From an uncultured Pelagibacteraceae bacterium (GTDB taxonomy: Bacteria; Pseudomonadota; Alphaproteobacteria; Pelagibacterales; Pelagibacteraceae): a DNA stretch of 60,203 nt. Made by a program: the position numbers and the translations under genes. Every line of letters starts with the position of its first letter. Position 1 is the first letter of the stretch. This document shows positions 1 through 60,203 of this stretch, in pieces. The stretch covers positions 96,831 through 157,033 of the forward strand of contig CACHWN010000001.1 in NCBI GenBank assembly GCA_902583585.1. Direction: 5' to 3'. Under the pieces are notes generated by a model. That model saw only the letters and a program-made list of their open reading frames with translations. It ran no database searches and had not been told where the DNA came from.

Positions 1-539
1 AATTTTTTATTTGTCATCAAAATAAGTGAATATCCACCTTTTATTTGGAAAAGAGCGTCTATCAATTTATCTATAAATTTATCTCTTTTAGATTTCGCGA
101 TTAATTGAACTATTGTTTCGGTATCACTAGTGGTTCTAAAAATTGCTCCATCTTTAACCAAATCAGATCTAAGAAGAAGAGCATTAGTCAAATTCCCGTT
201 ATGAGCCACACTCAACCCTCCCATATGTAGATCAGCAAAAAAAGGCTGAATATTTCTCAAAGATGTTTCACCAGTTGTTGAATATCTGTTATGACCTATT
301 GCAAATTCACCTGGTAATTTTTTTATTGTTTCTGGATTTGTAAAGTGATCCCCAACTAAACCTTGTCTTTTTTCTGAATGATAATTTTTTCCGTCAAAAG
401 AGACTATACCACACCCTTCTTGTCCTCTATGTTGTAAAGCATGTAAACCTAAAGCTACTAAAGCTGCAGAGTCGGCGTGGTTGGAAATTCCAAAAATTCC
501 ACACTCTTCTCTTAGTTTATCTTTCTCAAATCTTCTCAA
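1..539 (-). CDS. purF: Amidophosphoribosyltransferase, N-terminal part (runs off the window)
   Basis: Catalyses the first committed step of purine synthesis, moving the glutamine amide nitrogen to PRPP to give phosphoribosylamine. About 179 N-terminal residues are visible. They cover the Ntn-type glutaminase domain, including EECGIFGI, LHALQHRGQEG, IGHNRYSTTG and a SVAHNGNLTN segment. The Cys of EECGIFG (residue 13 from the chosen start) is the expected nucleophile after propeptide removal. The start is a TTG at 537-539 overlapping the end of cvpA by 14 nt; no ATG lies in frame nearer to the conserved region. The cvpA-purF pairing is common in bacteria. Identity is secure; the exact start is less so. 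Confidence 0.93.
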   Translation of the reverse strand, partial: MRRFEKDKLREECGIFGISNHADSAALVALGLHALQHRGQEGCGIVSFDGKNYHSEKRQGLVGDHFTNPETIKKLPGEFAIGHNRYSTTGETSLRNIQPFFADLHMGGLSVAHNGNLTNALLLRSDLVKDGAIFRTTSDTETIVQLIAKSKRDKFIDKLIDALFQIKGGYSLILMTNKK

Positions 540-1071
540 TTTTTTCTTTCGTATCAATTAAATCTTCGTTGGATGGAAATTCCTCAATTAATATTTTACT
601 ACCTTTATTTATAATGTTAAATGCTAATGCTTCTTCAGCTGATATACCCCAATTTTTGTATGGATAAAACCAATTTAATATAGAAAATATACACACAGAG
701 ACTACGTATCCTTTAAAAAAACCAAATAAAACACCAAACGACTTATCTATTGAACCAACACCTGTCCAGGTGACAGCTCTTCCAAGACCTTTCCCTAAAA
801 CTATTATTAAAAATAAAGTTAATATAAAAATTAAAACTCCAATACCAATATTATTTACAAATTCAGACTCAACATATTCACTTACTATCGGTCTTATTTT
901 AGGAACTAAAATTATAGTAATCACTGTAGATAGGACCCATTTCATAAAAGATATTAAACTTAGTGAAAAGCCTTTTACAAAACACTGTAATACACAGTAG
1001 GTGAAAATTAGAGCAACTATAAAATCAAAGAGGTTTACACTAGTAATAAAATCTTTGATTGTATCAATCAT
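526..1071 (-). CDS. cvpA: CvpA family inner-membrane protein
   Basis: A 181-residue membrane protein with about four hydrophobic segments (roughly residues 15-35, 38-58, 74-95 and 113-133) followed by a charged C-terminal tail. It matches the CvpA family named for colicin V production. The molecular role is poorly defined, but the gene is classically linked to purF. Its ATG shares one base with the stop codon of the upstream exporter gene (TAATG) and its 3' end overlaps the purF start, so the three genes are probably cotranscribed. A motif in the middle (LGKGLGRAV...GSIDKSFG) fits the family. Confidence 0.85.
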   Translation of the reverse strand: MIDTIKDFITSVNLFDFIVALIFTYCVLQCFVKGFSLSLISFMKWVLSTVITIILVPKIRPIVSEYVESEFVNNIGIGVLIFILTLFLIIVLGKGLGRAVTWTGVGSIDKSFGVLFGFFKGYVVSVCIFSILNWFYPYKNWGISAEEALAFNIINKGSKILIEEFPSNEDLIDTKEKIEKI

Positions 1072-3554
1072 TATATGAGGCTTTTGGAATCGTTTCCAAA
1101 AGGTTTTAAAATTAATAATAATTTTGGTAATAGGGTTAGAACAGATATCATTGCTAGCAACATAGCTATACCGGTGAATATCCCAAAATAAATCGTTGGA
1201 ATAAATTTTGATAAAATTAAAATAGAAAAGCCAAACACGATAGTTATGGAGGTATTTAAAATGGCCACTCCAACGGTTTCATGACATTTATCAATAGTTT
1301 TTTCATAATTATTAATCTTTTTAAACTCTTCTTTAAATCTATAAATATAGTGAATGCTATTATCAACAGCAATTCCAATCGTTATCGCCGCTATTGTAAT
1401 AGTCATCATATCCAAGGGGATATTCATTAAACCTATAATCCCTAAAATAAAAAAAGCTGCAATAAAATTTGGAACAACGCCTATTATAGATAAAATGATA
1501 TTTCTAAATAAAATAAAAAACATCGTTAAAATTCCGATCATTACAATTCCAAGAGTCAAAATTTGAGATTTAAATAAACTTTGAAGCAAATTGTTAAATA
1601 AAATCAATACACCTGCGAGCTTATATTCATCTTTATTCAAACCTAAATTTGTATGTAGTTCTAGGTTTATTTTTTTGATCAATTCGTTTCTTCTAAGGTC
1701 CTTCAAAGAGTCTTTAATTCTAACAGTTACTCTTGCTTCATCTGCATCCACAGAGATATATGGTGAAATAATTTCTTTTTTTATCTCCTCGGGAATTTTA
1801 CTATACAATACAGCTATCTCGAGACTCTGCAATTCTTTATTATTTAAATCCTCAGCTACTCTTAATATTGATCCGAATGATAATACCTTTCCTGTTTCCG
1901 GAAGAGAGTCCAAATAGTCATGAACTTTTAAAATTACATCCATTTTGTCCCTTGTAAACCAATACTTTGACTTTTCTTCATTACTTTCAGTATCCTCATC
2001 CCATTCAGAAAATTCATCGTCTTCGGTTTTATCCTTTTCTTTCTCTTTTTTTGGAAATTTTATTATTACATTTAATGGGGTTGTGCCTCCAAGATCTTCA
2101 TCTATTTTCTTCATTCCTTTGTAAATTTCAGTTTCTTTATCGAAGTAATTAATAAAACTATTTTCTACCTCTAACTTTGATATTCCAACAAAACTTGCTA
2201 CTATGATTAAAGATGTAGATGCAAAAATAAATATCCTACTCTTTTTTGCAAAATTACCCAGAGCTGTTGTTATTTTAGATTTTTCTATTTCTCTTATCTT
2301 AATTTCTTCATCTTTTGCAAAAAAATTTATTAGTGAAGGTAAAAGCAGAAAAGTCACAATTAATGAAACTATTAAACCTAAAGTCATCATCCATCCAAAA
2401 TCAATAATAGGTTTTATGCCGCTAAATATAAGAGACATAAAAGCAAATATTGTTGTTAAAACTGTATAAAGGATGGGTAACATCATTTTTTTACTTGCTT
2501 CTAATACAGCCTCGCTTTTATTTAATTCTGGATTCTCTTTTCTAATTTGCAAAAATCTTACCGTCACATGAATATTCATAGCCATATTAAGGATTAGCAT
2601 CAAAGCAATAAAATTTGAGGAGATAACAGTCACTTTCCATCCAATTAATCCAAGCAAACCGATCATAATAACTACAGAAGTTATGCAACCTACCAGCGGC
2701 ATGAATACCCACTTAATATCTCTAAATATCAACCAAAGTGTTATAATTATAAAAACGAAAACGCCAATACCAAAAACGATTATATCATTTTTAATGAAAC
2801 TCATCATATCGTCAGCAATCATTGGTATTCCACCTAAATGAATCTTTGCATTTTCTCCATACTTACTGATTACATCTCTTATTTCTGAGATATTTTGATG
2901 ATTTCTTTTATTGTAAAGATTCCTATAGTCTTCATACTCTAATAAAAACTTCTTATAATTGAATTTCTCGTCCTTCGTTAAACCCACCTCTTTTGATTGA
3001 AGAAAATACTTATCTTTAACTTTGATATATTCTGCTAATCTTTCATCCTTTTTTAAATAAACAACTATCCCAGAGGTTTTTCCATCACTACTTATTACGT
3101 AATCTTTATAAATAGGACTATTTAAAATTTCACTAAAACCTCTTTTCCTATCAATCTCTGGATAAGCTAAAGTTTTATAATTTTTTAACCTTTCCATTAA
3201 ACTTTCATCTGTACTCTTCAATAAAGGCACATCGATTACAGTTATGACACTGTCTACCCAAGTTAATTTTTCAATTTTTGATTTTAAAAGTTGTAAGTTA
3301 AGAATAGTCTCTTTTTCCTCAAAGCTTGTCACGGGCGCATAAGTCAATACTAAAAAATCTTTAGATCCGTACCTATCATTTATTTCTCTTAAATATTTTA
3401 AATCTTTGTCTCCTTCTAGTAGAAGAGCATCGGATGAGGCATCTAAGTTAAAATTTTTAGCTTGATAAAGGGATAAAATTATAATTACTGAGATCAGCAA
3501 AAGAGTTAATTTAGAAAAATCTACAACTAGTTTTTTATAAATATACGACCACAT
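1071..3554 (-). CDS. RND superfamily exporter (COG1033/MMPL-like)
   Basis: An 827-residue polytopic membrane protein with the RND duplication. One N-terminal helix (about residues 14-30) is followed by a periplasmic domain and a bundle of about five helices (about 255-420). A second periplasmic domain and a second helix bundle (about 660-815) follow. It resembles the single-gene predicted exporters of COG1033 (HAE3-type) rather than the tripartite AcrB class, and no membrane fusion protein or TolC gene lies beside it. A very acidic and lysine-rich stretch at about residues 500-530 interrupts the second periplasmic domain. The substrate is unknown; lipids or hydrophobic compounds are plausible by family only. 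It lies between dnaB and cvpA. Confidence 0.8.
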   Translation of the reverse strand: MWSYIYKKLVVDFSKLTLLLISVIIILSLYQAKNFNLDASSDALLLEGDKDLKYLREINDRYGSKDFLVLTYAPVTSFEEKETILNLQLLKSKIEKLTWVDSVITVIDVPLLKSTDESLMERLKNYKTLAYPEIDRKRGFSEILNSPIYKDYVISSDGKTSGIVVYLKKDERLAEYIKVKDKYFLQSKEVGLTKDEKFNYKKFLLEYEDYRNLYNKRNHQNISEIRDVISKYGENAKIHLGGIPMIADDMMSFIKNDIIVFGIGVFVFIIITLWLIFRDIKWVFMPLVGCITSVVIMIGLLGLIGWKVTVISSNFIALMLILNMAMNIHVTVRFLQIRKENPELNKSEAVLEASKKMMLPILYTVLTTIFAFMSLIFSGIKPIIDFGWMMTLGLIVSLIVTFLLLPSLINFFAKDEEIKIREIEKSKITTALGNFAKKSRIFIFASTSLIIVASFVGISKLEVENSFINYFDKETEIYKGMKKIDEDLGGTTPLNVIIKFPKKEKEKDKTEDDEFSEWDEDTESNEEKSKYWFTRDKMDVILKVHDYLDSLPETGKVLSFGSILRVAEDLNNKELQSLEIAVLYSKIPEEIKKEIISPYISVDADEARVTVRIKDSLKDLRRNELIKKINLELHTNLGLNKDEYKLAGVLILFNNLLQSLFKSQILTLGIVMIGILTMFFILFRNIILSIIGVVPNFIAAFFILGIIGLMNIPLDMMTITIAAITIGIAVDNSIHYIYRFKEEFKKINNYEKTIDKCHETVGVAILNTSITIVFGFSILILSKFIPTIYFGIFTGIAMLLAMISVLTLLPKLLLILKPFGNDSKSLI

Positions 3555-3607
3555 TAGGATTATTCAGATATATCTTAATTTATTTATAACTAAAGAGAAA
3601 TTTAGGT

Positions 3608-5035
3608 CTAATTTTTAGTCAAATCTTTAAATTTAGTATATATACCTTCAAACTCTACTTTTATCGTTCCAGTTGGACCATGCCTTTGCTTGCCTAAAAT
3701 AATATCAGCTAAACCGTTGACGTCGTTCATTTTTGACTGCCATTCAGCATGTTCTATAGAGCCTAGTTTTGGCTGTTTTCTCTCTAAATAATAAGCCTCT
3801 CTATAAACAAACATTACTACATCTGCGTCTTGCTCAATTGAACCGGACTCTCTTAGATCAGCTAATTGAGGTTGCTTATCGTCTCTTTGCTCAACTGCTC
3901 TAGATAATTGAGACAATGCTAAAACCGGCACAGAGAGTTCTTTGGCTAAAGCTTTTAAACCTTGAGTAATTTCCGAAATTTCTTGAACTCTTCCTTCATT
4001 TTTATTTAAAGAAGATCTCATTAATTGTATGTAATCTACTACAACCAGACTTAAACCAAATAGTCTTTTTATTCTTCTAGCTCTATTACTTAACGTGGCA
4101 ATTGTTATTGCTGGTGTTTCATCGATATACAAAGGCAAATTATATATATTTCGAGATGTTTCAATATATCTATTTATTTCCTCCTCAGATACTTTTCCTC
4201 TTCTAATATCATCTGATTTTATTTTTGCTTGTTCAGATAATATTCTAGTTGAAAGTTGCTCTGAAGACATCTCTAAAGAAAAAAAGGCAACCGAAGATTT
4301 TTCCTCTTTTTTTAATATAGTGTATGCTGCATGATAAGCTATATTTGTTGCTAAAGCTGTTTTTCCCATAGAGGGTCTTCCAGCTAATATAATTAAATCT
4401 GACTTATGTAATCCTCCTAATTTTTCGTCCAAATCAGTTAAACCAGTTGGCACCCCGACTAAACCTTGATCATTTTTCATTGCTAATGTAGCCATCTCTA
4501 TAGTTTGGTCTAGTGCATAATTAAACTTTAAAAAAGATTGCGAAAAGCTCCCTCTTTCAGCTAGATCGAAAAGAGATCGCTCAGTATTCTCTATAATGTT
4601 TTCTGCATTTTTTTCATGCTCATTAGCATTCAAAGTTTCAGATGATAACTTATCCGATATCATCACTAATTCTCTTCTTAAAAACATTTCATGAACAATT
4701 TTTGCATAGTCAATAGCCTGTTTCACAGAACTGGAAAATCTCGTGAGTTTGACTAAATATTCTGTACCACCTACATCACCTAACATGTCATCTTTTTCAA
4801 AAAAGTTTTTTAAAGTGATTGGATTTGCAATCATTCCTTTATTATTTAAATTTTCAATTACTTCATAAATTTTCACATGTGCTGGATCATAAAAAGAGAC
4901 TGATGATACAATTGTTGAAACCTCATCAATAATATCATTATTAACCAAAATTGATCCAATTAATGCTTGCTCAGCTTCAATATTACTTGGTTGTTTATTT
5001 TCAATATTTTTTTGGAGAGATTTTATTTCTTTCAC
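3608..5035 (-). CDS. dnaB: Replicative DNA helicase DnaB
   Basis: Hexameric 5'-3' helicase of the replication fork. The 475 residues show the N-terminal primase-interacting domain (about 15-120, beginning with NIEAEQALIGSIL), a linker, and the RecA-like ATPase domain. Walker A is GRPSMGKTA at residues 219-227 and a Walker B-type LVVVDYIQLM lies downstream. Length and motifs match standard bacterial DnaB and no intein is present. It follows rplI on the same strand after a 74-nt gap, the usual rpsF-rpsR-rplI-dnaB arrangement. Confidence 0.97.
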   Translation of the reverse strand: MKEIKSLQKNIENKQPSNIEAEQALIGSILVNNDIIDEVSTIVSSVSFYDPAHVKIYEVIENLNNKGMIANPITLKNFFEKDDMLGDVGGTEYLVKLTRFSSSVKQAIDYAKIVHEMFLRRELVMISDKLSSETLNANEHEKNAENIIENTERSLFDLAERGSFSQSFLKFNYALDQTIEMATLAMKNDQGLVGVPTGLTDLDEKLGGLHKSDLIILAGRPSMGKTALATNIAYHAAYTILKKEEKSSVAFFSLEMSSEQLSTRILSEQAKIKSDDIRRGKVSEEEINRYIETSRNIYNLPLYIDETPAITIATLSNRARRIKRLFGLSLVVVDYIQLMRSSLNKNEGRVQEISEITQGLKALAKELSVPVLALSQLSRAVEQRDDKQPQLADLRESGSIEQDADVVMFVYREAYYLERKQPKLGSIEHAEWQSKMNDVNGLADIILGKQRHGPTGTIKVEFEGIYTKFKDLTKN

Positions 5036-5109
5036 AAATTTATATTATTAAAAAAATAGGAATCTAAAAGAAAAAAGTTACACACTATTTATTCAACTCT
5101 GTGGAAAAG

Positions 5110-5565
5110 TTATTTGGATTGAATCTTGTCTATCTTAATTGAAATACTTGCTTTTACTTCAGTATGAAAGTTTAAGCTAGCTTTAAAAATACCAATTTTA
5201 TTAAGCTCGTCTTTCAATATTAAATGTGATGGACTCACGTCAGTTTGCGTTTTTTCTTTAATAAGATTAGTAACTTCTTTTGGTTTTATTGAACCGTATA
5301 ATTCCCCATTTTCTTTACTTTCTTTATTGAATGTGAATGTTTTATTATTTATTAATTTAGCTATCATTTTAAATTTATTTTTTACTTCAGTATTTTTTTT
5401 ATTCAATTCATCTTTTTTTTTATTAACAAGTTCAAGATTTTCTTTATTAAATCTTAAGGCTTTTCCTTGTCTTAAAAGATAGTTTCTACCGTATCCATTT
5501 TTTACCTTTACTTTATCTCCAATATTTCCAAGATTTAAAATATTTTCTAACAAGATTATTTCCAT
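5110..5565 (-). CDS. rplI: 50S ribosomal protein L9
   Basis: Binds 23S rRNA near the L1 stalk and influences frame maintenance. The 151-residue product starts MEIILLENILNLGNIGDKV and continues with the conserved VKNGYGRNYLLRQGKA N-domain. A long Lys-rich connecting helix and a C-terminal domain follow. Length is normal. It follows rpsR directly: the stop codon of rpsR abuts the ATG of rplI. Confidence 0.96.
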   Translation of the reverse strand: MEIILLENILNLGNIGDKVKVKNGYGRNYLLRQGKALRFNKENLELVNKKKDELNKKNTEVKNKFKMIAKLINNKTFTFNKESKENGELYGSIKPKEVTNLIKEKTQTDVSPSHLILKDELNKIGIFKASLNFHTEVKASISIKIDKIQSK

Positions 5566-5838
5566 TTAAATTAATCCTAAAATTTTGGCTCTTTTAATTT
5601 CTTGATTTAGTTTTTTTTGTTTTTTAAACGAGACAGAAGTAATTTTAGAAGAAATTATTTTTCCATTTTCCGAAGTATATTTCTTTAATAAAGATATATT
5701 TTTATAATCAATAATTGGAGCATTTTTTATCGAAAGAGGACATCTTTTAGAAAACTTCCCATCATTTTTTTGGAATAGACTCAACTTACTAAGTGAATTT
5801 GTATTTCTTTTTTGGAATTTTTTATTTTTTCTTTTCAT
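5566..5838 (-). CDS. rpsR: 30S ribosomal protein S18
   Basis: Small-subunit protein that pairs with S6 on the platform. The 90 residues contain the family signature around CPLSIKNAPIIDYKNISLL and the C-terminal block SFKKQKKLNQEIKRAKILG. The N-terminal extension is Lys-rich and fits the overall Lys bias of the window. It lies 3 nt after rpsF and immediately before rplI. Confidence 0.95.
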   Translation of the reverse strand: MKRKNKKFQKRNTNSLSKLSLFQKNDGKFSKRCPLSIKNAPIIDYKNISLLKKYTSENGKIISSKITSVSFKKQKKLNQEIKRAKILGLI

Positions 5839-5841
5839 TGT

Positions 5842-6165
5842 TTATTTTTCTTTCTTAAAAAACTCATTCTTAGTATCTAATTTTTTATATTTCACAGTTA
5901 AATACCTAATTATGGAGCTATCAACCTTAATTTTTTTCTCAATTTGATTTAGAGTGATCTTATTACCTTCAAATTTAAAATGAATATAAAATCCCTTTTT
6001 GTAGTGTTTAATCTTATTAGCTAAGTTGAGAAGACCCCATTCTTCTATTTTGATTACTTTTCCAGATGAACTATTAATAAGCTCGTTATACTTTTCTCTT
6101 ATACTTTTTAATTCTTTCTCTGGAAGATCCTGTTTAGCAACTATAGTATTTTCGTAAAAGGCCAT
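5842..6165 (-). CDS. rpsF: 30S ribosomal protein S6
   Basis: A 107-residue S6: starts MAFYENTIVAKQDL, with the EEWGLLNLANKIKHYKKGFY block typical of S6 and a short charged tail. It is the first gene of the S6-S18-L9 operon and is divergent from fabD across a 100-nt intergenic region that should carry both promoters. Confidence 0.95.
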   Translation of the reverse strand: MAFYENTIVAKQDLPEKELKSIREKYNELINSSSGKVIKIEEWGLLNLANKIKHYKKGFYIHFKFEGNKITLNQIEKKIKVDSSIIRYLTVKYKKLDTKNEFFKKEK

Positions 6166-6214
6166 ATTTTGTGTTAGTTAAGTAAATTATTTATTTGTAA
6201 AAACAGGGTTATAC

Positions 6215-6220
6215 TATAAT
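6215..6220 (+). promoter_or_regulatory. Candidate -10 box upstream of fabD
   Basis: A perfect TATAAT lies 45 nt before the fabD ATG inside the rpsF/fabD divergent gap. No convincing -35 hexamer sits at 16-18 nt; the nearest TTG-containing hexamer, TTGTAA at 6195-6200, is only 14 nt away. This is a weak call in AT-rich DNA. Confidence 0.35.
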
Positions 6221-6265
6221 GAAGAATTATAGCAATACTAATTATTATTGATTAAATAAGTAAAA

Positions 6266-7204
6266 ATGAATGCTTTATTATTTCCAGGTCAAGGTTCTCA
6301 ATCCGTAGGAATGGGGATTGAGTTTTATAATAATTTTAATTTCGTGAAAGAAATATTTAGACAAGCAGATGAAGAATTGAATTTTTCCATTTCAAAAATG
6401 ATACTAGAGGGCCCTGAAAGTGAATTACAATTAACGAAATATACACAGCCAGCAATCTTAATTGTTAGTTATTCGATCTTTAAAACGATGCAAGACGAAT
6501 TTAATGTTAACTTAAGTGAATTTGAATATTTTGCGGGACATTCCTTAGGTGAATACAGCGCTTTAGTTTGCTCAAGTTCTTTAAGTTTCAAAGATGCTTT
6601 ATATTTGTTACATGAAAGAGGCAAAGCAATGCAAGATGCTGTTCCATTAGGTAAAGGCAAGATGATAGCTGTGTTGGGTAAAAAAATTAATGAAATTAAA
6701 TCATTAATTGATTTAAAAGATAATAATGAAGTTTGTGAAATAGCAAATGATAATGCGGAAGGTCAAGTAATCGTTAGTGGGTCTAAATATGGAATTGAAA
6801 TGCTAGAAAATAATTTGAAAGATAACAAAATTAAGTTTATTCCACTAAAAGTAAGCGCACCTTTTCATTGTTCATTAATGAAACCAGCTGCAGAAATAAT
6901 GAGAGAAAAGCTCAAAAATATTAATTTTAAAAAACCATTAAAAAAAATAATTAGCAATGTGACAGCTAAACCAGAAAACGAAGCTGAAAAAATCAAAAAT
7001 CTTTTAATTCAACAAATTTATTCATCAGTAAATTGGCGTGAAAGTATTATAAACATTTCCAACGAAAAAGTTATCAATTTTGTTGAAATTGGACCTGGGA
7101 AAGTTTTATCAGGAATGGTAAAAAGAACTATAAAAAAAGCTAATTGTTTTTCAATTAATTCAATTGCTGATATTAAGAACTTTACAAATGAACTTAAAAA
7201 ATAA
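6266..7204 (+). CDS. fabD: Malonyl-CoA:ACP transacylase
   Basis: Loads malonyl groups from CoA onto acyl carrier protein for fatty acid elongation. The 312 residues begin with MNALLFPGQGSQSVGMG. The nucleophile elbow GHSLGEY has Ser93, and the catalytic His is probably His201 in SAPFHCSLM. The C-terminal EIGPGKVLSGMVK block is typical. It is the first gene of a fabD-fabG-acpP cluster and overlaps fabG by 17 nt. Confidence 0.96.
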   Translation: MNALLFPGQGSQSVGMGIEFYNNFNFVKEIFRQADEELNFSISKMILEGPESELQLTKYTQPAILIVSYSIFKTMQDEFNVNLSEFEYFAGHSLGEYSALVCSSSLSFKDALYLLHERGKAMQDAVPLGKGKMIAVLGKKINEIKSLIDLKDNNEVCEIANDNAEGQVIVSGSKYGIEMLENNLKDNKIKFIPLKVSAPFHCSLMKPAAEIMREKLKNINFKKPLKKIISNVTAKPENEAEKIKNLLIQQIYSSVNWRESIINISNEKVINFVEIGPGKVLSGMVKRTIKKANCFSINSIADIKNFTNELKK

Positions 7205-7919
7205 AAAGATTTTAATTACTGGAGCTTCAGGAGGAATAGGTAATGCTTTAGTAAAAAAATTCAGTAATTTAGATTCAAAGATTGTTGCGACTGGAACGAA
7301 TGAGCAAAAATTGGAAAAATTAAAAAAAAATTTTGAAAATATTCATATAGAAAAATTTAGGCTTGATGAACACAGTAAAATTGAAGAATTTATAGACAAG
7401 GTAGACAAAAAATTAGAAGGATTTGATATTCTTGTAAATAATGCTGGAATAAATTTAGACAACTTATCAATAAGACTTACAGAAGAAAACTGGAAAAGGG
7501 TTTTAGACATTAACCTAACATCGACTTTCTTAATGTGTAAATTCGCTATAAAAAAATTTCTTAAAAAACGATACGGAAAAATAATTAATATTACGTCAAT
7601 CGTGGGCCATACCGGCAATTTAGGTCAAGCTAACTACTCAGCATCAAAAGCTGGAATTGTTGCTTTTTCCAAAAGTTTGGCAATTGAATACGCCAAAAAA
7701 AATATTAATATCAATTGTGTATCTCCAGGTTTTATAAAAACTGATATGACCGATAATATTAATGAGGAATTCAAAAAAAATTTAATTAGTAAAATACCTT
7801 CAGGAAATTTGGGCACTGGTGAGGATGTTTCGAATTGTGTAGCCTTTTTGGCATCTGATATGGCAAATTATATAAATGGGGAAACTATTCATGTTAATGG
7901 TGGAATGTATATGGCTTGA
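7188..7919 (+). CDS. fabG: 3-oxoacyl-ACP reductase
   Basis: NADPH-dependent reduction of beta-ketoacyl-ACP, a classical short-chain dehydrogenase. From the ATG at 7188 the product is 243 residues. The cofactor motif TGASGGIG is at 11-18, NNAG at 84-87, Ser137 in INITSIVG, and the YxxxK pair is Tyr150/Lys154 in NYSASKAG. An upstream in-frame TTG (7164) would add eight residues inside fabD. The ATG is preferred because it places the Rossmann motif where FabG proteins normally have it. Confidence 0.95.
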   Translation: MNLKNKKILITGASGGIGNALVKKFSNLDSKIVATGTNEQKLEKLKKNFENIHIEKFRLDEHSKIEEFIDKVDKKLEGFDILVNNAGINLDNLSIRLTEENWKRVLDINLTSTFLMCKFAIKKFLKKRYGKIINITSIVGHTGNLGQANYSASKAGIVAFSKSLAIEYAKKNININCVSPGFIKTDMTDNINEEFKKNLISKIPSGNLGTGEDVSNCVAFLASDMANYINGETIHVNGGMYMA

Positions 7920-7957
7920 CAATTCTATTTAATAATCTATTAAGAAATTAACATACG

Positions 7958-7963
7958 AAAGGA
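7958..7963 (+). promoter_or_regulatory. Shine-Dalgarno site of acpP
   Basis: AAAGGA ends four bases before the acpP ATG. It is noted because clear Shine-Dalgarno sequences are scarce in this window, and an abundant protein such as ACP is a likely gene to keep one. Confidence 0.6.
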
Positions 7964-7967
7964 TTTC

Positions 7968-8207
7968 ATGTCAGAAGATATAAAAAACAAAATAAAAAAA
8001 ATAGTAGCAGACCATTTAGGTATTGAAGAAGAAAAAGTTACAGAAGAAGCAAGCTTTATTGATGATTTAGGTGCTGATAGCTTGGACACTGTTGAACTAG
8101 TAATGGCGTTCGAAGAAGAATTTGGCTCTGAAATTTCAGATAGCGAAGCAGAAAAAATATTGACAGTTGGTGATGCAATTAAATTTATTGAAAGTAAAGC
8201 TGGGTAA
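7968..8207 (+). CDS. acpP: Acyl carrier protein
   Basis: A 79-residue acidic carrier of growing acyl chains. Ser38 in [12 protein letters not shown] is the 4'-phosphopantetheine attachment site. Sequence and length are standard for AcpP. In many alphaproteobacteria fabF follows acpP directly; here gmk follows after 19 nt. Confidence 0.97.
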
Positions 8208-8226
8208 AGTATTTATTTAATTAGAA

Positions 8227-8829
8227 ATGTCTCATGATGGAGAAAATATCATGGTTATATTATCTTCTCCGTCTGGAGTAGGCAAAACAACTTTAACTAA
8301 AAAAATTCAACAAAAATATCAATCATTTAAAATTTCCGTTTCACATACTACTAGGCCTCCAAGATCAAATGAGGTAGATGGTGTTGACTATCATTTTGTT
8401 TCCAAAAAAAAATTTGAGAATTTAATTTTTGAAAAAAAATTTTATGAATACGCTAAAATCTTTGAGAATTACTATGGAACACTAAAAGAAAATGTTGACA
8501 ATATTATAAAAAAAAATGATTTGATTTTCGATATTGACTGGCAGGGCACCAAACAACTTTCAAAATATAAAAACCTAAGATTGACAAAAATTTATCTTAT
8601 TACTGGTAGTAAAGATGAACTTAAAAAGAGACTTTTAAAAAGAAATCAAAATACAACACAAGAAGTTAAAAAAAGGTTTGAGTCATTTGATGAGGATATC
8701 AAGCATTGGAGCGATTATGATTATATTTTGATTAATGAGAACTTAGAGAATTGCTTTAAACAGATTGAAACTATAATAAAAAATAGCAAAGAAAATTCTC
8801 AACATTCAATAAGCTCTGTAATTCGATAA
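8227..8829 (+). CDS. gmk: Guanylate kinase
   Basis: Phosphorylates GMP to GDP with ATP. The 200-residue reading has the P-loop SPSGVGKT at about 15-22, the GMP-binding block SHTTRPPRSNEVDGVDYHFV and DIDWQGTKQL. A second ATG at 8251 (residue 9, beginning MVILSSPSG) is an equally plausible start and is closer to the usual Gmk N-terminus. The 3' end overlaps rsmA on the other strand by 31 nt, the longest overlap in the window. Confidence 0.95.
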   Translation: MSHDGENIMVILSSPSGVGKTTLTKKIQQKYQSFKISVSHTTRPPRSNEVDGVDYHFVSKKKFENLIFEKKFYEYAKIFENYYGTLKENVDNIIKKNDLIFDIDWQGTKQLSKYKNLRLTKIYLITGSKDELKKRLLKRNQNTTQEVKKRFESFDEDIKHWSDYDYILINENLENCFKQIETIIKNSKENSQHSISSVIR

Positions 8830-9578
8830 TAAATTTCTGGTTTAATATCTGTTGGTCTAAAGCTCATTTTAAGGTTTCTAATATTTTTTAATTTTTCTAA
8901 ACAAATTAGTTTTTTTATGTTTTTGTTGATCATTTTCCTTTTATTAGAAAATAAAATATTTGTTACTTTTTCAAGGTTTTCCATATTCTTAATTTTATAC
9001 GATATCTTTTTTTTGGGTTGAAAGTGGATCACCATTGAATTTACTTTAGGTTTTGGAAAAAAACTATTTGGAGAAACTAAAAATTTATCAATTATATTAA
9101 GGCGATAATTTGACAATATAGATAGTCTTCCGTAATTTGTTGATGGAAATTTTCCGACGATTTTTTCACCTAGCTCTTTCTGAAACATTAAAACCAAATT
9201 CTTAAAAATTGGTGGCCATTTTAATTTTATTAATTTTACAATTATTTGAGAAGATATATTATATGGTAAATTACCAAAAATAATATAATTTTTATTTGCT
9301 AAGTTTTCTAGATTGAATTTAAGAATATCAGAATTAATTACATTCACTCTTTTGTTTCCAAAATATCTTAATCTTAATTCTTTAACTAAAGAACTGTCTT
9401 TCTCTATTAAAATAAGTTTTTTTGGATCCATCTTTAATATTTCATCTGTAAGCGCACCTTTACCTGGTCCTATTTCGATAATATTTTCATTCCTTATTTT
9501 TACAGTTTTTAAAATTTTTTTGATAATATTTTTATCAATTAAAAAATTTTGTCCTAACGATTTTTTAAAATATTTCAT
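8799..9578 (-). CDS. rsmA: 16S rRNA dimethyladenosine transferase (KsgA/RsmA)
   Basis: Dimethylates two adjacent adenosines in helix 45 of 16S rRNA, a late step of 30S maturation. The 259 residues start MKYFKKSLGQNFLID. The SAM-binding IGPGKGALT lies near residues 36-44, followed by FGNLPYNIS with the catalytic NLPY motif. The ATG at 9578 overlaps the pdxA stop in an ATGA arrangement, so this start is preferred over one ten codons upstream. The 3' end reads into gmk on the other strand. Confidence 0.95.
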   Translation of the reverse strand: MKYFKKSLGQNFLIDKNIIKKILKTVKIRNENIIEIGPGKGALTDEILKMDPKKLILIEKDSSLVKELRLRYFGNKRVNVINSDILKFNLENLANKNYIIFGNLPYNISSQIIVKLIKLKWPPIFKNLVLMFQKELGEKIVGKFPSTNYGRLSILSNYRLNIIDKFLVSPNSFFPKPKVNSMVIHFQPKKKISYKIKNMENLEKVTNILFSNKRKMINKNIKKLICLEKLKNIRNLKMSFRPTDIKPEIYYRITELIEC

Positions 9579-10543
9579 TTTCCATGAAGATTGACAAAAT
9601 TTATACAATTTAAAAGACTAGTTGAATTTGCTTTCTTTTTACCAATTAAATTTTTTGCTGTGCCATGATCGGGAGACACTCTAAGATATTTTAAACCGAG
9701 AGTTATATTAATAGCATCATATTTAAATATTGATTTAAATGGTGCTAGAACTTGATCGTGGTACATTCCAACAATTACATCATAATTCTTATATTTCTCG
9801 ATAAAAACTGTATCAGATGGAAATGGACCAGATATATCTAATTTAAATCTATTCAGCTCTTTTATTGCAGGTTTTATGATTTTTTCCTCTTCAGAGTGTT
9901 TTCTTTGCTCAGCATTATGAGGATTTAAACCTAACACACCAATTTTAGGACGTTTCTTTAAAGTAGACCTATACCAACCATCTATTTTTTTTATTTTCTT
10001 AATTAAAAGACTAATTTTCAAACTAGGTGGAACTTGTTTTAGATCAACATGAGTAGTAATAGGACAAACTGAGAGTTTTTTATTGAAAATCAACATAACT
10101 TCTGATTTGTCCATTATTTTACATTTCATCGCTAAGTACTCTGTAACGCCAGAATATTTTAGATTTAAAAGATCTTTATCAATTGCGCAATTAATCATAG
10201 CCTGAGCCTTATTATTTATTAAAATATTATGAGCAAGATCTAAAGATTTTAAAATAAATTTTGATGATGCTTTTTTTGGAACATTGAAAGGATTTTTGTA
10301 ATTTAGATCTATATCAATTATCTTTAATTTATCTAATTTGGAATTTGTGCTTATATCACTTATTTTTATAATTTGATCTGAATAATTAAGTTTTTTAAGT
10401 TGTTGTTTAATTAGATTATAGCTTGAAATAATATAAATTCTTTCACGTAATGATTTACTAATTTTTCTCCAGCATTTAAGAATAATCTCCGAGTTAATAC
10501 TGTTAGGATCGCCTCCTACAATTAAAATCTTTTTCTTTTTCAT
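9575..10543 (-). CDS. pdxA: 4-hydroxythreonine-4-phosphate dehydrogenase
   Basis: Oxidises 4-phosphohydroxy-threonine in the DXP-dependent pathway to pyridoxal phosphate. The 322 residues start MKKKKILIVGGDPNSINSE, carry THVDL and the metal/substrate motif GMYHDQVLAPFK, and end with the SPDHGTAKN block. Length is normal. It is coupled by 4-nt overlaps to surA upstream and rsmA downstream, the classical lptD-surA-pdxA-rsmA order. Confidence 0.95.
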   Translation of the reverse strand: MKKKKILIVGGDPNSINSEIILKCWRKISKSLRERIYIISSYNLIKQQLKKLNYSDQIIKISDISTNSKLDKLKIIDIDLNYKNPFNVPKKASSKFILKSLDLAHNILINNKAQAMINCAIDKDLLNLKYSGVTEYLAMKCKIMDKSEVMLIFNKKLSVCPITTHVDLKQVPPSLKISLLIKKIKKIDGWYRSTLKKRPKIGVLGLNPHNAEQRKHSEEEKIIKPAIKELNRFKLDISGPFPSDTVFIEKYKNYDVIVGMYHDQVLAPFKSIFKYDAINITLGLKYLRVSPDHGTAKNLIGKKKANSTSLLNCINFVNLHGK

Positions 10544-11469
10544 TTATATTCTATTAAAGCATTATTTTTAAGTTTAGATAAATGACTGTTTGAATATAAA
10601 CTAAATAATTCATTTTTTTTTTGTTTGATTAATCTTTTTTTAATTTTATCTTTATCTAGTTCATTTATTTGAGAGCTTTTTTTATCTGTCAATTTAAGAA
10701 ATATAACTGAATTTGGACTTCTTATCGGCTTAGAAATATCTCCTGGCTGCATATTTTTGACAATTTCAAAAATTTTTTTAGAAAAAGACCTACTATTTAT
10801 CCAACCTAAATCACCTTTATTTACAGAAGTCGAAGATATACTAAATTTCTCTGCAGTTCTATCAAATCCAATTTTTTGAATTTGATCTAAAACAAAATTA
10901 ATTTGATTTTCAACATTCATTTCATTTTCTAAATAAATTTCTATTTCTGATAATTTAAACTCTTCCATAAATGACTTATCTTTGACAATTCTTGATAGCT
11001 CAAAATCAATATCTTTTTCATCAACAATTACTTGACTGCTATATATATTAAAGATTAATTGTCTCCACGCTAATTCGGTTTTAATTTCAGCCAAAAATAA
11101 ATCAAAGTCAAGATTGTTACTTCTAAATTTTTCTTTGAGACCATTAATATCATTAGAAGAAATTAAGGATAAATGATTGTTTGCTTCTATTTGATTGATA
11201 TCCACTTTATATTTATCTAGCTCTAATTTTTTTATTTTTAAATTTAAAAGACTTGTTAAAACATTTGACTTTACATTATTGATATTATTTTGGTTTATTT
11301 CTTGATCAGACAAAATTAAAGTTACTCTAATCTTATTTTTCAATTCATGTGAAGTCAAAACACTATTTTCAACTTTTGCTATTATTTTGCTTTCAATTGA
11401 TTTGGTAGTTGTATTTAAAACAAAAAATAAAAATGAAATAAAAATTGATATTTTTAAATATTTAATCAT
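10540..11469 (-). CDS. surA: Periplasmic parvulin-type chaperone/isomerase SurA
   Basis: Predicted chaperone for outer membrane proteins such as LptD. The 309 residues have an N-terminal hydrophobic signal (about 1-25), a SurA-type N-domain, and one parvulin-like segment around GDLGWINSRSFSKKIFEIV. E. coli SurA is longer and has two parvulin domains, so this is a minimal version. It sits between lptD and pdxA with 4-nt overlaps on both sides. Confidence 0.85.
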   Translation of the reverse strand: MIKYLKISIFISFLFFVLNTTTKSIESKIIAKVENSVLTSHELKNKIRVTLILSDQEINQNNINNVKSNVLTSLLNLKIKKLELDKYKVDINQIEANNHLSLISSNDINGLKEKFRSNNLDFDLFLAEIKTELAWRQLIFNIYSSQVIVDEKDIDFELSRIVKDKSFMEEFKLSEIEIYLENEMNVENQINFVLDQIQKIGFDRTAEKFSISSTSVNKGDLGWINSRSFSKKIFEIVKNMQPGDISKPIRSPNSVIFLKLTDKKSSQINELDKDKIKKRLIKQKKNELFSLYSNSHLSKLKNNALIEYK

Positions 11470-13862
11470 TTATTGAATGAAGGAGAATTAATATTACCGA
11501 AATTTGACAATGTAACTCTAAACATCAAAGAATTTTCTGTTTCTAGTTCTGAGTCGTTGTAAAACTCTCTCCTATAAACTATTCCAGCTCTTAAACAATC
11601 ATTTATATATTCATAACTTAAATCATAAAACTCTGAAGAATCTTTAATCAAATTTCTTTTAGTTGAAAAAGACAATAAAGTATTTTTGGAATTATAATTT
11701 AAACTTGTTTTAAAATACTCTTGGTTTCCAATATGCTTGTCCTCTAACAGGTAATTAAAGCTTAATTTGAAAGGATTAAAGTCTAATGTTGTTTCTAAAT
11801 CATTATAAATTAGATCTTCATAATTTTCATCTAATGAAAAATTATACTTAAAATTTATATTGTTATTTAATTTTAGAGACGAATATCCGACTAAATCAGA
11901 AGTTTTTCTATCCAAACTAGTTTTTGATGGCATTTCATCATTATTCTTTTGATTAATGATTTGTGCTATAGAAAAATCAAACTCTTTTTCACCATCCTTC
12001 ACATTATAATCAAAACCTAAAGAACTACTTAAACCTGTTTCAAAATTATTATTCGAGTCTATTCTATCCATATTAAAAGCTGTAAAAGGATCCAATTTAG
12101 ATCCTTCAGTTTCTTTTCTCATTGAACCAGGTGAAAATCTCAGTAAGAATTTAGGTTTTAGTGAGTAATTTTTACCTTTCTCTTCTTTTTGTAAATCGAC
12201 TTCTGAGAAGTAGCCAAAAGCTCCATATAATTCACTAGTTGTATCTTGTTTTAAGTTATCTATATTTTTAGATTCATAATTTATATTTTTTAAATTTGTT
12301 AAAAATTTTCCTTTAATACCATTTGAGAATTTTATATCCTTAAAGTTCCAATTAAAATTATTTATAAGAAAACTTGAAGATTTATTCGTATCATAATTTT
12401 GTGCTTTAAAGTTTGATTGTAAATCTAAACTACCAAATTTATTACTTGCGAACAAATTTTTATCCAAAGTAATTTCTGGTAAAACATATTCATATTTATC
12501 ATTATAATTTTCTTTTAAATCCTCAAAAACACTTGCATTCAATCCAATAAACATATCGTTTTCTTCATGGGAAAACTTTATAGAATTTTCTAAAGTACTT
12601 GTATCTTGATCCACTAAAATCGAGTCTAATTTATAAAGCTTTAAGTATTTATCATTTGAAACATTTTGAAAAATAAAATCAAACTCATTTTGAGAATTTT
12701 CTTTCCAACTAAAATTTTTTGTAAACTTTGAAAAAAAATGTGATTTATCACCTGCTTGTCTTTTGGAATTGGTTTTTTTATATCCTTTTGTAAAGCCAAA
12801 ATCTGTAATTAATTCAGATTTTGCATAAGCTTGATGATATTCTCCTTGAAACAAAGGATTTTCGGAACCAAATATTTTTGTGGTTATTGTAAAATTTTTA
12901 TCATCATTCAAAGACCAAAAATAAGGAATTTTAACACTACTTCCTAAATTTTTTGTATCTGAGAAGGATGGTGTTAAAAAACCTGATCTTCTTTTCACGC
13001 TTGGATCTGGATGTGAAAGTTTTGGAATGTAGAAAATTGGTATATTATATATTTTTATTAAAGCATGATCATAATATATTGTTTTCTTTTTGCTATCATG
13101 CAGCATTCTCTTTGCTTGAATATTCCATGGAGGACATTTATCGTTTTTTCTATAATCACACATAGTGAATACGCTTTTATCAAAGGTAGTATTCTTATTT
13201 TCAATTTTTATTGAATTTGAAAAAATTCTTGGTTTATTTTTTTCGTTGATCTTAAAACTTTTTTCATTAATAAAAGCTTTTGAGTCAGTACCAATCATTT
13301 CCCTTTTTTTTGTATCGATATATAACTGAGAAAATTCATATTTATTTTTCATCTTATCTTCAATTCTAATCGACCCGATTGATTTGAAAATATTTTCTTC
13401 TATTAAATATTTAAAACTTTTTAAAAAGATTTTATTTAGATCTTTATCAGTTACTATCGTATCTTTATTTGAATTAATTATACGTTTTTTATTATCAGCA
13501 ATAATATTTTCTCCTTCAATTGTATAACCTTCCGAAGTAAGAATTTTCGTTACACCAATTGTTTTAAATAATTTGAGATTTCCATCATATTCAGCTTTTT
13601 CTGCTTCAATTCTGTTATTTTTTTGATCTAATGCAACAATATTATTCTTTAAAAATAGATAATTTTTTTTTTTATTATATTCAGCATAATCACTTTTAAT
13701 AATTTTATTATCATCAGTTTTAACGATAACCTCTTTTTCAAAAATAGATGTTTCTTTGTTTTTATCTAAAGAAATATTTTTTGCTTCAATAACAAGATTT
13801 TCTGCACTTGACATTGAATTCAAAAAAAAAGTTAAAAATATTATAAAAATTTTATTTTTCAT
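11466..13862 (-). CDS. lptD: LPS-assembly protein LptD
   Basis: Outer membrane beta-barrel that inserts lipopolysaccharide into the outer leaflet. The 798 residues have a signal peptide (about 1-20), an OstA/LptA-like N-domain with repeated strands (about 20-220), and a long barrel region. A Cys pair lies near CDYRKNDKCPPWN. The segment YIPKLSHPDPSVKRRSGFLT is a strong LptD signature. The gene overlaps lptG by 11 nt and surA by 4 nt, forming an LPS export operon. Confidence 0.92.
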   Translation of the reverse strand: MKNKIFIIFLTFFLNSMSSAENLVIEAKNISLDKNKETSIFEKEVIVKTDDNKIIKSDYAEYNKKKNYLFLKNNIVALDQKNNRIEAEKAEYDGNLKLFKTIGVTKILTSEGYTIEGENIIADNKKRIINSNKDTIVTDKDLNKIFLKSFKYLIEENIFKSIGSIRIEDKMKNKYEFSQLYIDTKKREMIGTDSKAFINEKSFKINEKNKPRIFSNSIKIENKNTTFDKSVFTMCDYRKNDKCPPWNIQAKRMLHDSKKKTIYYDHALIKIYNIPIFYIPKLSHPDPSVKRRSGFLTPSFSDTKNLGSSVKIPYFWSLNDDKNFTITTKIFGSENPLFQGEYHQAYAKSELITDFGFTKGYKKTNSKRQAGDKSHFFSKFTKNFSWKENSQNEFDFIFQNVSNDKYLKLYKLDSILVDQDTSTLENSIKFSHEENDMFIGLNASVFEDLKENYNDKYEYVLPEITLDKNLFASNKFGSLDLQSNFKAQNYDTNKSSSFLINNFNWNFKDIKFSNGIKGKFLTNLKNINYESKNIDNLKQDTTSELYGAFGYFSEVDLQKEEKGKNYSLKPKFLLRFSPGSMRKETEGSKLDPFTAFNMDRIDSNNNFETGLSSSLGFDYNVKDGEKEFDFSIAQIINQKNNDEMPSKTSLDRKTSDLVGYSSLKLNNNINFKYNFSLDENYEDLIYNDLETTLDFNPFKLSFNYLLEDKHIGNQEYFKTSLNYNSKNTLLSFSTKRNLIKDSSEFYDLSYEYINDCLRAGIVYRREFYNDSELETENSLMFRVTLSNFGNINSPSFNK

Positions 13863-14940
13863 TTATTTGTAATACACCTACAAAAGTAAATAAGCTTAAT
13901 GCTATAACAGGCGCCCAAATTGCTAAAACTAGAGAAATACGATCTGTTTGTCCCAAAGCTAATGACAAATCTTTAAAATAGAATGTAAGTACACTTGTTA
14001 TTAATCCAAGAATTATTAATCTAAAATTATCTGACTTTTTCATTGTATTCATAGTGAAAACTGAAGCAAGACCGGTCATCAAAAGTAGAAAAAATGGCAA
14101 AACTAACATAGTATGCAAACTTTGTATCAGGAAGGGTTTGTTATAACCTTTTTTAATTAAATTTTTGTAATTTAAAACAATGTCTGGAAAAGACATCGTA
14201 TCGAAATTTTTGAATAAACTTGTAATTTTATCATGATTATAAATTGATTTGATTTCATAATTATCCAAATTTTCTAAATCAAATATTCCATCCTTAAGTC
14301 TAAAAATCAAAACATCTTCAAGGATCCAATTAAAATCCTTCACATTTGCTTTTTTTGCCTCAATTTTTTCAATGAGCTTACTATCTTCGCCTATATGGAA
14401 AATAGTGACGTCAATCAAATTAAAATCTTTTGGCTTTTTTGCAGAAATAATTCTATTACTGTTTCCTAGATTTTCCTTAATCCATAGACCATTTTTGTTA
14501 AAAGATACTAGGTGATCTATATCTTTTGAATAATTGGATTTTGTTTTTTCATAATATTTTGACAATGAAGATGTAATAGGATTTGCAAAAATAAGTATAG
14601 CCCATCCAAGCATGAATGAAGTTGTTGCCAAAATAAAAAAAATTTTAAGATTAGAGTAGCCAAAAAATTTCAATGTGAGTAAATCTTTACTATTTCTTAA
14701 ATTTATCATAAACCACATGCTAGAAATAAAAACTATAAATGGTAAGATTTTAATAAGTAGCCCTGGAATTAAAATACTTGTTAAAATTAAAGGGGTAAAG
14801 ATACCGACATTTAAATTTTTAAAAAATTCTACTTCTTCGAATAGATTTAGTATCACACCAAAACAATAAAATATTGATAAGATAATTAAAAATTTTTTTA
14901 AAAAGTTTTTAAGAAGATAATTAATTACAATATTATTCAT
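13852..14940 (-). CDS. lptG: LPS export permease LptG
   Basis: Inner membrane subunit of the LptB2FG transporter that extracts LPS. The 362 residues show the YjgP/YjgQ pattern: helices near the N-terminus (about 15-35, 50-75, 95-118), a periplasmic domain, and C-terminal helices (about 265-355). Assigned to G rather than F from its downstream position beside lptD. Coupled to lptF by a 4-nt overlap. Confidence 0.88.
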   Translation of the reverse strand: MNNIVINYLLKNFLKKFLIILSIFYCFGVILNLFEEVEFFKNLNVGIFTPLILTSILIPGLLIKILPFIVFISSMWFMINLRNSKDLLTLKFFGYSNLKIFFILATTSFMLGWAILIFANPITSSLSKYYEKTKSNYSKDIDHLVSFNKNGLWIKENLGNSNRIISAKKPKDFNLIDVTIFHIGEDSKLIEKIEAKKANVKDFNWILEDVLIFRLKDGIFDLENLDNYEIKSIYNHDKITSLFKNFDTMSFPDIVLNYKNLIKKGYNKPFLIQSLHTMLVLPFFLLLMTGLASVFTMNTMKKSDNFRLIILGLITSVLTFYFKDLSLALGQTDRISLVLAIWAPVIALSLFTFVGVLQINEK

Positions 14941-16061
14941 GACACCTTTGAAATTTTTGAAAATTGATAAATTAAATAAATATAAATTAACGATACTAAA
15001 ATAATTGGCATGGCTACAAAAGAAAATAATACAAATGAATTGATACCAGTATATCTTACAGCTAATTCAGTAAATATAAGTAAAACAAAGCTATACAAAA
15101 AAACGATTATTTTACTTGTAGTTCTATTTTTTGATTTAATTAAAAGCAAACAACAAATTAAAGATATGACAGGGATATAAAAAGGTATAATTATTCGCCT
15201 ATTAAGATTAGAAATAATTTCTTTTTTATAATTTAAATTACAATTTTTATCATTGATTGATTTCGAAAATAAACAATCAAAAAGTTTAATCGTAGATGTC
15301 TCTTGAATTTTTGGTTGTTTGATCGTAGTTGTAGTAAGATCACCTAAATCAATATTAAGCTGTTCAAATTTAATAATTTCATTCTCAGTACCATCATTTT
15401 TTGAAGTTAAGATTTGGCCATTAAACAGAAACAGTTTTTTTTGATCAACCATCCCATTTTTAGCTAAAATTGTTGTGTTACTGATTTTTGAAATATTTGA
15501 TGACAAATTCTTCAAATTATTTCCTTTATCATGTAGAAAAATATTATTAATTTCATTATTAAATTTTTTTTCAACAATAAATGTGAAACCTTTAAATGAG
15601 TCACTAAATTGTTGTGATTTAACAGTAGGTAAGAAAGAGTTCAAATTTTCATGAGTCAACAACTTTCTTGATTTATTTAATGCATTAGGTGTAATTAAAG
15701 TCGTTAAAATCAAATAAAAAAACATTATAATTACTGAGGAAAATAATAATAAATTTACTAATTTCATTTTTTTGACACCTGAAGTCCATAAAATTATAAA
15801 TTCACTATCTTGAATATGTTTAAGAACAAAAATCATTAATGCTACTAAAAATGATAGTGGAATAAATTTCGGAGCAATACCAAAAAGGTTAAGTACAGAA
15901 TATTGAAAATAAGTAGAAACAGGATAACCACTATCGACTATTAAATCTAAAAAATTTACAGCTCTTACAGTTAAAGCAATTAATGATAAACCAAAGAGAA
16001 TTACTAGAAATGTCTTAAAAATTTCTAATAAAAAATTAAAATAAATTTTGTTTTGAAGCAT
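14937..16061 (-). CDS. lptF: LPS export permease LptF
   Basis: Partner of LptG in the LPS extraction ABC transporter. From the ATG at 16061 it has 374 residues starting MLQNKIYFNFLLEIFKTF. Three N-terminal helices, a periplasmic beta-jellyroll region and three C-terminal helices follow. The frame is open upstream (to 16127), but LptF proteins normally begin a few residues before the first helix, so the internal ATG is preferred. The shorter gene leaves a 134-nt divergent gap to pepA. The ATPase LptB is not in the window. Confidence 0.87.
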   Translation of the reverse strand: MLQNKIYFNFLLEIFKTFLVILFGLSLIALTVRAVNFLDLIVDSGYPVSTYFQYSVLNLFGIAPKFIPLSFLVALMIFVLKHIQDSEFIILWTSGVKKMKLVNLLLFSSVIIMFFYLILTTLITPNALNKSRKLLTHENLNSFLPTVKSQQFSDSFKGFTFIVEKKFNNEINNIFLHDKGNNLKNLSSNISKISNTTILAKNGMVDQKKLFLFNGQILTSKNDGTENEIIKFEQLNIDLGDLTTTTIKQPKIQETSTIKLFDCLFSKSINDKNCNLNYKKEIISNLNRRIIIPFYIPVISLICCLLLIKSKNRTTSKIIVFLYSFVLLIFTELAVRYTGINSFVLFSFVAMPIILVSLIYIYLIYQFSKISKVS

Positions 16062-16195
16062 TTTGATTATCGTATATAAATAATGCATCCATATAATAAA
16101 TTCAACTAATGGTTTAACTATGACCAAATTTCCATTGAAATCAGTTATATTTGAACATATATACCAGGTACTTTTACAACTATTTTTATAAAATT

Positions 16196-17653
16196 ATGAC
16201 AATTAAGATAAATTATTCAAAAACAATAGCTAATAAATCATCAGGTAATCAAATTATATTCTCTAAAGATAAATTTAATACACAACATCTCAAAAAATTT
16301 CTTTCAAACTCAGAGTTTTCTTTCGTAAATGACCTATTAAAAACTAGCGATCTGAAAAAAAATTTGCTTATTTTCGATCTTAATTCTAAAAAAAAGGTAA
16401 TTTTAATTTCTGTCAAAAGTGATCTCAAAATTTCTGATATAGAAAATCTTGGAGCTAAGCTTTTCAACAAAATAAATCATGGAAAAAATATTGAGTATAA
16501 TGTTATCTCCGATAGCATTAATTCTAAAAATCAAAATTTTCTAGGACATTTTCTTCATGGATTTAAACTTAAGTCTTATGAATTTAAAAAATACAAAACA
16601 AAAAAAGATACTAGAGTAATCTCAATAAATGTAATAGGTAGTAAAAATAAACCTTCCATACAAACTCAATTAAAATTTAGGGCGCTAGAAGAAGGGACTT
16701 TCTATGCGAGAGATTTAGTATCTGAACCTGGAAATGTTTTACATCCAGATGAATATGCAAGACGGATAGCCTCCTTAAGAAAAGATGGCTTAAAAATAAA
16801 AATTTATGACAAAAAAACTCTAAAAAAACTTGGAATGCATGCACTACTTGGAGTTGGCCAAGGTAGTATTAGGGGATCATATCTTGTGACAATGGAATGG
16901 AATGGAGCAAAAAATAATTCAAAACCATTAGCATTCGTGGGAAAAGGTGTTTGTTTTGATACAGGAGGATACTCATTAAAACCTGCAAAATTTATGGAGG
17001 ACATGACTTATGATATGGCCGGTTCCGCAACAGTTGTAGGGTTGATGAAAAACTTTGCTTTAAGAAAAGCTAAAATAAATGCTGTTGGCGTTGTAGGACT
17101 TGTAGAAAATATGGTTAGTGGAAATGCACAGCGCCCTGGAGATATTGTCAAATCTTATAGCGGTAAAACTATCGAAGTTTTGAATACAGATGCAGAGGGC
17201 AGGTTGGTATTAGCTGACGCACTCACTTTTACCGAAAAAAAATTCAAACCAAAATTTATTGTTGATTTAGCTACCTTAACAGGGGCAATTATAGTTTGCT
17301 TGGGATCTGAGTATGCTGGACTTTTTTCAAACGATGACAGTCTTTCTAAACAGATTTTTAATGCCGGTGAAAAAGTTGAAGAAAAAGTTTGGAGAATGCC
17401 TCTTCACAAAAATTACGATAAGTTAATGAATTCTAAAAATGCAGATGTACAAAACATTAATTATGTTGGAGGCGCAGGATCAACAACGGCAGCTCAGTTT
17501 TTACAAAGATTTATCATTAACAAAACTCCATGGGCACATTTAGATATTGCCGGTATGGCTTTTTCGAAATATGGAGGAGCTTTAAACTCTGGTGGAGCTA
17601 CGGGATTTGGTGTTCGACTATTAAATCAACTAGTTGAAGATAACTATGAGTAA
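16196..17653 (+). CDS. pepA: Leucyl aminopeptidase (M17 family)
   Basis: Two-metal cytosolic aminopeptidase. From the ATG at 16196 it has 485 residues. The C-terminal catalytic domain carries GKGVCFDTGGYSLKP, DMAGSATVVG and the family signature NTDAEGRLVLADAL. The frame is open upstream to a TTG at 16151, but the ATG gives MTIKINYS, a usual N-terminus. It overlaps ndk by 8 nt (ATGAGTAA). In many alphaproteobacteria holC lies between pepA and ndk; it is absent here. Confidence 0.94.
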   Translation: MTIKINYSKTIANKSSGNQIIFSKDKFNTQHLKKFLSNSEFSFVNDLLKTSDLKKNLLIFDLNSKKKVILISVKSDLKISDIENLGAKLFNKINHGKNIEYNVISDSINSKNQNFLGHFLHGFKLKSYEFKKYKTKKDTRVISINVIGSKNKPSIQTQLKFRALEEGTFYARDLVSEPGNVLHPDEYARRIASLRKDGLKIKIYDKKTLKKLGMHALLGVGQGSIRGSYLVTMEWNGAKNNSKPLAFVGKGVCFDTGGYSLKPAKFMEDMTYDMAGSATVVGLMKNFALRKAKINAVGVVGLVENMVSGNAQRPGDIVKSYSGKTIEVLNTDAEGRLVLADALTFTEKKFKPKFIVDLATLTGAIIVCLGSEYAGLFSNDDSLSKQIFNAGEKVEEKVWRMPLHKNYDKLMNSKNADVQNINYVGGAGSTTAAQFLQRFIINKTPWAHLDIAGMAFSKYGGALNSGGATGFGVRLLNQLVEDNYE

Positions 17654-18056
17654 TACTGAACAAACACTCTCAATAATTAAACCTGATGCAGTAGAAAGAA
17701 ATTTAATTGATGAGATAAAAAATATTTTTATCCAAAATAATTTAAACATAATAGATAGTAAAAAAATACATATTTCAAAAGATGAAGCAGCAGAATTTTA
17801 TAAAGTTCATCAATCTAAACCATTTTACAATGATTTATGTAACTATTTATCATCAGGTCCAATCGTAGTAATGATTTTAGAAGGGGAAGGGGCAGTTTTT
17901 GTTAACAGAAAGATAATGGGTTCTACAGATCCAAAAAAAGCTGAAGATAATACAATAAGAAAACTATATGGTATTTCGATTGATAAAAATTCTGTACATG
18001 GATCCGATTCTTTAGAAAATGCGCAAAAAGAGATAGAATTTTTTTTCAAAAATTAA
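17646..18056 (+). CDS. ndk: Nucleoside diphosphate kinase
   Basis: Equilibrates nucleoside di- and triphosphates through a phosphohistidine. The 136 residues from the ATG at 17646 begin MSNTEQTLSIIKPDAVERN and include MGSTDPKKAEDNTIRKLYG. The active-site His is in SVHGSDSLENA. Length is slightly under the usual 140. The start overlaps the pepA stop. The stop TAA shares a palindromic TTAA with the stop of purN on the other strand. Confidence 0.96.
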   Translation: MSNTEQTLSIIKPDAVERNLIDEIKNIFIQNNLNIIDSKKIHISKDEAAEFYKVHQSKPFYNDLCNYLSSGPIVVMILEGEGAVFVNRKIMGSTDPKKAEDNTIRKLYGISIDKNSVHGSDSLENAQKEIEFFFKN

Positions 18057-18616
18057 TTATATTGAAATATTTTGATGATTGCCTGAGGAAAAGCAAGATA
18101 TTCAAGTTTTTGTGTTTTATTTTTTAAAGTTATTTCATCATCATTTGGATTAACAAAAAAGCTTTTTTGTATAATTATTTTACCACTATCAAGTTTTTTA
18201 GTAACAAAGTGCACTGTGCAACCAGTTTTTTTCTCTCTATTTTTTAATACTTTTGAAAAGGTATTTAAACCTTTAAACTTTGGTAAAAGAGAAGGATGAA
18301 TATTAATAATTTTTTTTCTAAATTTTTTTAGAAAGGTATTAGGAAGAATTTTCATATATCCTGATAAACAAATTATAGTAATATGATATCTTTTAAGAGT
18401 GTTAAGTATTAAATTTTCGTAATTTCTAGATTTCGTATTTACTAATAGTAGTGGTATTAAATTTTTTTTAGCATAAATTATACCAGCTGCATCTTTCCTA
18501 TTAGAGACAACTAATTTAATATTAACTGGAAAGTTATAATCTCTAGATCTCAAAATTAAATTTTTTAAATTTGTCCCTTTGCCAGAAATAAAAACACATG
18601 CATTTTTTTTTACCAT
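18053..18616 (-). CDS. purN: Phosphoribosylglycinamide formyltransferase
   Basis: Transfers a formyl group from 10-formyl-THF to GAR in purine synthesis. The 187 residues contain FISGKGTNLKNLI near the start and the catalytic region INIHPSLLPKFKGLNTF followed by GCTVHFVTKKLDSGKII. Its start overlaps the end of purM by 7 nt, so the two are translationally coupled. Confidence 0.94.
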   Translation of the reverse strand: MVKKNACVFISGKGTNLKNLILRSRDYNFPVNIKLVVSNRKDAAGIIYAKKNLIPLLLVNTKSRNYENLILNTLKRYHITIICLSGYMKILPNTFLKKFRKKIINIHPSLLPKFKGLNTFSKVLKNREKKTGCTVHFVTKKLDSGKIIIQKSFFVNPNDDEITLKNKTQKLEYLAFPQAIIKIFQYN

Positions 18617-19641
18617 CTCAGAGTTTCTTTCAAGTACAATCTTTTTTTATCACTCGAAACAAAACCTATTTTATAAGGTTTAAACTGTTTGCTAAAAAAT
18701 TTATTTACTTTTTTTTCATTTTTTTTAGAAACTATTAAACAAAATCCTACTCCACAGTTGAAAGTTTTCATCATTTCATTGCTAGAAATATTTTTACTTT
18801 TTAGCCATTTAAAAATTCTTAAAATCTTTATTTTTGATAAATCTATATTAATTGATAAATTTTCAGGTATTGATCTAATCAAGTTTTCAATTAAACCACC
18901 GCCAGTAATATGTGCAGCTGAATGAATTAAATTCCTTTCGCAAAGCTTCAATATTTCATTTGAATATATTTTGGTTGGTTTAAGCAATAATCTTTTCAAC
19001 TTTTTGTTGACAGTATTTTTTTTTAAAATTGACCTGACTAATGAATATCCATTTGAATGAATCCCATTAGATGGAATAGCTAGTATAACATCATTTTCTT
19101 TTACTTTTTTTTTATCTAAAATTTTTTTTTTTGAAACAATACCAACACTAAAACCAGCTAAATCGAATTTTTCTTTATTATATGTTCCAGGCATCTCAGC
19201 GGTTTCACCTCCTATGAGTTTGCATTTTGATATCGAGCAGCCTTTAAATATACCTTTTAAAATTTTTTTTGTTTTTTTTAAATTTAATTTGCCAACAGCA
19301 ATATAATCTAAAAAAAAAAGAGGTTTAGCTCCCTGAACAATTAAATCATTGATACACATAGCAACTAAATCAATTCCAATGGTATCAAATTTTTTGAATT
19401 TATTTGCTAACTCAATCTTAGTCCCTACACCATCAGTAGACGAAACAATTACAGGGTCTTTTATTTTAAAATGACTAATATCATACAAAGAACCAAAGCC
19501 ACCGATTATTTCTTTTTTTAATGGATTATTCGTTTTTTTGACATTTTTACTTGATACATTAGAAATATGTTTTACTAACTTGTTTGCTAATGAAATATCC
19601 ACCCCACTTTTTTTGTAACTATTTTGAGTTTTTTTCATCAA
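18610..19641 (-). CDS. purM: Phosphoribosylformylglycinamidine cyclo-ligase
   Basis: AIR synthetase of purine synthesis. The 343 residues start with a double Met (19641 or 19638) followed by KKTQNSYKKSGVDIS. They include SSTDGVGTK, the ATP-binding GGETAEMPGTYN and ITGGGLIEN. Divergent from the DUF2066 gene with only 21 nt between the two start codons. Confidence 0.96.
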   Translation of the reverse strand: MMKKTQNSYKKSGVDISLANKLVKHISNVSSKNVKKTNNPLKKEIIGGFGSLYDISHFKIKDPVIVSSTDGVGTKIELANKFKKFDTIGIDLVAMCINDLIVQGAKPLFFLDYIAVGKLNLKKTKKILKGIFKGCSISKCKLIGGETAEMPGTYNKEKFDLAGFSVGIVSKKKILDKKKVKENDVILAIPSNGIHSNGYSLVRSILKKNTVNKKLKRLLLKPTKIYSNEILKLCERNLIHSAAHITGGGLIENLIRSIPENLSINIDLSKIKILRIFKWLKSKNISSNEMMKTFNCGVGFCLIVSKKNEKKVNKFFSKQFKPYKIGFVSSDKKRLYLKETLRW

Positions 19642-19662
19642 TAAAATGATATTTATTCAATT

Positions 19663-20709
19663 ATGAAGTTTTATAAAATATTTATTATTATTTTAGCTTT
19701 TTTTTTAAAAACTGAAACTATTATATCTAGTGAAAACATATTTTATGTTAATAATGTCGAATTAATAAAAGATGCAAAAATTTCTAATGAAGAACTCACT
19801 AAAAGAGCAATTGCTAGGGGTTTTGAAAGGTTAGGAGAAAAAATTTTATTAACTGAGGATATTAAAAAACTATCAATTTTAAAATTTTCTCAAATTAAAG
19901 ACTTAGTATCTTACTATCAAATAACAACTAAAAATGACGGATCTGAAAAAATAGATACAAAAATATATAATATTTTCTTTGATAAAGATAAAATTCATAA
20001 TTTATTTTTTAATTTAGGAATTTTTTACTCAGAAATTGCTAATAAAGAATTTTATCTTTTACCGATTCTTAAAGAGGATGACCAGCTGTTCATATATAAT
20101 AAAAATTTCTTTTACAAAAACTGGAATTCTATTTATCAAAATGAAATTATTGAATTTATTTTACCTTTAGAAAATATTGAAATTATTCAAAAGATTAATC
20201 AAAAAAAAGGAAACCTTTTAGACTTAAATTTAGAGGAAATATTCAAAGAATATTCCAAGAGCAATAACGGAATAGTTTTGATCGATATCACTAATCCAAA
20301 AAAAGAGAAAATCTATCTTAAAACAAAAATATTAGGAAAAAATATAGATAAAAGCCTAGAAATACAAAACCTGAATCTTGAAAAGGAAAAATATTATGAA
20401 AAAGTAATAAGCGAGGTTAGTATAGCGATTTCTAACTTAGTGAAATCTCAAAATTTGATAGATGTGCGAACACCATCATTTTTAAATACCAAACTAATGA
20501 TAAATAAAAAAAATAATCTTGAGGAACTCAATAAAAGAATTAAAAAAATAGATGCTATCAACAATATATACGTACAAGAACTTAATAAAGACTATGTATT
20601 AATTAAATTAAAATATCTTGGCAAATTAGAGAAAATCATTAGTCAATTAAAAGAAAATAAGATTATTTTAGAACAAAAAGCAAATGAATGGAGTCTTAAG
20701 ATAATTTAA
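19663..20709 (+). CDS. DUF2066 domain protein, exported
   Basis: A 348-residue protein with an N-terminal signal sequence (about 1-22, KFYKIFIIILAFFL then TETIISSEN). The region around residues 35-60 (SNEELTKRAIARGFERLGEKIL) matches the start of DUF2066 proteins, found just upstream of hdaA in alphaproteobacteria. Function unknown; probably periplasmic. Its stop shares one base with the hdaA start (TAATG). Confidence 0.7.
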   Translation: MKFYKIFIIILAFFLKTETIISSENIFYVNNVELIKDAKISNEELTKRAIARGFERLGEKILLTEDIKKLSILKFSQIKDLVSYYQITTKNDGSEKIDTKIYNIFFDKDKIHNLFFNLGIFYSEIANKEFYLLPILKEDDQLFIYNKNFFYKNWNSIYQNEIIEFILPLENIEIIQKINQKKGNLLDLNLEEIFKEYSKSNNGIVLIDITNPKKEKIYLKTKILGKNIDKSLEIQNLNLEKEKYYEKVISEVSIAISNLVKSQNLIDVRTPSFLNTKLMINKKNNLEELNKRIKKIDAINNIYVQELNKDYVLIKLKYLGKLEKIISQLKENKIILEQKANEWSLKII

Positions 20710-21365
20710 TGAGCCAACTAGTTTTTAAGTTTCCTTTTAAAACGAAATATTATGAACAAGATTTTTACGTTTCTTCAAATAATTTTTCAGCTTATAAATT
20801 AATTGAGAGTTGGCCAAAATGGCCAGGTAAATGGTTAAATGTTTTTGGTTCTAAAGGCTCAGGAAAAACACATTTATCAAAAATTTTAGAAAAAAAAATT
20901 GAAAGAGTAAAAATCCTAAATGAGAATGAAGTTACTAACAATATAATAGATAAACTAAATAAAGTTGATTGTCTGATTATAGAAAATTATAATAATGAAA
21001 TTGATGAAAAGCTATTTTACTCAATATTGAATGAAGCAAAGCAAATAGATAATTATGTTGTAGTAAATAGCATCAAACCTCTTAAAGAAAATGATTTTAA
21101 ATTAAAAGATTTGCAATCGAGAATAAATAGCTTTGTGTTTATTGGTATAGATCTTCCTACTGATGATTTACTAAAGGTAATAATTTCTAAATCTTTCTCT
21201 GAAAAACAAATTAAACTAGAGCCAAAGATAGCTGAATATATAATCAAAAATGTTGATCGTTCTTATGAAAAAATGATCAAATTTGTGAAAGATATTGATG
21301 AATTGTCTTTATCTTCTGGAAAATCTATAAATATTAATTTAATAAAAAAACTATTAAATCAATGA
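20709..21365 (+). CDS. hdaA: DnaA regulatory inactivator homologue HdaA
   Basis: AAA+ protein related to DnaA domain III that, with the sliding clamp, promotes hydrolysis of DnaA-bound ATP after initiation. The 218 residues start MSQLVFKFPF; QLVFKF at 3-8 resembles the clamp-binding motif of Hda proteins. Walker A is GSKGSGKT at 47-54 and a Walker B-like DCLIIENYN follows. It lacks the DnaA DNA-binding domain. Coupled to the DUF2066 gene upstream and to aspS downstream (4-nt overlap). Confidence 0.85.
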   Translation: MSQLVFKFPFKTKYYEQDFYVSSNNFSAYKLIESWPKWPGKWLNVFGSKGSGKTHLSKILEKKIERVKILNENEVTNNIIDKLNKVDCLIIENYNNEIDEKLFYSILNEAKQIDNYVVVNSIKPLKENDFKLKDLQSRINSFVFIGIDLPTDDLLKVIISKSFSEKQIKLEPKIAEYIIKNVDRSYEKMIKFVKDIDELSLSSGKSININLIKKLLNQ

Positions 21366-23149
21366 ATAAATATAGAACCCATAATCTCTCAGAGTTGACT
21401 GAAAAGGAAATCGATAGAGAGGTGATTTTATCTGGATGGCTTCATAGAAAAAGAGATCACGGAAACCTTCTCTTTGCAGATCTTCGTGATCATTACGGCA
21501 TTACACAATGTGTAATAGAAAATAATAATAAGTATTTTAATTTATTAGAAAAAACAAAACCAGAGTCAGTGTTGAAAATTGAAGGTAAAGTTGTGAGAAG
21601 ATCCTCTGGCACAGAAAACTCCGAATTAAAAACTGGTAAGATTGAAGTAGCTATTAATAAAATTGAAATTTTATCTGACGCAAAAGAATTACCAATTCCA
21701 GTCTTTGGTGAGCAAGATTATCCAGAAGATTTAAGATTAAAATATAGATTTTTAGATTTAAGGAGAGAGGAAATGCATAATAACATAATACTAAGATCTG
21801 AAGTTATATCTTTTATTCGTTCAGAAATGCTTAAACTTGGTTTTCTCGAATATCAGACACCAATTCTAACATCTTCAAGCCCTGAAGGTGCAAGAGATTT
21901 TTTAGTCCCTAGTAGATTAAATCCAGGAAAATTTTATGCTTTACCTCAAGCACCTCAACAATTTAAACAATTAATTATGGTTTCTGGTTTTGATAAATAC
22001 TTTCAAATAGCGCCATGTTTTAGAGATGAGGATGCTAGAGCAGATAGAAGCCCTGGGGAGTTTTATCAATTAGATTTAGAAATGTCTTTTGTTGAGCAAA
22101 AAGATGTATTTAAAGTAGTTGAAAAATTGATGGTTAGTCTATTTAAAAAATTTTCTAACAAAAAAATTTTGTCAGAAAAATTTCCTCAAATCCCGTATAA
22201 AGAGTCCTTACAAAAATATGGTACAGACAAACCTGATCTTAGAAACCCTCTATTAATTTATGAAATTACTAATATTTTCAGTAGAGATGATGTTAAATTT
22301 GAAATTTTTAAAAAACTTGTAAAGTCAGGATCTAAAGTAAAAGCAATAATTACTAAGCAGACTAAAGATAAACCTAGAAGTTTTTTCGATAATATTGATA
22401 AGTGGGCAAAAGAACAAGGTGCTTCTGGTTTAGCATACTTTACATTTGAAAAAGATAAACAAATTTCAGGCAAAGGACCGGTTGGTAAATTTTTTGAAAG
22501 TGGAGCTCTTAGCGAAATAATGAAGGTTTGTAAAGCTGAGGTAGGAGATAGTATTTTTTTAGCATGTGGCAACAATAAGGAAATTGATAAGATTTTATCA
22601 GTTGCTAGAAACAAGATAGCTAGAGATTTGAATTTAATCGATGAAAATAAATTTGCATTTTGTTGGATCACTGATTATCCAATGTTTGAGATAGATGAAA
22701 AAAATAATGCTATTGTATTTAGTCACAACCCATTCTCGATGCCACAAGGGGATATCAATAAATTAGATTTTAATAAACCTTTAGAGATAAAGGCATTTCA
22801 ATATGATATTGTGTGTAATGGAGTAGAACTTTCCTCAGGAGCAATTAGAAATCATATTCCCGAATTAATGTATAAATTATTTTCTGTAGCAGGGTATAAA
22901 AAGATTGATGTTGATAAAAAGTTTAGCGGTATGATCAATGCTTTAAGTTTTGGAGCACCTCCTCATGGTGGAATTGCGCCTGGTATAGATAGAATTGTAA
23001 TGTTATTAGCTAATAAACAGAATATAAGAGAAGTTACTTTATTTCCTATGAATCAAAATGCGCAAGATTTAATGATGCAAGCTCCTTCTGAAGTTGAATT
23101 AAAGCAATTAAAGGACTTGGGAATCAAAGTAGAAAATAAAAAAAATTAA
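21362..23149 (+). CDS. aspS: Aspartyl-tRNA synthetase
   Basis: Class II synthetase charging tRNA-Asp (possibly also tRNA-Asn, as in non-discriminating forms; not decidable here). The 595 residues have an OB-fold anticodon domain (about 15-105, [20 protein letters not shown]) and catalytic motif 2 ([17 protein letters not shown]). A GAD insertion domain and motif 3 ([13 protein letters not shown]) follow. Its stop shares TTAA with the convergent gene. Confidence 0.97.
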
Positions 23150-23964
23150 TTTTTGGTTTTAAGGTTTATCCTTACATTAGAAAGATCTACTAATTTTTCC
23201 TCTAAATTACTTCTAACAAATCCTTTAGAGGTTATATTTTTAACAATTTTTAAAAACTTGTCATCAGCGGTCTCATTTTGTGGAATTTTTGCACTCACAA
23301 TCGAAGGAGTGTGGGCTAGTTCTTCTTTACCTAAATAAGATATAGCAAGCTCTCTAAAAACGTAATCCAAAATTGAGGAAGCGCTTAAAATTCTATCATT
23401 TCCCTGCACATTTCCTGAGGGCTCAAATTTTGTATCAATAAAAGCATCTACGTACTCATCTAAAGGAACTCCATATTGTAGTCCAAGTGAAATTGCTATG
23501 GCAAAATTATTCATCATAGCCTTTACAAGCTCACCTTCTTTATTTGTATCAATAAAAATTTCTCCAATTTTCCCATCATCATATTCCCCAGTGTGAAGAT
23601 AAACTTTGTGATCTCCTATTTGAGCTTTTTGAATATATCCTTTTCTTCTATCTGGCATTTTGAATCTTGCTTTATTTTTAATTTTGATATTTGGCGTATT
23701 TAAATTATCTACCTTTTTTTGTTGCAATAAATTATCTTTTATTTCATTTGAAATAGGATTATTTATTTTAACATCTTTTACCTTTTCTTGTTTTTTTTCA
23801 CCAATTTTCTTAGTTTTTCTATTATTAAGTTTGACATCAATTACCTCAACATCGCCGTCTTTTCTTTCGTCTATTTTGGACAATTGGTTTTCATCAAGAT
23901 TGTCTAAAGTATGAATAGTTTTAAAAGTGCAAGTATAGTAGGTTTCAACGATGTATTTTTTCAT
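23146..23964 (-). CDS. Orphan C-terminal domain of B12-dependent (class II) ribonucleotide reductase
   Basis: A 272-residue protein. Residues about 105-225 closely resemble the C-terminal part of class II ribonucleotide reductase NrdJ, with [60 protein letters not shown] and [12 protein letters not shown]. The catalytic barrel, the radical-chemistry cysteines and the B12-binding region are absent, so it cannot be a reductase alone. Residues 30-105 are a Lys-rich low-complexity linker, and the N-terminus ([13 protein letters not shown]) is unassigned. It could be a split NrdJ subunit or a repurposed regulatory domain. Confidence 0.75.
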
Positions 23965-24060
23965 AATATGAAGTCTTTATATTGAAAATTTATATATTAA
24001 ATAATATAAGTGTCTATTGATAAATTATACAATCAAAAATTGTGTGGATTTAAAATAAAA

Positions 24061-24411
24061 ATGTTTTTCAAAACTATCTTTACATGGTGGAACAAATATA
24101 CGATCGGAACTTTTCTTAAAACATTGTTCTCGGGTATTTATGTAGGCAAAGATATCTTTGGAAATAAATACTATAAAAATAAAAAAGATGAGAGATGGGT
24201 AGTTTATTCTGGTGAAGTTGAAGCTACTAAAATAACTTCTGAATGGTATTTATGGATGCATCGTACAACTGATAAAATTCCTGATAATCAAGAAACTAAA
24301 TATTCTTGGCAAAAAAAACACATTGAAAATAAAACCGGTACTGAAAATAGTTACAAACCTGTTAAAATAAAAAAGGAGCAAATTAAAAAAAAATATGAAT
24401 CTTGGAAATAA
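24061..24411 (+). CDS. NADH:ubiquinone oxidoreductase accessory subunit, NDUFA12 family
   Basis: A 116-residue homologue of the mitochondrial complex I subunit NDUFA12/B17.2, one of the supernumerary subunits shared with alphaproteobacteria. The conserved core is TLFSGIYVGKDIFGNKYYKN, then DERWVVYSG and EWYLWMH. The ATG at 24061 is preferred over an upstream GTG (24010) because family members begin shortly before TWWNKYTIGTF. It overlaps the DUF2155 gene by 17 nt and is the only complex I gene in this part of the window. Confidence 0.88.
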   Translation: MFFKTIFTWWNKYTIGTFLKTLFSGIYVGKDIFGNKYYKNKKDERWVVYSGEVEATKITSEWYLWMHRTTDKIPDNQETKYSWQKKHIENKTGTENSYKPVKIKKEQIKKKYESWK

Positions 24412-24901
24412 ATTCTTATTGCTGCATATAATTCTTTTCTTTTTAACTCCAAATGTTTTCGGGGAAGAAAAGATTACAAGTGCCCCATTACTTAACTTAG
24501 ATAATATTAAACCAAGTTTTGAAGAACCTGATAAGAGTAATGACTCAATGATTACTGAGCAAAATATAAAAAAAAAAAAGAAAAGAAACAAAATATATAG
24601 TTCTTCCCACGCTATTCTTATGGGCCTAGATAAAATTACTGCAAAGTCGTCTGAAATAATTATAAATTTAGAGGAAAGCAAAAAGTTTGGTCCATTAGAG
24701 ATTAAGATATTAAAATGTGGTAAAGTTAAAATTAATAATAAGATAGATGATATTGCTTATATGCAGGTCAAAGACCTAACAAAAAATGAAGATGAAAAAG
24801 TTTTTATTTTCAATGGATGGACATTTTCATCTGACCCAAATTTAACACCATTTGATCACGCAATTTATGACTTGCAATTAGTAAATTGTTTTAGTGTTTA
24901 A
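24395..24901 (+). CDS. DUF2155 domain protein, exported
   Basis: A 168-residue protein with an N-terminal signal sequence (about 1-23, ending NVFGEE) and a Lys-rich linker. The DUF2155 core lies at about 75-168: ILMGLDKITAKSSEIIINL, FGPLEIKILKCGK, IFNGWTFSSDPNLTPFDHAI and YDLQLVNC. Two Cys (in ILKCGK and VNCF) are conserved features. Function unknown. Alphaproteobacteria often encode it beside NDUFA12 and aat. Confidence 0.8.
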   Translation: MNLGNKFLLLHIILFFLTPNVFGEEKITSAPLLNLDNIKPSFEEPDKSNDSMITEQNIKKKKKRNKIYSSSHAILMGLDKITAKSSEIIINLEESKKFGPLEIKILKCGKVKINNKIDDIAYMQVKDLTKNEDEKVFIFNGWTFSSDPNLTPFDHAIYDLQLVNCFSV

Positions 24902-26235
24902 AAAAATTTTTCTTTAGCTAGCCAGTTTGTATCGAATTCAGAGTTAATAAATTTTTTATGTTTTAAGATTTTTTTATGTAAATCAATCGTTGTAGTAATT
25001 CCCTCAAGTACAAATTCATCTAAAGACCTTAAAGTTCTTTGTATAGCTTCCGTCCTATTTCTTCCTTTGCAAATTACTTTTGCAATTAAACTATCATAAT
25101 ATGGAGTTATTTTGCATCCTTGGAATACCGAACCATCTACTCTTGTTCTAAAACCTGATGGTTGATGACAGACGCTTATCACTCCTGGGCTTGGTTGAAA
25201 ATTCAAAGCTGGGTTTTCCGCATTTATTCTGCATTCAATAGAATGACCTCTAGGCATAATATCACTTTGTTTTAATGCTGTTTGACCCGTGAAAGCAATC
25301 CATAATTGCTCCTTTACAATATCTATTCCAGTTTGTACTTCAGTGACTGGATGCTCAACTTGTACTCGCGTATTCATTTCCAAAAAATAAAATTTCCCGT
25401 TTTCATAGATAAATTCTACTGTCCCTGCACCTTCATAATTTATCTGCTCTACCATTCTGACAGTTTTTTCCAAGAGATCTTTTCTTTGATCCTCTGTCAA
25501 AACTGGACTTGGAGTTTCTTCAATTAATTTCTGATGCCTTCTTTGAACTGAACAATCTCTCTCACCTAAATGAACTGTTTTGTTTTTTCCTGACATTATT
25601 TGAACTTCAATATGTCTTGGATTTTTAAAGTATTTTTCAATATATAATTCATCGTTACCAAAAAATTTTTTTGCTTCATTTTTTGCAGTTAAAAATAAAC
25701 TTTCAAGTTGATTTTCTTCTTCAACTATTTTCATACCTTTACCACCACCTCCGCCAGCCGCTTTGATTAAAACAGGATAACCGATCTCTTTACATATACT
25801 CTTAGCTTCATCTATAGATTTGACACCACCCTCAGATCCCTCTATGACAGGGAGTCCATATTTTTTTGCAATTCTTTTAGCCTCTATTTTATCTCCCATT
25901 TGAGAAATTATCTTTGCACTTGGACCTATAAACTTTATTCCATGCTTGTTCACGATTTCGGAAAATTTTGAATTTTCTGAAAGAAATCCGTACCCTGGAT
26001 GTATAGCTTCTGCTCCAGTCAAATCTACAGCAGACATAATTGAAGATATATTCAAGTAACTATTTTGAGGTTGATGTGAACCAATACATACACTTTCATC
26101 GGCTAATCGTACGTGCATAGACTCTGAATCAACATCTGAGTGTACAGCTACAGTTGAAATACCCCATTCTTTACATGCCCTAATTATTCTAACAGCTATT
26201 TCCCCTCTGTTAGCTATCAATACTTTCTTAAACAT
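24898..26235 (-). CDS. accC: Biotin carboxylase subunit of acetyl-CoA carboxylase
   Basis: ATP-dependent carboxylation of the biotin on AccB, the first half-reaction of malonyl-CoA synthesis. The 445 residues start MFKKVLIANRGEIAVRIIRA, with the ATP-grasp glycine loop AAGGGGGKGMK and the catalytic block FYFLEMNTRVQVEHPVTE. Length is standard. It lies 4 nt after accB. The carboxyltransferase subunits accA and accD are not in the window. Confidence 0.97.
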   Translation of the reverse strand: MFKKVLIANRGEIAVRIIRACKEWGISTVAVHSDVDSESMHVRLADESVCIGSHQPQNSYLNISSIMSAVDLTGAEAIHPGYGFLSENSKFSEIVNKHGIKFIGPSAKIISQMGDKIEAKRIAKKYGLPVIEGSEGGVKSIDEAKSICKEIGYPVLIKAAGGGGGKGMKIVEEENQLESLFLTAKNEAKKFFGNDELYIEKYFKNPRHIEVQIMSGKNKTVHLGERDCSVQRRHQKLIEETPSPVLTEDQRKDLLEKTVRMVEQINYEGAGTVEFIYENGKFYFLEMNTRVQVEHPVTEVQTGIDIVKEQLWIAFTGQTALKQSDIMPRGHSIECRINAENPALNFQPSPGVISVCHQPSGFRTRVDGSVFQGCKITPYYDSLIAKVICKGRNRTEAIQRTLRSLDEFVLEGITTTIDLHKKILKHKKFINSEFDTNWLAKEKFF

Positions 26236-26239
26236 CTTT

Positions 26240-26665
26240 TTATTTTAGAAGAATTAATGTTTGTCCAAACTCTACAGGTTGACCATCACTAACTAAAATT
26301 TTTTTTACTTCTCCATCCACAGTTGATGGTACATGATTCATTGTTTTCATTGCCTCAACAATCATTACTGTTTGACCCTTTTTAATTTTATCTCCTACCT
26401 CTACAAATTTTTTTGCTCCAGGTTCTGGAGCTAAGTAAGCTGTTCCAATAATTGGTGATTTAATTCTTGTTCCGATAGTCTCATCTGAGTCTTTCAATAC
26501 CGCTTTATTTTGTGGAACAACTGCACTAGCTTTTGGAGCTTCGATATTCTTTTGAGCTTTTGAAACCTTAATCTTAGTTTCACCATCTTGATATTCAAGC
26601 TCAGAGAGATTAAATTCTTTTAAATTTTCGACTAGTTCTTTGATTAATTTTTTATCTATCTTCAT
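26240..26665 (-). CDS. accB: Biotin carboxyl carrier protein
   Basis: A 141-residue carrier with an N-terminal helical part, a short linker (about 38-60) and a C-terminal biotinyl domain. Lys107 in IVEAMKTMNHVP is the biotinylation site. The residue after Lys is Thr rather than the Met of E. coli, which is usual in alphaproteobacteria. It overlaps aroQ by 4 nt and precedes accC. Confidence 0.95.
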   Translation of the reverse strand: MKIDKKLIKELVENLKEFNLSELEYQDGETKIKVSKAQKNIEAPKASAVVPQNKAVLKDSDETIGTRIKSPIIGTAYLAPEPGAKKFVEVGDKIKKGQTVMIVEAMKTMNHVPSTVDGEVKKILVSDGQPVEFGQTLILLK

Positions 26666-27099
26666 TGTTTAATAAGTTTTTTTATTGCATTCACAGCCAT
26701 TTCATAACCTTCAGTTCCAAATCCACAAATTATACCATTAGCTACTTTGCTAATAAGTGATTTATGCCTAAACTCTTCTCTATTATAAATATTACTTATA
26801 TGCAATTCAATAATGGGTATTCTAATTATTTTTAACGCATCATGTATAGCCACTGATGTATGTGTATATCCACCAGCATTAATTATTAATCCATTGTAGA
26901 TGTTTCTAGATTGTTGAATTTTTTCTACTAACTCACCCTCAATATTTGATTGAAAAAAATCTACTTTGACTTGGTTTTTTTCGGCAAATTTTTTGCAAGA
27001 TTTTTCAATATCTTTTAATGTTTCTGTGCCATACTGATTTTTTTCTCTTTCACCTAAAAGGTTGAGATTTGGTCCGTTAAGAATTATAATTTTTATCAT
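26662..27099 (-). CDS. aroQ: 3-dehydroquinate dehydratase, type II
   Basis: Third step of the shikimate pathway. The 145 residues start MIKIIILNGPNLNLLGERE; Tyr23 in NQYGTETL is the expected catalytic Tyr. INAGGYTHTSVAIHDAL and ELHISNIYNREEFRHKS carry the substrate-binding and His residues. First gene of aroQ-accB-accC and divergent from thiS across 33 nt. Confidence 0.96.
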   Translation of the reverse strand: MIKIIILNGPNLNLLGEREKNQYGTETLKDIEKSCKKFAEKNQVKVDFFQSNIEGELVEKIQQSRNIYNGLIINAGGYTHTSVAIHDALKIIRIPIIELHISNIYNREEFRHKSLISKVANGIICGFGTEGYEMAVNAIKKLIKQ

Positions 27100-27132
27100 C
27101 GATATTTTTTATTAGCATTGATTAACTGAATT

Positions 27133-27336
27133 ATGGCAAAAATACAATTAAATGGTAAGAAAATTACAATTCAAACAAATTTCTTAATTATAGATTTATT
27201 GAAGAAATATAAGTTATTTAACAAAAAAATAGCAATTGAATTAAATGGATCTATTATTCCAAAAAGTGTCTATAAAAAAAAGAAGCTTAAAAATAATGAT
27301 ATAGTTGAAATAGTCCATTTCATTGGAGGAGGATAA
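27133..27336 (+). CDS. thiS: Sulfur carrier protein ThiS
   Basis: A 67-residue ubiquitin-fold protein whose C-terminal glycine is adenylated and thiocarboxylated to donate sulfur for the thiazole ring of thiamine. It ends in IVHFIGGG, as required for activation by ThiF/MoeB-type enzymes. The next gene is thiG. No ThiF, ThiO, ThiH or ThiC gene is in the window. Confidence 0.9.
   Translation: MAKIQLNGKKITIQTNFLIIDLLKKYKLFNKKIAIELNGSIIPKSVYKKKKLKNNDIVEIVHFIGGG
27325..27333 (+). promoter_or_regulatory. Shine-Dalgarno site of thiG built from the thiS glycine codons
   Basis: The last three sense codons of thiS are GGA GGA GGA. They lie directly before the stop TAA and the thiG TTG start, so this GA-rich run ends three bases before the TTG. 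It is the strongest Shine-Dalgarno-like sequence seen in the window and supports the TTG start. Confidence 0.6.
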
Positions 27337-28110
27337 TTGAAAAAAGATATTTTTAAGGTTGCTAATAAAGTTTTAAAATCCCGGCTTATAGTTGGCACCG
27401 GTAAATATAAAAATTTTAAAGAAACAGCTTCTGCAGTCGAAGCCTCAGGTGCGGACATGGTAACTGTTGCAGTACGAAGAGTGAATATAATTGATAAAAA
27501 AAAACCTATTTTAACAGATTATTTAAACCTTAATAAGATTATTTTATTACCTAACACTGCTGGATGTTTTAATTCAAATGAAGCTTTAAGGACTTTAAGA
27601 TTAGCTAGAGAAATGGGTGGTTGGAAATTAGTAAAGCTGGAAGTTTTAGGTGACAAAAAAACTTTATATCCAAATATGATTGAAACTATTAAAGCTACAA
27701 AAACTTTAGTCAAGGAGGGTTTTAAAGTTATGGTATATTGCACAGATGATCCTTTGTTAGCAAAAAAACTTGAGGACGATGGAGCGGCAGCAATAATGCC
27801 TTTAGCTTCCCCAATTGGATCTGGATTAGGCTTGCAAAATAAAATAAATATTTCTTTAATAATAAAACAATCAAAAGTCCCAGTCATTATTGATGCTGGC
27901 ATAGGTACTGCCTCAGACGCAACGATAGCCATGGAGTTAGGTTGTGACGGTGTTTTAATTAATAGTGCAATCGCAAATGCGAAAAACCCCATATTAATGG
28001 CTTCAGCTTTCAAAGATGCAGTAATTTCAGGTCGAAAAGCATTTTTGGCAGGGAGAATGAACAAGAATTATCTAGCAAAAGCTAGCTCACCGACTAAAGG
28101 AATTATCTAA
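27337..28110 (+). CDS. thiG: Thiazole synthase
   Basis: Forms the thiazole phosphate of thiamine from DXP, an iminoglycine source and ThiS thiocarboxylate. The 257-residue (beta/alpha)8 protein includes [53 protein letters not shown] and [21 protein letters not shown]. The Lys in KLEVL is the expected Schiff-base residue. The start is TTG directly after the thiS stop. The 3' end overlaps the RNase E/G gene by 8 nt on the other strand. Confidence 0.95.
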
Positions 28111-29932
28111 TTTTTTTTTTTCTTCTTACCCACAAAGTTCTAAGATTTTTTTTACTTTTTAATTTTTTTGCTTCTTTCTTTGTTTTTTTTAAATCTTTTT
28201 TTAATTTACTTTTTTCTTTGATTAATTTACTTTTTTCAAACAATCTTTTTATATTTTCATTAATATTTAATACTTTCTTTGATTTGTTTAATAATTCTAT
28301 TTTGTATTCTGGGATAATTAATTTTTCATCTGATAACAGCTCAATTTTTAGTAGATATTTTTTTTGAAAATATTTTAATTCATCTAATAAGTTTTCTTGA
28401 ATGAATAATTTTACTTTTTCTGGAACATAAGATTTAACAATTTTTACTTTATCTGTAAAAGCTAAATGCTGTATCTTTTTTAATATTTTTTGAGAAAATG
28501 ACTCAAGAGAAAGTTGAGTTTCCCATTTTATAGAGCCCTCTCGAAGTCTTTGTCGTGTCATTTCTAACAAACCGAAATTACTTATCCTTCCTAGTTGAAT
28601 TCTAGCTCTGTCCTTTCTAATACTTTCTCTCATTTTTTTTTCAACTAACCTTCTATTGTAAAAATTCAACATGTCGATAAAATCAATCACTATAAGACCA
28701 GATAAATCTCTCAGTTTTATTTGACGAGCAATTTCTTCAGCAGCTTCTAAGTTAGTATTTAATGCAGTTTTCTCAATATTAATTTGTTTTGTAGATTGCC
28801 CAGAATTAATATCGATTGAGACTAGAGCTTCTGTCGGATTAATAACTATATAACCACCAGATCTTAGTTTCACTGTTGGTTCAAAAATATTATTTAGTTC
28901 TTTATCAATGTTTGCATCATGAAAAAGAGGTATTTTACCTCTGTACTTTTTAATATTTTTTACATTTTTCGGCATTAATTCTTTCATGAATTTTTTTGCT
29001 TTTTGATAAGCTTCATTACCTTCAATATAGATATTTTTAGTATCATTGTCGTAGATATCTCTTAATGTCCTTTTTATAATATCTCCCTCTTCATAAACAA
29101 GAGATGGAGCATTGGAGTCTAAAGCTTTATCTCTTATTTCTTCCCAAGTCTTTAGAGTGTTTTGAAAATCTTTTTCTATTTCATTTTTAGTTTTATTTGC
29201 ACCTGCAGTCCTGACAATCACGCCCATACTTTTTGGAATATTTATTTCATTTAGTATACTTCTTATTTTTTGCCTGTCTGAAGAGTTAAAAATTTTTCTT
29301 GAAATACCACCACCCTTTGGTGTATTTGGCATAAGTACAATGTACTTTCCTGCTAAAGATATAAAAGTAGTTAGTGCTGCACCTTTTTGTCCTCTTTCCT
29401 CTTTAATAACTTGTATCAAGATTACTTGACCTGGCTTGATTACTTCTTGAATTTTATACTTTTTTATACCAAAAGAAGTTTTAACTTCCTCTCTTAAATC
29501 TTTTTTTTCAGTTTCCTCATTTTTTATAACTTCGTTTTCATTATCTTTACTATTTCCATTGTTAAGTTCTTTCGAAGACTCAGATTCAAACTGTCTTCCA
29601 ATTTCTTGATTTGTTTCTAAATTCTTGTTCTTTAAATTCTCTCTTATTTTTTCTTCTGCAACTTTAATCTTTTCCTTATCTTCTAGTGGAATTTGGTAAT
29701 AATCTGATTGAATGTCATTAAATGCTAAAAAACCGTGTCTCTCTCTACCAAAATTAATAAAAGCTGCCTGAAGCGAGGGTTCAACTCTACTAATTGTTCC
29801 AAGATAAATATTGTTTTTAAAAGTTAAGTTGTTTTTATCTTCAAATTCATATTCTTCAATTGAATTAGATGATTTAAGAACAATGCGTGTTTCATTTGGA
29901 TGCGATGCATCAATATATAAGTTTTTTTCCAT
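28103..29932 (-). CDS. Ribonuclease E/G family endoribonuclease
   Basis: A 609-residue single-strand endoribonuclease for mRNA decay and rRNA/tRNA processing. An S1 domain at about 37-190 is split by a charged low-complexity insertion (about 83-157). The catalytic DNase I-like region has Asp374 ([13 protein letters not shown]) and Asp417 (LIVIDFIDM), 43 residues apart as in E. coli RNase E. The Cys-x-x-Cys zinc-link that normally follows the EMTRQRLR block is missing. There is no long degradosome scaffold, only a Lys/Arg-rich tail. Whether to call it rne or rng is unclear. Confidence 0.88.
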
Positions 29933-29979
29933 TTATGTTGAATTCCTTTTAAATTTGTGAATTTTGTGAATTTTAAGCT

Positions 29980-30004
29980 AATCATATGTTTATTTTATAT
30001 GATT
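29980..30004. repeat. Inverted repeat in the RNase E/G - mrcA divergent gap
   Basis: Perfect 8-bp arms AATCATAT (29980-29987) and ATATGATT (29997-30004) flank a 9-base spacer. The gap also holds a two-copy tandem of TTTGTGAAT at 29954-29971. These are the only ordered structures seen in the 144-nt intergenic region. An operator or a 5' UTR stem is possible, but short AT-rich repeats are frequent by chance. Confidence 0.3.
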
Positions 30005-30076
30005 TTTTCGATAATTAAACATATTTAATTTTTTATGCCCCAAGAAAGTCAAATTTATTATTAATAAAAAGGTCAA

Positions 30077-32449
30077 ATGCTTAAATTTTTCAATTTTTCA
30101 TTAAAATTCTTTATAATCTTTTTAATTTTCTTATTAGTTTTCGGGTTTTCAACGCTATGGTATTTTTCTATAGGTTTACCGGACTACAAGAAACTATCTA
30201 ACTATCAACCACCTATTTCAAGTAGAGTTTACTCCGAAGACGGGAAACTCATCGCAGAGTATGCTTTGCAAAAAAGATTATTTGTTCCTATCGAGTCTAT
30301 TCCAGACAAAGTGATAAATGCTTTTCTTGCTGCAGAGGACAAAAATTTCTTTAGTCACCCGGGAGTCGATGCAAAAGGAATTTTGAGAGCGACTGTTAAA
30401 AATTTCAAAAATATTGCTCAAAATAAACGTCTTGAGGGCGCATCTACTATTACCCAACAAGTTGCAAAGAATTTCCTTTTAACTAATGAGGTATCAATGA
30501 GGAGAAAGATTAAGGAGGCTATTTTAGCTTTTAGAATAGAGAGAGCATATTCTAAAGAGAGAATACTAGAGCTTTATTTAAACCAGATATATCTTGGACA
30601 AGGTACATATGGGATTGCAGCTGCGAGTTTAGAGTACTTTGATAAATCAATTAAAGAATTAAATTATTCAGATGCTGCACTCTTAGCCGCCCTTCCTAAA
30701 GCACCAAGTAAATACAATCCATATAGATTTCCTGAAGTTGGGAAATTTAGGAGGAACCTTGTACTTCAAAACATGTATGAAAACGATATTATTACAAAAG
30801 ATCAATTTGAAGATTTAAAAAAATCAAATTTAAATTTAAAAAAAAGAAAAATTGAGATAGTAAATGAGGCAAATTCTTACACTGAAGAGGTAAGAAGATC
30901 TGTTAAGGAAAATTATGGATTTGAAAAACTATATTCACAAGGACTGAGTATTAAAACTCCCTTAAATATTAAATATCAAATTCAAGCAATTAATTCTCTA
31001 AGAAAAGGAATAGAACAATATGATAGAAGGCATGGTTGGAGAGGTCCAATCACTAATAAAATTGAAGATGTTAATTGGCAAGAAAAAATCAAAAAATTTA
31101 AATTAGATCCAACTTTAAATTGGAAATTTGCAGAAATAACAGATTTAAAAGATGCAATGATTGAGTTTTATATTTTAGACTCTAATAAAAATGAAGGTTA
31201 TAAAGACATATTAAAACATAATAATCTTAAATGGGCTTTAAAAAAGAAAAAAACAATTTCTGAAAGCTTTAAAATCGGAGATATTATTTTAATTAAAAAA
31301 GAAAATAACTCGTGGAAATTAAAGCAATATCCAAAAGTTAACGGTGGAATAGTAGTAATTGAACCTTTCACAGGAGATGTAAAAGCGTTAGTTGGTGGTT
31401 TCAACTTTAAGTCAAGCGAGTTTAATAGAGTTACTCAAGCAAAAAGACAACCAGGATCAGCATTCAAACCAATAGTTTATGCAGCCGCTTTAGAAAATGG
31501 ATTTGCACCTAATTCTATTATTTTAGATGCACCTTTTGTTGAAAGCCAAGGAATAGGATTAAAAAATTGGAAACCAGAAAATTATGGAAAAAAGTTTTAT
31601 GGCCCTTCAACTTTAAGAAAAGGAATTGAGTATTCAAGAAATTTAATGACAATTAGAATAGCAAAAATTCTAGGTATAGATAAAATTTTAGAATTATCTC
31701 AAAAATTGAATATTTACGATGAAATTCCAGAATTACTATCTGTTTCGCTCGGAGCTGCTGAAACAACTCTTTTAAATTTAACCTCAGCCTACGCCACCTT
31801 TGTCAATGGTGGAAAGAAAGTTGATCCTACTTTAATTTCAAGAATACAAGATCGAAGAGGAAAAACAATTTTTAAAGTAAAAAATAGAAAATGTTTAGGT
31901 TGTGAAAAGTTTATAGATCATACAGCTGGACTAACAAATTATCCTAAAATTGAAAATTCCTCATCAAGAGTTTTTAGTGAGGAAACTGCTTATCAAATGA
32001 CAAGTATTTTAAGCGGAGCCGTAAAAAGAGGAACTGCAAAAAAACTTAGATCTTTAAATGTTCCTTTGGCAGGAAAAACTGGTACTACAAACAATAATTA
32101 TGATGCCTGGTTTATAGGCTTCTCATCTAATTTAGTAATCGGGGTATATGTAGGATTCGATAACCCAAAAACTTTAGGTAAATTTGAAACAGGCTCTAAA
32201 GCCGCCCTACCAATATTTAAAGATTTTGTTGAGAATGCTCTATTTGAAGAGGATTTTAATGATTTCAATATACCTAAGAAAATTTTCTTAACTTCAATAA
32301 ATTATGATACTGGATTAAAATCAAGTTCAGGAGATAAAAAAACAATTACAGAGGCATTAAAATTGAGAGATATTAACAATATAGGGAATAATAACTTAAT
32401 TTCGATAAATGGACGTGATAATCTGGTAAAGTTTAGACAGTTTTATTAA
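30077..32449 (+). CDS. mrcA: Bifunctional penicillin-binding protein 1A
   Basis: Class A PBP: peptidoglycan glycosyltransferase plus transpeptidase. The 790 residues have an N-terminal membrane anchor (about 10-32) and a GT51 domain with the catalytic Glu87 in AAEDKNFFSHPG, then GASTITQQVAKN. An OB-like insert follows, then the transpeptidase with Ser461-x-x-Lys (GSAFKP), SRN and the KTGT motif starting at Lys667. A Shine-Dalgarno-like AAAGG precedes the ATG. The stop shares one base with the prfB start. Confidence 0.95.
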   Translation: MLKFFNFSLKFFIIFLIFLLVFGFSTLWYFSIGLPDYKKLSNYQPPISSRVYSEDGKLIAEYALQKRLFVPIESIPDKVINAFLAAEDKNFFSHPGVDAKGILRATVKNFKNIAQNKRLEGASTITQQVAKNFLLTNEVSMRRKIKEAILAFRIERAYSKERILELYLNQIYLGQGTYGIAAASLEYFDKSIKELNYSDAALLAALPKAPSKYNPYRFPEVGKFRRNLVLQNMYENDIITKDQFEDLKKSNLNLKKRKIEIVNEANSYTEEVRRSVKENYGFEKLYSQGLSIKTPLNIKYQIQAINSLRKGIEQYDRRHGWRGPITNKIEDVNWQEKIKKFKLDPTLNWKFAEITDLKDAMIEFYILDSNKNEGYKDILKHNNLKWALKKKKTISESFKIGDIILIKKENNSWKLKQYPKVNGGIVVIEPFTGDVKALVGGFNFKSSEFNRVTQAKRQPGSAFKPIVYAAALENGFAPNSIILDAPFVESQGIGLKNWKPENYGKKFYGPSTLRKGIEYSRNLMTIRIAKILGIDKILELSQKLNIYDEIPELLSVSLGAAETTLLNLTSAYATFVNGGKKVDPTLISRIQDRRGKTIFKVKNRKCLGCEKFIDHTAGLTNYPKIENSSSRVFSEETAYQMTSILSGAVKRGTAKKLRSLNVPLAGKTGTTNNNYDAWFIGFSSNLVIGVYVGFDNPKTLGKFETGSKAALPIFKDFVENALFEEDFNDFNIPKKIFLTSINYDTGLKSSSGDKKTITEALKLRDINNIGNNNLISINGRDNLVKFRQFY

Positions 32450-33538
32450 TGGAGAGCTTTGAAAATAAATTTATAAGAACAGAGAATATCCTTAAAAATA
32501 TTAGGGGGTATCTTTGATAAAAATCAAGTCGAAATAAAACTTAAAAACATCGAAAAAGAACTTCTTAAAGAAAATTTTTGGAAGGATAAAGATTTAGTAA
32601 AAAAAATCATCAAACAAAAAAAAACTTTTGAGGAAATTTTAAATAACTACCAAGAATCGGTTAATGAAATAAAAAATATAAAAGAATTATATAATTTAGG
32701 CATACAAGAACAGGATGAAGAAATCATAAAAGATTGTAGCGTTAAATTAGATGAAGTTTACAAAAATCAGAAAAAAAATGAAATTAAATGTTTCTTATCC
32801 GGTGAAAATGACGATCTAAATATTTTTCTTGAGATACATGCTGGCGCAGGTGGTACAGAAAGTCAGGACTGGGCAGATATGCTAAGAAGAATGTATATGA
32901 AGTGGTTCGATAAGAAAAAATTTAATTACCAAATAATAAGTGAACACAAAGGTGATGAGGCTGGAATTAAATCTTCAACAATAAAAGTTGAAGGAAGTTA
33001 TCTCTATGGTTTGATGAGAGCTGAGTCAGGTGTTCATAGACTAGTAAGAATTTCACCTTTTGATAGTGGAGCAAGAAGACACACTAGTTTCGCAAGTGTG
33101 TGGGTATATCCAGCTGTAAATGATGATATAAATATTAAAATAGATGAAAAAGATTTGCGGATTGACACTTACAGATCAAGTGGCGCTGGCGGACAACACG
33201 TAAATACTACTGACAGCGCAGTTAGAATTACTCATCTACCCACTAAAATTGTTGTGCAGTGTCAAAATGAAAGATCCCAGCATAAAAATAAAGACACTTG
33301 TTTAAAAATGTTGAGAGCAAGGCTTTATGAAAATGAAAAGCAAAAAAGGGAGTCTGAAAACCAAAAAGATTTAAAATCAAAAACTGATATAGGATGGGGA
33401 CATCAAATAAGATCTTACGTATTACAACCTTATCAATTAGTTAAAGACTTAAGAAACAAAGTTGAAAATACCAATCCTTCAAGTGTGCTGGATGGGAATA
33501 TTGATCAATTTATTGAGGAGGGTATTAAAAATAAATAA
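32449..33538 (+). CDS. prfB: Peptide chain release factor 2, expressed by programmed +1 frameshift
   Basis: Recognises UGA and UAA stop codons. Reading begins at the ATG at 32449 (TAATG overlap with mrcA) and meets an in-frame TGA at 32515-32517 after 22 codons. A +1 shift on CTT continues the frame to 33538, giving about 362 residues. The long frame has the anticodon-like SPF tripeptide (RISPFDSGARRHTS) and the GGQ motif (SSGAGGQHVNTTDSAVR) that triggers peptide release. The arrangement is the classic autoregulatory RF2 design and is not a pseudogene. Confidence 0.96.
32503..32517 (+). promoter_or_regulatory. prfB programmed frameshift site
   Basis: AGG GGG TAT CTT TGA: an internal Shine-Dalgarno-like AGGGGG, a three-base spacer and the CTT-TGA slip site, identical to the E. 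coli prfB element up to the stop. The base after TGA is T, where E. coli has C. When RF2 is scarce the ribosome stalls at TGA and slips +1 to make more RF2. Confidence 0.95.
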
Positions 33539-35724
33539 TGAGAAAAACTCTAAAGATTTTTATTTTATTTCTATTAATTTCTATCTTTTTATTATTAGGT
33601 ATTTTATCAACAAATGGTATCCAAACCGGAAAATTTAATGACCTCATTTATCAGAGGATTAATGATAGTAATTATAATGTTAAGACAAGACTAAATGATA
33701 TTAAATTTAAATTAGATATAAAAGAATTAAGTTTATTTTTAGAGACAAAGAATCCAGTAATAATTTATAGAAACACTCCGATACCTACGAGTGATTTAAA
33801 AGTTTATATAGATTTTTTATCTATTTTAAAAAATGACACAAAAATTAAAAAAATAATTTTCGTTTTAGATCAAATTAATATTGAAAGTTTAAAAAAATTA
33901 TCTTTAGGTTTTAAACCTTCGAATTTTAAGAGTTTTATTAATAATAAAGTAAAAGGAGGCGTAATATATGCTGAAATTGAGTTCTTTTTTAATGAGAAAA
34001 ATTCTATAGACAATTTTATTACAAAAGGAAAAGTAACTAATTTCAAAACTGAAATTGTAAAAAATTTAAATTTAGAAAACGCAAATTTTTCTTTTTTTGC
34101 AGATAAAACAGATTTATTAATTAAAGATTTTAATGGTGTTTCATCATTTTTTAAAATTAAGGAAGGAGATTTAAAAGTTAAACTTAGTCCAAAAATTTCA
34201 TTAGAAGCAAATTTTAATTCAAATATCAAATACTCGAAACAAAGAGATAAATTTCCTTTTTCATTTAAAAAAGATAATTTTTCTGAATATTTAACAGAAT
34301 TTGATGCTAATCTATCAAATCACATCAAAATTAATTTAGATGAGACATATAAAGTAAAAGATTTTAATTATAGAAACAACGGAAATATTATAAATGCTTC
34401 ATTAGAAAATAAAAATTTAATAGATATAACAATTTTTAAAGAAAAAATTAATATTTTATCTTTAATAAATTCAGAAATAAATTCAGATTTTTCATCTAAA
34501 AAAAAATATATTAAAATTTCAGGAAAATACTCTTTAAACAAAAGTAATTATTTACTTTATGACTTAGAGAATACTTTTGAAAATCAATCTTTAAATTTAA
34601 AAATTAATGGTGACTTTGATAGAGCCTTAAATTTAGAAATAATTAACTACAAAAAAACAAAAGATAAAAATGCAAATGTATCTTTAAATTTAGATAAGAA
34701 AAAAAATGTGATCAAGATTAATGAATTTAACTACAAAGAGGGTAAAAATTTTCTTTCTTTAAAAAACCTCAAGATTAAAGATAACGATTTTTCTTCCTTT
34801 CAAAAAATCAAAGTTGTTACTTATGAAAAAGGTATAAAGAATAATGATTTTTCAATATTTTATGATAAAAAAATTAATATTAAAGGTAAGCAATATGATG
34901 CAAGCAATCTACTAAAATACTTCAATGGAAAATCTAAAAAAAATATTTTTACAAAAATAAATAAAAAAATAGAAATAGATTTGTCAAATATAATTGTACC
35001 TTTATCCGAAAAAATAAAAGACTTTAAGCTAATAGGTCAAATAGATAGAGGGAAATTCTCCAAGATCTCTTCAAAAGGAAATTACGGTAATAATAGCTTT
35101 TTAGATTTGAAGATGAGAAACGATGAAGTTAATAAAAAAAAATTTTTAGAAATTTACTCAGACAAAACAAAACCGTTTTTGACTGAATATAGTTTTTTCG
35201 AAGGTCTTACAGGAGGAAAGCTTTTATTTACATCCATAATTTTTAGCGATGAAACATATGAGGCAAATTTGAAAATAGAGGATTTTAAAGTGAAAAATGC
35301 TCCTGGTATGGTCAAACTGCTTTCACTAGCAGACCTAGGTGGGTTAGCTGATTTAGCAGAGGGAGAGGGTATTTCTTTCGATATTCTTGAAATTAATATG
35401 AAAAAAAATAAAGACATATTAACAATTAATGAAATTTTAGCTTTAGGACCAAGCATTTCGGTTTTAATGGATGGATATCAAGACAAGCAAGTTACAAGTT
35501 TAAGAGGCACTTTAGTTCCAGCAAAAACTTTAAATAAATTAATTTCTAAAATTCCTGTAATTGGAGATATAGTAATTCCAAAAGAAGTTGGAGAGGGTTT
35601 GTTTGGTATAAGCTTTAAATTGAAAGGTCCTCCCGGAAAGATAAAAACTTCCATCAATCCTATAAGAACGATAACACCAAGATTTATTCAAAAAATTGTC
35701 GATAAAAATAAAAAAGTTAAATAA
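33538..35724 (+). CDS. AsmA-like / DUF3971 envelope protein
   Basis: A 728-residue protein with one N-terminal membrane helix (about 5-27). The rest is a long beta-rich, Lys/Asn-rich domain with many amphipathic strands. The C-terminal third resembles the AsmA-like region of YhdP/DUF3971 proteins, with FFEGLTGGKLLF, NAPGMVKLLSLADLGGLADL, GPSISVLMDGY and a conserved Pro/Gly-rich end. Members of this superfamily are thought to form lipid-conducting bridges across the periplasm; applying that here is inference. Coupled to prfB by TAATG; its end overlaps tyrS by 8 nt. Confidence 0.75.
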   Translation: MRKTLKIFILFLLISIFLLLGILSTNGIQTGKFNDLIYQRINDSNYNVKTRLNDIKFKLDIKELSLFLETKNPVIIYRNTPIPTSDLKVYIDFLSILKNDTKIKKIIFVLDQINIESLKKLSLGFKPSNFKSFINNKVKGGVIYAEIEFFFNEKNSIDNFITKGKVTNFKTEIVKNLNLENANFSFFADKTDLLIKDFNGVSSFFKIKEGDLKVKLSPKISLEANFNSNIKYSKQRDKFPFSFKKDNFSEYLTEFDANLSNHIKINLDETYKVKDFNYRNNGNIINASLENKNLIDITIFKEKINILSLINSEINSDFSSKKKYIKISGKYSLNKSNYLLYDLENTFENQSLNLKINGDFDRALNLEIINYKKTKDKNANVSLNLDKKKNVIKINEFNYKEGKNFLSLKNLKIKDNDFSSFQKIKVVTYEKGIKNNDFSIFYDKKINIKGKQYDASNLLKYFNGKSKKNIFTKINKKIEIDLSNIIVPLSEKIKDFKLIGQIDRGKFSKISSKGNYGNNSFLDLKMRNDEVNKKKFLEIYSDKTKPFLTEYSFFEGLTGGKLLFTSIIFSDETYEANLKIEDFKVKNAPGMVKLLSLADLGGLADLAEGEGISFDILEINMKKNKDILTINEILALGPSISVLMDGYQDKQVTSLRGTLVPAKTLNKLISKIPVIGDIVIPKEVGEGLFGISFKLKGPPGKIKTSINPIRTITPRFIQKIVDKNKKVK

Positions 35725-36955
35725 TTTTAACTAAATAATGTCTTTTTTTTCCATGTGAGATTTTCATAATTTTATTTCTAAAATCTGAAATTATTATTAT
35801 TTTTTTTTCATCTTTAATTAAGATATCATTTATTTTAAGACCATTATTAATAATTGCTCTTCTAGCCTCACTTTTAGAGGACATAATTTTATTTTTTGAT
35901 AGAAAACTTAAAAGGTTTATACCTTGGTCAATTTCTTTCTCCTTAACAGGTATTTCTGGAAGATTAAGGCTATAACCTTTACCCTCAAAAGTATCTTTAG
36001 CTGTTTTTTCTGCGTTCTTTGCAGCTTTCACTCCATGAAGAATTTTTGTAGCTTCGTTAGCTAAAATTATTTTTAATTGATTAATATTTTGCTCTTCATT
36101 GCAAATTTCATCAATCTTTAATGTATCAATTTCGGTAAAAAAATTTAGAAATCTTTTGACATCACGATCGTCAGTATTTCTCCAGAATTGCCAATAATCA
36201 TATGGAGAAAACAATTTTTGATTTAACCAAATAGCTCCCTTTTCAGTTTTACCCATTTTTGCTCCGGAAGCTAAGGTAATTAAAGGTGAAGTAATTCCAA
36301 AAGAATCTTTTTTTAACATCCTTCTTATCAGTTCTACCCCATTAACTATATTCCCCCATTGATCTGAACCACCTATCTGTAAAATACACTTATTTTTTTT
36401 AAACAATTGATAAAAATCAAATGCTTGTAAAATCATATAATTAAATTCCATATAACTAAGTGATTGTTGGCGCTCTAATCTTAGTTTTACGCTATCAAAA
36501 CTAAGCATCTTATTAATTGTAAAATGAGAACCTATATCTCTTAAAAACTTGATGTAATTTAATTTTGTCAGCCATTTTGCATTATCAACAAATATCGGTT
36601 TAGTTTTTTTATCAGAAAAATCTAAAATTTTAAAAAAAACCTTTTTTATGCTTTTGATATTTTTTTGAATTTCTTTTTGATGTAATATTTTCCTGGTGGC
36701 ATCTTTTCCTGATGGGTCTCCAATTAATGTAGTACCACCACCTAATAAAATAATCGGCCTGTGACCGTGTTTTTGCATTAATTTTAAAATCATTATTTGC
36801 AGTAAACTTCCCACATGAAGACTTTTAGCTGTACAATCGAAACCTATATAGCCTGATATTGATTTTTTTTCACTAATTTGAGCAAGATTATCTAAATCGG
36901 TACATTGATTTAGATATCCACGCGATTTCATTTCTAATAAAAAATTATTTTTCAT
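35717..36955 (-). CDS. tyrS: Tyrosyl-tRNA synthetase
   Basis: Class I synthetase of 412 residues. The HIGH-type motif is HVGSLLQ in GYIGFDCTAKSLHVGSLLQ, and the KMSKS-type loop is KMGKT in SGAKMGKTEKGA. GGSDQWGNIVNG is a strong TyrRS signature. A C-terminal S4-like RNA-binding domain is present. Divergent from anmK across 55 nt, a pairing seen in other alphaproteobacteria. Confidence 0.96.
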   Translation of the reverse strand: MKNNFLLEMKSRGYLNQCTDLDNLAQISEKKSISGYIGFDCTAKSLHVGSLLQIMILKLMQKHGHRPIILLGGGTTLIGDPSGKDATRKILHQKEIQKNIKSIKKVFFKILDFSDKKTKPIFVDNAKWLTKLNYIKFLRDIGSHFTINKMLSFDSVKLRLERQQSLSYMEFNYMILQAFDFYQLFKKNKCILQIGGSDQWGNIVNGVELIRRMLKKDSFGITSPLITLASGAKMGKTEKGAIWLNQKLFSPYDYWQFWRNTDDRDVKRFLNFFTEIDTLKIDEICNEEQNINQLKIILANEATKILHGVKAAKNAEKTAKDTFEGKGYSLNLPEIPVKEKEIDQGINLLSFLSKNKIMSSKSEARRAIINNGLKINDILIKDEKKIIIISDFRNKIMKISHGKKRHYLVKII

Positions 36956-37010
36956 AGCACAAATTGTTTAAAACACTATTATACAAAAAACATTATAAAT
37001 ATATATTAAT

Positions 37011-38129
37011 ATGCAAAAAAACTATACCTCTTTAGGCCTTATGAGCGGAACATCTGGTGATGGAGTTGATGCTTCCCTCGCAAAGTCGAATGGAATAGAT
37101 AAATTTCAGACTATTAGAGACAAGTATTTTCAATATGATTCTTCAATTTACGAGGGCATACACAATTTAAAAGAAAAAATTTATAAATTTAAAGATCTTT
37201 ACAAATACCAAAAGGAGATAAATGAGCTATCAAGAAAAATTACAATATTTCATGCTAAAGTTATCAATGAGTTCAAATTGAGCGATCACGATACTTTAGT
37301 AGGTTTCCACGGCCAAACTATTTATCATAATGCTGATGAGAAAATTTCGTTACAATTAGGTGACGGTAGACTATTAAATCAACTTACAAAAAAAAAGATA
37401 ATTTTTAATTTTAGAAAAAACGATATTTTAAATGGAGGCGATGGAGCACCTATTACACCCATTTTCCACCAATTAATCGCTACTCAAAAAAAAATTAACC
37501 TACCAGTTTGTATATTGAATGTTGGCGGGATATCAAATGCGACTATTATAAAAGAGCCAATAGGATCTTTAAAAATATTTAGTAAGGACCTTGGTCCAGG
37601 AAATTGCTTAATCGATAATTGGATTAGGAAAAACTCTAACTACAAATTTGATGATAAGGGCTTATTTGCATCTAGAGGTCAATGTAATGAAATAATTTTA
37701 GAACAAGCACAAGAACTTTACAATAACAGAGTAGATAAAAATAAATTTTCGTTTGATACAAATGATTTTGATATTTCATTTGCCAGGGGGTTATCGCTTG
37801 AAGATGGTGCTGCAACACTTACAGAATTCACTGCTAGTATTATAGGAGAGAACTTAACAATATTTTTTAACAAACATAGTAAAATTGAAGAAATTTTAGT
37901 TTGTGGAGGAGGAAGAAAGAATGAAAGTTTACTAATGTCGTTATCAAAAAAAATTCCTAAAAGATTTAAAATTAAGCAGATTGATAATTATGAAATCAAT
38001 GGAGATTTTGTAGAGTCACAGGCGTTTGCTTTTCTTGCAATAAGATCCTATAAAAATCTTCCAATTTCTTTTCCAACTACTACAAGATGTCATAGCCCTA
38101 CAGCCGGAGGAGAAATTATAGAAAATTAA
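37011..38129 (+). CDS. anmK: Anhydro-N-acetylmuramic acid kinase
   Basis: Hydrolyses and phosphorylates anhydroMurNAc released from peptidoglycan turnover, returning it to MurNAc-6-P. The 372 residues start with GLMSGTSGDGVDASLAKS, then VGFHGQTIYHN, GGDGAPITPIFH, NVGGISNATI, DLGPGNCLIDNW and ILVCGGGRKN. Length is standard. No murQ or ampG gene is nearby. Its stop shares TTAA with the convergent hydrolase. Confidence 0.94.
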   Translation: MQKNYTSLGLMSGTSGDGVDASLAKSNGIDKFQTIRDKYFQYDSSIYEGIHNLKEKIYKFKDLYKYQKEINELSRKITIFHAKVINEFKLSDHDTLVGFHGQTIYHNADEKISLQLGDGRLLNQLTKKKIIFNFRKNDILNGGDGAPITPIFHQLIATQKKINLPVCILNVGGISNATIIKEPIGSLKIFSKDLGPGNCLIDNWIRKNSNYKFDDKGLFASRGQCNEIILEQAQELYNNRVDKNKFSFDTNDFDISFARGLSLEDGAATLTEFTASIIGENLTIFFNKHSKIEEILVCGGGRKNESLLMSLSKKIPKRFKIKQIDNYEINGDFVESQAFAFLAIRSYKNLPISFPTTTRCHSPTAGGEIIEN

Positions 38130-38782
38130 ATTAAAGCTGTTTTTTCTTTTAGATATTTTTCAATTTCAGAAGCTAGTTCATTTTCTTTATTTTTAAAGAA
38201 ATGATTAGAATTTTTAATTTTTGAAAAAATTACTTCTACTCCTTTTTGACTTTTAATTCTGTCGTCAAGTTCAGTTATACTTTCTTTGGTCACCAACTCA
38301 TCATTTTCACTGTATATTACTTGGCCCGAGGTTGGACATGGCGCGAGAAAAGAAAAATCGTACACATTCGGTTGAGGAGAAACTGCAATAAAATTATTTA
38401 CCTCTGGTCTTCGCATTATAAGTTGCATACATATCAGTGAACCAAAAGAAAAACCTGAAACCCAACATTGACTGTAATCTAAATTCTGTCTTTCAATCCA
38501 ATCTAAAGCAGCAGCTGCATCTGACAACTCTCCTTGTCCATTATCAAATACACCTTCACTTTTGCCAACACCTCTGAAATTTACTTTAATCACTGAAAAA
38601 CCATTCTCTAAAAAAATGTTATACATCAGCTGAACAATTCTATTATTCATAGTTCCACCGTACTGAGGGTGTGGATGAAGAACGATTGCAACAGGAGATC
38701 CAAACTTTGGGTTTTTATAATATTTTGCCTCAAGTCTTCCAGCGGGTCCAGGAATGAAAATTTCTAAACTTTTTGGTTTCAT
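38126..38782 (-). CDS. Alpha/beta hydrolase (COG2945-like)
   Basis: A 218-residue cytosolic alpha/beta hydrolase. The nucleophile elbow is GFSFG with Ser112. The oxyanion-side motif LHPHPQYGGTMNN lies near 35-47, and FRGVGKSEG near 69-77. A late His in KNSNHFFK is a candidate third member of the triad. The family is widespread in proteobacteria with undefined substrates. Divergent from the suf operon. Confidence 0.8.
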   Translation of the reverse strand: MKPKSLEIFIPGPAGRLEAKYYKNPKFGSPVAIVLHPHPQYGGTMNNRIVQLMYNIFLENGFSVIKVNFRGVGKSEGVFDNGQGELSDAAAALDWIERQNLDYSQCWVSGFSFGSLICMQLIMRRPEVNNFIAVSPQPNVYDFSFLAPCPTSGQVIYSENDELVTKESITELDDRIKSQKGVEVIFSKIKNSNHFFKNKENELASEIEKYLKEKTALI

Positions 38783-38859
38783 AATTGATAATGATTATTA
38801 TTAAAAAAAAAAGTACAAATTTATATCACGTTTTTATGCGACAAATATTTTTTTTTAAT

Positions 38860-38877
38860 CCTGACTAAAATAGTAGG
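38860..38877. promoter_or_regulatory. Predicted IscR-type operator upstream of iscR-suf
   Basis: CCTGACTAAAATAGTAGG matches the core of the type 1 IscR consensus of E. coli (YYGACTRWWWYAGTCRR) with one mismatch (A for C in AGTC). It lies 35 nt before the iscR ATG. A TATAAT at 38895-38900 would place its -35 region inside the operator, as expected for repression. The E. coli consensus is recalled knowledge; its use by this IscR is inference. Confidence 0.6.
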
Positions 38878-38912
38878 AATTGACCTAAAACTATTATAAT
38901 ACAACATTAATT

Positions 38913-39329
38913 ATGAAGTTGACTAATAAAGGAAGATACGCAGTAATGGCAATGGCAGACTTAGCATCAAATGCTAAAGATGGGCCAATAAGTCTTGCTG
39001 AAATATCTTTGAGACAAAACATTTCATTGGCTTACTTAGAACAAATTTTTTTAAAGTTAAAAAGCAATAAATTGGTTAAGAGTTCCAGAGGAGCTGCTGG
39101 AGGGTATATTTTAGAAAAACCAGCCTCCGAAATTAGATTATCTAATATTATTTATGCAGTTGATGAGGAAGTTAAAACATTAAATTGTAAAAAAAATTCG
39201 AAAAGAGGCTGCAACAATAAATCAACAAAATGCATTACTCACAATTTATGGGATCAATTAGATCAACATATAAACGGTTTTTTTGAAAAAGTAAAATTAC
39301 AAGATCTTACTAAAGCAGTTGAAAAATAA
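38913..39329 (+). CDS. iscR: Rrf2-family iron-sulfur regulator IscR
   Basis: A 138-residue winged-helix regulator that senses Fe-S status through a [2Fe-2S] cluster. The start [18 protein letters not shown] is typical. Candidate cluster ligands are Cys92, Cys100 and Cys107 with His110, close to the spacing of E. coli IscR. First gene of the suf operon, 2 nt before sufB, with a matching operator in its own promoter, so autoregulation is likely. Confidence 0.9.
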
Positions 39330-39331
39330 CA

Positions 39332-40765
39332 ATGAAGAATGAAGAATTAAAAAATCAGGATTATAAATACGGTTTCACAACTGAGATAGAAAATTTTAAA
39401 GCTCCAAAAGGACTTACAGAAAAAACTATAAGATTTATTTCTGAGGTTAAAAAAGAACCTAAATGGATGCTTGATTGGAGGTTAAAGGCATTTAATAGAT
39501 TAAGAGTTTTAACAGAGCCTAACTGGCAAAAACCAAAATACCCAAAAATTAATTATCAAGATTTATACTATTATTCAGCTCCAAAAAGTTTTAAAGATAA
39601 GCCTAAAAGTTTGGATGAGGTGGATCCAAAACTTATTGAAACTTACAATAAACTTGGCATTCCTCTTAACGAACAAAAAAGATTAAGTGGAGTGGCAGTT
39701 GACGCAGTTTTTGACTCTGTCTCAGTAGCGACAACCTTCAAAGGAGAGCTGGATAAAAAGGGAATAATTTTTTGTCCTATTTCTGAAGCAATCCAAAAAC
39801 ATCCAGATTTAGTAAAAAAATATCTAGGTTCAGTTATTCCTATAAGCGACCATTATTTTGCAACACTAAACTCAGCAGTATTTACTGATGGATCTTTTGT
39901 TTATATTCCACCAAATACTAGATGCCCAATGGAACTTTCTACATACTTTAGAATTAACGCATCAGAGACAGGTCAATTCGAAAGGACATTGATCATCGCT
40001 GATAAAGGAAGCTACGTAAGTTATCTAGAAGGCTGCACAGCGCCGATGAGAGATGAAAATCAATTACACGCTGCTAATGTAGAATTAGTTGCCTTGGACG
40101 ACGCAGAAATAAAATATTCAACAGTTCAAAATTGGTATCCAGGAGATAAAGATGGAGTGGGAGGAATTTATAATTTTGTTACGAAAAGAGGTGCATGTAG
40201 AGGTAAAAATTCAAAAATCTCATGGACCCAAGTAGAGACTGGTTCTGCTATAACTTGGAAATATCCAAGTTGTATTTTACAAGGTGATAACTCTATAGGT
40301 GAATTTTATTCAATTGCTATTACTAATAATTATCAGAAAGCAGACACTGGAACTAAAATGATTCACTTAGGTAAAAATACTAAGAGTAAAATTATTTCAA
40401 AAGGAATTTCGGCAGGTCAAGCTGATAATACATATAGAGGACTTGTAGATATTGGGGCAAAAGCTAGAAATTCAAGAAATTATACTCAATGTGACTCACT
40501 TTTAATGGGTAACAAATGCGGAGCACATACCGTGCCATATATAAGAAATAAAAACTCTTCCTCAACAGTTGAACATGAAGCTACGACATCTAAAATCAAT
40601 GAGGATCAATTATTTTATTGCAATCAAAGAGGACTTAATCAAGAAGAAGCGGTTAGTCTTATCGTAAATGGTTTCTGCAAAGAAGTGCTACAGCAACTTC
40701 CCATGGAATTCGCAGTTGAGGCGCAAAAATTGGTTTCTATTAGCTTAGAGGGGAGTGTTGGATAA
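39332..40765 (+). CDS. sufB: Fe-S assembly scaffold SufB
   Basis: Core of the SufBC2D scaffold. The 477 residues carry [58 protein letters not shown] and [18 protein letters not shown]. The latter includes the Cys proposed to receive persulfide. [11 protein letters not shown]-type sequence is present near the C-terminus. Ends in TAATG overlap with sufC. Confidence 0.97.
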
Positions 40766-41499
40766 TGCTTCAATTGCAAAATTTGAAAGCCTCAGTAAAT
40801 AATAAGGCAATTTTAAATGGATTAAATTTAGAAATTAAACCTGGAGAAGTACATGCTATCATGGGACCAAACGGATCTGGAAAAAGTACATTAGCAAATA
40901 TTTTATCTGGTAAAAATGGATATGATATAAGCGGAAGCCTAAATTTTGAGGGTAAAAACTTACAAGAAATTCCTATAGAAGAACGCGCTCATAAGGGAAT
41001 ATTTTTAGCTTTTCAATATCCTTTAGAAATACCAGGTGTTAATACAACTAATTTTCTAAAAACATCATTGAATTCAATTAGAAAAGCTAAAGGTGAAAAA
41101 GAATTAGATACCTTAAATCTTTTAAAATTAATTAAAGAGAAAGCCTCTGAATTAAATATTGATGAAAAATTTTTATCTAGACAATTAAATGTAGGTTTCT
41201 CAGGAGGGGAGAAGAAGAAAAATGAAATACTTCAAATGAAGCTCTTGGAGCCAAAATTATCTATCTTGGATGAAACAGACTCTGGCTTAGATATTGATGC
41301 ATTAAGAATTGTTGCCGATGGAGTAAACTCCCATAAAAATGAGAACAATGCTTTTCTAATTATTACGCATTACCAAAGACTACTTGATTACATTAAACCA
41401 GATTTCATTCATGTATTGTCAAAAGGCAAAATAATTAAAACAGGAAGTGCTGAACTAGGCCAAGAACTTGAAAAAACAGGTTATGAAAATTTGAAATGA
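40765..41499 (+). CDS. sufC: Fe-S assembly ATPase SufC
   Basis: ABC-type ATPase of the SUF scaffold, 244 residues. Walker A is GPNGSGKST at 34-42, the signature loop is NVGFSGGEKKKNEILQM, and Walker B is LSILDETDSGLDIDAL. This is standard for SufC, which has no transmembrane partner. It overlaps sufD by 4 nt. Confidence 0.97.
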   Translation: MLQLQNLKASVNNKAILNGLNLEIKPGEVHAIMGPNGSGKSTLANILSGKNGYDISGSLNFEGKNLQEIPIEERAHKGIFLAFQYPLEIPGVNTTNFLKTSLNSIRKAKGEKELDTLNLLKLIKEKASELNIDEKFLSRQLNVGFSGGEKKKNEILQMKLLEPKLSILDETDSGLDIDALRIVADGVNSHKNENNAFLIITHYQRLLDYIKPDFIHVLSKGKIIKTGSAELGQELEKTGYENLK

Positions 41500-42743
41500 T
41501 GGAACCTTTATTTAATATAGATTTTAAAAAAATACCTTCCTCTAGTGGCAAAGAGGCTGCAGAAAGAAAAAAAAATTTCGAACTGTTTTTAAAAGGAGGT
41601 CTTCCAGGTAAAAAAGATGAAAATTGGAAATTTTCTGATCTAAATTTTATAATTAACAGGAACTTCAAGAATATTACTAACAACGATAATTATAAATTTG
41701 ATGAAAAAATTGAATTAGTTAATGATTTTGATCATAATAAAATTGTAATTATAAACGGATCATTGAAATCCTATGATTTACAATCTGAGGAAAACGGAAA
41801 AGTAAAAATTGAAAACTTAAAATCACTTGATAGATCTTATAATCGTTTAAAAAATAATCTTGATTATCTTAATAAAGCTCTGTCTATTGGCGGGTTTAAT
41901 TTGGAAGTACAAAAAAACTATAAATGTAAAAAACCAATAATAATTTATAATTATTTTACTGAAAACTTAAATAACAAGATTATTAATAACTCAAATAAGA
42001 TAAATATAAGTCAAAACTCCGAACTAACTTTAATCGATTATAATATTGGTAAAAATAGTAAATTTATTAAAAATACCTATGAAGAAATTAATATCGATAA
42101 AGGCGCAGTATTAAAAAATATTATTTTACAAAAATCAAAAAGCAATGGTTATTTTTACAAGAATATTTCTGGCACACAAAATTATAATTCGAGTTATCAA
42201 AATTTCATATTAAGCTCAGGACCGAAATTTAATAAAATTGAGCTTGATATAAACCTAGAAAAAGAAAAAAGTAGTTGTTATATTTTATCAGGATTAAATT
42301 TAAGCAAAGAGGAACATCAGGAAATCAAAACTCAAATTAATCATTTGGCACCGAATTGTAAAAGTTTTCAAAAAATTAAAAATGTTTTGGACAGTGATAG
42401 TATCGGAGTTTATCAAGGAAAAATATTTGTTAAAGATATTGCTCAAAAAACAGATGCATATCAACTGAGCAAAGCTTTGATTTTAAATGATCAGGCTGAA
42501 TTTAATGCCAAGCCAGAGTTAGAAATTTATGCTGATGATGTTAAGTGTTCTCATGGATCTACCTCTGGTAGCATAGACGCTGAAGCTATACATTATTTAA
42601 TGACTAGAGGTATTGCATTCAGGGAAGCAAAAAAACTTTTAATAAAAGGTTTTCTAAATGAAATTTTTGACAACATACCTGAAGAGAAAATAAGGATTTT
42701 TCTTGAAAAAAGCATGGCGGAGCAGATTGATGAAATTCGATAA
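41496..42743 (+). CDS. sufD: Fe-S assembly scaffold SufD
   Basis: Partner of SufB in the scaffold. The 415 residues are divergent in the first two thirds but end in the family block AKPELEIYADDVKCSHGSTSG, DAEAIHYLMTRGI and AKKLLIKGFLNEIFD. The conserved Cys and His in VKCSHG are visible. The middle is a beta-helix region rich in Asn and Lys. It overlaps sufS by 14 nt. Confidence 0.94.
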   Translation: MMEPLFNIDFKKIPSSSGKEAAERKKNFELFLKGGLPGKKDENWKFSDLNFIINRNFKNITNNDNYKFDEKIELVNDFDHNKIVIINGSLKSYDLQSEENGKVKIENLKSLDRSYNRLKNNLDYLNKALSIGGFNLEVQKNYKCKKPIIIYNYFTENLNNKIINNSNKINISQNSELTLIDYNIGKNSKFIKNTYEEINIDKGAVLKNIILQKSKSNGYFYKNISGTQNYNSSYQNFILSSGPKFNKIELDINLEKEKSSCYILSGLNLSKEEHQEIKTQINHLAPNCKSFQKIKNVLDSDSIGVYQGKIFVKDIAQKTDAYQLSKALILNDQAEFNAKPELEIYADDVKCSHGSTSGSIDAEAIHYLMTRGIAFREAKKLLIKGFLNEIFDNIPEEKIRIFLEKSMAEQIDEIR

Positions 42744-43947
42744 TATAAAATCAAAATTTCCAATTTTTAAACAAAAGATAAAAGGTAAACCTTTGATATA
42801 CTTGGATAGCGCTAATTCTTCACAAAAACCAAAAGTCGTAATAGATGAGATGTCTAGATTTTATCAAACTGAATTTTCGAATGTAGGAAGAAGTGTACAT
42901 ACCTTAGCAGTTAAAGCTACAAACAAATTTGAGGAAACTAGAGATATAGTAAAAACTTATATTAACGCCAAATATAGAGAAGAAATAATTTTTACAAAGG
43001 GAGCTACAGAGGCAATTAACTTAGTAGCCAATACTTATGGAGAAAAATTTATAAAAGAGGGCGATGAAATTCTTTTGACAGAGTTAGAGCACCACTCAAA
43101 TTACGTTCCTTGGCATTATTTAAGAAAAAAAAAAGGTGCAATTATAAAATTTGCATCAGTGAATGAAAATGGAGAAATAGATACCGATGAGTTTAAAAAA
43201 CATATTACTAAAAAAACTAAGATGATTGCTTTTACTCATATTTCGAATGTAACAGGAACCATTATGCCTATTAAAAAGATTATAGATCTAGCAAAATCAA
43301 AAAACATTCCGGTACTAATTGACGGAACGCAGGGTGCCCCTCACTCAGTTCTTAATGTACAAGATTTAGGATGTGATTTTTATGCTATTTCTTGTCATAA
43401 AATGTATGGACCAAATGGACTAGGCATTCTGTATGCTAAAAAAAAATGGGTAGACGAATTGCCACCATATCAAGGGGGAGGTGGGATGATTAATGAAGTA
43501 AAGAAGGACGAAATCACTTATGCTGACTCTCCTAATAAATTCGAAGCAGGAACAATGCAAACAGCAGAGGTAGTGGCATTTGCAAATTCAATTAAGTTTA
43601 TTCAAGATTTTGGAATAAAAAATATTGAAAAACATGAAAGTCAAATTCTTGATTATGGTTTAGAAAAATTAAGAAAAGATAATTCTGTCAATATTATTGG
43701 TAATCCCAAAAATAGAGCATCTATAATTTCTTTTACAATAAAAGGAATTCATCCTCATGATATAGCAACAATTTTAGATGATGATGGTGTTGCAATCCGA
43801 GCTGGCCATCATTGCTGTCAGATTTTACATGATAAATTAGGAATTCCAGCTTCTGCGAGGGCTTCAATTGGAGTTTATAATAGTAAAGAGGATATTGATA
43901 TTTTAAACGAGTCAATTAAAAAATGTAAGAAAGTATTTCAGATTTAA
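42730..43947 (+). CDS. sufS: Cysteine desulfurase SufS
   Basis: PLP enzyme that takes sulfur from cysteine. From the ATG at 42730 it has 405 residues. The N-terminal block is GKPLIYLDSANSSQKP, the PLP Lys is in AISCHKMYGPNG, and the active-site Cys loop is RAGHHCCQ. The frame extends upstream into sufD, but the ATG at 42730 gives MKFDNIKSKFPIF, a usual N-terminus. The stop abuts the next ATG. Confidence 0.96.
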   Translation: MKFDNIKSKFPIFKQKIKGKPLIYLDSANSSQKPKVVIDEMSRFYQTEFSNVGRSVHTLAVKATNKFEETRDIVKTYINAKYREEIIFTKGATEAINLVANTYGEKFIKEGDEILLTELEHHSNYVPWHYLRKKKGAIIKFASVNENGEIDTDEFKKHITKKTKMIAFTHISNVTGTIMPIKKIIDLAKSKNIPVLIDGTQGAPHSVLNVQDLGCDFYAISCHKMYGPNGLGILYAKKKWVDELPPYQGGGGMINEVKKDEITYADSPNKFEAGTMQTAEVVAFANSIKFIQDFGIKNIEKHESQILDYGLEKLRKDNSVNIIGNPKNRASIISFTIKGIHPHDIATILDDDGVAIRAGHHCCQILHDKLGIPASARASIGVYNSKEDIDILNESIKKCKKVFQI

Positions 43948-44391
43948 ATGGAACTAAAAGAACTATATCAAGAAATTATTTTAGATCACGCGAAGAATCC
44001 TAGAAACAAAGGAAAGTGCGAAGGTTATAATCATGATGCCAAAGCACACAATCCTCTTTGTGGAGATAAAGTTCATATTTATTTAAAATTAGAAAAAGAC
44101 AAAAATATTTCAGACCTAAGTTTTGAAGGTGAAGGATGTGCAATTTCTTTAGCATCAGCCTCTATTCTCACAGATACTTTAAAAGGTAGAGATTTACACT
44201 TTTCAAAAAAAATTACAGACGATTTTTTAAATATGTTAAAAAACAAATCAAAAATCACTTTAAACAGCTTATCAGAAAACCAAATAACAACTATATCTTC
44301 TTTATCAGGAGTTCAGGAATTTCCAATGCGAATTAAATGTGCTACAATGGCATGGCATACTCTTTTATCAGCCTTAGAAAAAAAAATATAA
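43948..44391 (+). CDS. sufU: SUF-type sulfur acceptor / scaffold SufU
   Basis: A 147-residue IscU-fold protein. Conserved Cys occur in HNPLCGDKVHIYL, FEGEGCAISLASASIL and MRIKCATMAWHTL. An extra segment between the second and third Cys is typical of SufU rather than IscU. SufU usually accepts sulfur from SufS, so it may replace SufE, which is not in this operon. It directly follows sufS with no gap. Confidence 0.88.
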   Translation: MELKELYQEIILDHAKNPRNKGKCEGYNHDAKAHNPLCGDKVHIYLKLEKDKNISDLSFEGEGCAISLASASILTDTLKGRDLHFSKKITDDFLNMLKNKSKITLNSLSENQITTISSLSGVQEFPMRIKCATMAWHTLLSALEKKI

Positions 44392-44394
44392 ATT

Positions 44395-44697
44395 ATGAAT
44401 AATTTAAAAGAAAAAATAATTAATGAAATTAAGAAAATTTACGATCCAGAAATTCCAGTTAATATTTTTGAATTAGGCTTAATCTATAAGATCGAAGTAA
44501 TTGATAACAAAAAAGCAATGATAGAAATGACTTTAACCTCTCCTAATTGTCCTGTAGCCGAGAGTTTGCCAAACTCTGTGAAAGAGAATATATTAAAAAT
44601 TGATGGGGTAGAGAATGTTGAACTAAAATTGGTTTGGGATCCTCCATGGACAAAAGAAAAAATGTCAGAAGCAGCTAAACTAGAATTAAATTTATGA
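44395..44697 (+). CDS. sufT: MIP18/DUF59 family Fe-S maturation protein SufT
   Basis: A 100-residue single-domain DUF59 protein with IYDPEIPVNIFELGLIYKI, the TLTSPNCPVAESLP loop with a conserved Cys, and ELVWDPPWTKEKMSEAAK-type sequence near the end. Such proteins assist Fe-S maturation under high demand. Located between sufU and the A-type carrier with a 4-nt overlap to the latter. Confidence 0.9.
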   Translation: MNNLKEKIINEIKKIYDPEIPVNIFELGLIYKIEVIDNKKAMIEMTLTSPNCPVAESLPNSVKENILKIDGVENVELKLVWDPPWTKEKMSEAAKLELNL

Positions 44698-45029
44698 GTG
44701 AACAAGTAATAAGATTAAGCGATAATGCAGCCCAAAGAATAAAACAAATAATGTCCAAAGCAGAAAACTCTGCAATTGGAGTAAGAGTAGGAGTAAAATC
44801 TGGAGGTTGCGCTGGGATGTCTTACGTGATGGAATATGCAAAAGAAATTAAACCTAACGAAGAGATTATCGAGGAAAAAGGAGTTAAAGTTTTTGTGGAT
44901 CCTAAGGCTATAATGTATTTGCTTGGCACAGAAATGGATTATAGAAAGGATAAATTTTCTTCACAATTTATTTTCAAAAACCCTAACGAGACTGAGCGTT
45001 GCGGTTGTGGTGAGTCTTTTAAAGTTTAA
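44694..45029 (+). CDS. A-type Fe-S carrier (HesB/IscA/SufA family)
   Basis: A 111-residue carrier with the three conserved cysteines: one in VKSGGCAGMSYVM and two in ERCGCGESF at the C-terminus. Could be called sufA or iscA; context favours sufA. Last gene of the operon. Its stop shares TTAA with glnA on the opposite strand. Confidence 0.93.
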   Translation: MSEQVIRLSDNAAQRIKQIMSKAENSAIGVRVGVKSGGCAGMSYVMEYAKEIKPNEEIIEEKGVKVFVDPKAIMYLLGTEMDYRKDKFSSQFIFKNPNETERCGCGESFKV

Positions 45030-46432
45030 CCACTGTAATACATCTCAAACTCTATCGGATGAGGTGTGTGCTCAAAATTGTAGATTTCTTGAAATTTTAG
45101 CTCAATGTACGCGTCGATCTGGTCATCAGTAAAAACTCCACCCTCGGTCAAGAATTTTCTGTCTTTATCAAGATTCTGCATTGCTTCTCTCAAAGACCCA
45201 CAAACTGTCGGGAGTTTCTTAACCTCATCTTCAGATAATGAGTAGAGATCTTGATCAAAAGCTTTACCTGGATCAATTTTATTTTTAATTCCATCAATTC
45301 CTGCCATTAACATTGAAGCGAAAGTTAAATATGGATTGCCCGCTGCATCTGGAAATCTTATTTCCATTCTCGCAGCTTTAGGGTTCATTATTACTGGTAT
45401 TCTGCAAGACGCAGATCTATTTCTTGCAGAGTAGGCTAATATTACTGGAGCTTCAAAACCGGGTATCAATCTTTTATAACTATTAGTAGTTGCGTTTGAA
45501 AACGCATTAATTGCTCTAGCGTGTTTTAAAATTCCTCCAATATAATAAAGTGCCTGTTTTGACAGTCCAGCGTACTCTTTGCCCATAAATAATGGAGTGT
45601 TACCTTTCCAAATAGACTGGTGGCAGTGCATACCTGATCCGTTATCTCCTTTAACTGGTTTAGGCATAAATGTTGCTGTTTTTCCAAAAGAATGAGTTAC
45701 CATTTGAACTGCATATTTATATAGCTGAACATTATCCGCTTGATTAGTTAACGTCCCAAAATACATTCCTAATTCATGTTGACTTGGAGCAACCTCGTGG
45801 TGGTGTTTCTCCACTTTAACTCCCATATCTTTTAGAGCCTTTAAATATTCACCCCTCATGTCTTGGGCGCTATCAACAGGAGGAACAGGAAAATAACCTC
45901 CTTTAATACCAGGCCTATGTCCTAAATTGCCGTTTTCATATTTCTTACCAGTGTTATATGGACCTTCGGAACTATCAATTGAAAAACTGGTTTCGTTCAT
46001 ATCATTTTTGTATCTCACGTCATCAAATACAAAAAACTCTGGTTCGGGTCCGAAGTAAGATTTATCACCAATACCTGTTTTTTTTAAATAAGCTTCTGCT
46101 TTTTTAGCTGTTCCTCTAGGATCTCTCTCGTAAGGATCTTTTTTAACTGCATCTAAAATATCGCAGAAAATATTTAATGTCGTGTGAGAGTTAAATGGGT
46201 CGATTATTGGTCTATCTAGATCAGGCTTTAAAATCATGTCAGACTCATTTATTGCCTTCCAGCCCGCAATAGATGAACCATCAAAAAATACTCCTTTATC
46301 AAGCATATCTTCGTCAACTACCGTTGCGTCCATAGTTAGGTGTTGTAATTTCCCTTTAGGATCAGTAAATCTTAAATCCACGAACTCAACTTGCTTATCT
46401 TTCATAAGCTTTAGAATATTTTTTGAACTCAT
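45026..46432 (-). CDS. glnA: Glutamine synthetase type I
   Basis: Assimilates ammonia into glutamine. From the ATG at 46432 it has 468 residues, with DGSSIAGWKAINESDM, HHEVAPSQHELGMYFG and MHCHQSIWKG. The Tyr of QDLYSLSEDEV aligns with the adenylylated Tyr of enteric GS, suggesting GlnE-type control. It ends HPIEFEMYYSG. An in-frame TTG at 46444 exists, but GAGG just before the ATG marks 46432 as the start. No glnB lies beside it. Confidence 0.96.
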   Translation of the reverse strand: MSSKNILKLMKDKQVEFVDLRFTDPKGKLQHLTMDATVVDEDMLDKGVFFDGSSIAGWKAINESDMILKPDLDRPIIDPFNSHTTLNIFCDILDAVKKDPYERDPRGTAKKAEAYLKKTGIGDKSYFGPEPEFFVFDDVRYKNDMNETSFSIDSSEGPYNTGKKYENGNLGHRPGIKGGYFPVPPVDSAQDMRGEYLKALKDMGVKVEKHHHEVAPSQHELGMYFGTLTNQADNVQLYKYAVQMVTHSFGKTATFMPKPVKGDNGSGMHCHQSIWKGNTPLFMGKEYAGLSKQALYYIGGILKHARAINAFSNATTNSYKRLIPGFEAPVILAYSARNRSASCRIPVIMNPKAARMEIRFPDAAGNPYLTFASMLMAGIDGIKNKIDPGKAFDQDLYSLSEDEVKKLPTVCGSLREAMQNLDKDRKFLTEGGVFTDDQIDAYIELKFQEIYNFEHTPHPIEFEMYYSG

Positions 46433-46446
46433 TATTTTCCTCAAGT

Positions 46447-46475
46447 GTTATATTGTTTTAATTTCGTGCAGACAA
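46447..46475 (-). promoter_or_regulatory. Candidate glnA promoter
   Basis: On the minus strand, TTGTCT (46475-46470) and TATAAC (46452-46447) are separated by 17 bases. The predicted transcript start falls only about 8 nt before the ATG and would cut into the Shine-Dalgarno-like GAGG. Either the leader is extremely short or another promoter is used. Confidence 0.35.
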
Positions 46476-46556
46476 TATATAAGGTGGTTTATTAGAGTAT
46501 AACTAAAAATATATATCAGCTATGCATTTATCACATGAATACAATTTAAACTTGAA

Positions 46557-47435
46557 ATGAGAGAAGCAAACTCCTTTGATTTATCATTATTAATATTGCT
46601 TGCAATAATTTGGGGTTCTGCCTTTTTTAATATTAAAATAGCTACTTATTCTTATGAACCTTTTACTCTAGCTCTAACAAGGGTAATATTTGCAAGCATA
46701 CCTCTAGTTCTTTTATGCAAATTTAAAGAAATTAAAATTGAAGCTTTTACAAAAAATTGGAAATTATACGCTTTGATTGGATTATGTAATATTTCTATTC
46801 CATTTGTGTTAATTGCGATAGGTACTTCGATGATTAACAGCTATCTAGCAGCGATTTTAATGAGTACTACGCCTTTAAGTGGATCTATCCTTGCACATTT
46901 TTTTTTAAAAGATGAAAAACTATCTATGCCAAAATCATTAGGAGTTTTAGTTGGATTTAGTGGTATAATTTTATTATTTTTTGATAAAGTAATTATTAAT
47001 AGTGATAATTATCTCTATGCTCTAATCACTATATTAGGATCAACATTTTATTGTATTGGTGGTTTGTTAACCTTGAAATTAAAAAATAAAAAAAACGAAA
47101 ACGTTACAACATCTACGACCTTATGGTCTGTAATTTTTTTATTACCTTTTTCTCTAATCATCGAAACACCCTGGAACTCTGACCCAACTTTGGCCTCAAC
47201 TATTTCATTACTCTATTTAGGTATAGTAGCTACTGGATTTGCTTGGCTAATTAGATTTCGAATTTTGACTGTGAATGGTCTAGTCTTTCAAACACAAGTG
47301 GCTTACTTAATACCAATTTTTGGAATTTTTTTTGGTTATTTTCTTATGGATGAAATAATAACATGGAGAGTCTTGTTATCATTGGTTATAATCCTTACTG
47401 GAATTTATATCTTTAAAAAAAATAATAAAGGCTAA
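46557..47435 (+). CDS. EamA/DMT-family permease
   Basis: A 292-residue membrane protein with ten predicted helices in two EamA repeats of five. The N-terminal LAIIWGSAFFNIKIA and the repeat-end pattern around LGVLVGFSGIILLFF support the drug/metabolite transporter superfamily. The substrate cannot be inferred. Divergent from glnA and 8 nt upstream of the transferase gene. Confidence 0.85.
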   Translation: MREANSFDLSLLILLAIIWGSAFFNIKIATYSYEPFTLALTRVIFASIPLVLLCKFKEIKIEAFTKNWKLYALIGLCNISIPFVLIAIGTSMINSYLAAILMSTTPLSGSILAHFFLKDEKLSMPKSLGVLVGFSGIILLFFDKVIINSDNYLYALITILGSTFYCIGGLLTLKLKNKKNENVTTSTTLWSVIFLLPFSLIIETPWNSDPTLASTISLLYLGIVATGFAWLIRFRILTVNGLVFQTQVAYLIPIFGIFFGYFLMDEIITWRVLLSLVIILTGIYIFKKNNKG

Positions 47436-47443
47436 AAAAGCAT

Positions 47444-48505
47444 ATGGGAACAGAGTCAATTGAAGCAAGTTTTTTATCGTTTTTTGCTTTAGTAAGTTTT
47501 TTTATTTTCCTAATTGTGAGTAAATATTCACATAAAATTAGAGGTGGAAGTTTACTTGATAAAGATTTTACAAAACCGCAAGCTTTTCATGACACGCCTA
47601 TTACTCGAAGTGGAGGAATAGCTATTATAATTTCTTTCAGCATTTTTTTCATAATTTATGACTTGCTTTATGATCAAGTTTTATATGATTATATTTTCAT
47701 AAGTTACTCAGTGTTTCTAGTCGGTTTTTTAGATGACTTAAGGATTAATATAAAACCTTTAACAAGATTAATTATTATGATTTTTCTTGTTTTTATACAT
47801 ACATATATTTTGCCAATAAAGATTTTTAATATAGATGTTCCATTTTTAACTTTATTAATGTCTAGTCATATTTTCTCTTCAATATTTGTACTTTTATGTT
47901 TCTTATTTGTGATAAATGGTGCTAATTTAATAGATGGTTTTAATGGATTATTAACAATTAATTTAATTATTATTAATATTATATTAACTTACATAAATAT
48001 TAATAATGGGAATTTGGAATTTTCAATTTTATTGATATCTCAAATTATAATACTTTTTTCATTTTTACTATTTAATTTTCCAAATGCAAAAATTTTTCTT
48101 GGTGACAGCGGCGCTTATACTTTAGGAGCCATGACTGCACTTAACACAATTATTACAAACAATTTAAACCCTTCAGTTTCTTCATTCTTTTTTTGCACTC
48201 TCTTATTTTACCTTTTTTTTGAAGTATTTTTTTCATTCTTTAGAAAAATATTAGAAAAAAAATCCCCTATACATCCAGATAATAAACATTTGCATATGTT
48301 GAGTTTTTATAAAATCTCCAATTTTTATGGAGAAAGTAGAGGCAATTATTTAAATTCAATAATTATAAATTTTTTATATTTGATATTAATACTACCTGGT
48401 CTATATTTGATGAAGGATCCTCAACTAAGCCGGTATTGGTTTTTTATATTATTGCTAATCTACCTGTTAATTTACTCAGGACTTTATCGTTTAACAAAAA
48501 ATTAA
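47444..48505 (+). CDS. Polyprenyl-phosphate glycosyl-1-phosphate transferase (WecA/MraY family)
   Basis: A 353-residue membrane enzyme with about ten helices. Predicted to transfer a sugar-1-phosphate from a UDP-sugar to undecaprenyl phosphate, starting a surface glycan. Family motifs: VGFLDDLR, the Mg site NGANLIDGFNGL, and FLGDSGAYTLGA. A cytosolic HPDNKHLHMLS loop with His residues is typical of the WecA group. It could feed O-antigen or another envelope polymer. Confidence 0.87.
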   Translation: MGTESIEASFLSFFALVSFFIFLIVSKYSHKIRGGSLLDKDFTKPQAFHDTPITRSGGIAIIISFSIFFIIYDLLYDQVLYDYIFISYSVFLVGFLDDLRINIKPLTRLIIMIFLVFIHTYILPIKIFNIDVPFLTLLMSSHIFSSIFVLLCFLFVINGANLIDGFNGLLTINLIIINIILTYININNGNLEFSILLISQIIILFSFLLFNFPNAKIFLGDSGAYTLGAMTALNTIITNNLNPSVSSFFFCTLLFYLFFEVFFSFFRKILEKKSPIHPDNKHLHMLSFYKISNFYGESRGNYLNSIIINFLYLILILPGLYLMKDPQLSRYWFFILLLIYLLIYSGLYRLTKN

Positions 48506-48534
48506 ATTGATATATAAATCAGCAATTATTATTT

Positions 48535-48619
48535 GGGCAAGTGGCGGAATTGGTATACGCGCTGGTCTTAGAAACCAGTGCCGCAAGGCTTAAGAGTTCG
48601 AGTCTCTTCTTGCCCACCA
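48535..48619 (+). tRNA. tRNA-Leu (anticodon UAG)
   Basis: An 85-nt cloverleaf with acceptor arms GGGCAAG/CTTGCCC, anticodon stem CTGGT/ACCAG and loop CTTAGAA giving UAG. It has the long variable arm of a Leu tRNA, a TTCGAGT T-loop and an encoded CCA end. It ends 7 nt before the tig start codon. Confidence 0.97.
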
Positions 48620-48626
48620 AAAAGTT

Positions 48627-49997
48627 ATGAAAGTAGAAGTAAAATCAAAAAAAGGACTTAGAACAATTTTGTCTGTGATAGTTGATAAAAAAAACATACA
48701 GGTAAAAATGGAAGAGAGACTAAAAGAACTTCAAAAAGAGGTAGCCCTAAAAGGTTTTAGACCAGGAAAAGTTCCTACCGAAGTAATTAAAAGTCAATTT
48801 GGTAAATCTGTATATGGAGAGGTAGTAGATAAGATTTTAAGAGAAACCACTTCAAAAGCTATTGATGAAAAAAAATTAAAAGTTGCTGGTCAACCAAAAA
48901 TTGATCTGAAACAATTTGGTGAGGGAAAAGATTTAAATTATGAACTTCAGATTGATTGTTTGCCTAATGTAAATTTAAAGAGCTTCGAAAAATTTAAAGC
49001 TACGAGTTTTAAAGTAAAGATTGAAGAAAAAATTATTGAGGAAAAATTAAAAGAAATTTCAACTCAAAACAAACAATTCGAGGATAAAGATAAATATGAG
49101 AAAGCGATGAAAGGAGATCAAGTTATTTTTGATTATTCAGCCACAGTTGAAGGAAATAAATTTGATGGCAGCGAGGGAAAAGGTATTCAGCTAGAGTTAG
49201 GAAAAGATCTATTTTTAAAAGGTTTTGATGATCAATTAATTGGAGTAAAAAAAAATGATGTAAAAATTTTAGACGCAATACTTCCAGCAAACCACCCTAA
49301 AAAAGAACTTGCTAATAAAAAATCTAAATTTGAATGTAAAATTTTAAATGTTAAAAAACCTAAAGTTAGTAAAATCGACGATGAATTTGCCAAATTAATG
49401 GGAGCAAAAGATATTAAAGATTTAAAATCTTTAATTAAGAAACAAATTTCCGTTCAATATTCTCAATCATTAAACTCAATTACTAAAAAAGAAATATTGG
49501 ATCAAATTGAAAAAAACCATCAAGTAGATTTACCTCAGAATCTAATAGATCAAGAAATTTCAATTATGACTCAAAATCTTAAGCCCGAAGATAAAGAAAA
49601 ACATAAATCTACTAATGAAAAGTTGGCAAAATCAAGAATTAAACTAGGATTATTGCTTAATGAATATGGAGAAAAAAACAATTTAAAAGTATCAGATGCA
49701 GAAGTCACAACAGCAATACAAAAACAAGTAAGAAGTATGCCTGGCCAAGAAAAAATGGTTCTTGAATATTATCAAAAAAATCCAAGCGCTACTCAAAGTT
49801 TAAAAGGTTCGTTGTATGAGGAAAAAATAATTGAGTTGATAAAATCAAAAATAAACCTCACATTAAAAGAAATAAATACGAGAGAGGCTGAAAAAATAAT
49901 TGCTGAATTTAGTAAACCAAATGTAGGTGATCAAAAATTAAAAAGTACATCAACTGTTAAAAATAAGTCAAAATTAAAAAAAATTAGTAAAAAGTAA
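48627..49997 (+). CDS. tig: Trigger factor
   Basis: Ribosome-bound chaperone and prolyl isomerase. The 456 residues have the ribosome-docking signature GFRPGKVP at 43-50, an FKBP-like domain (about 150-245) around VIFDYSATVEGNKFDGSEG, and a long helical C-terminal domain with a Lys/Ser-rich tail. No Shine-Dalgarno is visible in the 7 nt between the tRNA-Leu end and the ATG. Followed by clpP-clpX-lon in the usual proteostasis order. Confidence 0.95.
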   Translation: MKVEVKSKKGLRTILSVIVDKKNIQVKMEERLKELQKEVALKGFRPGKVPTEVIKSQFGKSVYGEVVDKILRETTSKAIDEKKLKVAGQPKIDLKQFGEGKDLNYELQIDCLPNVNLKSFEKFKATSFKVKIEEKIIEEKLKEISTQNKQFEDKDKYEKAMKGDQVIFDYSATVEGNKFDGSEGKGIQLELGKDLFLKGFDDQLIGVKKNDVKILDAILPANHPKKELANKKSKFECKILNVKKPKVSKIDDEFAKLMGAKDIKDLKSLIKKQISVQYSQSLNSITKKEILDQIEKNHQVDLPQNLIDQEISIMTQNLKPEDKEKHKSTNEKLAKSRIKLGLLLNEYGEKNNLKVSDAEVTTAIQKQVRSMPGQEKMVLEYYQKNPSATQSLKGSLYEEKIIELIKSKINLTLKEINTREAEKIIAEFSKPNVGDQKLKSTSTVKNKSKLKKISKK

Positions 49998-50019
49998 CCA
50001 ATAGTTGTATAAACCATCT

Positions 50020-50631
50020 ATGAGTCGTGAATTAGAAGAAAAAATGAATAGCTTAATCCCAATGGTTGTTGAACAAACAAGCAAAGGAGAAAGAGCTTAT
50101 GATATATATTCTAGGTTATTAAAAGAGAGAATAGTTTTCTTAGTTGGCCCAGTTAATGATGCAGTTGCTTCTCTAGTTACAGCTCAATTACTTTTTTTAG
50201 AATCAGAGAATCCAAACAAAGAAATAAATTTTTATATTAATAGCCCAGGTGGGTTGGTAACTGCAGGCTTGGGAATTTATGATACAATGCAATATATAAA
50301 CTCGCCTGTCTCGACACTTTGCATTGGCCAAGCTTCATCTATGGGTTCATTTCTTTTAGCAGCTGGAGAAAAAGGAAAAAGATACTCTCTTCCAAACTCT
50401 CGAATTATGGTTCACCAACCTTCAGCAGGATTTCAAGGTCAAGCTACCGATATTCAAATTCATGCTAAAGAAATTTTATCATTGAAAGAAAGGTTAAATA
50501 AAATCTACTCTAAACATACTGGTAAATCGATTGACCAAATATCTGATGCTCTTGAAAGAGATAATTTTATGACAGCCGATGAAGCAAAAAAATTTGGGCT
50601 AATAGATTCTGTTGTGGAAAAAAGAAAATAA
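50020..50631 (+). CDS. clpP: ATP-dependent Clp protease proteolytic subunit
   Basis: Serine protease forming the tetradecameric barrel. From the ATG at 50020 it has 203 residues. Ser107 in [10 protein letters not shown] and His132 in [15 protein letters not shown] are the catalytic pair visible; the Asp lies in the DNFMTADEA region. The frame is open to a TTG at 50005, and the ATG at 50044 ([12 protein letters not shown]) is another possible start. Followed by its partner clpX. Confidence 0.96.
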
Positions 50632-50664
50632 TACACCAGATATAGCTTTATATACAACTTGAAC

Positions 50665-50693
50665 TTGATAAGCGCATTTTAGAGTTTTATATT
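50665..50693 (+). promoter_or_regulatory. Candidate clpX promoter
   Basis: TTGATA (50665-50670), a 17-base spacer and TATATT (50688-50693) form a good sigma70-type promoter in the 78-nt clpP-clpX gap. The predicted start lies about 10 nt before the clpX ATG at 50710, leaving a very short leader. Confidence 0.5.
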
Positions 50694-50709
50694 AAATTAT
50701 TGATTCGTT

Positions 50710-51963
50710 ATGTCAGATAAAAATAACAAAAATATTCTTTATTGCTCTTTCTGCGGAAAAAGCCAACACGAGGTGAGAAAGTTAATTGCAGGCCCAACTG
50801 TATTTATTTGCGATGAATGCGTTGAACTCTGTATGGATATTATAAAAGAGGAAAATAAAAGTTCTCTGGTGAAACATCAAGATGGAGTACCTACGCCAAA
50901 AGAAATTTGTAATGTTTTAGACGATTATGTAATTGGACAAAAGTTGGCAAAAGAAATTTTATCAGTCGCTGTTCATAATCATTATAAGAGATTAAATCAT
51001 GAAACAAAAAATAATAAAGATGTTGAATTATCAAAATCTAATATTTTATTAGTTGGTCCTACAGGTTGTGGAAAGACTTTACTTGCTCAAACTTTAGCAA
51101 GAATTTTAGATGTGCCATTTACAATGGCAGATGCTACAACATTAACTGAGGCTGGATATGTAGGAGAAGATGTTGAAAATATAATATTGAAATTATTACA
51201 ATCAGCCGATTACAACGTTGAAAAAGCTCAAAGAGGTATTGTTTATATAGATGAGGTTGATAAAATAAGTAGAAAGTCAGAAAACCCATCTATTACCAGA
51301 GATGTTTCTGGTGAGGGAGTTCAACAAGCTCTTTTAAAAATTATGGAAGGCACTGTTGCAAGTGTGCCCCCACAAGGTGGAAGAAAACATCCTCAACAAG
51401 AATTTTTACAAGTTGACACCACAAATATTTTATTTATTTGCGGCGGAGCTTTTGCAGGCCTTGACAAAGTAATTACAAGTAGAGGCAAAGGAAGCTCGAT
51501 AGGTTTTGGCGCGAAAGTAAAAAGTTATAAAGAGCAGCCACTTTCAGAGACAATGAAACAATTAGAGCCAGAAGATCTTATCAAGTACGGACTTATACCA
51601 GAATTTATTGGCAGAATGCCAATCATAGCAACTTTAGATGACTTAGATGAAAAATCCTTAATTAAAATTTTAAAAGAGCCAAAAAATTCTCTTATTAAAC
51701 AATATCAAAGACTTTTTGAGTTTGAGAATGTTGAATTGGAATTTCAAGATGGCGCGATTTCTGAGATAGCCAAAAAAGCCATTTCAAAAAAAACTGGTGC
51801 AAGAGGTTTAAGATCAATTTTAGAAAACATATTGTTAAAAACAATGTTTGAATTACCTGATATGGATAATGTTATAAAAGTGACCGTAGATAGTGCTTCT
51901 GTTAAAGGATCTTCAGAACCCATTGTCACATATGGTAAAAAACCATCAACATCAGTCGCTTGA
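50710..51963 (+). CDS. clpX: ATP-dependent Clp protease unfoldase ClpX
   Basis: AAA+ unfoldase feeding ClpP. The 417 residues start with a zinc-binding domain (Cys12, Cys15, Cys34, Cys37). Walker A is GPTGCGKT at 116-123, Walker B is VYIDEVDKI, and the pore loop is GYVGEDV-type. An IGF-type ClpP-contact loop is visible as SSIGFGAKV. Length and order are standard. Confidence 0.97.
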
Positions 51964-51976
51964 TATAAATTTGCTT

Positions 51977-52004
51977 CTTGAAATAAATCTATTTATTGCC
52001 ATAT
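51977..52004 (+). promoter_or_regulatory. Candidate heat-shock (sigma32-type) promoter of lon
   Basis: CTTGAAA (51977-51983) and TGCCATAT (51997-52004) are separated by 13 bases. This resembles the E. coli sigma32 consensus (CTTGAAA, 11-16 bases, CCCCATnT), with two mismatches at the start of the -10 element. The predicted start is within about 5 nt of the lon ATG. The fit with a heat-shock protease is good, but the call is by eye. Confidence 0.45.
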
Positions 52005-52011
52005 TAGACTT

Positions 52012-54396
52012 ATGAAAACTTCTATCTTAAAACCTTTATTGCCATTAAGGGATATAGTTATATTTCCTTCAATGGTAGTACCTTTATTTGTGGGAAGAGA
52101 AAAATCCATCAAAGCTTTGCAAGAAGTTATGAAATCAGACAAATCAATTGTCCTAGTAACACAAAAAAATTCTGAAATTGATGATCCTATAGGTAAAGAT
52201 TTGTATCAGTATGGTTGTTTAAGTAAGGTTCTTCAGCTTCTTAAACTTCCAGATGGAACGGTGAAAGTTTTGGTTGAAGGAGAAAAAAGAGTAAAAATTA
52301 TTAAACATAATGAAAAAGATGATAATTATTTAACTTGCGAAGTTGAGGTGGTGGAGGATCAGAATATTACAAAAGATCTTGATCAATTAGCCATGGGTCT
52401 CGTAAAAAAATTTGAAAGACTTCAGGTTTTAAGTAAAAAAGATTTAGGTGAAGGTTCTAACAATCTAAAAAGTTTAAAAGACCCTTCTCTGATTGCAAAT
52501 AATATTTCTTCTAACCTTAATATTCAAATTTTTGAAAAACAAGAGTTGTTAGAAATATTCGATCTTAAAAAAAAACTTGAAAAAATTCATGCGTTTATTG
52601 AGAAAGAGACAAGTGTTTTATCTGTGGAAAAAAGAATTAGAGGCAGAGTTAAAAATCAAATGGAAAAAACACAAAGAGAATATTATTTAAATGAGCAACT
52701 TAAAGCTATTCAAAAAGAGCTAGGTGAAATAGATGAAGGAAAGGATGAATTAACCTCTTTATCAAAGGCAATAAATGAAGCTAAAATGCCAAAACTGGCA
52801 AAAGAAAAATGTCTATCTGAATTAAAAAAACTAAAATCAATGAGTCCCATGTCAGCAGAGGCTACTGTTGTTAGAAATTACTTGGATTGGATGACAGAAT
52901 TACCATGGGCAAATAAATCTAAAATTAACAGCGATTTAAACAATGCGCAAAAAATTTTAGATGAAGACCATTATGGTCTTGAAAAAGTTAAAGAGAGAAT
53001 TATTGAGTTTTTGGCTGTCCAAAAAAGAATACAAAAAATGAAAGGACCTATTCTATGTTTAGTTGGCCCTCCAGGAGTTGGAAAAACATCTTTAGGTAAA
53101 TCTATAGCTAAAGCCACTAATAGAAAATTCATTAGAATTTCATTAGGCGGTATCAGAGACGAAGCTGAGATTAGAGGACATAGAAGAACTTATATAGGTT
53201 CTCTTCCAGGAAAGATAATTCAAATGATGAAAAAAGCAGGTACCAAAAACCCTCTTTTTTTACTTGATGAGATAGATAAAGTTGGAAATGATTATAGAGG
53301 AGACCCTTCTTCAGCTTTACTTGAAGCGCTGGATCCAGAACAAAATAAAGAATTTAATGATCATTACTTAGAAGTTGATTACGATTTATCTGATGTAATG
53401 TTTGTAACTACTGCTAATACATTAAATATTTTACCACCTCTTTTAGACAGGATGGAAGTTATAAGATTATCCGGTTATACTGAGGAGGAGAAATTGAATA
53501 TTTCAAAAAAATTTTTAATCCCTAACCAAAGTAAAAATAATGGTTTAAAAAAAGAGGAATGGAATATTGATGAGGAAAATATAAGAAGAATTATAAGGCA
53601 TTACACTAGAGAGTCTGGAGTAAGAAACCTTGAGAGAGAAATTTCGAAAATAGCTAGAAAACTAGTAAAAAAAATTGATAACAAAGAAAAAGTAAATAAT
53701 CCAATAAGCGAAAAGGATTTAAATGATTTACTTGGTGTAAAAAAATATAATTACGGGGAAATTGAAGAAGAAAATAGAGTTGGAGTAGTTACGGGATTAG
53801 CTTGGACCGAAGTTGGCGGTGAAATATTAAAAATTGAGTCAGCAGTCATGCCAGGTAAAGGTAAAATGCAGATCACTGGTAAGTTAGGAGACGTTATGCA
53901 AGAGTCAGTTAAGGCTGCAAAATCTTATATAAGATCTAAAAGTTTAGACTTTGGTATAATACCTCCAATATTTGATAAAAAAGATTTTCATATACACGTG
54001 CCTGAAGGCGCAACTCCAAAAGATGGCCCATCCGCAGGTGTTGGGATGGTAACATCAATAATTTCTGCAATAACAGAAATACCAGTGAGCAAAGACGTAG
54101 CTATGACAGGGGAAATAACTCTGAGGGGATTAGTTCTACCAATTGGAGGACTAAAGGAAAAATTGCTAGCTGCTCACAGAGCTGGCATAAAAAAAGTATT
54201 AATACCAATTGAAAATGAAAAAGATCTTGCCGAAGTTCCAAAAACAGTTTTAGACTCAATAAAGATTACACCAGTGAAAAATATCGACGAGGTCTTGAAG
54301 GTTGCTTTAACAAAACCATTTAAAAGAGTAGAGTGGGTTGATGTAGATCCTATTTCTAAAAAAGAAAAAAACAAAGAAGAATTAAGCACTCATTAA
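52012..54396 (+). CDS. lon: ATP-dependent protease Lon
   Basis: A 794-residue LonA protease. The N-terminal substrate domain starts [25 protein letters not shown]. The AAA+ module has Walker A GPPGVGKT at 352-359, and the C-terminal protease domain has the catalytic Ser674 in [11 protein letters not shown]. The partner Lys is in [18 protein letters not shown]. Ends 2 nt before the convergent GT17 gene. Confidence 0.97.
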
Positions 54397-54398
54397 GT

Positions 54399-55280
54399 TT
54401 AATCAAGCCAATTTATAAATTTTACTTTATTCTCAGAAATATAATCTGGCAATTCATTATTTTGAACTTTTTCAAGAAATTTTGATGAAAGAAACTTTTT
54501 TCCTTCCTGATGAACACTATGATCATAAATTATTTTTTTTTCCTTGATGATTTTTTTAATACCCTCTAAATTTAGTTGGCTTTCTTCAAATTCTAGATGA
54601 TGTAAATAATTAGAAAATTTGAAAAATAAATCTTCTGGTGTTTTGATAGAAGTAAAATGCCAACCGCCATTTTTAATAATTTCAAGGTTAGTATATTTCT
54701 TCTTAGAAAAAAGTAAATCAATTCTCCAAGGAGGGTATATTTTTCCTTTTATATTTCTTAACCATTGTGGAGAATGTAAATACTTTTTTTTTGTTCCCCT
54801 GGTGCCTAACCACTTAAAATCTGGCTGTTTTAAATTAAACTTGTAATAAAAAACATTTTGTTCAAATAATGAAATCTTTTTTTTTGGATTAAATTTTTCT
54901 AAATTTGGTATTTCATCGACATCGCTTAATAATACTAAATCCTCTTCTCCGCAATCTTTAAGTCCATTTAATAAATAGTTTCTTTGAAAGTTTTCTCTTT
55001 TAAGAGAATTATCTAAAATCTTTTTATTCTTATCTGCAATATCATCGTTTGAATTTATACTTTTCAATCCTTGTGGTAAACTATCTACAACAAGGTAAAT
55101 AATTTTGTCTTTAAATTTAGAATAATTATTAATATTAAAATTTAACTTTTTTTTTTTACCGCTATGAAGATAAGCAGACTCAACAATTACAAATTTTTTT
55201 ACAAATTTATTTAAAATATTAAGTCTTACATCTAGGAGTAAATCCTCATCAAAATACATAAAACAATCATAAATGTTCAT
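54399..55280 (-). CDS. Glycosyltransferase family 17-like protein
   Basis: A 293-residue protein similar to GT17 (the family of beta-1,4-mannosyl-glycoprotein GlcNAc-transferase). The N-terminus IYDCFMYFDEDLLLDVRLNIL and FVIVESAYLHSGKKKKLNF are characteristic. LLSDVDEIPN holds a DxD-type metal/nucleotide-sugar motif. No signal peptide or membrane helix is seen, so it is probably cytosolic. Bacterial members occur in surface-glycan loci; donor and acceptor are unknown. It is divergent from the large sugar-modifying fusion, suggesting a joint role. Confidence 0.8.
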   Translation of the reverse strand: MNIYDCFMYFDEDLLLDVRLNILNKFVKKFVIVESAYLHSGKKKKLNFNINNYSKFKDKIIYLVVDSLPQGLKSINSNDDIADKNKKILDNSLKRENFQRNYLLNGLKDCGEEDLVLLSDVDEIPNLEKFNPKKKISLFEQNVFYYKFNLKQPDFKWLGTRGTKKKYLHSPQWLRNIKGKIYPPWRIDLLFSKKKYTNLEIIKNGGWHFTSIKTPEDLFFKFSNYLHHLEFEESQLNLEGIKKIIKEKKIIYDHSVHQEGKKFLSSKFLEKVQNNELPDYISENKVKFINWLD

Positions 55281-55290
55281 AGTATTTGAG

Positions 55291-55311
55291 TTATAATATT
55301 ATATATTATAA
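55291..55311. promoter_or_regulatory. Symmetric divergent promoter dyad
   Basis: A perfect 21-bp dyad: arms TTATAATAT (55291-55299) and ATATTATAA (55303-55311) around TAT. Each arm contains TATAAT, one per strand (plus at 55292-55297, minus at 55310-55305). The predicted starts would serve the fusion gene to the right and the GT17 gene to the left. No clear -35 hexamers are seen. Confidence 0.5.
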
Positions 55312-55330
55312 GTAAATAATTATTGAGCAA

Positions 55331-57883
55331 ATGAGAAAAAAAATCATTATTACAGGTGGATTAGGTTATATAGGTACCGAGCTATGTAAACTATATTCTG
55401 GTGTCAGCCGATATCATTCAATTATAGTGTTCGATAACAGATTTATTTCTGAAAGAGTGAACCAAATTCGTAAATGGAATATGGAGTTTATACAAGGAGA
55501 TATTCTAGACAAAAAATTAATAAAAGAATTATTTAAAAACGCTCATGTAGTTCACCACTTAGCTGGCGTAACAAATGTTCCTAGAACAGCAAATGAATCA
55601 AATGTAGAACTAGATGAAAAGATCAAATTGGTTGGACAAGAGGGTACTCAAAATATTTTAGACTCAATAAGTGATCAATGTAAAATAATTTTTCCGTCAA
55701 CACATGTAGTTTACGAGGGAATTGATAAAGTAAAAACTGACTTATCTGAAAATGAAGATTTAAAACCTGTTTTATCTTACTCATCTTCAAAAGCCTTTAA
55801 CGAAGAACAATTAAAAAAATCAGGGAAAAATTATGTAATTTTAAGATTGGGATCTGTTTATGGGTACTCTGGTGACAGTATGCGAACGGATATAATGCCT
55901 AACTTGTTTTCAAAAATCGCATCTCAAAATGGAGTAATCAAATTATTTTCAGGAGGAAGGCAGATAAAAAGCTTGGTTCCACTTATTGATGTTGCAAGGT
56001 GTTTTAAGTTTATGGAAGAAAAAAATGAAATAAAATTTCAATTATTCAATCTAGTAAAAGACACTATATCGGTAAAGGATGTTGCAGAAATCTGTAAAAA
56101 AAATAACCCAAAGACAATTTTGAAAGAAACAAATGATGAAATACCTAATTTAGGCTTCTCGTTATCCAATACAAAATTACTAAGTACTGGGTTTAAATTT
56201 CTTTATAATCTAGAAAATAATATTTCAGAAATGATACAAAAGTGGTCAAAACAAATAATAATAAAGAATCTAGAATATGTAAAAGAGGGTGAAAATATTT
56301 TCTTAGACGAGAGAGGTAAAATAAGTAATCATGAATTAACCGAACCAATCAACCTTATAGGATTAATAGAATCAAAAAAAGGTACTTTAAGAGCAAATCA
56401 TTACCATCCTCAGCAAGAACAAAAATGTTTATTTACTAAAGGCCAAATTATAGAGGTGTTTCAGGATATCATATCCCACGATGCGCCTAAAGTAACGCAG
56501 GTTGTTAATGCTGGACAATTATCAGTTATAAAACCCAATGTTGCTCACACAATGATTTTTACTAAGGATAGTACTTTCTTAAATTTAGTACGAGGAGACA
56601 GGGATCAAGAAAATTATGGAATTACTCATACAATAAAACATGTTTTTGTAGATCAAGAAGAGAAAAACTTATTATTATCTTGTTATAAGTTTGAATGTAG
56701 ATCTTGTGGAAACACAAACCTAAAAAGAGTTGTGTCCTTAGGTTATCAGCCCTTAGCAAATAATTTATTAAAAAAACAAAATGAAAAATGTGAGTTATAT
56801 CCACTTGAGTTAAATTATTGTGAAAATTGTCACAATTGTCAGCTTTCTGTTTCTGTTAATCCAAAAAAAATGTTTTCAAATTATCTTTACACTTCATCGA
56901 CTTCAGATATATTTAAAGAACATTTTATTAATGCTTCAAAAAAGTATATTAAAGATTTTAAATTAAACAAAAAAAAATCTTACATTATTGATATTGGAAG
57001 TAATGATGGTATTGCTCTAAGACCATTTTTAGAACAAGGATTTAAAAATATTTTAGGAGTAGAACCTGCAAAAAACTTAGCAAAATTAGCTAATAAAAAT
57101 AAAATAAAAACTTTTAACGGGTTTTTAAATAAAGAAAACCTAAAAAAGATTAAGAAAAATGCTGATTTAATCTTAGCTTCAAACGTATTTGCTCATGCTG
57201 ATGATTTAAAAGCAATGACAGAGTGTATGCTTAAACTTTTAAGTAAGAAAGGAACTATAATTATAGAAGTTCAATATTTACTTAACACTTTAAAAGATCT
57301 TACGTTTGATAATATTTACCATGAACACTATAACTACTGGTCTTTAACCTCTTTAATAAACTTTTTTAAAAAGTTTGAAGTGAAAATTTATAAATCGGAA
57401 AAAGTCGAAACTCATGGAGGCTCAATCAGAGTTTACTTAAAGAAAGATCAAAAAGTAAAAATAGAAAAAAGTGTAATACAAATGCTTAAAGAAGAGGAAA
57501 AATTTGGGATAAAAAAATTTAAAACATATAAAATATTTGGTGAAAAAGTTTATAAGATAAGAGAAAATATAAGAAAAAATTTAAAAAAATTAAAGAATAG
57601 TAATACCAAAATTATTGGATATGGAGCCCCTGCTAAAGCAACAACTGCACTTAATTTTTTTGGAATATCGAATGAAATTGACTTTATAGTTGAAGATAAC
57701 AAACTAAAACACAATAAATTTATTCCAGGAGTGAAAATTCCTATAAAGAATAAATCTCACATAAAAAGTAGAAAAAATACACTCATAGTTTTAGCTTGGA
57801 ATTTTTACAACGATATTAAAAAAAATAATTCTAGTCTTTCGGAAAATATTATAAATATTAAAGATTTAGAGATTAATAATTAG
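55331..57883 (+). CDS. Three-domain sugar-modifying fusion: NAD-epimerase/dehydratase, cupin, C-methyltransferase
   Basis: An 850-residue fusion. (1) Residues 1-305 are an extended SDR nucleotide-sugar epimerase/dehydratase with GGLGYIG (9-15), Ser/Thr at 123-124 and Tyr150-x3-Lys154. (2) Residues about 310-450 are an RmlC-like cupin (LRANHYHPQQEQ and IKPNVAHTMIF carry the His-rich strands). (3) Residues about 455-850 are a sugar C-methyltransferase with a zinc site (Cys456, Cys459, Cys497, Cys500), the SAM loop IDIGSNDG (553-560) and IYHEHYNYWS (662-671), the catalytic Tyr/Glu/His region of TcaB9-type enzymes. The three activities are normally separate proteins of branched deoxysugar synthesis. 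Substrate unknown. Confidence 0.85.
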   Translation: MRKKIIITGGLGYIGTELCKLYSGVSRYHSIIVFDNRFISERVNQIRKWNMEFIQGDILDKKLIKELFKNAHVVHHLAGVTNVPRTANESNVELDEKIKLVGQEGTQNILDSISDQCKIIFPSTHVVYEGIDKVKTDLSENEDLKPVLSYSSSKAFNEEQLKKSGKNYVILRLGSVYGYSGDSMRTDIMPNLFSKIASQNGVIKLFSGGRQIKSLVPLIDVARCFKFMEEKNEIKFQLFNLVKDTISVKDVAEICKKNNPKTILKETNDEIPNLGFSLSNTKLLSTGFKFLYNLENNISEMIQKWSKQIIIKNLEYVKEGENIFLDERGKISNHELTEPINLIGLIESKKGTLRANHYHPQQEQKCLFTKGQIIEVFQDIISHDAPKVTQVVNAGQLSVIKPNVAHTMIFTKDSTFLNLVRGDRDQENYGITHTIKHVFVDQEEKNLLLSCYKFECRSCGNTNLKRVVSLGYQPLANNLLKKQNEKCELYPLELNYCENCHNCQLSVSVNPKKMFSNYLYTSSTSDIFKEHFINASKKYIKDFKLNKKKSYIIDIGSNDGIALRPFLEQGFKNILGVEPAKNLAKLANKNKIKTFNGFLNKENLKKIKKNADLILASNVFAHADDLKAMTECMLKLLSKKGTIIIEVQYLLNTLKDLTFDNIYHEHYNYWSLTSLINFFKKFEVKIYKSEKVETHGGSIRVYLKKDQKVKIEKSVIQMLKEEEKFGIKKFKTYKIFGEKVYKIRENIRKNLKKLKNSNTKIIGYGAPAKATTALNFFGISNEIDFIVEDNKLKHNKFIPGVKIPIKNKSHIKSRKNTLIVLAWNFYNDIKKNNSSLSENIINIKDLEINN

Positions 57884-58406
57884 TTACTAGGTTTTTCCAA
57901 ATTTCGAAAATATTTCTTATACTTTCAAAAAAATATTTCAAATAAAATTCAGAGATCGGAAAATAATTTATTATAAAACTTTGTGAAAAATATAAAATAC
58001 GTGATAAAGCTATCACAAAGAAAATAAATACAAGTAGTGAATTATAAAATCCAAAAGAAACTTTACCTTTTTCTTGTTTGCTAATCTTTTTTTCAGGCTG
58101 TGCGTCGTTAATTTTTATACCATGCTTTTTTGCTAAATATTCAGGTGAGTATAAACTGATCTCTCTTGGTTTTTTTGGAGCAGTCTTTTTTACTTTTTTT
58201 GGTTTTTCTATTTTTTGTTTAGTTGGCTGAGGTTTTGAAGCTATTTTTTTTGCACGAGGAATTGATTGAGTTTTTTTAATTTCACCCACAGGGTATTGTC
58301 TCCATTTATTTCCACATGAGCCACATTGCACCATCCTTCCAGATGCAGTTATGGCGCTATCAGGAACTACAAATTTTTTACTACATGAATTACAAGTCAA
58401 AATCAT
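57873..58406 (-). CDS. Zinc-ribbon (MJ0042-type) membrane protein
   Basis: A 177-residue protein with an N-terminal zinc ribbon (Cys5, Cys8, Cys28, Cys31 in ILTCNSCSKKF and VQCGSCGNKW). A long Lys/Pro-rich linker follows (about 42-120), then one hydrophobic helix (about 122-145). This layout is common in alphaproteobacterial proteins of unknown function. The 3' end overlaps the fusion gene by 11 nt on the other strand. Confidence 0.75.
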   Translation of the reverse strand: MILTCNSCSKKFVVPDSAITASGRMVQCGSCGNKWRQYPVGEIKKTQSIPRAKKIASKPQPTKQKIEKPKKVKKTAPKKPREISLYSPEYLAKKHGIKINDAQPEKKISKQEKGKVSFGFYNSLLVFIFFVIALSRILYFSQSFIINYFPISEFYLKYFFESIRNIFEIWKNLVTNY

Positions 58407-58460
58407 ACAAATTCAATAATACTGCTATTTATATAAATTACACGAGAAATTAAATACTTT

Positions 58461-58489
58461 TTTACTTTGTAAAGTTTTTGCTGTATATC
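58461..58489 (+). promoter_or_regulatory. Candidate promoter of tRNA-Val / tRNA-Asp
   Basis: TTTACT (58461-58466), a 17-base spacer and TATATC (58484-58489), placing the transcript start about 10 nt before tRNA-Val. Spacing is ideal and the hexamers are moderate matches to the sigma70 consensus. Confidence 0.45.
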
Positions 58490-58506
58490 TCGTTTTTATT
58501 TAATAG

Positions 58507-58582
58507 GGGCGGTTAGCTCAGTTGGTAGAGCATCTCGTTTACACCGAGAGGGTCATAGGTTCGAGTCCTTTACCGCCCACCA
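58507..58582 (+). tRNA. tRNA-Val (anticodon UAC)
   Basis: A 76-nt cloverleaf with acceptor arms GGGCGGT/ACCGCCC, anticodon stem TCTCG/CGAGA, loop TTTACAC giving UAC, T-loop TTCGAGT and encoded CCA. The T stem (ATAGG/CCTTT) contains one T-T mismatch at its second pair. Located 7 nt before tRNA-Asp. Confidence 0.96.
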
Positions 58583-58589
58583 TTAAATT

Positions 58590-58667
58590 GGGGGTGTAGC
58601 TCAGTTTGGTTAGAGCGCCTGCCTGTCACGCAGGAGGTCGCGGGTTCGAGTCCCGTCACTCCCGCCA
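58590..58667 (+). tRNA. tRNA-Asp (anticodon GUC)
   Basis: A 78-nt cloverleaf with acceptor arms GGGGGTG/CACTCCC (one G-T pair), anticodon stem CCTGC/GCAGG, loop CTGTCAC giving GUC, T arm GCGGG/CCCGT with TTCGAGT, and encoded CCA. The Val-Asp pair before nuoA is a conserved alphaproteobacterial arrangement. Confidence 0.97.
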
Positions 58668-58792
58668 CTACTTGATAATGATTTTCATCTAGGCGGACAT
58701 AAATCAATACATATCAATCAACATTAATGCTTCCATCTGTCCTGTACTCTTTAGATTAAAATGTTATAAATAAACTATATTAATATAAGAAT

Positions 58793-58813
58793 CCTCAAAC
58801 TACGGTATTGAGG
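58793..58813. repeat. Short hairpin in the nuoA leader region
   Basis: CCTCAA (58793-58798) and TTGAGG (58808-58813) can form a 6-bp stem with a 9-nt loop, ending 19 nt before the nuoA ATG. It is GC-richer than its surroundings. It may be a leader stem or the terminator of the tRNA transcript, although no T-run follows. Nothing else recognisable lies in the 165-nt gap between tRNA-Asp and nuoA. Confidence 0.3.
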
Positions 58814-58832
58814 TAGATATTAGTTAAACAAA

Positions 58833-59201
58833 ATGATTTATAATTTTTTATCAGAATACTTATCAATAATAATATTTTTGTTTATCGCTCTTTTTTTGAG
58901 CGTAGGCTTCATTATTGCTAATTTTTTAGCATCCCCTTCTAACCCAGATCCAGAAAAATTATCTGCATATGAATGCGGATTCGAGGCATTTGATGACTCT
59001 AGGATGGAGTTCGATGTTAGATTCTATTTAGTAGCAATTTTATTCATTATTTTTGATTTAGAGATTGCATTTCTGTTTCCTTGGGCAATATCTTTAGGAA
59101 ATCTTGGTGCCACAGGTTTTTGGTCAATGATGATCTTTTTAAGTATTCTAACTATTGGATTTATTTACGAGTGGAAAAAGGGAGCTCTTGAATGGGAATA
59201 A
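58833..59201 (+). CDS. nuoA: NADH-quinone oxidoreductase subunit A
   Basis: A 122-residue membrane subunit of complex I with three helices (about 10-32, 66-88, 95-115). The conserved loop is [31 protein letters not shown]. First gene of the nuo operon, overlapping nuoB by 10 nt. Confidence 0.96.
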
Positions 59202-59728
59202 AATTCGGTTTCAATTCAGAAAGACAAAAGCAAATCCCTGAGGAATTTAAAGATCTTGCAAAAGATTTTGCTGAAAAAGGTTTTATAACAACATCTTCAG
59301 AAAATTTAATTAATTGGGCAAGAACAGGTTCACTGCACTGGATGACTTTCGGTCTAGCTTGCTGTGCAGTAGAAATGATGCAAACATCCATGCCAAGATA
59401 TGACTTAGAAAGATTTGGAGCAGCTCCAAGAGCCTCACCTAGGCAATCTGATGTGATGATAGTTGCTGGAACATTAACTAACAAAATGGCGCCAGCACTT
59501 AGAAAAGTTTACGATCAAATGCCAGAACCACGTTACGTTGTTTCTATGGGAAGCTGTGCTAATGGTGGTGGTTATTACCACTACTCTTATTCAGTCGTTA
59601 GAGGCTGTGATAAAATTGTGCCTGTAGATATTTATATTCCAGGCTGTCCCCCTTCAGCAGAAGCACTCTTATATGGTATTTTGCAGTTACAAAAAAAAAT
59701 TAGAAGGGAAGGAAATTTACAAAGATAA
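59192..59728 (+). CDS. nuoB: NADH-quinone oxidoreductase subunit B
   Basis: The subunit carrying cluster N2, next to the quinone site. The 178 residues contain the four ligand cysteines: Cys57-Cys58 in [11 protein letters not shown], one in [18 protein letters not shown] and one in [13 protein letters not shown]. Length is normal. It is followed one base later by nuoC. Confidence 0.97.
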
Positions 59729-60203
59729 ATGATTTTAGAAAATTTAAAAAAAATAGAGAACATAATTAATTCTGAATTATCAAGCAAAATTCAAAATTCT
59801 TTAATTGAAAACGATGAACTATTGTTAGAAATTAAAGAAAAGGATTTAATTGAGGTTATTCAATTTTTGAAATCTAATGAAAATTGTAAATTTAAACAAT
59901 TAATCGATATAGCAGGTGTCGATTTTCCCCAAGAGGAAAAACGTTTTAAACTTATTTATTTATTTTTGTCACATGAACACAATAATAGAGTAAAGCTTTC
60001 AATTAACTTTGAAATTAATCAAATAATTCAATCAATCACAAAAATCTTTCCATCTGCAAACTGGATGGAAAGAGAAGTCTTTGATATGTACGGAATTAAA
60101 TTCAAAAATCATCCAGATTTAAGAAGAATTTTGACTGATTATGGTTTCAAAGGTCACCCTTTGAGAAAAGACTTTCCTTTAACTGGTTTTAACGAAGTTA
60201 GAT
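59729..60203 (+). CDS. nuoC: NADH-quinone oxidoreductase subunit C, N-terminal part (runs off the window)
   Basis: The first 158 codons of the peripheral-arm subunit, starting ATG ATT TTA GAA right after the nuoB stop. The signature region reads WMEREVFDMYGIKFKNHPDL, then RRILTDYGFKGHPLRKDFPL, which is diagnostic of NuoC. Too long a reach for a stand-alone ORF call because it is cut by the window end. Confidence 0.95.
   Translation, partial: MILENLKKIENIINSELSSKIQNSLIENDELLLEIKEKDLIEVIQFLKSNENCKFKQLIDIAGVDFPQEEKRFKLIYLFLSHEHNNRVKLSINFEINQIIQSITKIFPSANWMEREVFDMYGIKFKNHPDLRRILTDYGFKGHPLRKDFPLTGFNEVR

Follow-up and report, generated by a model that had tools for sequence, protein, structure and literature searches.

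A tRNA-Leu(UAG)-trigger factor junction in SAR11 bacteria, probably an old gene pair pressed together by genome streamlining

Mitochondrial mRNAs have almost no leader, and in the secG-leuU mixed operon of E. coli an mRNA lies upstream of a tRNA. For animal mitochondria, the tRNA punctuation model (Ojala et al. 1981, as presented in the review PMC4394434) has tRNAs released by RNase P and RNase Z and delimiting nearly all mRNAs of transcripts that span the genome. In SAR11, which is among the most abundant bacteria on Earth (PMC7029224, as far as its text was available), a locus of the kind treated here, tRNA-Leu(TAG) with the gene for trigger factor, has been described as an attachment site of pelagiphages (PMC6811365). 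The available part of that paper is concerned with phage integration, and the spacer and the expression of tig are not treated in it. A literature search on the tRNA-Leu-tig junction, on leaderless bacterial mRNAs made by tRNA processing and on SAR11 start sites found the locus touched by this paper alone among the partly available texts, which does not prove its absence from print.

The window, a stretch of 60,203 nucleotides from an uncultured Pelagibacteraceae bacterium (SAR11), belongs to a genome of 922,300 bases in 25 contigs that is 83% complete. The closest named relatives of its tig protein are Pelagibacteraceae, 73-89% identical over most of the length. The features around the junction are as follows.

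47444..48505, + strand: WecA/MraY-like glycosyl-phosphate transferase gene, the upstream neighbour (NCBIfam wecA 55.8 bits, mraY 41.4 bits, both below cut-off)
48491..48496, + strand: TTAACA, a weak -35-like hexamer within the 3' end of the WecA/MraY-like gene, 16 nt before TATAAA
48511..48517, + strand: TATATAA, presumed -10 of the tRNA-Leu promoter, past the stop codon of the upstream gene and conserved in the genus
48535..48619, + strand: tRNA-Leu(UAG), anticodon TAG (ARAGORN), with the CCA encoded at 48617-48619
48565..48573, + strand: GTCTTAGAA, anticodon loop of tRNA-Leu(UAG), probable phage attachment core, common to both ends of the prophage in genome G034
48620..48626, + strand: AAAAGTT spacer (sequence read directly), proposed endonucleolytic release site and tig 5' leader
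48627..49997, + strand: tig, trigger factor, ATG at 48627-48629 (TIGR00115 340.7 bits, cut-off 180.2)
50020..50631, + strand: clpP (TIGR00493 316.1 bits)
50710..51963, + strand: clpX (TIGR00382 659.8 bits)
52012..54396, + strand: lon (TIGR00763 964.8 bits)

The initial annotation had placed 7 nt between the encoded CCA and the start codon of tig, with no Shine-Dalgarno among them. Both statements are exact by ARAGORN and the sequence, the spacer containing none of AGGA, GGAG, GAGG or AAGG. Downstream, profile matches give the order tig, clpP, clpX, lon.

The resemblance to mitochondrial punctuation lies in a compact genome with a tRNA directly before an mRNA, whose 5' end would be made by excision of the tRNA, and in an mRNA start that abuts the tRNA 3' end (7 nt here, 4-13 nt in 109 of 115 SAR11-family loci). 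The differences are that SAR11 tRNAs do not delimit nearly all mRNAs, only 7 of 25 tRNA genes having a same-strand ATG within 10 nt; that the SAR11 tRNA encodes its CCA; that no RNase Z was found over cut-off, so that RNase E would replace it; and that a promoter-like element stands right before tRNA-Leu. As in secG-leuU, tRNA and mRNA would share one transcript and be parted by tRNA-processing enzymes. Unlike in that operon, the tig mRNA is downstream of the tRNA, with a spacer that could not hold an ordinary leader. The explanation that we consider probable is that an old gene pair was pressed together by SAR11 streamlining, that tRNA and tig are co-transcribed, tig having a short leader, and that their closeness is a by-product. 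Streamlining would have removed all room for a promoter of tig's own and for a long leader.

The tRNA-Leu(UAG)-tig pairing is conserved far beyond chance and recurs through the class. In 115 of 119 SAR11-family loci (57 of the same genus, 62 of other genera), tig comes directly after an intact tRNA-Leu(UAG); in the four misses, the contig starts inside the tRNA (L006, L229) or the locus carries an insertion (L249, L223). A partly overlapping check of named Pelagibacteraceae and Pelagibacterales found tRNA-Leu(TAG) upstream in 52 of 56 loci, the other 4 starting inside tig (a 57th, L321, was left out). In the sister family of the order, the pairing was detected by script in 24 of 26 loci; in a 25th (L180) it is present by eye with a gap of 18 nt, and L194, cut by a contig edge, is counted as a miss. 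Among other Alphaproteobacteria, tRNA-Leu(UAG) precedes tig in 78 of 89 loci (a truncated locus with an unsafe anchor, L088, was set aside from 90), and in the remaining 11 there is no tRNA within the 0.7-1.5 kb taken. The loci are listed tig matches, mostly the better-scoring ones and part of them hand-picked rather than random, which leaves divergent lineages of the class thinly sampled; genomes with no tig match were left out (26 of 101, 49 of 247, 9 of 289 and 5 of 58). From this distribution, tRNA-Leu(UAG)-tig appears to be an old alphaproteobacterial gene order.

The gap itself is 5-12 nt in 54 of 55 same-genus loci (median 7), with 34 nt in the one other, and 4-16 nt in 58 of 60 loci of other SAR11-family genera, the last two having 21 and 54 nt. 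In other Alphaproteobacteria its median is 75 nt (range 22-584, n=78). The choice of start codon was corrected by hand for L035, L208, L224, L225 and L200. Variable spacing in close relatives, which the initial annotation had named as refuting its reading, is thus found even within the genus. A selected spacing of exactly 7 nt was ruled out, since spacing varies among SAR11 loci. The short gap is attributed to streamlining, because tight neighbours are general in these genomes. By crude ORF calls, 25 of 33 same-strand neighbouring ORF pairs in the window are at most 10 nt apart or overlap, converging ORFs end 1, 1, 2, 4, 4 and 14 nt past six tRNA genes of the source genome, and the median intergenic length given for 'Cand. 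P. ubique' is 3 nt (PMC2704228, available in part). The closeness of tig to its tRNA is not beyond chance in so compact a genome. The absence of a Shine-Dalgarno sequence is likewise ordinary in the window, where an SD-like 4-mer occurs at -18 to -4 in 7 of 55 ORFs, compared with 12 of 220 shifted control windows.

Within the genus, 52 of 55 loci have TATATAA upstream of the tRNA, at a distance of 13-24 nt from its 5' end; the frequency of this word in the window would predict about 0.02 per 80 nt. In the window the element is outside the upstream gene, past its stop codon, so that its conservation is not a matter of coding constraint. TTAACA is inside coding sequence, so its conservation proves nothing. 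TATATAA was not listed by a consensus promoter scan, which demands T at the sixth position. Its presence in only 23 of 59 loci of other SAR11-family genera counts against a single-promoter reading, as does the small weight of a promoter called from sequence, and it was found in 0 of 24 sister-family loci, in which other upstream blocks are conserved. A near-invariant TAGTCTATTTTGCATTTTCTATTAATC, different from TATATAA and possibly a promoter, stands just before tRNA-Leu(UAG) in that family (L175-L200). The 7-nt, A/T-rich spacer contains neither terminator nor promoter, and the single terminator-like site between 47500 and 50500 is on the - strand. In the wider class, a terminator-like site occurs in 4 of 78 tRNA-tig gaps, where shuffled sequences would give 1.2, and most gaps show no sign of a transcription stop between tRNA and tig. 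Active promoters have been mapped in HTCC7211 (PMC5069720, available in part). The simplest reading of this arrangement is a single promoter before the tRNA, with transcription that would start just upstream of tRNA-Leu and read through into tig; co-transcription is preferred because TATATAA is conserved upstream and the spacer is too short for a promoter.

A promoter of tig might also lie inside the tRNA gene, in which case the tig leader would hold part of the tRNA and the two transcripts would be independent. TATACG (48554) and TAGAAA (48569) match TATAAT at 4 of 6 positions, and conservation cannot speak against such a promoter, the tRNA sequence being fixed by its own function. However, both hexamers lack the T at position 6 and are weaker than the conserved upstream element (the best match is 4/6 inside tRNA and spacer vs 5/6 upstream of the tRNA). 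Moreover, the gap is at least 22 nt in the 78 class loci, so such a promoter would need to have moved into the tRNA as the gap shrank. An internal tig promoter is therefore considered unlikely.

It is established for bacteria that the tRNA 5' end is made by RNase P, and the same would hold for a co-transcribed tRNA-Leu-tig RNA. An endonuclease, most likely RNase E, would then cut the A/U spacer, and exonucleases would trim the tRNA back to the encoded CCA. The same cut would release the tig mRNA, which would have 0-7 nt ahead of its start codon, lack a Shine-Dalgarno and be translated in the manner of leaderless mRNAs. A 5'-monophosphate mRNA left by RNase E could be unstable, which counts against this model. 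CCA is encoded in all 25 tRNA genes found in the source genome. A protein of the RNase E/G family was found over cut-off in 37 of 41 genomes, the source genome included, by a model (TIGR00757) that does not part RNase E from RNase G. RNase Z was over cut-off in 0 of 41 genomes, with weak partial matches in 34, none of them the source genome; these matches may hide a divergent enzyme. The same-genus spacers are 94.6% A+T over 443 nt and thus suit RNase E. Data obtained in other bacteria are compatible with these steps: cuts a few nucleotides downstream of P. acnes tRNA genes with encoded CCA are consistent with exonuclease trimming (PMC3848588, available in part), and E. coli RNase E acts on tRNA precursors by direct entry (PMC3985628, available in part). 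With an RNase E/G protein encoded and RNase Z not over cut-off, the probable outcome is cleavage within the A/U spacer, after which tig would keep a leader of at most 7 nt.

Several properties of the RNA bear on such a leader. From the first nucleotide after CCA, the RNA has hardly any structure (-2.0 kcal/mol, z +1.49); the fold of the fused tRNA-tig RNA has a z of -0.50 under an energy model that does not recover the cloverleaf. Provided that the RNA is cut in the spacer, tig would thus have an unstructured 5' end with no Shine-Dalgarno. In Caulobacter, also an alphaproteobacterium, 375 mRNAs are leaderless with a translation efficiency similar to that of leadered ones, and mRNAs with no leader or no SD reach about the translation level of SD-led mRNAs (PMC4117421, available in part). 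Of the 115 SAR11-family spacers, 11 contain SD-like words; two genera (g9, g12) have six loci in which GAGG or AAGG begins 2-3 nt after CCA in a spacer of 11-13 nt, a placing that would make sense if the spacer alone serves as leader. The initial annotation's suggestion of co-transcription, with a very short tig leader once the tRNA is released, gains indirect support from the upstream element, the 4-13 nt spacer and the RNase E/G protein.

In the source genome, the ATG of a same-strand ORF follows the CCA by 4-9 nt at 7 of 25 tRNA genes. This genome is incomplete and may have more than 25 of them. The seven junctions are listed here, L090, L102, L104, L108 and L112 being the source-genome loci of the phhB-like, cca-like, glycosyltransferase-like, NAD kinase and acyl-CoA synthetase-like junctions.

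tRNA-Gly-GCC, gap 4 nt: 4a-hydroxytetrahydrobiopterin dehydratase-like (phhB-like) gene, below family cut-off
tRNA-His(GUG), gap 4 nt: hisS, contig C4 of the source genome near 88709-88782
tRNA-Leu-CAA, gap 4 nt: acyl-CoA synthetase-like gene, named by eye
tRNA-Gln, gap 7 nt: CCA nucleotidyltransferase-like (cca-like) gene, below cut-off
tRNA-Arg-ACG, gap 7 nt: glycosyltransferase-like gene, named by eye
tRNA-Leu-UAG, gap 7 nt: tig
tRNA-Leu-UAA, gap 9 nt: NAD kinase gene

A layout special to tig was ruled out, this one being common to seven tRNA genes of the same genome. Another tight tRNA junction in the window joins tRNA-Val(UAC) and tRNA-Asp(GUC), 7 nt apart (58507-58667). For hisS, which encodes the synthetase for the very tRNA that it follows, the 30 best-scoring loci of 58 SAR11-family genomes were taken (L330-L359), L345 being cut by a contig start. 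All 29 informative loci have the pair, 22 of them with a gap of 4 nt and the other 7 with one of 5 nt. In other Alphaproteobacteria (57 genomes searched), no tRNA of any kind was found near hisS in 30 loci, within at most 1.5 kb on each side. Among the loci read, the junction with the most constant gap is therefore that of hisS rather than that of tig, and it seems to have arisen in or near SAR11. A broader proposal, which we regard as possible but hold only tentatively, is that SAR11 has a bacterial form of tRNA punctuation, in which tRNA 3' maturation, with RNase E replacing RNase Z, would make the mRNA 5' ends of tig, hisS and the NAD kinase, cca-like, phhB-like, acyl-CoA synthetase-like and glycosyltransferase-like genes, with leaders of at most 9 nt. 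The supply of tRNA and the synthesis of translation proteins would then be tied together on one transcript.

Each transcript could instead serve a single purpose, most being cut and their tig mRNA degraded from the cut while an uncut minority is translated, so that tRNA maturation would limit tig. The nearly universal adjacency in the SAR11-family loci examined speaks for such an arrangement, but spacing and spacer motif are not conserved, and genes with no common function have the same layout. In addition, the acceptor stem would lie about 8 nt before the AUG of the uncut RNA, within the usual ribosome footprint. This scheme is given little credence, and co-transcription with release of a short-leader tig mRNA is preferred.

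Two genomes show what happens when the junction is interrupted. In G034 (L249, L324, L326), a prophage of about 37 kb, both ends of which were read, has split tRNA-Leu(UAG) at the anticodon loop. The end of the prophage ahead of tig carries an integrase gene (PHROG integrase, 2.7e-46) and a tRNA-Leu(UAG) of its own, and the 3' half of the host tRNA is still joined to tig by a 7-nt spacer; the 5' half and the native promoter are left at the far end, about 37 kb away. G106 has an intact tRNA-Leu(UAG) and, between it and tig, a 195-aa ORF that by eye starts like a signal peptide, then a decayed tRNA and a 3' half-tRNA. This insert of about 1 kb (L325, 3828-4890) looks like the remnant of an integrated element. 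In both genomes a full tRNA-Leu(UAG) is still found further upstream of tig on the same strand. Since tig is not beside an intact host tRNA in either, excision of an adjacent intact tRNA is not indispensable.

The tRNA-Leu(UAG) of the window genome itself carries no phage integration. Three phages, HTVC011P, HTVC025P and uv-Fonsiphage-EPL, are able to use tRNA-Leu (TAG) as their integration site, with trigger factor next to the prophage (PMC6811365, available in part). The HTVC011P genome (L114) has a full tRNA-Leu(UAG) at 5592-5676, right after the integrase gene and absent from the feature table. A sensitive alignment finds this tRNA and a core-like copy of the anticodon-loop site at 5783-5803, 106 nt past this phage tRNA; a scan of HTVC011P for the 3' end of the window's tRNA with at most 3 mismatches gave no match. 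If HTVC011P integrates like the G034 phage, its tRNA would sit just upstream of tig on the same strand. A long-word phage similarity search gave no match, and a search for distant phages returned mostly tRNA-Leu genes of unrelated phages.

A dedicated coupling, in which processing of tRNA-Leu(UAG) would sense the state of translation and set trigger-factor output, fits the theme of a tRNA with a nascent-chain chaperone and the same layout at hisS, a second translation gene (4-5 nt in 29 of 29 informative SAR11-family loci), but is judged very improbable, given that the gap drifts from 4 to 54 nt, that the NAD kinase, phhB-like and glycosyltransferase-like genes share the layout, that converging ORFs come about equally close to tRNAs and that tig in G034 and G106 no longer abuts an intact host tRNA. 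The initial annotation's proposal of a chaperone output governed by tRNA processing is accordingly left unsupported, with spacing that drifts and insertions that separate tig from the intact tRNA in two genomes. On the streamlining account, closeness would be a by-product of compaction with no dedicated regulator, and if the rate of processing affected chaperone output at all, it would do so incidentally.

The seven tRNA-mRNA junctions of the source genome are concrete, easily tested sites for the question of how so compact a genome makes usable mRNA 5' ends without leaders. As the locus is also a phage attachment site, lysogeny swaps the transcription unit in front of the chaperone gene. Taken together, the tRNA-mRNA junctions deserve most attention, as they may be what mitochondrial tRNA punctuation looks like in bacteria. 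They suggest that a free-living bacterium under extreme compaction can arrive at a gene layout resembling the one in animal mitochondria.
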